From assembly GCA_026991225.1 (NCBI GenBank), contig JALXCB010000169.1:1-37662 (forward strand): a DNA stretch of 37,662 nucleotides. The letters are read 5' to 3'. This document shows, piece after piece, positions 1 to 37,662 of the stretch (its first letter is position 1; every line of letters starts with the position of its first letter). The DNA is from Anaerolineae bacterium. GTDB lineage: Bacteria; Chloroflexota; Anaerolineae; J102. The translations under genes and the position numbers were made by a program. The notes under the pieces were generated by a model. The model was not told the origin of the DNA. It did not search any database and worked only from the letters and a program-made list of their open reading frames with translations.

Positions 1-124
1 GCCACGAAGACACGAAGAAAAGCCAAGGCACGACGTATTTTCCTTGATTTTTCCTTCGTGTCTTCGAAAAACTTCGAGCCTTCGTGGCTTTTGGCGGCCT
101 AAAGTCAAGTACGTTAGCAGTTAC
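1..124. mobile_element. GTAACTGCTAA-type MITE, subfamily b, cut by window start
   Basis: These bases are almost exactly the reverse complement of 19079-19202; I find one difference over about 123 bases. The right end carries the family terminal repeat (reads GTAACTGCTAACGTAC on the minus strand). The left end and its target duplication lie outside the window. The interior is made of the CACGAAG-type short motifs shared by the whole family, and no reading frame is credible. Near identity between copies 19 kb apart suggests recent spread or gene conversion. Confidence 0.8.
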
Positions 125-216
125 AATGCTGTACTTAAACTGAAAGCAAATTGAGACCAAGGCTTTTGATTTGCATTGGATCATCCATGAAAGGCGATTC
201 TCTGGCCGCGCTGCCG

Positions 217-341
217 CCCGCAGGTGAACCTGCGGGCTAAAAACGACGCCCCATGAATGGGGCTACGGTGCGTGTCGCGCGCCGCAGGAAGCCGGGTTCA
301 CCCGGCGTCGTTTCGTAGCCCGGAGCTTCAGCGCCGGGTGG
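217..341. repeat. Hairpin repeat family E, copy 1
   Basis: About 125 bp made of four consecutive small hairpins, including GCAGGTGAACCTGC and GCCCCATGAATGGGGC. A second copy lies at 21572-21693. The two copies differ at paired positions in the stems (C-G to G-C in the first hairpin, A-T to C-G in the second), so the pairing is kept while the bases change. The flanks 125-216 and 342-453 hold nothing I recognise. Confidence 0.75.
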
Positions 342-453
342 CCGAGGCCGAAAACGCCTGATTTCAAAATGCGTTTAGTTTAGATGTCGAGACAATTGGG
401 CGCATTGTGTTCGGCTGTTTTTTCCAGCCTCTCGTTCTCGAAAAGCTGGAAAA

Positions 454-526
454 TGAGCCGGGCAGGAATCGAACCTGCGACCCGCGGATTAAAAGTCCGC
501 TGCTCTGCCAACTGAGCTACCGGCCC
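454..526 (-). tRNA. tRNA-Lys (UUU)
   Basis: On the minus strand the 73 bases fold as a complete cloverleaf. The acceptor stem is GGGCCGG/CCGGCTC with one G-U pair, the D arm is GCTC..GAGC, the anticodon stem is GCGGA/TCCGC with loop CTTTTAA, and the T arm is GCAGG-TTCGATT-CCTGC. Anticodon TTT reads lysine codons AAA and AAG. The discriminator base is A and CCA is not encoded, so the CCA end must be added by tRNA nucleotidyltransferase. The gene stands alone among repeats. Confidence 0.96.
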
Positions 527-639
527 GCGGCTTTAGTTTAGCACAGAAGAAGGCTTCTTTTCAAGAAATGGATTGGCTGAAAATGAACAGTATTCGGGAA
601 CAAGGTGGGAAGGCGTATGCGCATTCCTGATCTCGCAAA

Positions 640-730
640 ATGAAAGTGTAAATCGGGAAACCGGCAGACCAGGAAATTGGGCGGATGACCGTGATGGCCC
701 GGTTTCTTGGTTTTCTGATTTCCTGCTTTG
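640..730. repeat. Imperfect inverted repeat related to family D
   Basis: The stretch contains a CCGGCAGACCAGGAAA-type arm and a loosely complementary CCCGGTTTC..GATTTCCTG arm. The same arm vocabulary (ACCGGTAGACCAGGAAAC) makes the cleaner hairpin at 8164-8234. No coding potential is visible. It abuts the start of repeat B copy 1 at 727. Confidence 0.45.
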
Positions 731-1005
731 AAGATAGATTTGGAAGACGCAGATGATAAAGAAAAAATCTGTAACTGCTAACGTACCCCGGTTAACAAAC
801 CACAAAGGACACAAAGGCACGAAGAACACGAAGAAAAAATGGATAATTTCCCCTTTGTGTCTTCGTGTTCTTAGTGGTTTTAGATAACAACCGGTGACGA
901 CCTTAGTAGTTACAAAAATCTGCGAAAATCATCTGCGAAAATCTGCGTTGCGAAGCATCCGTGTCATCTGCGTTCTCATTTTCATCGGTATCGGCAAGGT
1001 GTTGT
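727..1005. repeat. Repeat family B copy 1, interrupted by a MITE
   Basis: The left part (727-770) starts with TTTGAAGATAGA and contains GACGCAGATGATAAAG. The right part (914-1005) continues with ATCTGCG-rich sequence and GCGAAGCATCCG. Uninterrupted family member 24020-24175 shows both parts joined. Between them sits the MITE at 771-913 with an 8-bp target duplication. Confidence 0.75.
771..913. mobile_element. GTAACTGCTAA-type MITE, subfamily a, copy 1
   Basis: 143 bp with terminal inverted repeats GTAACTGCTAACGT and, read from the other end, GTAACTACTAAGGT (11 of 14 or better). It is flanked by a perfect 8-bp duplication AAAAATCT (763-770 and 914-921). It has the same interior as the copy at 8971-9104. 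It encodes no transposase, so it would need one in trans. A GTAA end plus an 8-bp duplication is the published signature of the IS66 family; the assignment is inference. Confidence 0.88.
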
Positions 1006-1105
1006 TCGTATCGCCTGCTTGCTTGTCATTGGGATTCCTGTTCCGTCAATTGTCAAGGGGCAAATCGGTCAATCTGAACCATGCCAAAATCCGTAATTAG
1101 TGGAT

Positions 1106-1134
1106 GGATCATCCCCCCACGCGTGGAGGGAACC
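1106..1134. other. Lone sequence resembling a type I-E CRISPR repeat
   Basis: 29 bases with GGATCATCCCCCC, an ACGCGT centre and GGAGGGAACC form a stem with one mismatch. The layout (ATCCCC..GGGGAAC around a short palindrome) is that of type I-E repeats. Thirty-two bases downstream a weaker look-alike ends in TGCGGGGAAGG (about 1167-1193). There is no third unit and no cas gene, so this is at most a relic. Confidence 0.25.
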
Positions 1135-1292
1135 GACTCACCTCATACACTCCGCTAACCTTTTTCTAAGACAACGCAAATGCGGGGAAGGTATACTGAG
1201 AATGACGTTGAGCGGAACTTGCGCGCCCATTTGCTTTTTTCGAACATTGCGCCACGCACAACTGGGCCTGCGCAATCATCAAACGTCATGCG

Positions 1293-1509
1293 CTGGTTGA
1301 TTGACAAAACACGTTTAGATCTGCTTCAGTCGGGCATACCGTCGACTGAAGTCGCCCATTGCAGGCCTGCGGCCAGTGGACGGCCTGCACTGTCCTGGAA
1401 ACCAGGTCGACGAAGGTCGACCACAGGCGGGAAGCGCCTCAAGAGTCCGAGTTTACTCGGTCAATGAGGGCGAAAAGGAAAGCCTCAAGATTTGTCAGTC
1501 AATCAACGT
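1293..1509. mobile_element. Element F, copy 1 (MITE-like)
   Basis: About 217 bp, starting CTGGTTGATTGACAAA and ending near the complementary TTTGTCAGTCAATCAA. It matches 33458-33676 over most of its length, including shared CGACTGAAGTCG, GGCCTGCGGCCAGTGGAC and GAAGCGCCT blocks. No clear target duplication survives here, unlike copy 2. It lies 76 bp upstream of clpB and so may separate that gene from older upstream control sequence. Confidence 0.65.
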
Positions 1510-1585
1510 TCTACGTTTGACGCAACCACGCTCAACCCACGAATTCACATATCTCCAGTAATCTACGGAAAGGAGGACTTCATTC

Positions 1586-4219
<2,634 letters not shown>

Positions 4220-4242
4220 TCCCTCTCAACCGAACAGCCACA

Positions 4243-4282
4243 CCCCACCAGCCTCGTTTCTCGCGGGGCGGGTGGGGTTTTG
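4243..4282 (+). terminator. Probable terminator after clpB
   Basis: Stem CCCCACC (4243-4249) pairs with GGTGGGG (4271-4277) and is followed by a short T-rich stretch (TTTTGGCGTTTTGG). The loop is long, so strength is uncertain. Confidence 0.5.
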
Positions 4283-4363
4283 GCGTTTTGGATCAGGATT
4301 AGGATTGGATGAAGGGCGCTTTTGCATTGAAGTCACGCCTTGCACTAATCCCAATCCTACTCC

Positions 4364-4615
4364 TTAATCCTCCACCTCATCCCCCGCAATCGTCACATCC
4401 TCCCCGGCCTTCTCCAAAATCGCCATGAAATCCTCAGGCCGGGCACGGGCCATGCGTTCTCGGAAGTACGCTTCTGTACGCAACGCGGCCAGCTTTTCCG
4501 CCACCGCGACATTAATAAACTGATTGACGCTGGTTCCTTCTTCTTTTGCCACTTCCTTGAGCTCCTCAAGCAAGGAAGTTTGAAGACGAAAGGCATAATT
4601 GCTGGTTCGAGTCAT
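4364..4615 (-). CDS. Small ribbon-helix-helix protein (HicB/CopG-like)
   Basis: An 83-residue protein. The N-terminal half (about 4-48) has the pattern of a ribbon-helix-helix DNA-binding fold: a short beta strand YAFRLQ followed by helices LLEELKEVAKEEG and SVNQFINVAVAEKL. Such folds occur in antitoxins and small repressors. The acidic tail (to EVED) has no recognised domain. The start was chosen because GAGGAGG lies 8 bases before ATG 4615, and because a promoter sits upstream; a longer frame would add residues with no ribosome site. There is no partner toxin gene on either side, so a toxin-antitoxin role is unsupported here. It may be an autoregulatory orphan. Confidence 0.75.
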   Translation of the reverse strand: MTRTSNYAFRLQTSLLEELKEVAKEEGTSVNQFINVAVAEKLAALRTEAYFRERMARARPEDFMAILEKAGEDVTIAGDEVED

Positions 4616-4697
4616 TGTTCTATCCTCCTCAGCGCCTCGCCCGGGCGGATGACATCCACGCCAAAACGTGAGGCTGCTGGTTGAAAATGTCGGTAAA

Positions 4698-4726
4698 AAG
4701 ATATGACAAAGTGATAACCCTGTCAA
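4698..4726 (-). promoter_or_regulatory. Promoter of the ribbon-helix-helix gene
   Basis: On the minus strand TTGACA (4721-4726) and TATCTT (4698-4703) are separated by exactly 17 bases. The start codon lies about 80 bases downstream. Confidence 0.65.
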
Positions 4727-4890
4727 TCTCCAAAAACGTTCATCCACTTTTAATCCCCAACCTTCGATTTTAAGCAACACCATCGCCCCTTCGGGCGTAC
4801 AATAGAGTTGAAAGCACTATTGGGCATTGGGATCGACTGTCGCACAAGCCATCCCAATCCTGATCCTAATCCCAAACAAGGAGTCCAACC

Positions 4891-6411
<1,521 letters not shown>

Positions 6412-6445
6412 CCCTTCGACTCCGAAAACCATTCAGTGCGATTCC

Positions 6446-6490
6446 ACAGAAGCCCCGGCAACTCAGTTTGTCGGGGCTTCTGTTTGGTTT
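6446..6490 (+). terminator. Rho-independent terminator after htrA-like gene
   Basis: Perfect 12-bp stem ACAGAAGCCCCG (6446-6457) with CGGGGCTTCTGT (6472-6483), a 14-base loop and a T-rich tail. Confidence 0.85.
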
Positions 6491-6556
6491 CGCCCCGGCG
6501 TTCAGCAAAATCGGGCGACCGTTTTTCGCAAAGAGAGCGTACATGCGCATTTGGTT

Positions 6557-6586
6557 TTGAGACAAAGGTCAGATTTCCGATATAAT
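6557..6586 (+). promoter_or_regulatory. Promoter of the ferredoxin-NADP reductase gene
   Basis: TTGAGA (6557-6562) and a consensus TATAAT (6581-6586) are 18 bases apart, 52 bases before the chosen start codon. Confidence 0.7.
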
Positions 6587-6637
6587 GGTAGAGCCATCAC
6601 ATCTCGGGATTGCATTCACCCCCAGGCGATTTTGCTC

Positions 6638-7438
6638 ATGAACGCATCCAAATACAACGCTACCGTCGTCCAAAAGATCCTCATCCGTCCCAATCTCATG
6701 ATCCTGCGGGTCGCGACCGATGAGCCTCGCTCCCAATTCGCTGCGGGCCAGTATACAACCCTCGGGCTGTATGGCTATGAACCCCGATCGGAAAATTCCG
6801 AGCCCGAAGCCATCCCCAGCAAGCCGGACAAACTCATCCAGAGGGCCTATTCCATCGCCTCCGCCCGTCATGAGACCCAGCAGTTCGAATTCTATATCTC
6901 CCAGGTGAAGACGGGCCAGCTCACGCCCCGGCTCTTTCATCTCGAGGTGGGCGATCGTCTGTTCATGGGCAGGCGCATTGTGGGCGTGTTCAACCTTTCC
7001 GATGCGCCCAAAGACAAAGACGTCGTCATGATCGCCACGGGAACGGGCATCACGCCTTACATCAGCTTCCTGCGCTCCCATATCATGGAACGTCCTGAGA
7101 GCAAAATGGTCGTGGTGCAGGCTGCGGCGCATCAGGGCGATCTGGGCTATTTCAGCGAACTCGCATTCCTGAACAATGCTTTTCCCAACTTCTATTATCT
7201 CCCAACGCTGACTGATGCAGACGACCTCTGGCCCGGCTACCGCATGTGGATCGAGGAAATGCTGGAAGCGGGCGTGTTGGGAAAAGAAGCGGGCGTCGAA
7301 TGCCATCCAGAAAAGACGCATGTCTACCTGTGCGGCAATCCCACCATGGTGGAAAACGTCTCGACATGGCTGGTTGAACATGGCTACCAGAAGAAGACGC
7401 GTAAGACCGAAGGAACCCTATTCGTCGAGGAATTCTAG
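6638..7438 (+). CDS. Ferredoxin/flavodoxin-NADP+ reductase
   Basis: A 266-residue cytosolic FAD enzyme that passes electrons between NADP(H) and ferredoxin or flavodoxin. The FAD domain contains RAYSIAS (69-75), the NADP domain contains ATGTGITP (133-140), and CGNP (232-235) is the usual late nicotinamide-contact motif. The tail LFVEEF resembles the aromatic-capped ends of bacterial Fpr-type reductases. The ATG at 6638 was chosen because it lies just downstream of a good promoter and fits homolog length, although the ribosome site (AGGCG) is weak. It is followed 46 bases on by a membrane protein, which may be cotranscribed. The electron partner is not in the window. Confidence 0.88.
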   Translation: MNASKYNATVVQKILIRPNLMILRVATDEPRSQFAAGQYTTLGLYGYEPRSENSEPEAIPSKPDKLIQRAYSIASARHETQQFEFYISQVKTGQLTPRLFHLEVGDRLFMGRRIVGVFNLSDAPKDKDVVMIATGTGITPYISFLRSHIMERPESKMVVVQAAAHQGDLGYFSELAFLNNAFPNFYYLPTLTDADDLWPGYRMWIEEMLEAGVLGKEAGVECHPEKTHVYLCGNPTMVENVSTWLVEHGYQKKTRKTEGTLFVEEF

Positions 7439-7484
7439 CTTCGTCCGGCAACCATACCCTCCCCAGATATCCGCCTGATTTTCG

Positions 7485-8096
7485 ATGACCTCCATCCGAC
7501 AAATCCCTTACCGCCTTTTGACGTTCATTTTCATCGCCCTCTGGCTGACCCTGTTGTTCCTCACGCCGCCGGAGCGCACATTGGGAACCTTGATCCGGTG
7601 GATTTTCGCACACGGGTCCCTGACCCAGGCTGCCGTCTACGTCTTTCTGGTGGCTGCATTGCTATCTGCGGGCTATCTGCTGGGAAACGACAATCTCTAC
7701 GCCTGGATGACGACGGTGGCAGTGATTGCTTTCGTCTTGTGGGCGTTGGGGTTCATCATCTCCATGATCCCCGCGCGCATCGCCTGGGGCGTATTCGTCG
7801 ATCTAAACGAGCCCCGCACCCAGATGACCTTGCGGGTGTTGGCCGTGGGCGCGGTCTTTCTGGTAGTGGCCTGGTGGGTGCATCAGCCCAAATTCACCGC
7901 CATTGCCATCATCTTGTTCGCCTTCGTCCTTCTCTTTCTGGTGCGAAGCACCGCCATCATCCGTCACCCCGCCAACCCGGTGGGGGAATCCCCAAGCCCC
8001 ATCATTCCCCTGGTGTATTCAGGCGTCCTCCTGTCCGCAGTGCTGGGCTCCATTTCTCTGGCCGGATGGCTGGTGAATCGAAAACGCGTTCCATGA
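7485..8096 (+). CDS. Six-helix membrane protein of unknown function
   Basis: I do not recognise the family. The 203 residues hold about six hydrophobic segments (roughly 9-27, 47-66, 72-95, 115-132, 137-154, 174-196), short polar loops and a basic C-terminus (NRKRVP). No catalytic or binding motif stands out. The position directly behind the ferredoxin-NADP reductase on the same strand hints at cotranscription, but nothing shows a shared job. Codon use and GC match the neighbours. The hairpin repeat at 8164-8234 may end transcription. Confidence 0.7.
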   Translation: MTSIRQIPYRLLTFIFIALWLTLLFLTPPERTLGTLIRWIFAHGSLTQAAVYVFLVAALLSAGYLLGNDNLYAWMTTVAVIAFVLWALGFIISMIPARIAWGVFVDLNEPRTQMTLRVLAVGAVFLVVAWWVHQPKFTAIAIILFAFVLLFLVRSTAIIRHPANPVGESPSPIIPLVYSGVLLSAVLGSISLAGWLVNRKRVP

Positions 8097-8163
8097 CGGG
8101 GTCGAATCGCGGGCGCACCCGCGCCAATATGGACGAAAATGGTGATCAGTAGCCCGATAAACC

Positions 8164-8234
8164 GGTAGACCAGGAAACCAGGAAAACCGAGCCGATTCGA
8201 TTCCCCGCCCGGTCTACTGGTTTCCCGGTCTACC
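8164..8234. repeat. Hairpin repeat family D between convergent genes
   Basis: Arms GGTAGACCAGGAAACCAG (8164-8181) and CTGGTTTCCCGGTCTACC (8217-8234) match at 17 of 18 positions around a 35-base loop. It lies between the ends of two convergent genes, where it could work as a two-way terminator, though there is no U-run. A degraded relative lies at 640-730. Confidence 0.7.
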
Positions 8235-8263
8235 AAATCGATTTCCAAAGCAGCCGCACGGGA

Positions 8264-8956
8264 TTATTCGATAATGCGGGGAATGCGACGGGCCCAATAC
8301 ACCCAATAGAAATCTTCCAACGCAGCCACTAACTCGTCAGGAATGGCGTCATCGGTTTCGAAAAGCTGGATGGCTTCGCCTCCGCGGTGTCGGCGTTCGA
8401 CGCGAGAGAAAGCGATATTCAGTTCGTAATCGAGAAACAGGCCCGTAATCACATGGATCGTGCCCGGCCGATCCTCCGCCACCACCAACAACGCCTCATG
8501 CTCGCCCGTGAAGCTGATGGGATAGCCGTTTACCGCCCGGATTTCGACCATGCCTCCGCCCACCGACGCGCCCACGACCTCCACTTCCTGATCGCCGGCC
8601 TGCAAAGTCATCATCACCGAATTGGGGTGCGCGTCCTCGCCCAGGTCCACCTCTCGAAAGATGACCTCCATGCCCGCGGCTCGGGCCAAATCCAGGCTCT
8701 CGCGGATGCGGGGATCATCGGTGGCCATGCCAAGCAGCCCGGCCACCAGCGCCCGGTCCGTCCCATGTCCCCGCCCCGTACGCGCAAACGAGCCATGCAA
8801 CCCCAGGATGGCGCGCTGGGGCTGCGCGCCCAGGATGGCCCGCCCCAATCGCCCCAACCGCACCGCGCCCGCGGTGTGAGAGCTGGAAGGCCCGACCATA
8901 ATCGGGCCGATGATGTCGAAAGCGGAGATGGCTCGTTTTGTCATGCCTGGCGCCAT
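8264..8956 (-). CDS. sdaAB: L-serine dehydratase, beta subunit
   Basis: The beta chain of the iron-sulfur, two-subunit L-serine dehydratase, which deaminates serine to pyruvate and ammonia in the cytosol. The N-terminal domain shows the family motif GPSSSHTAGA (22-31), and residues from about 155 form an ACT domain, a small-molecule sensing fold common in this subunit. Length (230 or 226 residues) is normal. Start is uncertain: ATG 8956 or ATG 8944 (MTKRA), neither with a good ribosome site. The cluster-binding alpha subunit is not adjacent: downstream is a convergent gene and upstream is a MITE only 14 bases from the first ATG. Confidence 0.9.
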   Translation of the reverse strand: MAPGMTKRAISAFDIIGPIMVGPSSSHTAGAVRLGRLGRAILGAQPQRAILGLHGSFARTGRGHGTDRALVAGLLGMATDDPRIRESLDLARAAGMEVIFREVDLGEDAHPNSVMMTLQAGDQEVEVVGASVGGGMVEIRAVNGYPISFTGEHEALLVVAEDRPGTIHVITGLFLDYELNIAFSRVERRHRGGEAIQLFETDDAIPDELVAALEDFYWVYWARRIPRIIE

Positions 8957-8970
8957 GGGTGAGAATGAAG

Positions 8971-9104
8971 GTAACTGCTAACGTACCCCGGTTAACAAAC
9001 CACAAAGGGCACGAAGAACACGAAGAAAAAATGTATAAATTGCCCTTTGTGCCTTTGTGTCTTAGTGTTCTTAGTGGTTTTCGGGTGACGACCTTAGTAG
9101 TTAC
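8971..9104. mobile_element. GTAACTGCTAA-type MITE, subfamily a, copy 2
   Basis: 134 bp with ends GTAACTGCTAACGT and (opposite strand) GTAACTACTAAGGT, flanked by a perfect 8-bp duplication GAATGAAG (8963-8970 and 9105-9112). The interior matches the 771-913 copy. It sits in the upstream region of the serine dehydratase gene. Confidence 0.92.
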
Positions 9105-9132
9105 GAATGAAGAAAGGCGGTTCGCTGAGTCC

Positions 9133-9138
9133 ATTGTA
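9133..9138 (-). promoter_or_regulatory. Possible -10 box of the serine dehydratase gene
   Basis: TACAAT on the minus strand. The -35 position is poor (TTCCCC). If used, the transcript would run through the whole MITE before reaching the gene. The rest of 9105-9296 shows nothing else I can name. Confidence 0.3.
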
Positions 9139-9296
9139 GCGCAAAAAGCCCTGCAGGGGAATCTTCATCATTTCGTCACATGGCCGTTAAACCGATGTCA
9201 CATTCAGGGGCTAAGGTGAAGGGCGCGACTCTGTTTTTCCGCGCGAATGGATTTTTTCACCCCCTATCCCCCTGCCAAAAAGGAGATCGAATCGTT

Positions 9297-9770
9297 ATGG
9301 CTCGCCGACGCAAAGCCAAAACCGCCGCCGCCCGCAAGACTTCCCAACGGAATCCCGCCCAATTCATCGCCCCGGGCGCCCTCATCTTCGGAACTATCCT
9401 TGTCATCGTCCTGGTGGTCTATTCCCAGCTCGGCCGCAACGCCCCCGCGGCCGTGGCCGCGGATGAAGAAGTGCTGGCTTTGGGCGAGCAGGTCTATAAC
9501 ACCACCTGCGCCGCCTGCCATGGCGAGAACGGCGAAGGTTATGGCATTCCTCAAGCGCCCGCGCTCAACGAAACCGAGCACGCCTGGCATCATCCCGACG
9601 GCCAGATCCAGGAGATCATCAAGAACGGCGGCAAAGTTATGCCCGCTCTGGGAGACCAGCTTACAGACGAGGAGATCGTGGCCGTGATACGCTATATCCA
9701 AACCTGGTGGACGGCTGACCAGTTGCGCCAGCAACAAGCCCGCAGCCTGCAATATCCATTGCAACAATAA
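9297..9770 (+). CDS. Membrane-anchored monohaem cytochrome c
   Basis: A 157-residue electron carrier. The N-terminus is very basic (ARRRKAKTAAARK), followed by one transmembrane anchor (about 26-43), so the haem domain faces outward. The haem site is CAACH (Cys71, Cys74, His75) and the likely sixth ligand is Met115 in KVMPAL. The fold is class I cytochrome c (Pfam Cytochrome_C/CBB3 type). The ATG at 9297 is supported by AAGGAG about 11 bases upstream and by the sensible anchor it produces. It stands alone, so the oxidase or reductase it serves is not in the window. Confidence 0.88.
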   Translation: MARRRKAKTAAARKTSQRNPAQFIAPGALIFGTILVIVLVVYSQLGRNAPAAVAADEEVLALGEQVYNTTCAACHGENGEGYGIPQAPALNETEHAWHHPDGQIQEIIKNGGKVMPALGDQLTDEEIVAVIRYIQTWWTADQLRQQQARSLQYPLQQ

Positions 9771-9799
9771 ACGCCGCCACGACGATTTCTTCTCATTCG

Positions 9800-9867
9800 A
9801 CACGGATAAAAGGAAACGCGGATGAAAAGCTGAAAAATTTGCTATCCGTGTTTCTTCCTATCCGTGT
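9800..9867. repeat. Inverted repeat family H, copy 1
   Basis: Arms beginning ACACGGAT and ending ATCCGTGT, about 24 bp each with a few mismatches, around a 20-base AT-rich loop. Related copies are at 30505-30566 and inside MITE subfamily c near 25330-25360. Located between cytochrome c and merA. Confidence 0.65.
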
Positions 9868-9917
9868 TGAGACAATGGAAGGCGGAGTGTGGACTTCTTC
9901 TCATCGCTTCAATAATC

Positions 9918-11603
9918 ATGACAAACACGATCACCCTCAAAATCGACGGCATGACCTGCGGCGGCTGCGCCGCGCACGTGCAGGAAGCCCTGGCCCGCGT
10001 GCCCGGCGTCCTCGCCGCGCAGGCGCCTGGCGGGAAGTCGGGCAACGCCATCGTGCGGGCGGAGAACGGCGTCTCGGTCGATGTCCTGATCCGCGCTGTG
10101 GAGGAGGCGGGCTACCGCGCCTCCCTGCCCGAGGCCCCTGACATCCCCTCCGCCACGCCTCAGCCCGCCGCGCCCGCACCCGACTTCACCCTCACGCCCG
10201 CCCACGACTACGACCTCATCGTCATCGGCACGGGGGGCGGCGGCATGGCCGCGGCCATCCGCGGGGCCGAGCAGGGCGCGCGGGTCGCCATCATCGAGGC
10301 GGGAACCATCGGCGGCACCTGCGTCAACATCGGCTGTGTGCCCTCCAAGACCCTGATCCGGGCGGCGGAGCAGGCTCACCGCGCGGATCACAGCGCCTTT
10401 GCCGGGGTCAGAACCCTGACCGTGGGCATCGACTGGCCCGCCATCCGGGCGCAAAAGGATGCCCTGGTAGAGCAGCTCCGCCAGGAAAAATACATCGACG
10501 TGCTGGCCGCCTACCCCGACCAGATCACCCTCATCCGCGGCTGGGCCCGGCTCACGCCCGACCGCCAGGTGGCCGTGGGCGACCGTATCCTCTCCGCCCG
10601 CGCCATCGTCATCGCCACCGGCGCCCGCCCCCGCATCCTGCCCATCCCGGGCGTGGAGGAGACGGGCGCGCTGTCCAGCGCGTCGGCCATGGACCTGGAG
10701 CGCCTGCCCGGGTCCATGATCGTCATCGGGGGGCGCGCGGTGGCCCTGGAGCTGGGGCAGCTATTCGCCCGCCTGGGCGTGCGGGTCACCATCCTGCAGC
10801 GCAGCCCCCGCATCCTGCCCGAACATGAACCGGAGATCAGCGAAGCCCTGACCCGTTATCTGCAGGATGAAGGGCTGCGCGTGGTCACAGGCGTGCGCAT
10901 TCACGCCCTGCACCGCGAGGGTGAAAAGAAGGTGGTGGAGGCGGAGGTGCACGGCCAGGTCTTCACCATGAAGGCGGACGCCATCCTCATGGCCGCGGGC
11001 CGGGAGCCCAACAGCCGCGGCATGGGCCTGGAGGAGGCCGGGATCGAGCTGGACGATGGAGGCTTCATCATCGTGGATGAGCATCTGCGCACGTCCGCGG
11101 CGGGCGTGTACGCGGTGGGCGACGTCACCACCCTGCCCAAGTTCGTCTATACCGCTGCGGCCGCGGGGGGCGTGGCCGCGTCCCATGCCCTGGGCGATGC
11201 AAACGCCCGCCTGGACCTGACCGGCATGCCCGCGGTGGTCTTCACCGATCCTGCGGTGGCTGTAGCCGGGTTGACCGAGGCCCAGGCCCGGGAGCAGGGT
11301 TACGACGTGGAGGTCAGCGTGCTGGAGATGAAGCATGTGCCGCGGGCGCTGGCCGCGTTCGACACGCGCGGGCTGATCAAGCTGGTGGCCGATCCCGATG
11401 CCAACCAGCTTTTGGGCGCGCACATCCTGGCGCCCGAGGCGGGCGAGACGATCCAGGCCGCGTCCCTGGCCATCCGCTTCGGCATCCCCCTGTCATCCTT
11501 CCGCGACGCCCTCTTCTCCTATCTTACCAACGTGGAGGGATTGAAGCTGGCCGCGCTGGCCTTCGAGAAAGCCCCGGCCATGCTCAGTTGCTGCGCGGGA
11601 TAA
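9918..11603 (+). CDS. merA: Mercuric reductase MerA with N-terminal HMA domain
   Basis: A cytosolic FAD/NADPH enzyme that reduces Hg(II) to volatile Hg(0). The 561 residues hold a metal-binding HMA domain (GMTCGGCAAH, Cys14/Cys17), a Pro/Ala linker, the redox-active pair in GGTCVNIGCVPSK (Cys135/Cys140), a dimerisation domain with SYLTNVEGLKLAA, and the C-terminal vicinal cysteines LSCCAG (558-559) that hand mercury to the active site of the partner subunit. All hallmark residues of true MerA are present, not only those of the wider disulfide reductase family. The start ATG 9918 gives the natural HMA N-terminus, though no ribosome site is visible. No merR, merT, merP or merB is adjacent. Confidence 0.95.
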   Translation: MTNTITLKIDGMTCGGCAAHVQEALARVPGVLAAQAPGGKSGNAIVRAENGVSVDVLIRAVEEAGYRASLPEAPDIPSATPQPAAPAPDFTLTPAHDYDLIVIGTGGGGMAAAIRGAEQGARVAIIEAGTIGGTCVNIGCVPSKTLIRAAEQAHRADHSAFAGVRTLTVGIDWPAIRAQKDALVEQLRQEKYIDVLAAYPDQITLIRGWARLTPDRQVAVGDRILSARAIVIATGARPRILPIPGVEETGALSSASAMDLERLPGSMIVIGGRAVALELGQLFARLGVRVTILQRSPRILPEHEPEISEALTRYLQDEGLRVVTGVRIHALHREGEKKVVEAEVHGQVFTMKADAILMAAGREPNSRGMGLEEAGIELDDGGFIIVDEHLRTSAAGVYAVGDVTTLPKFVYTAAAAGGVAASHALGDANARLDLTGMPAVVFTDPAVAVAGLTEAQAREQGYDVEVSVLEMKHVPRALAAFDTRGLIKLVADPDANQLLGAHILAPEAGETIQAASLAIRFGIPLSSFRDALFSYLTNVEGLKLAALAFEKAPAMLSCCAG

Positions 11604-11711
11604 GGTTGCGGGAAGGCTTTCGCGAGACCAACGCCTGGCTGGCGGCCCTGACCGGCTACCGTTTTCCGCCCGAATTCTATACGGTGGACCAGTGGGGGCT
11701 CTTTCAACAGC
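11591..11711 (+). pseudogene. Possible coding relic after merA
   Basis: In the +2 frame about 40 codons (RETNAWLAALTG.. then ..FPPEFYTVDQWGLFQQ) have codon use and composition like a real protein, but there is no proper start and the frame soon becomes meaningless. A second short frame from 11712 starts with a hydrophobic stretch (MRLITGLLGALGLMGFALP) and then runs into the antisense of the ATPase gene. I do not recognise the protein. It could be a remnant left by a deletion. Confidence 0.3.
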
Positions 11712-11780
11712 ATGATGCGGTTGATCACGGGGCTTCTGGGCGCGTTGGGGCTGATGGGGTTCGCGCTGCCATTGGCTTTT

Positions 11781-13895
11781 TCACCCCTGCAGCATCCGCA
11801 GGCCGCTGGCGATGACGATGAACTCGCTGATCTCGTGCCCCAGCACCGCGATGGGCAGGGTGAGCAGGCCCCCTACCGCACCGATGACCAGGGCGCTGAT
11901 GACCACCGCGGAAAGCGCGATATTCTGTGACACCACCCGCTGATTCCGTCGGGCCAGTTGCAGGGCGTAGACCAGCTTCTCCAGATCGTCGGCCATGAGG
12001 GCCACGTCCGCGGTCTCCAGGGCCACATCCGTGCCCGCCGCGCCCATGGCCACGCCCACGGTGGCCTCGGCCAGCGCCGGCGCGTCGTTCACGCCATCCC
12101 CCACCATGGCCACATGCCCGACCTGCTGGCTCAGCTCCCGCACCCTGGCCACCTTGTCCTCGGGCAGCAGCTCGGCGTAATAGGCGTCCACGCCCACCTC
12201 GCGGGCGATGGCCGCGGCCGTGCGTTCATTGTCGCCCGTGAGCATGACCACCGGGCGGATGCCCAGATCGTGCAGTTGGGCGATGGCCGCGGCCGCGTTC
12301 TCGCGGATGGCGTCGCGAATGGCGATGACGCCCCACACGGCCCTCTCATCCCCGGCCAGGATCACCGTGTTCCCCTCGTCCTGCAACCGCTGGATGGTCT
12401 CGGCCACACCGTCCAGGGCATGGCCCAGCTCCTGGAACAGGGCCGGGCTGCCCACATAGATGGTCTTTCCATCCCAAACCGCCTTCGCGCCCGCGCCCGC
12501 CAACGCCTGGAAGTCCGCGACTTCGGCCGGGCAGATGCCCTGGGCCTGAGCGTAACGCATCACCGCCCGGGCCAGCGGATGCTCGCTGCGGGATTCCAAC
12601 CCAGCCACCGCGGCCAGCCAGGTTTCCTGGGGCAGGGTGCGGTCGAAGCTGAGCACGGTGGTCACCTCGGGCCGGCCTTGGGTGATGGTGCCCGTTTTGT
12701 CCAGGGCCACGACGTTGATTTTGGCCAGTTCCTCCACATAGACGCCCCCCTTGATGAGCACGCCGTTGCGGGCGCCCGTGCCCAGGGTCGCCACCAGGGT
12801 GATGGGGATGGAGATGACCAGAGCGCAGGGGGCGGCGGCCACGATGAACACCGTAGCCCGCTCGATCCAGGTGGTCCAATCGCCGCCCATGAGCAGGGGC
12901 GGGAGGATGGCGATGAGCACGCCCGCCAACAGCACCAACGGGCTGTATCGCCTGCCGAAGCGCTCGATGAAGCGCTGGCTCTTGCCCTTGCGCTCCTGCG
13001 CTTCCTCCACCATCTGGATGATGCGGGAGATGGTGTTGTCGGCAAAGGCTTTCGTGGCCCGCACCTCGATGGCTCCCGCGCCGTTGATAGTCCCGGCAAA
13101 GACGGCGTCCCCCGGCTTCTTCTCCACGGGCGCACTCTCCCCCGTGACGGGGGATTCATCCACCGTGCTGAAGCCGTCGATGATCACGCCGTCGGTGGGG
13201 ATGGATTCACCGGGCCGGACGATGAACACGTCACCCGGAACCAGCTCCTCGGCCGGGATCGCCACCTCCTGGCCGTCGCGTTTCACCCGCGCAGTCTTGG
13301 GGGCCAGCTCCATCAACGCCCGCACCGCGGATCGGGTCTTCTCCTCGGTGTACCCCTCCACCGCCTCGCTGATGGAATAGAGGAAGACGAGCATCGCGGC
13401 CTCGCCCAGCATCCCCATGACCGCGGCCACCACCGCGGCCACGGTCATCAGCAGCTCGATGCCGATCTCCCGCTCGAAGATCAGCTCCTCGATGGCCTCG
13501 CGGCCGAAGTAATAGCCGCCGATGAGGATGGCCGCGATGTAGAGAACCTGGGAGAGGATAGCAGGCGCGGGGGTGAAGCCGAGCAGGAACCCGATCAGCA
13601 GCAACACGCCCGAGGTCACCGACGTGATGACCTTGGGGTTGCGCCAGGGTTTAGGTTGTTCGGGCATGGTCAGCCCTTTGGCGGGCGGGAAGCCGGACGC
13701 CTCCAGCTTCTCCTGCAGGGCCTCTTCGCTGGTCTGCTCAGGGTCGTAGGTGATGACCACCTTGGCCGCCTTGGGATAGATGTCCAGGTCGAGGATGCCG
13801 GGAAAATCTTTCAGGCTGCGTTGGATGGCCGCGGCGTCGTGTTCGCAATCGAGATTGCCGACGCGCAGTTCGATGCGTTGAGACGTTTCAGACAT
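11781..13895 (-). CDS. P1B-type heavy-metal translocating ATPase with APC motif
   Basis: An inner-membrane ATP-driven metal exporter or importer, 704 residues. Visible parts: a degenerate N-terminal HMA-like domain with a single cysteine (LDCEHD, Cys17) instead of CxxC, the actuator loop with VTGES, the phosphorylation site DKTGT (Asp399), a TGDN motif and GDGVNDAPAL. The ion-binding segment in the sixth helix reads AAAPCALVIS (Ala355-Pro-Cys357) where Zn/Cd/Cu pumps have CPC and P1B-4 pumps SPC. The last helix carries HEISEF. Metal specificity therefore cannot be assigned; convergence with merA suggests metal detoxification. Start ATG 13895 has GGAG 6 bases upstream; a longer frame has none. 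The 231 bases up to the next gene show no clear promoter. Confidence 0.93.
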   Translation of the reverse strand: MSETSQRIELRVGNLDCEHDAAAIQRSLKDFPGILDLDIYPKAAKVVITYDPEQTSEEALQEKLEASGFPPAKGLTMPEQPKPWRNPKVITSVTSGVLLLIGFLLGFTPAPAILSQVLYIAAILIGGYYFGREAIEELIFEREIGIELLMTVAAVVAAVMGMLGEAAMLVFLYSISEAVEGYTEEKTRSAVRALMELAPKTARVKRDGQEVAIPAEELVPGDVFIVRPGESIPTDGVIIDGFSTVDESPVTGESAPVEKKPGDAVFAGTINGAGAIEVRATKAFADNTISRIIQMVEEAQERKGKSQRFIERFGRRYSPLVLLAGVLIAILPPLLMGGDWTTWIERATVFIVAAAPCALVISIPITLVATLGTGARNGVLIKGGVYVEELAKINVVALDKTGTITQGRPEVTTVLSFDRTLPQETWLAAVAGLESRSEHPLARAVMRYAQAQGICPAEVADFQALAGAGAKAVWDGKTIYVGSPALFQELGHALDGVAETIQRLQDEGNTVILAGDERAVWGVIAIRDAIRENAAAAIAQLHDLGIRPVVMLTGDNERTAAAIAREVGVDAYYAELLPEDKVARVRELSQQVGHVAMVGDGVNDAPALAEATVGVAMGAAGTDVALETADVALMADDLEKLVYALQLARRNQRVVSQNIALSAVVISALVIGAVGGLLTLPIAVLGHEISEFIVIASGLRMLQG

Positions 13896-14126
13896 GGGCG
13901 TCTCCAATGGGGCGTGTGAAGAAGCAGGTTGGGACGAGGGTCGCATTGGAGAATATCAGTTATGAGGGACATGCGCAAGGAACAACGCAACCTGAACTTC
14001 ACGAATTCTTCACAATCTCACGAATATCCCGACACAAGGCCCTGTTATGATGGAGACAGATAAGCCAATTCACCCCTTTTCAAACAAGGCGCCACGGGCG
14101 ACGGCTCGCCGATATGGATGAAAACG

Positions 14127-15974
14127 TCAGGGATTCTGCAACGCACTGCGTACGACGCCCCCGGCTTGCTGGAGGCGTTGTCGCGCAGCGTCGGGATCAA
14201 TCCCCAACGTATGGCTGACGATGGCGACCTTGACGTCTCCGTCACACCGGGCCAAAACGCGTTGCGCTTCTTCCTCGCTGATATGACACGCCTGGGCCAC
14301 GATACGCCGGGCCCGCACCTGTAACTTGGCGTTGAGCTGCTGCACATCCACCATGAGATTCCCATACGTCTTGCCCAAACGCACCATGACGCCCGTGCTC
14401 AGCATATTCAGTACGAGTTTCTGCACCGTGCCCGCTTTGAGCCGGGTGGAGCCGGCGATGACTTCGGGGCCCACCAGAGGCGCGAGGACGTAATCCGCCA
14501 GGTTGGACATGGGCGCGGGCAGATTGCAGATCAGGGCGATGGTCAGCGCGCCGCGGCCACGGGCTTCGGTCAATGCGCCCATGACGTAGGGCGTGCGGCC
14601 GCTGGCCGCGATGCCCACCACGCTGTCCAGAGGCCCGATGGCCAGATCGCGCATGGCCTGAGCGCCGCTGTCGGGGTCATCCTCGGCCTCTTCCACGGCC
14701 TCGGTCAGGGCCCTGCATCCCCCGGCGATGACGCCCACTACCTGGCCGGGAGCCGAGTTGAAGGTGGGCGGGCATTCGGAGGCGTCCAACACGCCCAACC
14801 GGCCCGACGTGCCTGCGCCCACGTAAATCAACCGCCCTCCCTGCTTCATGCGCGGGGCGATGGCGTCGATGGCTGCGGCAATGTGGGGCAGGACCGGGCG
14901 CACCGCGGCCACCGCCCGCTTGTCCTCCAGGTGCATCAACCCCACTAGCTCCAGCGTGGTGCGCGTGTCCAGATCCAAAGTCAACACATTGCGCTGTTCC
15001 GACGCCCAAATCTCCTCCCCATCCGATTGCTCCAAGCCCTTATCCGTGGGTAGGGGCTGTTTGAGCATCTCCAGCGCCAACAGGGCCGCGCCCGTGGCCG
15101 CATCCGCGCGGGGCGGCATGGGCCGGGCCGCGGGCACGCGCGTGCGGATGGATTGGATGACCACCGCCCGGTAAAACGCGTTCCCTGTCAGCAAACCGCC
15201 TGACAGCGCCAGGGGAAAGGCGTCCTTCAGAGCCAATTGCCGGGCCACCGCGTCCACCCCCGCGGCCAGCGCGTCCGCGGCCTGCAAAACGGCTTCGACG
15301 GCCATGAGATCGCCCGCTTCCGCCTCATCGAGGACCCACGGAGCCAGCGCCGCGATCTGATCGGGTTTGCGTTCGGGCGCATAGAGCCAGGAGATCAGAT
15401 GCTGAGGGGAAGGCAGTTGCAACGCGCTCAGAATGCGTGAGGTGAGGCGCGTGGGCAGGTCATAGCCGTCGTCGGCGCGGGCAATGGCCCGCAACGCATC
15501 CAGGGCGATGGCGTAACCGCTGCCGCCATCCAGCAGATGCCCCCAGCCGCCCGCTCGCGCCGACGCCCCACGCCCATCCTCGCCATAGACCATCATGCCC
15601 GTGCCCGAGATGGCAACCACGCCAAAACGGGCGCCCACGCCGCCCACCAGCGCAGCCACGGCGTCGGGCACCACCCGACCGGGCGTCTCGGGCAGCAATT
15701 CGGCCTGCAATGCCCGCAGGATGCGAGCGTCATCGGGCCTGCCCGCGCCCGCCAGCGCCCACACCACGGCCGCGGCCTGGGACAGGTCCACCCCCGCTGC
15801 GCTGGCCGCTCCCTGCATGGAAGCAGCCAGCGCCTCTCGCACCCCTTGTTTCCCCACGATATGTAAATTGGAGGAGCCGTCTCGCCAGCGGCCCAACTCC
15901 AAACCCACCACATCGAGAATGACGGCTTCGGTCTTGCTGCCGCCGCCATCAACGCCGATGACGAATGGTGTCAT
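14127..15974 (-). CDS. murQ: Fusion of BadF/NagK-type sugar kinase and MurNAc-6-phosphate etherase MurQ
   Basis: One 615-residue cytosolic protein. Residues 1-305 are an ASKHA-fold kinase of the BadF/BcrA/NagK family: phosphate-1 DGGGSKT (9-15), ISGTGMMVYG (122-131), GGWGHLLDGGSG (142-153) and a late LSGGLL (257-262). Residues 325-615 are a complete SIS-fold MurQ: GAGTSGRLG (387-394), the catalytic glutamate in DASECPPTF (Glu400), a second acid in EAEDD (Glu431), and GSTRLKAGT. MurQ removes the lactyl ether of MurNAc-6-phosphate, giving GlcNAc-6-phosphate and D-lactate. A kinase on the same chain would make that substrate from imported free MurNAc, as Clostridium MurK does as a separate protein. 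The start overlaps the previous gene by 4 bases, implying translational coupling. Confidence 0.92.
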   Translation of the reverse strand: MTPFVIGVDGGGSKTEAVILDVVGLELGRWRDGSSNLHIVGKQGVREALAASMQGAASAAGVDLSQAAAVVWALAGAGRPDDARILRALQAELLPETPGRVVPDAVAALVGGVGARFGVVAISGTGMMVYGEDGRGASARAGGWGHLLDGGSGYAIALDALRAIARADDGYDLPTRLTSRILSALQLPSPQHLISWLYAPERKPDQIAALAPWVLDEAEAGDLMAVEAVLQAADALAAGVDAVARQLALKDAFPLALSGGLLTGNAFYRAVVIQSIRTRVPAARPMPPRADAATGAALLALEMLKQPLPTDKGLEQSDGEEIWASEQRNVLTLDLDTRTTLELVGLMHLEDKRAVAAVRPVLPHIAAAIDAIAPRMKQGGRLIYVGAGTSGRLGVLDASECPPTFNSAPGQVVGVIAGGCRALTEAVEEAEDDPDSGAQAMRDLAIGPLDSVVGIAASGRTPYVMGALTEARGRGALTIALICNLPAPMSNLADYVLAPLVGPEVIAGSTRLKAGTVQKLVLNMLSTGVMVRLGKTYGNLMVDVQQLNAKLQVRARRIVAQACHISEEEAQRVLARCDGDVKVAIVSHTLGIDPDAARQRLQQAGGVVRSALQNP

Positions 15975-17191
15975 GGCATGGTCTCCGAATGGTCGTCCAC
16001 TATGGATGCGATGGCTTCATGCAGACGCACGCGAAAGCGCGAGATGGCCTCGCCATCGCGGCCATGGTAAACGCGATTGGTCAAAAGCGCGACGATGAGC
16101 TCCCGATGGGGATCGATCCACATGGAAACGCCGGTGAATCCGGTATGCCCGAAGCTGGAGGGGCCGAAATTTCCTCCCACTGGACTGCCCTGAGGCGACA
16201 TCAACTGCCATCCCAGGCCCCGGCGCTGGGTTTCGTCGCGGACCTGCTCCGACACGGCCTCTGCCGCAAGTGCGGGTGCAAGGATGCCACCGCCGTCATC
16301 CAGATAGCACCGCCCCAGCGCGGCCACGTCCCGGGCCGTGGCGAACAATCCGGCATGGCCCGCCACGCCGCCCAGGCAGGCCGCGTTTTCGTCATGGACT
16401 TCACCCCACAGGCGGCGGCCTCGCCAGGCGCAGAATTCGGTGGGAGCTATGCGTTCGCGAGGCGTGCCGCGGGCGAGGGGGTTGAAGAAGGTCCGGGCGA
16501 GGCCCAGGGGCTCGCATACAGCCTGAGCCAGATACTCGGGCAGACGCTGGCCGGTCAGGCGTTCGATGACTTCGCCCAGGAGGATGAACCCCAAATCGCT
16601 GTAAAGAATGCGCTCGCCCGGAGGATAGACGAAGCGGGGAGCCCGTAGAAACGCGTCGAGCCGTCGTTGACGCGCCTCCGGGGGCAGTCGATGGGGGAAG
16701 ATGGCGGCTTCCTTGCCCTCGCGGCCGCACAGATCCTCCCACGCAGCCAGGCCCGAGGTGTGGGTGAGCAGATGACGAAAGCGCACCCGACCGGCGTCCA
16801 CCCGCTTGCCCTGATAGTTGGGATCGGGCGGGAGGAGCGTCTTCGCGTGGGGATCGATCCCTGGCTGGATGGGGTGGACGCTTCGGAATTCAGGGACGAC
16901 CTCGGCCACGGGCGTATCCAGGCTGACCCTGCCCGCGCTGACCAGGGTGAGAAAGGCCGTGGTTGTAAAAAGTTTCGTCAGGGAAGCCAGGTCGAAAAGG
17001 GTGTCTTCCTGCGTCGGCCATCGCTTCTGTACGGGATCGAGCCAACCATAACTGCGCTGGAAAAGCGTCATCCCACGTTGGTGAATGAGTAACACAGCCG
17101 CGGGAAAGACGGACGCCAATCCCTCCTTCATGATGGCGTCGATGGCATCCTGCTGGGCGGGCGTCAGTTGGACTTCCGTCAAGGTGCGCAT
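15971..17191 (-). CDS. Beta-lactamase-fold serine hydrolase, AmiE (YbbE)-like
   Basis: A 406-residue class C beta-lactamase-fold enzyme. The nucleophile motif is Ser70-Leu-Thr-Lys73, the second motif is YSD where beta-lactamases have YAN, and the third is HTGFTG in place of KTG, as in esterases and amidases of this fold. In Bacillus subtilis the MurNAc recycling cluster encodes such a protein (AmiE/YbbE), which removes peptides from MurNAc. The gene here sits 1 base behind a sugar permease and overlaps the kinase-MurQ gene, so the same role is the best inference. Unlike the exported Bacillus enzyme it has no signal peptide that I can see, so it may work in the cytosol on imported muropeptides. 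A general esterase remains possible. Confidence 0.82.
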   Translation of the reverse strand: MRTLTEVQLTPAQQDAIDAIMKEGLASVFPAAVLLIHQRGMTLFQRSYGWLDPVQKRWPTQEDTLFDLASLTKLFTTTAFLTLVSAGRVSLDTPVAEVVPEFRSVHPIQPGIDPHAKTLLPPDPNYQGKRVDAGRVRFRHLLTHTSGLAAWEDLCGREGKEAAIFPHRLPPEARQRRLDAFLRAPRFVYPPGERILYSDLGFILLGEVIERLTGQRLPEYLAQAVCEPLGLARTFFNPLARGTPRERIAPTEFCAWRGRRLWGEVHDENAACLGGVAGHAGLFATARDVAALGRCYLDDGGGILAPALAAEAVSEQVRDETQRRGLGWQLMSPQGSPVGGNFGPSSFGHTGFTGVSMWIDPHRELIVALLTNRVYHGRDGEAISRFRVRLHEAIASIVDDHSETMP

Positions 17192-17192
17192 C

Positions 17193-18041
17193 CTACTTGC
17201 CGATGCCTGCGGTCAGCCCGGCGATGATCTGTTTGGTGGCCAGCAGAAAGATGACGATCAAGGGCAGGGTGGTGATGATCAGCCCGGCGAAAAGGGTGGA
17301 CCAATCCGCCTGGAATTCGCCGAAGAAGCGGGTCATGCCCACGGGCAAGGTCCACTTGTCGGTGGAACGGAGCAAGACCAGGGGGAAGAAGAAGTCATTC
17401 CACAGGGGGACGAACTGAAAGACGATGACCGTGGCCAGGGCGGGCCGCACCAGGGGGAGCATAATCCTGCCGAAGATGGTGAATTCGCCCGCGCCGTCGA
17501 TGCGCGCGGCCTCGCTGAGCTCCTGGGGCAATTGACGGAAGAAGGAGGAGAGGATGAAGATGGAGAAGGGGATGCCCGTGGCCGCATAAACCAGAATCAA
17601 CCCCAGGCGGTTGTCGATGAGCCCCATATCGTTCAACAGCAGGAACAAGGGGACGATGGCCAGCCGGAAGGGAAGCATGAGCCCGGCCAGGAAATAGGCG
17701 GTCAGCAACATGCTCCCTCGGAATTTGTAGCGCCCGAGCATGTAGCCCGCCAGGGCGGAGACCGCGGTGGCCAGCAACACGGAAACGACGGTGATCACCA
17801 GGGAGTTGAAGAAATAAATGTTGAAGCTGGCTTCTTCCCACGCTTTGACAAAGCTATCGAAGCTGGGCGAGGTGGGCAGCCCCACGGGATTTTTGAAGAT
17901 CTCGCGTGTGGGCCGCAGGGCGTTGCTCACCACCAGCAACAGGGGCAGGATCACGATGGCGGCATAGCCCCACAAGAGCGCGTTGGCCCCGATAGAGGCC
18001 AGGTTGATGCGGCGGGAGGAAGTGCGAGCGTGGTCGCTCAT
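17193..18041 (-). CDS. Sugar ABC transporter permease, MalG/UgpE type
   Basis: A 282-residue inner-membrane permease with six predicted helices and the ATPase-docking EAA loop (EAARIDGAGEFTIFGRI, then MLPLVRP) that defines binding-protein-dependent permeases. The family is CUT1, which imports oligosaccharides or amino sugars. Start overlaps the partner permease gene by 4 bases and the stop lies 1 base before the serine hydrolase, so the four downstream genes are tightly coupled. No ATPase gene is in the operon; such importers often share a MsmK/UgpC-type ATPase made elsewhere. Confidence 0.93.
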   Translation of the reverse strand: MSDHARTSSRRINLASIGANALLWGYAAIVILPLLLVVSNALRPTREIFKNPVGLPTSPSFDSFVKAWEEASFNIYFFNSLVITVVSVLLATAVSALAGYMLGRYKFRGSMLLTAYFLAGLMLPFRLAIVPLFLLLNDMGLIDNRLGLILVYAATGIPFSIFILSSFFRQLPQELSEAARIDGAGEFTIFGRIMLPLVRPALATVIVFQFVPLWNDFFFPLVLLRSTDKWTLPVGMTRFFGEFQADWSTLFAGLIITTLPLIVIFLLATKQIIAGLTAGIGK

Positions 18042-19003
18042 GTCAGTTTTTCCTCCATGTGGCGGAAGTAGCGCAGCATCAACATGGACACGCCGAAGAT
18101 GAAGATGAACATGAGCACAGCCAGCGCGGACGCCAGCCCGAACGCATCCACGCCCCCGCGAAAGGCCGTGCGATAGAACACCAGCCCCAACACGTCGGTG
18201 GCTCCAGCCGGTTCACCGTTGACCCCGCCCATGGCCCACACGATGCCGAAGACGTTGAAGTTGCCGATGAAGGTGAGCACCGTCACGATGCCGATGACGG
18301 GCAGGAGCAAAGGCAGTTCGATATAGCGAAACAGCTTCCAACTGGTGGCGCCATCGATTCGGGCCGCCTCGCGCAATTCGTTGCTGATGCCTGCCAGCCC
18401 TGCCGAGAAAAGCAGCATGGGGAAGCCCACCCATTGCCAGGCGTTGGCGAAAATGATAGCGGGCAGGGCGGTGGCCGGATCGCCCAACCAGGGACGAGCC
18501 AACGATTCCAGCCCGATGGCCCGCAAAATCTGATTCACCGGCCCGAATAACGGATTCAACATCAGGCTCCACAGATAGCCCACCACCAGGGCGCTGATGA
18601 GGTAGGGCAGGGTGAACACCGTTTGAAAAAAGCGCTTGCCAAAGCGGGAAGCGTAGAGCAGCTTGGCAAACAGCAGTCCAAGAGTGTTCTGAATGAGCAT
18701 GGTGCCGATGAAAAAATAGACATTATGCCAAAAGGCATTGGGCAACTGCTCATTCAAAGGGTATCGGGTGAACAATTCATGAAAATTGCGCAATCCCACG
18801 AATCCGCCGCGCGCCAATCCTTTGAACTCGAAGAAGCTGAAATACAGGGACTGGAACAGAGGCCAGATCATGAAAATGGTGTAAAGCAAAAAGGCCGGAA
18901 GGATGAACAGCGCGATCATTTCCCAGGATGGCGCGCCCGTTCCCACGCCCCTGACGCGTTTGCGTTTTTTGCCCTTGGCTTGATTGGCGGTGGAAGCGGT
19001 CAT
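18038..19003 (-). CDS. Sugar ABC transporter permease, MalF/UgpA type
   Basis: A 321-residue CUT1 permease: a basic cytoplasmic N-terminus (KGKKRKRVRG), six predicted helices and the EAA loop EAARIDGATSWKLF followed by ELPLLLP. It pairs with the next gene to form the channel. ATG 19003 was chosen over an upstream frame start at 19057 because the extra residues are encoded by the intergenic hairpin, and CGAGG precedes this ATG. The gap to the binding-protein gene holds a strong hairpin and a MITE. Confidence 0.92.
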   Translation of the reverse strand: MTASTANQAKGKKRKRVRGVGTGAPSWEMIALFILPAFLLYTIFMIWPLFQSLYFSFFEFKGLARGGFVGLRNFHELFTRYPLNEQLPNAFWHNVYFFIGTMLIQNTLGLLFAKLLYASRFGKRFFQTVFTLPYLISALVVGYLWSLMLNPLFGPVNQILRAIGLESLARPWLGDPATALPAIIFANAWQWVGFPMLLFSAGLAGISNELREAARIDGATSWKLFRYIELPLLLPVIGIVTVLTFIGNFNVFGIVWAMGGVNGEPAGATDVLGLVFYRTAFRGGVDAFGLASALAVLMFIFIFGVSMLMLRYFRHMEEKLT

Positions 19004-19024
19004 CTTGGCGAACCTCGAAAAGGG

Positions 19025-19057
19025 ATGGTTGGCGGGCGGGGGAGACCCGCCAACCAT
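19025..19057 (-). promoter_or_regulatory. Intercistronic hairpin between binding protein and permease
   Basis: A perfect 12-bp stem ATGGTTGGCGGG (19025-19036) with CCCGCCAACCAT (19046-19057) and a 9-base loop. It has no U-run. In operons of this kind such hairpins often protect the 3' end of the binding-protein message and lower permease output; that role is inference. Confidence 0.6.
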
Positions 19058-19078
19058 CTACCGAAAGGAGGAGGCAAC

Positions 19079-19232
19079 GTAACTGCTAGCGTACTTGACT
19101 TTAGGCCGCCAAAAGCCACGAAGGCTCGAAGTTTTTCGAAGACACGAAGGAAAAATCAAGGAAAATACGTCGTGCCTTGGCTTTTCTTCGTGTCTTCGTG
19201 GCAAAAAGTGGTGGCGATACCTTAGCAGTTAC
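19079..19232. mobile_element. GTAACTGCTAA-type MITE, subfamily b, complete copy
   Basis: 154 bp with ends GTAACTGCTAGCGTA and (opposite strand) GTAACTGCTAAGGTA, 13 of 15 matching. Flanks GAGGCAAC (19071-19078) and GAGGTGAC (19233-19240) agree at 6 of 8, a decayed duplication. The element lies 7 bases behind the stop codon of the binding-protein gene, inside the operon. Bases 19079-19202 are the reverse complement of 2-124 with one visible difference. Confidence 0.88.
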
Positions 19233-19239
19233 GAGGTGA

Positions 19240-20613
19240 CTATTTCTTGGGTTTGAACCACTGAGAGATGCCTTCTTGCAGGCTCTGGGCGACCTCTTCC
19301 GCAGTCATCTCGCCCAGCAGCATCTTCTGGATGCCATTGCCCAGCAAGGTGGTGCCAGAGGGATCGCCATAGCGGAAGTCCACCAGCAGCATGTAAGACG
19401 CCGGGGTCTCCTCATAGAACTTGGCGAACTGGGCCAGAACCGGGTCCTTGGGTTCGGTGCCCGGCACGGGCGAGAGCTGCTTGATCTTCTCGGTGAACAT
19501 TTGCCCGAACTCCTTCGTGCCCATCCATTCCACCAGCTTGATGGCTTCCTCTTTGGCGTCGCTGTTGGCGTTGACGCCGTAGGAGCCGTCCATCCAGCCG
19601 GGGGTCAGGGGATGGTCGATGACCGAGTCGGGAGCCGGGGGCACGCGGAAGATGCCGATATCCAGATCGGGGCCCTCGTTGCGCCAGTAACCCACTTCGA
19701 AGGAGCCGCCCAGGAAGATGCCAGCGCGTTCGGTGAGGAAGAGGGTGCGGGAATCCTGGTAGCTGACGCCGACCACGTTATCGGGCATGTAGGGCTGGAG
19801 GTCCTTCACCAGTTGGATGGAGGCGACGTAGTTGGGGTCAGTGAAGTCGGTTTCGCCCGCCAGGATCTTCTTCTCGAACTCAGGACCGCCGTAGCGAGGT
19901 GCGCCCACGGTCTCGTGGATGATGGGCAGCATCCAGGTGTCTTTGGCGGGCGCGGCGATGGGGATGTAGCCTTCTTTCTTCAGCGTCTCCAGCGCGTTGA
20001 TGAATTCATCCCAGGTGGTCGGTTCGCTCAGGCCCAGTTTGTCGAAGATGCCTTTGTTGTAGTAGGCGGCCAGGGTCTGAATGCCGAAGGGGACGCCGTA
20101 AATGTGGCCATCCTTCACGCCCATGGCGCCCTTGAGCAGGTCGGGCGAGAAGTTGGAGAGGGTGGCGACTTTACCATCCAGGGGCTCAAGCTGGCCCGCT
20201 TCCACCAACGGCTGGAGGCCGCCGTAGGCCCGCAACTGCACCACGTCCGGACCGCCTTCACCGGTCAGGCCCGTGGCCAGAATGTTGTTGTAGTCGGTGG
20301 CGACGAAGGGCACGAATTCCACAGTGACGTTGGGATGCTCTTTTTCGTACACGTCGAAGATCTCGTTGTAAGCATCCTCGTCTTCGGTGCGCCACGACCA
20401 GACTGTCAGGGTGACGGGGGCCATTTCCTCGGCCTTGGGAGCTTCGGTGGCCATCTCTTTGGGCGCTTCGGTGGGTTTTTCCTGTGCAGGAGCCTGGGTG
20501 GCCGCGGGTTTTTGTTGGGCGGGGGCTTGGGTGGCCGCGGGCTGTTGGGCGCAGCCTGCCACCACTACCAGCAGCAGGATGAATACAGTCAGTTTGAGCA
20601 AAGTTGATTTCAT
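19240..20613 (-). CDS. Sugar-binding lipoprotein of CUT1 ABC transporter
   Basis: The extracellular solute-binding subunit, 457 residues. A lipoprotein signal (lipobox VAGC, Cys21) is followed by a long Ala/Pro/Gln/Thr linker (about 22-70) and then a family 1 extracellular solute-binding domain starting TLTVWSW and ending in KPKK. ATG 20613 was chosen because it gives the signal peptide and has AGGAG about 12 bases upstream; the open frame extends 74 residues further into a region without signal character. Its place between a DasR/NagR-like regulator and a kinase-MurQ fusion suggests MurNAc, GlcNAc or a muropeptide as ligand, but the ligand cannot be read from sequence. Confidence 0.92.
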   Translation of the reverse strand: MKSTLLKLTVFILLLVVVAGCAQQPAATQAPAQQKPAATQAPAQEKPTEAPKEMATEAPKAEEMAPVTLTVWSWRTEDEDAYNEIFDVYEKEHPNVTVEFVPFVATDYNNILATGLTGEGGPDVVQLRAYGGLQPLVEAGQLEPLDGKVATLSNFSPDLLKGAMGVKDGHIYGVPFGIQTLAAYYNKGIFDKLGLSEPTTWDEFINALETLKKEGYIPIAAPAKDTWMLPIIHETVGAPRYGGPEFEKKILAGETDFTDPNYVASIQLVKDLQPYMPDNVVGVSYQDSRTLFLTERAGIFLGGSFEVGYWRNEGPDLDIGIFRVPPAPDSVIDHPLTPGWMDGSYGVNANSDAKEEAIKLVEWMGTKEFGQMFTEKIKQLSPVPGTEPKDPVLAQFAKFYEETPASYMLLVDFRYGDPSGTTLLGNGIQKMLLGEMTAEEVAQSLQEGISQWFKPKK

Positions 20614-20704
20614 GATCGCTTTTTTCTCCTGAATTGAGTGAAGTCGGATGAAATGACATGACTTGGCGAGGGTGATTGGCTCACATGGCAACCTCCTGTT
20701 CGTA

Positions 20705-21433
20705 TCACAAGGCGTTGAGCTCAGCCTGGAAGACGTAACGGTCGGCGCGATAAGCGGATTCCGTGTACTCGAAAGGACGCCCCCACTGGTCGTAGGTGAT
20801 GCGCTTGTTCCGCAGCACGGGCGCGCCCTCCCCAATGTTCAGCAATTTTTGTTCCCGCTTTCTGCAAAGATCAGCCCCGATCTTCTGCACGGCCCGGGCC
20901 GGCGATATCTGATACTTCTCCGACAGGATGCTATAGAGAGAATGGTTTTCGAAATCCTCATTTAGCAGGGCCTCGACGCCCGGGAAATGAAGATGGCTGG
21001 TTTCCAGGGCGATAGGCTCCTCCTCGGCCAGACGCAGGCGCTCCAGCAACACGATTTTTTCATCCGGCGTGATTTGCAGCGCCTGCATGGCCAGTAAAGG
21101 AGGCTGGATGAGCTCCAACCGGATGACGCGGGCGCCCGGCCTCAGCCCGCGGGCCTTCATATCCTCGGTGAAACCGGTGAGCCGCGTCAGACCATGTTCG
21201 ATCTTCGGTTCGGCCACAAACGTCCCGCGCCCCTGCTCCCGTCGCAACAAGCCCTCTGTGGCCAGTTCGCTCAGAGCCTGGCGCGCGGTCATACGGCTGA
21301 TGTGATACTGTTCGCTCAACTCGCGCTCCGATGGCACCATATCCCCCGGCTTCCACTCGCCCGACGCGATCTTTTCCCGCAGCATTTCCTTGAGCTGGAA
21401 GTAGATGGGTAGGGGATGATTTTTGTCGATCAT
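20705..21433 (-). CDS. GntR-family regulator, HutC/DasR/NagR subfamily
   Basis: A 242-residue transcription factor: winged helix DNA-binding domain (about 7-72, with SERELSEQYHISRMTARQAL as the recognition part) and a C-terminal UTRA ligand-binding domain (about 95-236). Members of this subfamily such as DasR and YvoA/NagR bind phosphorylated amino sugars and repress amino-sugar uptake and catabolic genes. GlcNAc-6-phosphate, the MurQ product, would be a fitting signal. It is the first gene of the operon and its own promoter overlaps a matching operator, so autoregulation is likely. No strong ribosome site precedes ATG 21433. Confidence 0.92.
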   Translation of the reverse strand: MIDKNHPLPIYFQLKEMLREKIASGEWKPGDMVPSERELSEQYHISRMTARQALSELATEGLLRREQGRGTFVAEPKIEHGLTRLTGFTEDMKARGLRPGARVIRLELIQPPLLAMQALQITPDEKIVLLERLRLAEEEPIALETSHLHFPGVEALLNEDFENHSLYSILSEKYQISPARAVQKIGADLCRKREQKLLNIGEGAPVLRNKRITYDQWGRPFEYTESAYRADRYVFQAELNAL

Positions 21434-21475
21434 GGCGCGCCACCGCGAAGATGAGAAAAATCGGTCTAGTGGTTC

Positions 21476-21491
21476 AGTGGTCTATACCAGT
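21476..21491. promoter_or_regulatory. DasR/NagR-like operator (dre)
   Basis: AGTGGTCTATACCAGT is an imperfect palindrome around TGGTCTATACCA. It is very close to the published dre consensus TGGTCTAGACCA. It overlaps the -10 box of the operon promoter, the classic position for repression. A second, half-conserved copy (CGGTCTAGTGG) begins at 21462. Confidence 0.75.
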
Positions 21492-21517
21492 ATAGGAAAC
21501 AATCGACGTTTTGTCAA
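21489..21517 (-). promoter_or_regulatory. Promoter of the muramyl-sugar operon
   Basis: On the minus strand a perfect TTGACA (21512-21517) and TATACT (21489-21494) are 17 bases apart. Transcription would start about 45-50 bases before the regulator ATG. It is one of the strongest housekeeping-type promoters in the window. Confidence 0.8.
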
Positions 21518-21571
21518 GGGGGCCGAGGGCGGAGGGTGCGTCCCAAATTATTGGCACGTTGCGCCTGGCGT

Positions 21572-21693
21572 CCCGGAGGTGAACCTCCGGGCTAGAAACG
21601 ACGCCCCCTCAAGGGGGCTTTCAGAGCCAGTCCGCGCCCGAAGCCGGGTTCACCCGGCGTGGTTTTGTAGCCCGGCGCTTCAGCGCCGGGTGG
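21572..21693. repeat. Hairpin repeat family E, copy 2
   Basis: The second copy of the four-hairpin repeat at 217-341, with stem-preserving base changes. It is bordered by two similar short sequences (GAGGGCGGAGGGTGCGTCC near 21526 and GAGGGCGGAAATGCGTCC near 21753). It lies between the divergent promoters of the operon and the glycosyltransferase gene. Confidence 0.75.
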
Positions 21694-21764
21694 AGCCCGC
21701 ACGACCGAATTCCTGATGACAACGCGATTTGCTGAAATTTTAGAACGCACCCGAGGGCGGAAAT

Positions 21765-21797
21765 GCGTCCAATTTTCGCCAGACGAGAATTGGACGG
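21765..21797. repeat. Small hairpin before the glycosyltransferase gene
   Basis: CGTCCAATTTTCG and CGAGAATTGGACG pair with one mismatch around a short loop. Thirty bases before the start codon. Its role is unknown; it may be part of the leader. Confidence 0.45.
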
Positions 21798-21825
21798 ATG
21801 CACGGGGATGCGCTAAAGTTTTCCC

Positions 21826-23079
21826 ATGCGCCTGCTCATCCTCTCGCCCATCTCCCCCCTGCCCATCTTCACCGGCGGCCGCCAGCGGCTCTATCAGATC
21901 ACCCGCGAGCAGGCCCGCCGCCACGAGGTCACCTTCCTCAGCTTTTGCCGCAACGAGGAGGAGCGGGAGGGGCTGGCGCAGCTGGAGCGGGAGTTATCGA
22001 TCCGGGTGGTGGCTGCACCCTTCCTCAGCTTGAAGCAGGTCCTGCGGGGAAAAATCGGCCCGGATGCACTGGCGCTGCTGCGCGGACGGTGGCGGGCGCG
22101 GCGAACAGGCTTACCCCGCGATATCCCCATCTGGAATCAGCCTGCCATGCACCGGGCGCTGGCGCAGGAACTCGCCCGGGCTTCTTACGACATCCTTCAG
22201 GTGGAATGGCCCTATCTCGCGCCCTATGCACTGCGGCCCGGCCTGCCCCCCACCGTTCTCATCACCCACGACATTTTCAGCGTGGGACTGGCCCGGCGGG
22301 CGGAGGTGCAGGAGGACGCGCGGGCCCAAGCGGCGCTGCGGGAGCAGGCCCGGCGCTGGGAGTCCTACGAGCGCATTATCTATCCCCGCTTCTCCCTGGT
22401 CGCGGCCATGTCCGAGACCGATGCGGCCATCATTCGCAACCGCGCGCCCGAGGCCCGCATCATCCTCAGCCCCAACGGCGTAGGCGCCCGCGGCATCCAA
22501 CCCGGCCCCATCCGCCCCCGCGTCCGCCAACTCCTGTTCGTGGGCTCCCCCACCCACGAGCCCAACCTGGACGCGGCCTGCTGGCTGCTGACCGCGATCT
22601 GGCCCCGGCTCCACGCCCGCCATCCTCATCTCACCCTGACCCTGGTCAATCTCGACCATCCCCGCGTCCACGCCTGCGCCGCGGGCGCGGCCAACGTGCG
22701 CATCACCGGCCGCGCGGCCGATGTGCTCCCCTTCTATCGGGAAGCGGACATCGCGCTGGCGCCCATTCGCGCGGGCTCGGGCACGCGGCTGAAGATTTTG
22801 GAGGCCTTCGCCGCGGGCGTTCCCGTGGTCAGCACGGGCATCGGCGCTGAGGGCCTGGAGGTCGTTCCGGGGGAGCATTTGCTGCTTGGGGATACGCCCG
22901 ACGCCTTCCTCGCGGCCGTCGAGCGCCTCATGGCCCATCCGCAACTTCGCCAGCGCCTGGCCGCCAACGCCCGTTCCCTGGTCGAGGCCCGCTACGACTG
23001 GTCGAAAATTGTGGATGATCTGGATGAAGCGTATACAATGGTGGCAAGGAGCAAGGAACACGGAACAAGAAATAAGTGA
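21826..23079 (+). CDS. GT4-family glycosyltransferase
   Basis: A 417-residue GT-B-fold sugar transferase. The N-terminal half starts with the typical strand and loop LILSPISPLPIFTGG; the C-terminal half has GSPTHEPNLDAACWLL, then GSGTRLKILEAFAAGVPVVS (about 316-336), where Glu326 is the donor-nucleotide-binding glutamate of the EX7E-type motif in GT4 enzymes. It resembles the TuaH/PslF-like group that builds surface polysaccharides, but donor and acceptor cannot be named. The last dozen residues (SKEHGTRNK) are encoded by repeat-like sequence at the border of a MITE, so the C-terminus may have been altered. No ribosome site precedes the start. It appears monocistronic. Confidence 0.88.
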   Translation: MRLLILSPISPLPIFTGGRQRLYQITREQARRHEVTFLSFCRNEEEREGLAQLERELSIRVVAAPFLSLKQVLRGKIGPDALALLRGRWRARRTGLPRDIPIWNQPAMHRALAQELARASYDILQVEWPYLAPYALRPGLPPTVLITHDIFSVGLARRAEVQEDARAQAALREQARRWESYERIIYPRFSLVAAMSETDAAIIRNRAPEARIILSPNGVGARGIQPGPIRPRVRQLLFVGSPTHEPNLDAACWLLTAIWPRLHARHPHLTLTLVNLDHPRVHACAAGAANVRITGRAADVLPFYREADIALAPIRAGSGTRLKILEAFAAGVPVVSTGIGAEGLEVVPGEHLLLGDTPDAFLAAVERLMAHPQLRQRLAANARSLVEARYDWSKIVDDLDEAYTMVARSKEHGTRNK

Positions 23080-23451
23080 CAACTGCTAGAGGCTGTTCTG
23101 CACTTTACCGACCTCAAAGGTCAGGATCGCCGCATCGGAGGTTGAAATTCGCCGCAGATAACGCGGATAAAGCAGATTTCCGCGGATTTTTTCAAAAGGA
23201 TGCCATCTTTTTCCGTAAAAATCCGTATTGATCCGTCGCATCAGCATCATCCGTGGCGAATTGAAACGCACGTCACCCACAAAATCACGCCAAATTGGCG
23301 ATAAGTTCATAACAGGCTCTAAGGTAGTTGGCTCCAATAGCCCTTTTTGCCACGAGGGCACGAAGGAAACGAAGACACGAAGTCATTCCAAAAAAGATTT
23401 TATCCGTGTTGCCTTCTATCCGTGTTGTAACTCGTCCCAACTCATCAGTTA
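23077..23451. mobile_element. Degraded MITE, subfamily c, split by another element
   Basis: The left end survives as GACAACTGCTA (23078-23088). After a 231-bp insertion the element resumes at 23320 with AAGGTAGTTGGCTCC and follows the copy at 25242 for about 110 bases (CCACGA.., AAAAAAGATTTTATCCGTGTT). The right end is decayed (CATCAGTTA). It ends within about 20 bases of the LOG start codons. Confidence 0.7.
23089..23319. mobile_element. 231-bp TA-flanked MITE-like element nested in a MITE
   Basis: Ends GAGGCTGTTCTGCACTT and, on the other strand, GAGCCTGTTATGAACTT match at 14 of 17. It is flanked by TA on both sides (23087-23088, 23320-23321). The undamaged host sequence at 25242 has a single TA at this place (AACTGCTAAGGTAG), so the TA was duplicated on insertion. 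It contains no coding sequence. A TA duplication fits IS630/Tc1-type or some IS5-type transposases; I cannot choose. Confidence 0.72.
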
Positions 23452-23465
23452 AGATGCCAATGACC

Positions 23466-24023
23466 ATGTTCAAGGCGATTTGCATTTTCTGCGGCTCCCG
23501 GCCTGGCGTGAACAGCGCCTATGCGGCGGCGGCCCGCGCCATGGGCCATCTCCTGGCGGAGCGGGAGATCACCCTGATCTTCGGCGGCGGCGCCACGGGC
23601 ATCATGGGCGCGCTGGCGGACGCCGTGCTGGAGGCGGGGGGCCGGGCCGTGGGCGTCATCCCCGAGAGCATGAACGTCCCCAACGTCGTTCACGACAACC
23701 TGACCGAGCTCATCGTCAGTCCCAACATGTACAGCCGCAAGGTGACCATGTTCAAGCTCTCGGACGCGTTCATCACCCTGCCGGGCGGGCTGGGCACCCT
23801 GGACGAGCTGTTCGAGGCCCTGACCCTGAGCCAGTTGGGGTATGAACCCAAGCCCATCGGCATCCTCAACGTGGCGGGCTACTACAACCCCCTCATCGAA
23901 CTCATCGACCACGCCATCGACGCGGGCTTCATCGCGCCCCGCTATCGGGATGTCTTCACCGTGCGGGAGCAGCCCGCGGCCCTGCTGGAGGCGATGGCGT
24001 CGTTCCAGCATCCATTGCTTTGA
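23466..24023 (+). CDS. LOG-family nucleoside 5'-monophosphate phosphoribohydrolase
   Basis: A 185-residue cytosolic Rossmann-like enzyme. Characterised members (LOG, YvdD) cleave the base from nucleoside monophosphates, including cytokinin ribotides; the older annotation is lysine decarboxylase, which is wrong for this group. Motifs: IFCGSRPG at 7-14, GGGATGIMG (40-48), IPESM and the signature PGGLGTLDE (106-114). In-frame ATGs at 23454, 23460 and 23466 compete; I chose the last because homologs begin right before the first beta strand. No ribosome site is clear. The region directly upstream is a decayed MITE. Its stop codon lies in the first bases of repeat B. Confidence 0.88.
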   Translation: MFKAICIFCGSRPGVNSAYAAAARAMGHLLAEREITLIFGGGATGIMGALADAVLEAGGRAVGVIPESMNVPNVVHDNLTELIVSPNMYSRKVTMFKLSDAFITLPGGLGTLDELFEALTLSQLGYEPKPIGILNVAGYYNPLIELIDHAIDAGFIAPRYRDVFTVREQPAALLEAMASFQHPLL

Positions 24024-24175
24024 AAATAGGATCAGGGAACGCAGATGACGCAGATTGAAACGGATGAACGCAGATAAAAATCAAAAAAATGATCTGCGCA
24101 AATCTGCGTTGCGAAGCATCCGCGCAAATCAGCGTTCCCATCTTCATTCGTATCGGCGAGCCATTGCTCGGCCCG
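24020..24175. repeat. Repeat family B copy 2, uninterrupted
   Basis: It begins TTTGAAAATAGGATCAGGG at the LOG stop codon and continues with GAACGCAGATGACGCAGATT, ATCTGCG-rich sequence and GCGAAGCATCCG. It is the intact reference for the interrupted copies at 727 and 25170. Repeat C copy 1 follows directly. Confidence 0.75.
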
Positions 24176-24193
24176 ATTGCTATGAAAATAGAA

Positions 24194-24307
24194 TGTTGGC
24201 TGCGGTTGCGGGAGGATCGTCAGGCCGACGTTGGGCGAGTCTGCCACGGACGTGATGCGTAATCCGTAATCCGTGACGACCTTACGCATCACGCATTACG
24301 CATTACG
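24194..24307. repeat. Repeat family C, copy 1
   Basis: It shares GCCGACGTTGGGCGAGTCTGCCACGG-type sequence (interrupted matches) with 30363-30457 and 36061-36170, and ends in a GATGCGTAA..TTACGCATC hairpin. The remaining bases to the TauE start at 24382 hold nothing I recognise. Confidence 0.65.
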
Positions 24308-24381
24308 AAATCGGCTTCCCGCGCCCCATTGGCTTTCATCGATCCTTTTCACCATCCACCCATTATTCCCCAGCCCTCGCC

Positions 24382-25173
24382 ATGACCTACGAACTCACTC
24401 CCTGGATCGTCGTCGCCGTCATCGCTGCCGGTTTCCTGGCCGGGTTCATCAACACGCTGGCGGGCAGCGGCAGCGCCATCACCCTGCCCCTGCTGGTGTT
24501 TCTGGGGCTGCCCGCGAACGTGGCCAACGGCACGAATCGCATCGGTGTGCTGCTGCAGACGGGCGTGAGCACGGAGCAGTTTTACAAGCAGGGGTATCTC
24601 AACTGGCGGGAGGCCCTGATCCTGCTGGTTCCCACCATCATCGGCGGGGTGCTGGGCGCGCAGATCGCGGTGAATCTGGATGAGCGGGCCATGCGGCTGG
24701 CCATCGCCGGGATGCTCATCCTCACCTTCTTTCTGATCATCCTCAAGCCCAAACGCTGGCTGGTGGGCCGGGCCGAGGGCGCGCGTCAACCCAATCGCAA
24801 GGACTGGCTGACCTGGACGGGGCTGCTCATCGCCTTCTTCGGCATCGGCCTCTATGGCGGGTTCATCCAGGCGGGGGTGGGCATCTTCCTGCTGGTGGGG
24901 CTGGTCATGGGCATCGGGCATGACCTGATCCACGCCAACGCCATCAAGGCCCTGCTGGTGCTGGCGTTCAACGTCTTCGCTTTCTTCGTCTTTCTCTACA
25001 ACGGCCAGGTGGTGTGGCTGATCGGGATCATCCTGGCGGTGGGGAATATCGTGGGCGCGTGGGCCGCGGTGAAGTTCGCCACCAGGGAGTGGGCGCAGGT
25101 GTGGGTGTATCGGCTGCTGCTGGTCGTGGTGGTCGTTTCGGCCGCGCGGATGCTTTACATGGCGCTGGTTTGA
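24382..25173 (+). CDS. TauE/SafE-family membrane permease
   Basis: A 263-residue inner-membrane protein with about eight hydrophobic helices. The N-terminal signature GFLAGFINTLAGSGSAITLP and the conserved ANGTNRIG belong to the TauE/SafE (UPF0721) family, which exports sulfite, sulfoacetate or related organosulfur anions. The second half repeats the pattern (FIQAGVGIF..GHDLIHANAIK). No sulfur-metabolism gene is adjacent, so the substrate stays open. No ribosome site is visible before ATG 24382. The stop codon is contributed by the start of repeat B copy 3. Confidence 0.88.
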   Translation: MTYELTPWIVVAVIAAGFLAGFINTLAGSGSAITLPLLVFLGLPANVANGTNRIGVLLQTGVSTEQFYKQGYLNWREALILLVPTIIGGVLGAQIAVNLDERAMRLAIAGMLILTFFLIILKPKRWLVGRAEGARQPNRKDWLTWTGLLIAFFGIGLYGGFIQAGVGIFLLVGLVMGIGHDLIHANAIKALLVLAFNVFAFFVFLYNGQVVWLIGIILAVGNIVGAWAAVKFATREWAQVWVYRLLLVVVVVSAARMLYMALV

Positions 25174-25480
25174 AAATGGGATTAGGGAACGCAGATGATG
25201 CAGATTGAAACGGATGAACGCAGATAAAGAGAAAAAATCTGGTAACTGCTAAGGTAGTTGGCCCCAATCGCCCCTTTTTTGCCACGAAGACACGAAGGAA
25301 ACGAAGGCGCGAAGTCATTCAAAAAAGATTTTATCCGTGTTTCCTCGTATCCGTGTCGAATGAACAGGGCTACGTTAGCAGTTACAAAATCTGTGAAAAT
25401 CATCTGCGTAAATCTGCGATGCGAAGCATCCGTGTCATCTGCGTTCTCATTCGTTCGTATCGGCGAGTTGTTGCTCGTGC
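25170..25480. repeat. Repeat family B copy 3, interrupted by a MITE
   Basis: It begins TTTGAAAATGGGATTAGGG at the TauE stop codon, is split at 25241/25386 by the MITE, and continues with ATCTGCG-rich sequence and GCGAAGCATCCG. It fills the gap to the convergent SNF2 gene. Confidence 0.75.
25242..25385. mobile_element. GTAACTGCTAA-type MITE, subfamily c, complete copy
   Basis: 144 bp with ends GTAACTGCTAAGGTAG and (opposite strand) GTAACTGCTAACGTAG, 15 of 16 matching: the best-preserved termini in the window. A perfect 8-bp duplication AAAATCTG flanks it (25234-25241 and 25386-25393). It lies inside repeat B at the same place as the 771-913 element in copy 1. Confidence 0.93.
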
Positions 25481-25487
25481 CGCCTGG

Positions 25488-28400
25488 TCAACTGAACAGG
25501 GTCTCGATGTCTTCTTTGCTCAGGCTCTTGAAGAAGCTGCTTTCGGTGCTGATGAGCTGGGAGACCAGCGCCCGCTTGCGCTCTTGAAGCTGGAGGATTT
25601 TCTCTTCCACCGAGTCGCGGGCGATGAGCTTGTACACGAACACGGGCTTGTCCTGGCCAATGCGATGGGTGCGGTCGGTGGCCTGCATCTCCACCGCGGG
25701 ATTCCACCAGGGGTCGATGTGAATGACGTAGTCGGCCGCGGTCAGGTTCAGGCCCACGCCTCCGGCCTTGAGGCTGATGAGGAAGAAGGGGATGTCCGAG
25801 TCTTTCTGGAACGTATCCACCACCTCCTGGCGCTTGCGGGTGCGGCCGTCGAGATAGACGTAGGGGACGCCGCGGCGGTCCAGCTCCTCCCGCACCAGGG
25901 TGAGCATACCCACGAACTGGGAGAAGACCAGGGCCTTGTGCCCGCCCTCCCGCAGCATCTCCAGCTCCTGCATCAACAGCTCCATCTTGGCGGAATCGCC
26001 CCGGAATTTCGGGTTCACCAGGCGGGGATGGTTGCTGATCTGGCGCAGGCGCAGCAGGCCCTCCAGCACCTTCATCCGGGCCTGATTCATGCCCTGCTCC
26101 TCGACGATGCCCAACAGCATGGCCCGATACTGGTCCCGGGTCTTGTTATAGAAGCGGCGCTGCGCCGGCTCCATGTCGCAGTAGAGGATGCGCTCCGTGC
26201 GCGGGGGCAGCTCTTTGGCCACCTGGTCTTTGGTGCGGCGCAGGATGAAGGGGTAGACCAGCTTGCGCAGGAACTCGGCCGCGGCTTCGTTGCCGTCCTT
26301 CTCGATGGGCGCGGCGAACTCCCGTTTGAAGTATTCCAGGTTGCCCAACAGGCCCGGGTTCACGAACGCGAACTGGGACCAGAGCTCGAATGCGTTGTTC
26401 TCTACGGGCGTGCCCGTCATGGCCAGGCGATGTTCCGCGTTGAGCAGGCGGGCGGCCTTGGCCGTCTTGGATAGGGGGTTCTTGATGGCCTGGGATTCAT
26501 CCAGCACGGCGTAATGGAAGCGATACTCGCGCAGGAGTTCGATGTCCTTGCGCATGGTGCCGTAGGTGGTGAGAACGAGGTCGTATTCATCGAAGATGCT
26601 GGCGTCTTTGGGGCGGCCGGGCCCGAAATGGCGATAGACCTTGAGCCCGGGCGTGAACCGCTCCGCCTCCCGCTCCCAGTTGGTCAACAGAGAACGGGGC
26701 ACAATGATGAGGTCCGCGCCCTTTGCATCGCCCGATTCCCGCAGGGAGAGGAGGAAGACCAGCACCTGCACCGTCTTGCCCAGGCCCATGTCGTCGGCCA
26801 GGATGCCGCCGAAGCCGTAGTCGTGGAGGAAGTGCAGCCAGTCGTAGCCCGCCTTCTGATACTCGCGCAGTTCGCCTACGAAGCCCGCGGGCAGAGGCTT
26901 GCTCTCGATGCCCCGGAAGTCCTTCAGGCGCTCCACCCGCTCCCGGAAGGCCTCATCCACCGCGGCCTCATCCACCTGCTCCAGGAGTTCATCCAGCAGG
27001 GTGAGATGGTACTCGGCCAGGCGCACGCCCTCCTCGGTTTCCTCGCCCAGGCTGAAGAGATGCTTGTATTTGTCGACCCACTCCTGGGGCAGTTCGCCGA
27101 TGCTGCCATCGGCCAGTTTGACGAAGCGCTCCTTGCGGCGCAGGGCCTTGCGGACTTCCTTCAGGGGCACAGGGATGTCGCCGAATTTGACCACGGCCTG
27201 CACGTCGAACCAGTCGATGCCCGAGGTGATGTTCAGGGAAAGGGTGGGGCGATGGCGGTTCACCCGCACCTGCTTCAGCGCTTCCTCGCCATAGATCTCG
27301 AAGCCTTCTTCCAGCAGGACAGGGATTTTGCGCAGGAGGAAGTCGATGGGATCGACCCGGGCCCGCAGGCGGAAGATATCCTCCTCAAAGCCGGGCCCGC
27401 CTCGTTTCAGGCCCGTGCGCGCGGATGAGAGGGAACGATAGACCTCGTCCTCGAAGTCGCGGTCGCGATGCACTCGAATGAAATGCCAGGGATCGTCATC
27501 ATCGCGCACCACTTCGATGGGGTCGTCGAAGCGGTCGTAGGGGAATTCGACATCGCCATAGCCGAACCAGAGGCTGGCCAGCAGCTCGCCATCCTCTTCC
27601 GAGAGGTAGAGGCGTTTGACGGGCGCTTCTTTCACCTCGCTCCAGCGGATGCGGTCATGGTGCACGGGGATGCGTTCCGCCAGCGCCGGCAGGTAGTTTT
27701 CCAGGAAGAAGGCTTTTTCATCAGCCTTGACTTCAGAACCATGAAGTTCCACCAGCCAGTAGGCGAATTCCAGCGATGCATCATCCCGTAATCGCACCAA
27801 ATCCTGGCCATTGACCAACAACCAGGGAGGATCTGCGCTGATGGTTTCAATCGACGTGTCATCTATCAGATAGGGAGCGCCGTCGATCTCCAGCAGCACG
27901 TTCAACAACATGCTTTCATCCCCGGCCTCTCGCATTTCCAACGACCAGTTGGCCTCGCCTTCCATGAAATGGGCGGGCCTTTGCAAATAGTTATATGAGT
28001 TGGAGCTGATGTAAACCGGCGCATGGCGGACGCGTAGCAGCTCCAGATACTCTCCTAGGTTCGCTTGTCTTTGGTTGTAGTAATAACTGATCTGTTGGTT
28101 TTCCTGTCCCATGACTCCGGCCAAATACACCAGATCGGGCTCGCAATTGACGCACAAGGCGGGGTGCAAGAAGGAACGCACGGATTCCGCCTGTGAGCGT
28201 AGAGCGCTGTTCTTGCGGATGGTTTCGCGGAGGATCGCAAGGGTTTCGGGCGTGTTTTTGCCGGGCGTCTCTTCAGGAAAGCCCTCCGCAGGGAGCGTCA
28301 CCGGCTCCAGCAACCAGTCGTCATAGCGCTTCTTCAAAACGAAGAGCAGCACGTAGGGTGCGAGCGCTCTGGTCTTGGGCTTGGGTTGAGGCGCGCTCAG

Positions 28401-28742
28401 AGCCTTGTCCAGCAGGCGCTTCCACAGCGGAATGGCCTGGGCGCGAAGAAATCCTTCGAAATAGAGGGCGGCAGCCACTTGATGTTTACAAAAATAGCCC
28501 GCCCGTCCCCAGGGGCAGGTGCATTCAGACTCGAAGTCCATGCCATCTCGGGGCAGATAGAAGGTCACATTGTAGAAGAACGTGCCCCGAACCTGGAACA
28601 TCGCCTCGCTTTTGTCCACGTGAATCAATTTGACGCGATCTTCCTGAAAGTATTTCTGTCCGCGCGTCCAGTTCGAGTAACCGGCCCGGGCTGCCAGGCG
28701 AGTTGGGTCAAACAGTTCTGGAGTGAAATCCGTGTCAATCAT
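25488..28742 (-). CDS. SWIM zinc-finger SNF2/Swi2-family helicase
   Basis: A 1084-residue double-stranded-DNA translocase-type ATPase. The N-terminus carries a SWIM zinc motif (Cys74-x-Cys76-x8-Cys85-x-His87). A long middle region (about 130-600) matches the SNF2-associated bacterial domain by position but has no motif I can name. The helicase core has ADDMGLGKT (Walker A, near 650), a DESQ Walker B variant near 748 and the late DRTHRIGQ motif VI. Bacterial HepA/RapA-type relatives act on RNA polymerase or DNA repair; the exact role here is unknown. ATG 28742 has a weak AAGGGA upstream. It could be the last gene of the tpiA-side transcript, 61 bases behind the HExxH protein. Confidence 0.93.
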   Translation of the reverse strand: MIDTDFTPELFDPTRLAARAGYSNWTRGQKYFQEDRVKLIHVDKSEAMFQVRGTFFYNVTFYLPRDGMDFESECTCPWGRAGYFCKHQVAAALYFEGFLRAQAIPLWKRLLDKALSAPQPKPKTRALAPYVLLFVLKKRYDDWLLEPVTLPAEGFPEETPGKNTPETLAILRETIRKNSALRSQAESVRSFLHPALCVNCEPDLVYLAGVMGQENQQISYYYNQRQANLGEYLELLRVRHAPVYISSNSYNYLQRPAHFMEGEANWSLEMREAGDESMLLNVLLEIDGAPYLIDDTSIETISADPPWLLVNGQDLVRLRDDASLEFAYWLVELHGSEVKADEKAFFLENYLPALAERIPVHHDRIRWSEVKEAPVKRLYLSEEDGELLASLWFGYGDVEFPYDRFDDPIEVVRDDDDPWHFIRVHRDRDFEDEVYRSLSSARTGLKRGGPGFEEDIFRLRARVDPIDFLLRKIPVLLEEGFEIYGEEALKQVRVNRHRPTLSLNITSGIDWFDVQAVVKFGDIPVPLKEVRKALRRKERFVKLADGSIGELPQEWVDKYKHLFSLGEETEEGVRLAEYHLTLLDELLEQVDEAAVDEAFRERVERLKDFRGIESKPLPAGFVGELREYQKAGYDWLHFLHDYGFGGILADDMGLGKTVQVLVFLLSLRESGDAKGADLIIVPRSLLTNWEREAERFTPGLKVYRHFGPGRPKDASIFDEYDLVLTTYGTMRKDIELLREYRFHYAVLDESQAIKNPLSKTAKAARLLNAEHRLAMTGTPVENNAFELWSQFAFVNPGLLGNLEYFKREFAAPIEKDGNEAAAEFLRKLVYPFILRRTKDQVAKELPPRTERILYCDMEPAQRRFYNKTRDQYRAMLLGIVEEQGMNQARMKVLEGLLRLRQISNHPRLVNPKFRGDSAKMELLMQELEMLREGGHKALVFSQFVGMLTLVREELDRRGVPYVYLDGRTRKRQEVVDTFQKDSDIPFFLISLKAGGVGLNLTAADYVIHIDPWWNPAVEMQATDRTHRIGQDKPVFVYKLIARDSVEEKILQLQERKRALVSQLISTESSFFKSLSKEDIETLFS

Positions 28743-28803
28743 GATAAGGTCCCTTGCTCAATCCGTCATTTTTTGTGCATCATTTCATTTTACACCAACT
28801 CGC

Positions 28804-29541
28804 TCAAGATCGGATCGCCCGCGCCGCGCCCCAAAAGACCAGTGACAATCCGGTCATCACCACATGTACCACCAGGGCCACGGCCAGGCCCGACGCGAAG
28901 ATTCCAAACATATCGGCGATGATCTGCGACCAGGAGGATGGCAATGCGGGCAGGATGCCGAGAAGATAGAGGGGGAGAAGCACCAGCGCCAGGTAGAGGG
29001 CCATCTGCTGGATGGGCGCGCGGTCGCTGGCGCTGAGAAACATGCTGCTGCTGATGGTGAAGAGGAGGTAGAGGAGGATGAACGCATCCGGGTGTTGGAA
29101 AGCGCCCAACAACGCCTGCATCACCACGCCAAACTGTTCCGATTGGAGGGCCTGCTTCATGGCGTCCACGTCCACCAGCGCGTAACTCAATCCCACCGTG
29201 ATCAAACCGCCCAGCAGCATGGGAGCCATGCCGATGAGCGTATGCTCCACCAGACCGCCCCCCCGCACATCCACCGAGCCTAAACGAATCTCGCCGTTCT
29301 TTTCGAGTTTGGGCAAGATATGGAAGCCGCCCGTCTTCACTCCCAACAGCTTGGCCATGCCCCAATGTGCGAACTCATGCACCAGCGTGCCCGGCAGAAA
29401 CAGGAGCGCGTACGCGACCACGGCCACCTGCTGCGATCCGGTCAGCCGATAAATGCCTCCCATGAGATAAAAAGCCAGCCGCCGCGTCAGCCACCAGATG
29501 GCGACCAGGAACGCGGCGGACCACAGCAGGGGAGACCACAT
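28804..29541 (-). CDS. HExxH membrane protein, putative M50-like metalloprotease
   Basis: A 245-residue protein with several hydrophobic helices. The second helix carries His55-Glu-Phe-Ala-His59, the zinc-binding pattern of membrane metallopeptidases. A conserved-looking MFLSASDRAP (about 167-176, Asp173) after a later helix could supply the third ligand, as an aspartate does in site-2 proteases; this is inference. It lacks PDZ or CBS domains. I do not recognise a named family. It lies 30 bases behind tpiA on the same strand and 61 before the SNF2 gene. No ribosome site is visible; the gap holds short TCAGTAATCAGT-type repeats. Confidence 0.75.
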   Translation of the reverse strand: MWSPLLWSAAFLVAIWWLTRRLAFYLMGGIYRLTGSQQVAVVAYALLFLPGTLVHEFAHWGMAKLLGVKTGGFHILPKLEKNGEIRLGSVDVRGGGLVEHTLIGMAPMLLGGLITVGLSYALVDVDAMKQALQSEQFGVVMQALLGAFQHPDAFILLYLLFTISSSMFLSASDRAPIQQMALYLALVLLPLYLLGILPALPSSWSQIIADMFGIFASGLAVALVVHVVMTGLSLVFWGAARAIRS

Positions 29542-29571
29542 GGAAAGTAATCAGTGATCAGTAATCAGTTG

Positions 29572-30342
29572 TCAGTAGAGGGAGGCGGTGAGGCGCACCA
29601 TCTCCACGAAAGAGTCGGGCGTGAGGGAGGCGCCACCCACCAGGGCGCCGTCGATGTCGGGCTGCTGCATGAAGCTTTCGATATTCCCCGGCTTCGTACT
29701 GCCCCCATACTGGATGCGCACGGCCTGGGCGGTGGCTTCGTCGTACAGGTCGGCGACGGCCCCGCGGATGGTGACGCCGATGACTCGGTTGGCGTCGGCC
29801 GGGGTTGCGGTCAGGCCCGTGCCAATGGCCCAGATGGGCTCATAGGCGATGACCAGGGACGCGACCTGGTCCGCGGTCAGGCCCGCGAGCGCGGCCTCCA
29901 CCTGCGACCGCACGAACGCGTCCGTTTCCCCCGCCTGGTTCTGCTCCAGGCTCTCGCCCACGCAGATGATGGGGGTGATGCCGTGGGCCAGGAGCGCGTG
30001 GGCCTTCTTGTTCACCCAGGCGTCGCTCTCGCCGAAGATATTGCGCCGCTCCGAATGGCCGATGATGGCGTATTGCACCATGCCCTCCAACATGCCGGGC
30101 GCGATCTCGCCGGTGAACGCGCCTTTTTCCTCATAGAAGACGTTTTGCGCGCCTACGCCCACGTTGCTGTGGGCCAACGCGCCGGCCACGGCCAGCAGGG
30201 AGACGAAGGGCGGGCACACGACGGTCTCCACGTTGTCGATATCCTTCACGCCCTCGCGCACGCCCCGGGCCAGAGCCAGGGCTTCGTCGAGGGTTTTGTG
30301 CATTTTCCAGTTGCCTGCGATGATGGGTTTGCGTTGCATCAT
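29572..30342 (-). CDS. tpiA: Triosephosphate isomerase
   Basis: The cytosolic TIM-barrel enzyme interconverting dihydroxyacetone phosphate and glyceraldehyde-3-phosphate. All active residues are visible in the 256 residues: Asn11 and Lys13 (GNWKM), His96 (IIGHSERR), Glu168 (AYEPIWAIGTG, with loop 6) and the phosphate-binding YGGST and VGGASL. Two adjacent ATGs (MMQRK) are possible starts and neither has a good ribosome site. It is the third glycolytic enzyme in a row on this strand, but 274 bases of repeats separate it from the upstream gene. Confidence 0.97.
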   Translation of the reverse strand: MMQRKPIIAGNWKMHKTLDEALALARGVREGVKDIDNVETVVCPPFVSLLAVAGALAHSNVGVGAQNVFYEEKGAFTGEIAPGMLEGMVQYAIIGHSERRNIFGESDAWVNKKAHALLAHGITPIICVGESLEQNQAGETDAFVRSQVEAALAGLTADQVASLVIAYEPIWAIGTGLTATPADANRVIGVTIRGAVADLYDEATAQAVRIQYGGSTKPGNIESFMQQPDIDGALVGGASLTPDSFVEMVRLTASLY

Positions 30343-30362
30343 ATTGTTCCAGCAAGAGCGTT

Positions 30363-30457
30363 ATGTTGGTTTGCAAAGATAGCTTGAAGCCCGCGTTGGG
30401 GGAGTCTACAACGGCTGTAATGCGTAAATCGTCATCCGTAAAAGTCGATACGCATCG
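30363..30457. repeat. Repeat family C, copy 2
   Basis: It shares GTTGGTTTGCAAA, GAAGCCCGCGTTGG and ATGCGTAA blocks with copies at 24194 and 36061. It is located inside the glycolytic gene run, directly upstream of tpiA. Confidence 0.65.
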
Positions 30458-30504
30458 CCTGAAGGTAAAATGTATGCGATGAACGTGAATTTTGTTCATG
30501 CACA

Positions 30505-30566
30505 ACACGGATGAAGGGACACGGATAAGACAGGGTAATTTCATCCGTGTCTCGTTTTATCCGTGT
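30505..30566. repeat. Inverted repeat family H, copy 2
   Basis: Arms ACACGGATGAAGGGACACGG and the complementary ATCCGTGT..TATCCGTGT enclose an AT-rich loop. The same arm words occur at 9800-9867. Confidence 0.65.
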
Positions 30567-30616
30567 TTTTGATAGTGGCTTTGCCACGAGATGGAATGCG
30601 TAAAAGAGCTCGCGTG

Positions 30617-31018
30617 TTACGAACGTGGTGCATCTTCCTGATTGGCCGCGAGGCGGGCCAGGCGGGCCTTGCGCGCCTCTTCGGCCCGGATCATGGCCTG
30701 TTCGTACGCGGCCCGGGCCTCCTCCACCTGGTCGGGCTCCAGGAACTCGCCGCCGCGAATGCTGCGATCCACCAGCCGCTTGTTCTTGTCGAAGACCAGG
30801 GTGATGTCGATGCGCTGGAAGCAGCGATAACGGCCATCGCCGACCAGGACCTTGTGCACGCGGTACTGTTTGGCGTCGAAATCCATGCTGAGGTCGTTGT
30901 AGAGATCGACGCGCGAGGCGATGACCTCGCCGCAGCGGTCGCAGCGGACATGCACCCAATAGTTGCGGTTGCCGCCGGGCGAGGCGAAGACTTTTTTCAA
31001 ACGATCAAAGAAGCTCAT
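30617..31018 (-). CDS. Conserved-looking 133-aa protein of unknown function in glycolytic operon
   Basis: I do not recognise a characterised family. The N-terminus (MSFFDRLKKVFASPGG) is an amphipathic stretch. RCDRCGE gives a CxxC pair (Cys26, Cys29), and a third cysteine lies at Cys66 (YRCFQ), so a zinc or redox site is possible, perhaps completed in a dimer. Residues 97-126 form one long charged helix (Ala/Glu/Arg-rich). The gene starts 2 bases after the pgk stop, so it is surely translated from the gap-pgk message. Composition matches the neighbours. A structural or regulatory partner of a glycolytic enzyme is conceivable but unproven. Confidence 0.85.
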   Translation of the reverse strand: MSFFDRLKKVFASPGGNRNYWVHVRCDRCGEVIASRVDLYNDLSMDFDAKQYRVHKVLVGDGRYRCFQRIDITLVFDKNKRLVDRSIRGGEFLEPDQVEEARAAYEQAMIRAEEARKARLARLAANQEDAPRS

Positions 31019-31020
31019 TG

Positions 31021-32217
31021 CTATTTGTCATCCAAAACGTCGATGCCCGGCAGGGGTTTGCCTTCCAGGAAGACGAGGGAGGCGCCGCCGCCCGTGGAGA
31101 CGTGGGTGACTTTGTCGGTGAGGCCCGCCTGCTTGATGGCCGCGGCCGAGTCGCCGCCGCCGATGATGGTGATGGCGTCCTGGAGGTCGGCCAGGGTTTG
31201 GGCGATGGCGAAGGTGCCCTTGGCGAAGCGGGGGAATTCGAATACGCCCAGCGGCCCGTTCCAGACCACGGTTTTGGCCGGGGCCAGCAATTGCTGGAAG
31301 TGGGCGATGCTCTCCGGGCCGATGTCCAGCACCATGCGGTCGGGAGGGACCTGGTCTGCCGGGACGATGACGGCATCGGCATCTGCGCTGAATTCGGTCG
31401 CAGCGACCACGTCGATGGGCAGATGGAGTTTGTCGCCCGCCTCGGCCAGCAGCTCTTTCGCCAGAGGGATGGCGTCCTTTTCCACCAGCGACTGGCCCAT
31501 TTCATAGCCCTGGGCTGCGAAGAAGGTGTTGGCCATGCCCCCACCGATGATCAGCCCATCCACTTTGGACAACAGGTTACGGATGACGCCGATCTTGTCG
31601 GAGACCTTGGCCCCGCCCAGGATGGCGAAGAAGGGGCGCACGGGGTTATTCACCGCGTTGCCCAGGAATTCGATCTCTTTTTCCACCAGGAAGCCGGCCA
31701 CGGCCGAACCGCCCCTGGCCCGGATGGCCTGGGGCGCGGCCACCATGGAGGCGTGGGCCCGATGGCAGGTCCCGAACGCGTCGTTCACGTAGTCGTCGCC
31801 GTAGGCGGCTAAAGCCGCAGCGAATTCGGGGTCGCCCTGCTTCTCGCCCGGATGAAAGCGCAAATTCTCCAGCAGGACGATATCGCCGGGCTCCATGTCC
31901 TTCACCAGGATATCCACGCTGGGTCCGACCACGTCGCTGGCCATGCGCACGCGATAATCGGGCAAAAGTTTTTGCAGATGGTGACTGACGGGGGCCAGGC
32001 TGAGGCGGGGGTCGTATTTCCCCTTGGGGCGGCCCAGATGGGACATGAGCACCAGCCGCGCGCCCCGCTCGGCCAGCCAGGTGATGGTGGGAAGGGCTGC
32101 GCGGATGCGGGCGTCATCGGTGATGAGGCGATGCTCATCCAGCGGCACGTTGAAATCCACCCGCACCAGCACGCGACGCCCTTCCGGGTGCAAATCCCGC
32201 ACGGTTTTCTTGTTCAT
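31021..32217 (-). CDS. pgk: Phosphoglycerate kinase
   Basis: The cytosolic glycolytic kinase making ATP from 1,3-bisphosphoglycerate. The 398 residues show the N-terminal VRVDFNVPL, the SHLGRPKG substrate loop, the basic patch around CHRAHAS, and the C-terminal nucleotide-binding GGGDSAAA and [11 protein letters not shown] 32217 was preferred to a GTG four codons upstream because the GTG lies inside the GGAGG ribosome site that serves this ATG (5 bases). It follows gap with a 58-base gap filled by a perfect palindrome. Confidence 0.97.
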
Positions 32218-32236
32218 GGCAGCCTCCACGCGAGAA

Positions 32237-32268
32237 GACCTCGGAGGTCTGCGCAGACCTCCGAGGTC
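32237..32268. repeat. 32-bp perfect palindrome between gap and pgk (repeat G)
   Basis: Sixteen bases (GACCTCGGAGGTCTGC) are followed immediately by their exact reverse complement. It lies 7 bases after the gap stop and just before the pgk ribosome site. As RNA it would form a very stable intercistronic hairpin. A diverged relative split by element F lies at 33447-33712. Confidence 0.9.
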
Positions 32269-32275
32269 TCAGGGA

Positions 32276-33292
32276 TCAAACGCCTTTGTCGTAGATGAAT
32301 TTGCACAGGTCGGCCACACGGCTGGAGTAGCCCCATTCGTTGTCGTACCAGGAGATGACCTTGACCATGTCGCCGCCCAGGGCCTGCGTGAATTGGGCGT
32401 CGATGATGGAGGAGCGGGGATCGCCCTTGAAGTCCATGCTGACCAGGGGCTCTTCGCTGACGCCCAGGATACCCTTCATGGGCCCGTTCGCGGCTGCGCG
32501 GAACGCGTCCAGCAGCTCCTCGGTGGTCGTGGGCTTCTCGACGGTGGCCACGAAGTCGACCACGGAGACGGTGGGGGTGGGCACGCGCATGGACATGCCG
32601 TCGAATTTGCCCTGGAGCTTGGGGATGACCAGGCCTACGGCTTTGGCCGCGCCCGTGGTGGTGGGGATGATGTTGATGGCCGCGGCCCGGGCCCGGCGCA
32701 GGTCCTTGTGCACCAGGTCGAGGATGCGCTGATCGTTGGTGTAGGAATGCACCGTAGTCATCAGGCCTTTGATGATGCCGAAGTTGTCGTCCACGACCTT
32801 GGCGGCCGGGGCCAGGCAGTTGGTGGTGCAGGAGGCGTTGGAGATGATGCGGTGCTTTTCGGGATCGTAATCATCCTGGTTCACGCCCAGCACGACGGTG
32901 AGATCGGGATCGGTGGCGGGGGCGCTGATGATGACCTTCTTGGCTCCCGCTTCCAGGTGAAGCGAAGCCTTCTCGCGGGTGCGGAAGATGCCCGTGGATT
33001 CCACCACCACGTCGATGCCCAGGTCGCCCCAGGGCAGGTCCGCGGGATTGCGCTCGGCGAAGACCAGGATCTTCTCACCGTTGACGATGAGATGGCCGTC
33101 CTCGTCCACGCGGATATCCGCGTCATAGCGTCCGTAGTTGGAGTCATATTTCAGCAGATGGGCGTTGGTCTCGGTGGGGACGAGATCGTTGACTGCCACC
33201 ACCTCGATGACCCCATCGTAATTTTCCTCGATAGCCTTGAAAACCTGACGCCCGATGCGTCCAAAGCCATTGATTGCCACGCGTAAAGTCAT
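32276..33292 (-). CDS. gap: NAD-dependent glyceraldehyde-3-phosphate dehydrogenase
   Basis: The cytosolic glycolytic enzyme oxidising glyceraldehyde-3-phosphate to 1,3-bisphosphoglycerate. In 338 residues it has the Rossmann motif INGFGRIGR, an aspartate after the second strand (VNDL) that favours NAD over NADP, the catalytic Cys155 in SNASCTTNC, and the late [11 protein letters not shown] 33292 was chosen because GGAGG lies 6 bases upstream; a 60-residue upstream extension of the frame covers the promoter and is not protein-like. It is the first gene of the gap-pgk-unknown transcript, with a promoter and palindromic operator candidate in front. Confidence 0.97.
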
Positions 33293-33384
33293 TGTAATCC
33301 TCCATTTTTTGGATGAGCAATTTTTGAGAAATCCAGATTTTGTCGGTAGGGAACGTCGACGCATACGCCGACTTTCGCCCCCTA

Positions 33385-33413
33385 AAGATACTCCAAACCC
33401 ATAGGTTTGGCAA
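33385..33413 (-). promoter_or_regulatory. Promoter of the gap operon
   Basis: On the minus strand TTGCCA (33408-33413) and TATCTT (33385-33390) are 17 bases apart, about 93 bases before the gap ATG. Confidence 0.65.
33393..33410. promoter_or_regulatory. Palindromic operator candidate in the gap promoter
   Basis: CCAAACC-CATA-GGTTTGG is a perfect 7-bp dyad filling the space between the -10 and -35 boxes. A repressor bound here would block RNA polymerase. The cognate regulator is not in the window. Confidence 0.6.
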
Positions 33414-33457
33414 GTCAGCAATGCCAAATTGGGCGCACATCCTTCAGACCTCGGAGG

Positions 33458-33676
33458 CTGATTGGCTGACAAAACGCGTTTTGTTCTGCTGTGGTCGCCT
33501 ATGCTATCGACTGAAGTCGTACCATTCCAGGCCTGCGGCCAGTGGACGGCCTCCGCCGTCCATGTTCATGATGGAAATCAGGCCGACGAAGGTCGACCAC
33601 AGGCGCGAAGCGCCTAAAGAGTTTACTCGATGAATACGGTCGGAAAGGAAAGACTCAAGATTTGTCAATCAACCAG
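33458..33676. mobile_element. Element F, copy 2, with 9-bp target duplication
   Basis: 219 bp. Ends CTGATTGGCTGACAAA and, on the other strand, CTGGTTGATTGACAAA match at 13 of 16. Perfect flanking duplication CCTCGGAGG (33449-33457 and 33677-33685). The target is a copy of palindrome G; the intact relative at 32237-32268 contains CCTCGGAGG once in each arm orientation and shows the unsplit order. No coding sequence. Transposase family unknown. Confidence 0.82.
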
Positions 33677-33746
33677 CCTCGGAGGTCTGCGCAGATCTCC
33701 GAGGTCTCGGGCCGGGCGCCGATGAGGCCGCCACCGCGCTCGGCAA

Positions 33747-33782
33747 CAAAAAACGCCGCCAGGAAATCCTGACGGCGTTTGG
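33747..33782 (-). terminator. Rho-independent terminator of groEL
   Basis: On the minus strand a 12-bp GC-rich stem (AACGCCGTCAGGA with TCCTGGCGGCGTT, one mismatch) and a short loop are followed by a run of Ts. Confidence 0.88.
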
Positions 33783-33829
33783 TGCGAGATAGGGTGTGTT
33801 GGCGAAAGGGATTGGGCCCAGAGGAGGGC

Positions 33830-35539
<1,710 letters not shown>

Positions 35540-35593
35540 TTAGGATGTTCTGCACTTAGATGCAACCCGCGTCGATTTGGTTGCAGAATTCTG

Positions 35594-35893
35594 TCACTCT
35601 TCTTCGACGACTGCCAGAATATCGCTTTCGCGGAGGATGAGAAGCTTTTCTTCCGTGCCGTTGAGCTTCACCTCCGTGCCCGCGTATTTGGCGTAGAGCA
35701 CGATATCGCCCACCCGGATATCCAGGGGCATGTGCTCGCCCTTCTCGTTGCGGGCGCCCGGCCCCACGGCGATGACCTCGCCCTCCTGGGGCTTTTCCCG
35801 GGCCGATTCAGGCAGGATGATGCCGCTGGCTGTCTTGGCTTCCCGTTCGATGGGCTTCACGACGATGCGGTCACTGAGGGGACGCAACTTCAT
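35594..35893 (-). CDS. groES: 10-kDa co-chaperonin GroES
   Basis: The heptameric lid of GroEL. The 99 residues begin [13 protein letters not shown] and contain the mobile loop [12 protein letters not shown] that docks on GroEL, followed by the [16 protein letters not shown] core. I start at ATG 35893: AAGGAGG lies 9 bases upstream, whereas the alternative TTG at 35902 directly touches that ribosome site and adds only three residues. Controlled by the CIRCE operator and promoter just upstream. Confidence 0.97.
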
Positions 35894-35935
35894 GGTGTCC
35901 AACCTCCTTGCTGGAATATCGTGCCGGGCAAAATT

Positions 35936-35962
35936 TTAGCACTCCAAAATATCGAGTGCTAA
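35936..35962. promoter_or_regulatory. CIRCE operator (HrcA binding site)
   Basis: A perfect TTAGCACTC-N9-GAGTGCTAA inverted repeat, identical to the published CIRCE consensus. It lies between the -10 box and the groES gene, so HrcA bound here would block the heat-shock operon at normal temperature. Confidence 0.97.
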
Positions 35963-35971
35963 TCCGTCCCC

Positions 35972-36000
35972 ATTATAATCGAATCCACCCCGCGCGTCAA
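35972..36000 (-). promoter_or_regulatory. Promoter of groES-groEL
   Basis: On the minus strand TTGACG (35995-36000) and a consensus TATAAT (35972-35977) are 17 bases apart, directly upstream of CIRCE. Confidence 0.88.
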
Positions 36001-36060
36001 TCTCCCGAACGTTAGATTTTTGCAAGAAAAACGTTAGCGCTGTTCCGTAAATAGCGTGGC

Positions 36061-36170
36061 GTTGGTTTGCAAAAGCAACTCGAAGCCCACGTTGAGCGAG
36101 TCCGCCACGGACGTGATGCGTGAAAACGTGAAACGTGAGATCGTTACGCATCACGCATTACGTTTCACGG
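36061..36170. repeat. Repeat family C, copy 3
   Basis: It matches copies at 24194 and 30363 (GTTGGTTTGCAAAA, GAAGCCCACGTTG, GAGTCCGCCACGGACGTGATG) and ends in a CGTGAAACGT..ACGTTTCACG hairpin. The rest of 36001-36280 has no gene I can support. Confidence 0.65.
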
Positions 36171-36282
36171 CCCGCCAGCCTGGCCGCGAGGCGTTTTCAT
36201 CGGTATCGGCGCCGTCGGACTGCTATATAAATTTCTTCATGCTGTGATATTCGATTTTCAAGCAATTTTCATCCAGGTCGTC

Positions 36283-36288
36283 TATAAT
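36283..36288 (+). promoter_or_regulatory. Possible -10 box of the propeller gene
   Basis: Consensus TATAAT about 93 bases before the start codon. The -35 region is poor, so this is tentative. Confidence 0.4.
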
Positions 36289-36380
36289 GGAAATAAGTCG
36301 ATGGCGGGCGAATATGTCCACATTGGGGAATCGTCGACCGCCCATCTTCCACCACAATGCTCAATCTCGGAGTGAAGAAC

Positions 36381-37662
36381 ATGTTCCTGCGCAGATTGCT
36401 TCCCGTCATGCTGCTGATAGGGGTGGGCCTGGCGCTTTTTCGGTGGGGTGACGCGCTGGCGTCAGACGCAAAAGCCCCTGAGAGGCCCGCGGCCGATTTC
36501 CGCTACCTCACGCCCATCAGCCAGCTTGGCGGCGGCGTCTTCGCCGTGGCGGGGACCGAGGATCGGGCCTATGTGGCCCAGGGATTGCGCATCCAGACGT
36601 ATGACATCACCCAGCCCGAACATCCCGCGCTGTTGGGCCAGAGCGCGCCTGTGATCGGCGACATGGAACGTCTGGTCATCGAAGGCGACCGGCTCTACGC
36701 CTTCGCGTCGGGCGGGAATCCCAACCAGGATCGCTTACTGGTTTTCGATATCGCCCACACGCCGCCGGTTTTGTTGGGCGATATCCTCCTGCCCGGCGAA
36801 CCCCGAATTGTGCAAGACCACATTCTGTATCTCTTCCTGGACGAAGGGCGAGAAGTCCGGTTTTGGGATGTCTCCCGCCTGGACCATGTTCGCGATGTGG
36901 GCGGCTATCGAGACGCCTGGCCCGCCAGCGGCGCCGTTCTGGTGGGTAGGCGTCTTTTCCTATACAAAACCCCCATCGACCTCTCGACCGATGACATCGC
37001 CGACAGAGTGGTGGCCCTGGATGTCAGCGACTTCAGTCGCCCAACCATCCTGGCCGTCTACCCCCTCACCTGGTGGGATGGGTTTCAAGCCGGCCCTCTA
37101 TGGGCGGACGAAGAGCGGCTCTTCGTCCCCGTTCGTGAGGACACAGTGGTGCTCGATGTGACCGACCCCCACCAATTGAGGGAAATCGGGCGCATACAGC
37201 AACTGCCCCGGAGCAAGATTCTGAAGGTGGAAGGGAATACCCTCTACCTGGGCGCAGCAGGCAGGCTGATCACTTACGACATCGAGGACTTTCAACAGCC
37301 GCAGATCATCCAGCAGATGGACATGCCCGGCATAGGGGACTTCGCGTTGGCGGGATCGAATATCCTGGGTTGGCAGCGGGATGGTTGGGCGCTGGTGAGA
37401 GCGCCCGCGGCCGACCAGCTCGCGCTGGCGGCCAGCCTGCCCGCCCAAATCGCGCATCCTCTCGATCTTTTTGTGCAAGATGGCTTCGTTTATCTCACGG
37501 AAGCCAAGGCCTTCGATATCATCGACGTCCGCCAACCCAAAACCCCGCGGCTGGTCTACCGCTACGCCCTGGACTACGAACTCGATCCCTATACCTATGA
37601 GACGTGGCCGGTCTTCGTCCTGGGGAATCGAGCCTATGTGGGCGTCAAAAACCACCTCTTCA
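36381..37662 (+). CDS. Exported beta-propeller-like (LVIVD-repeat) protein, 3' end outside window
   Basis: An open frame without stop to the window edge, 427 codons visible. The start at 36381 has GGAG about 8 bases upstream; an in-frame ATG at 36357 is possible. A signal peptide (MFLRRLLPVMLLIGVGLALF..ALAS) marks it as exported. The rest repeats a 40-50-residue pattern in which a strand such as RAYVAQG, RLYAFAS, TLYLGAA or FVYLTEA is followed by YDITQPEHP, FDIAHTPP, LDVSDFSRP, YDIEDFQQP or IDVRQPKTP. This is the pattern of LVIVD-type beta-propellers, which usually bind partners or ligands at the cell surface. No catalytic motif is visible. Function unknown. Confidence 0.82.
   Translation, partial: MFLRRLLPVMLLIGVGLALFRWGDALASDAKAPERPAADFRYLTPISQLGGGVFAVAGTEDRAYVAQGLRIQTYDITQPEHPALLGQSAPVIGDMERLVIEGDRLYAFASGGNPNQDRLLVFDIAHTPPVLLGDILLPGEPRIVQDHILYLFLDEGREVRFWDVSRLDHVRDVGGYRDAWPASGAVLVGRRLFLYKTPIDLSTDDIADRVVALDVSDFSRPTILAVYPLTWWDGFQAGPLWADEERLFVPVREDTVVLDVTDPHQLREIGRIQQLPRSKILKVEGNTLYLGAAGRLITYDIEDFQQPQIIQQMDMPGIGDFALAGSNILGWQRDGWALVRAPAADQLALAASLPAQIAHPLDLFVQDGFVYLTEAKAFDIIDVRQPKTPRLVYRYALDYELDPYTYETWPVFVLGNRAYVGVKNHLF

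Follow-up and report, generated by a model that had tools for sequence, protein, structure and literature searches.

A BadF/NAGK-type sugar kinase fused to a full MurQ etherase in Anaerolineae, a predicted two-step enzyme of amino-sugar catabolism

The stretch of DNA analysed here, 37,662 nt of contig JALXCB010000169.1 from an Anaerolineae bacterium (Chloroflexota; Anaerolineae; J102; assembly GCA_026991225.1) and hereafter called the window, encodes a BadF/NAGK-type sugar kinase joined to a full MurQ etherase in one 615-residue chain. The identity of the two domains, the conservation of their catalytic residues, the operon in which the gene lies, the conservation of the fusion and the purifying selection acting on it are established by computation. 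As for its function, we infer that the protein is probably a bifunctional enzyme of amino-sugar catabolism, which would convert MurNAc and ATP into MurNAc-6P, and MurNAc-6P into GlcNAc-6P and D-lactate; the substrates, the activity and the order of the two steps all belong to this probable reading.

Two domains in one reading frame

The original prediction, made on the letters of the window, was that a sugar kinase and MurQ are carried by a single polypeptide, and this was confirmed. Pfam family PF01869 (BcrAD_BadFG) matches residues 6-300 (1.4e-32, 113.7 bits for a cut-off of 31.5), and the NCBIfam equivalog TIGR00274, MurQ, matches residues 325-612 (366 bits for a cut-off of 302), both in one uninterrupted frame. 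Domain extents in the window protein are approximately 4-305 for the kinase and 325-613 for MurQ. No NCBIfam kinase equivalog scored above its cut-off with this protein (NagK_SO3507 gave 80 bits, for 370 required), and no match to PF03702 (AnmK) was present in the Pfam scan. The protein also gives Pfam matches to GKRP, which reflect the common SIS fold; a GKRP identity was rejected, as the protein has a single MurQ unit that retains the two catalytic Glu. Coordinates of all features are reported in Table 1.

Table 1. Features of the kinase-MurQ gene, of its operon, and loci of AnmK-MurQ fusions (window coordinates)
Feature	Position	Strand	Basis or remark
Kinase-MurQ fusion gene	14127..15974	minus	single ORF, ATG start, 615 aa + stop, no internal stop
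Kinase domain, residues 1-305, BadF/NAGK/MurK type	15060..15974	minus	PF01869; fold match to 8zo3 (CaMurK)
D104, putative catalytic base (kinase)	15663..15665	minus	aligned to the Asp in NDA of CaMurK and in TDA of human NAGK
Sugar-binding loop, residues 142-153, GGWGHLLDGGSG	15516..15551	minus	one-residue deletion, Glu of GDEGS lost; alignments
Linker, residues 306-323	15006..15059	minus	length and sequence vary among fusions; pLDDT block of 65 at 311-320
MurQ etherase domain, residues 324-615	14130..15005	minus	TIGR00274 above cut-off; fold match to 4s12
E400, first MurQ catalytic acid	14775..14777	minus	in register with 4lzj residue 89; kept in all fusions aligned
E431, second MurQ catalytic acid	14682..14684	minus	in register with 4lzj residue 120; kept in fusions
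Serine hydrolase, Beta-lactamase family (AmiE/PBP4B-like)	15971..17191	minus	PF00144, 4.7e-65; stop overlaps fusion start (ATGA)
Sugar ABC transporter permease	17193..18041	minus	PF00528; synteny
Sugar ABC transporter permease	18038..19057	minus	PF00528; synteny
Solute-binding protein	19240..20835	minus	PF01547; listed start TTG
GntR/UTRA regulator, head of operon	20705..21433	minus	PF00392, PF07702
AnmK-MurQ fusion loci L085, L086, L101, L149, L153, L155, L156, L157, L159, L160			

An AlphaFold2 model of the fusion, built on an alignment of 53 sequences gathered in this analysis, reached a pLDDT of 94.3 and a pTM of 0.92. Local confidence falls in the linker and in the block of residues 141-150 (pLDDT 73), which holds the shortened sugar loop. 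The kinase half of the model superposes on the MurK of C. acetobutylicum (8zo3, hereafter CaMurK) with a Z score of 36.3, a rmsd of 2.4 and 31% identity over 304 aligned residues, and the MurQ half on 4s12 with a Z score of 38.9, a rmsd of 1.3 and 53% identity over 292 residues. GKRP was also found among the Foldseek matches to the model.

We then considered the catalytic residues. The claim that the C-terminal half holds both MurQ catalytic acids proved right: E400 and E431 correspond to positions 89 and 120 in 4lzj, the MurQ of H. influenzae, the established catalytic pair. For the kinase half, the claim had been that all ASKHA motifs are there, and it holds only in part. The catalytic Asp, two phosphate loops and the adenosine motif are all present, with, beside D104, the sequences DGGGSKT at residues 9-15, SGTG at 123-126 and SGG at 258-260 in the alignments. 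The GDEGS sugar loop, in contrast, is one residue short and has lost its Glu: it reads GWGH-LL-DGGS, with a Gly in place of Glu, whereas its kin have GWGH-xx-GDEGS, a form shown intact by CaMurK, human NAGK and almost every stand-alone Chloroflexota kinase linked to murQ. In T. forsythia MurK, from which the role of the Asp equivalent to D104 (D95) is also taken, the GDEGS loop contains an Asp that binds O1 of the sugar (PMC10465942). Because this loop is shortened and deprived of its Glu, the activity or the specificity of the kinase may differ in the main fusion clade described below. GDEGS is not a strict defining feature, as it varies in other members too, and the change therefore lowers certainty on activity and specificity, not on the fold assignment. 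Nearly all the aligned fusions have D104, E400, E431 and both phosphate loops.

Distribution of the fusion and repeated joining of MurQ to kinases

The fusion was surveyed in 376 genomes of the same GTDB class as the window. Full-length fusions in one frame were found in 12 genomes belonging to 8 GTDB families (f1, f8, f14, f103, f104, f126, f129 and f135). In six further f1 genomes, the fusion was cut by contig ends, divided between contigs, or seen through its MurQ part alone. Fusion proteins scanned with Pfam had PF01869 and MurQ-type SIS domains. The linker is variable, about 15 to 20 residues long in most fusions, and the MurQ part begins at a constant place. Ratios of dN/dS, from a basic Nei-Gojobori count in which dS was high, were 0.14 in each half for the comparison of the window with L114, and 0.05 to 0.33 for the other pairs; kinase halves with intact motifs gave 0.08 to 0.32. 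In several pairs the kinase half evolves faster than the MurQ half. We conclude that both halves are under purifying selection, and that the fusion is an old, maintained gene, since it is found full-length in many genomes, with low dN/dS and a constant MurQ start. A separate MurQ may also be produced, by internal initiation within the fusion gene.

In the phylum, kinase and murQ genes are commonly adjacent but separate, side by side in either order, and one could suspect that an error of sequencing or assembly fused two such neighbours, or that a stop codon was lost recently. We regard this as having next to no chance of being correct: most of the 12 full-length, one-frame fusions, from 8 families, group in one clade of the MurQ tree supported at 100/100, and their MurQ part starts at the same position after a short linker. 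Twelve independent genomes thus rule out a frameshift, a chimaera or a lost stop.

As to fusions outside Chloroflexota, the clear kinase fusions among the loci of a contig scan, which reaches close relatives only, belonged to this phylum. L064, a further candidate, was discarded: its match started at query residue 197, and it is in fact a separate MurQ of 299 aa. Among 121 plasmid records, none covered 80% of the query in one place; for this question, both the scan and the plasmid search are weak.

The main clade of the MurQ tree comprises 19 sequences, of which 14 are fusions and 5 are incomplete; the same proteins together with L148 form one clade in two kinase trees (100/98 and 90/96). This main clade is marked by the one-residue deletion of the sugar loop; in L146, the loop is altered but of normal length. 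The kinase half of L144 (1501-3369, plus strand) no longer has the catalytic Asp (its sequence there is SHAAATL) or the DGGG loop, for which reason its kinase is probably dead, while the MurQ acids remain; L144 is probably a pseudokinase fusion. Another fusion, L147 (f103), lies outside the main clade and has an intact GDEGS and a longer, proline-rich linker. A reversed order, with MurQ N-terminal and a BadF-type kinase, of intact GDEGS, C-terminal, was found in one genome (L150, 454-2676, minus strand; f114, G550), likewise outside the main clade. In the kinase trees, this kinase clusters with those stand-alone kinases of the class located behind murQ, in the same order.

A different kinase, AnmK, was found in front of MurQ in 10 genomes checked, from families f3, f118 and f129, with open frames of about 690-770 aa. 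The MurQ tree does not unite these AnmK-MurQ fusions in a single clade (2 changes). MurNAc-6P is produced by AnmK as well as by MurK, two distinct families, and UniProt holds automatic entries for AnmK-MurQ as "multifunctional fusion proteins". By our reading of the trees, the joining of MurQ to a kinase took place three times or more in the class, and this repetition suggests that joining both steps is advantageous.

Operon and genome surroundings

The fusion is the last gene of a tight co-directional operon, with 4-base overlaps at its start and between the two permeases. The order GntR, solute-binding protein, permease, permease, hydrolase, fusion is identical in four other loci (L005, L129, L131 and L133), and L008 has the same order from the solute-binding protein on, the GntR gene not being in the stretch examined. 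The open frame of the solute-binding protein overlaps the GntR gene, so that its true start is probably downstream of the TTG; homology in several relatives starts near residue 120. For the serine hydrolase, the best NCBIfam model is PBP4B, with 153 bits, under its cut-off. In B. subtilis, the murQ cluster includes the gene for AmiE, a MurNAc-L-alanine amidase (PMC5061867), and the hydrolase of the window may, by analogy, be its counterpart. At L007, which belongs to another family, the fusion is directly preceded, in place of the hydrolase, by NamZ, an exo-beta-N-acetylmuramidase by Pfam family. Regulators of the GntR type, 48-51% identical to that of the window, precede separate murQ-murK genes in other Chloroflexota. 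With its transporter and hydrolase, the NamZ neighbour in L007 and the kin of its regulator, the operon therefore points to the uptake and use of MurNAc or muropeptides.

Family searches in the window's genome, a MAG that is 97% complete, found no classical NagA above cut-off, no NamZ and no AnmK. By known families, the pathway around the fusion is thus incomplete; given the completeness of the MAG, such absences are not proof. Several amidohydrolases are present. The sole PF01182 match of the genome was considered as NagB and rejected: it lies beside a transaldolase and looks like a 6-phosphogluconolactonase. The same genome encodes a second BadF-family protein (L002, 1438-3332, minus strand), 32% identical to the kinase half and with altered motifs, whose gene overlaps by 4 bases that of a YdjC/ChbG-type carbohydrate deacetylase, a possible kinase-deacetylase pair. 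Elsewhere in the window, a mercuric reductase with an N-terminal HMA domain (9864-11603, plus strand; TIGR02053 above cut-off) is adjoined on the opposite strand by a heavy-metal P-type ATPase with a HMA domain (11781-13946, minus strand), and in region 1580-4219 each strand has an open frame of 877 aa, the minus-strand one being devoid of Pfam match.

Proposed function and comparison with known systems

The substrate would arrive via the ABC transporter of the operon and, when bearing a peptide, would be trimmed by the AmiE/PBP4B-like hydrolase. Using ATP, the N-terminal MurK-type kinase would then phosphorylate O6 of MurNAc, and perhaps that of GlcNAc, after which D-lactate would be eliminated from MurNAc-6-phosphate by the C-terminal MurQ domain, leaving GlcNAc-6-phosphate. 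Both activities would be coupled by the fusion in space and in stoichiometry. MurNAc phosphorylation and lactyl removal, as in the original prediction, is the best-supported reading, with MurK and MurQ as nearest solved relatives, an uptake operon, and AnmK-MurQ fusions alongside. That the fused kinase works for MurQ is argued most strongly by the repeated joining of MurQ to two kinase families having known MurNAc-6P-forming members. By its sequence, the kinase may prefer either MurNAc or GlcNAc: the pocket at residues 142-144 is GGW, as in CaMurK, an enzyme named for both sugars, and as in NAGK, with no Glu or His there to clash with the lactyl ether of MurNAc; it differs from the S133-P134-L135 of the T. 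forsythia MurK sugar pocket (PMC10465942).

This pocket lends itself to another explanation, in which a GlcNAc-preferring or broad hexosamine kinase, mainly salvaging GlcNAc, that of muropeptides included, is tethered to MurQ, and the two halves, instead of working one after the other, would both supply a single GlcNAc-6P pool. CaMurK, the nearest solved relative, was solved with GlcNAc, and the position preceding the catalytic Asp (T94 in T. forsythia MurK) is occupied by P, T, H or N among the fusions. Nevertheless, MurQ is the constant partner, the other kinase fused to it, AnmK, makes MurNAc-6P, and the fusion of L007 has NamZ next to it; we therefore judge this explanation unlikely, while keeping it as a serious one. 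It may also be asked whether the kinase half has degenerated and has mostly a structural or regulatory role, as a sugar or nucleotide sensor controlling MurQ, loosely as in the GKRP-glucokinase pair. The fusion-specific deletion and lost Glu of the sugar loop, the lost Asp of L144, the faster evolution of the kinase half in several pairs and the GKRP match in Foldseek all go in that direction. However, the catalytic Asp, the phosphate loops and the adenosine motif are kept in nearly all other fusions aligned, the dN/dS of kinase halves with intact motifs is low, and a kinase is needed, since ABC import does not phosphorylate and no AnmK was found in the genome. We hold a degenerate kinase half to be very improbable.

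Coming back to an active kinase acting ahead of MurQ, a direct transfer of MurNAc-6P from kinase to etherase (channelling), with no release of the intermediate as in the original prediction, is no more than possible. That MurNAc-6P is handed over directly, that the shortened loop is adapted to the coupled reaction, and that repeated fusions reflect selection against free MurNAc-6P would be a more ambitious combination, and we consider it improbable.

Separate MurK and MurQ were already known; what is new is the fused form, a novelty judged mainly within Chloroflexota, other phyla being thinly surveyed. In a literature partially covered, with few subscription journals and hence with room for an earlier mention, we found no description of a MurNAc kinase-MurQ or AnmK-MurQ fusion. 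One class has fused MurQ to a kinase several times, with a MurK-type kinase in front, a MurK-type kinase behind, or AnmK in front, and each time the partner is a kinase expected to make the substrate of MurQ. The system is neat, recurrent and directly testable, although its components are enzymes already known, as is their pathway. It is a good test case for asking whether MurNAc-6P is worth keeping from diffusing, it extends peptidoglycan-sugar salvage to the little-studied Anaerolineae, and its predicted activity would provide, ready-made, a single enzyme leading from MurNAc to GlcNAc-6P.

Compared with known systems, the kinase half resembles CaMurK over its whole length, by sequence (2.4e-36) and by fold, with the catalytic Asp, the phosphate loops and the GGW pocket in common. 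CaMurK, which accepts both MurNAc and GlcNAc, is however a separate protein with an intact GDEGS, whereas the window kinase is fused to MurQ and has a loop one residue shorter. The whole C-terminal half is like MurQ (TIGR00274; 4s12 and 4lzj), with 47-54% identity, a rmsd of 1.3 and both catalytic Glu, but MurQ is normally free-standing, with some 300 residues, while that of the window carries a kinase at its N-terminus. The MurT-MurK-MurQ operon of T. forsythia (PMC5790795, PMC10465942) likewise has neighbouring kinase and etherase genes for both proposed steps; these genes are separate and go with a symporter, where the window operon has an ABC transporter, and T. forsythia MurK is a distant relative of the window kinase (16-18% identity). 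In animals, a MurQ-like SIS protein, GKRP, works with glucokinase, a sugar kinase from the superfamily of the window kinase, but GKRP has two SIS domains, serves as a regulator and is separate from glucokinase, and the window protein has one MurQ unit with intact acids. Finally, the AnmK-MurQ fusions of the same class also place N-terminal to MurQ a kinase whose product is the MurQ substrate, and differ by the kinase itself, which is AnmK (PF03702), acting on 1,6-anhydroMurNAc, and not of the BadF type.
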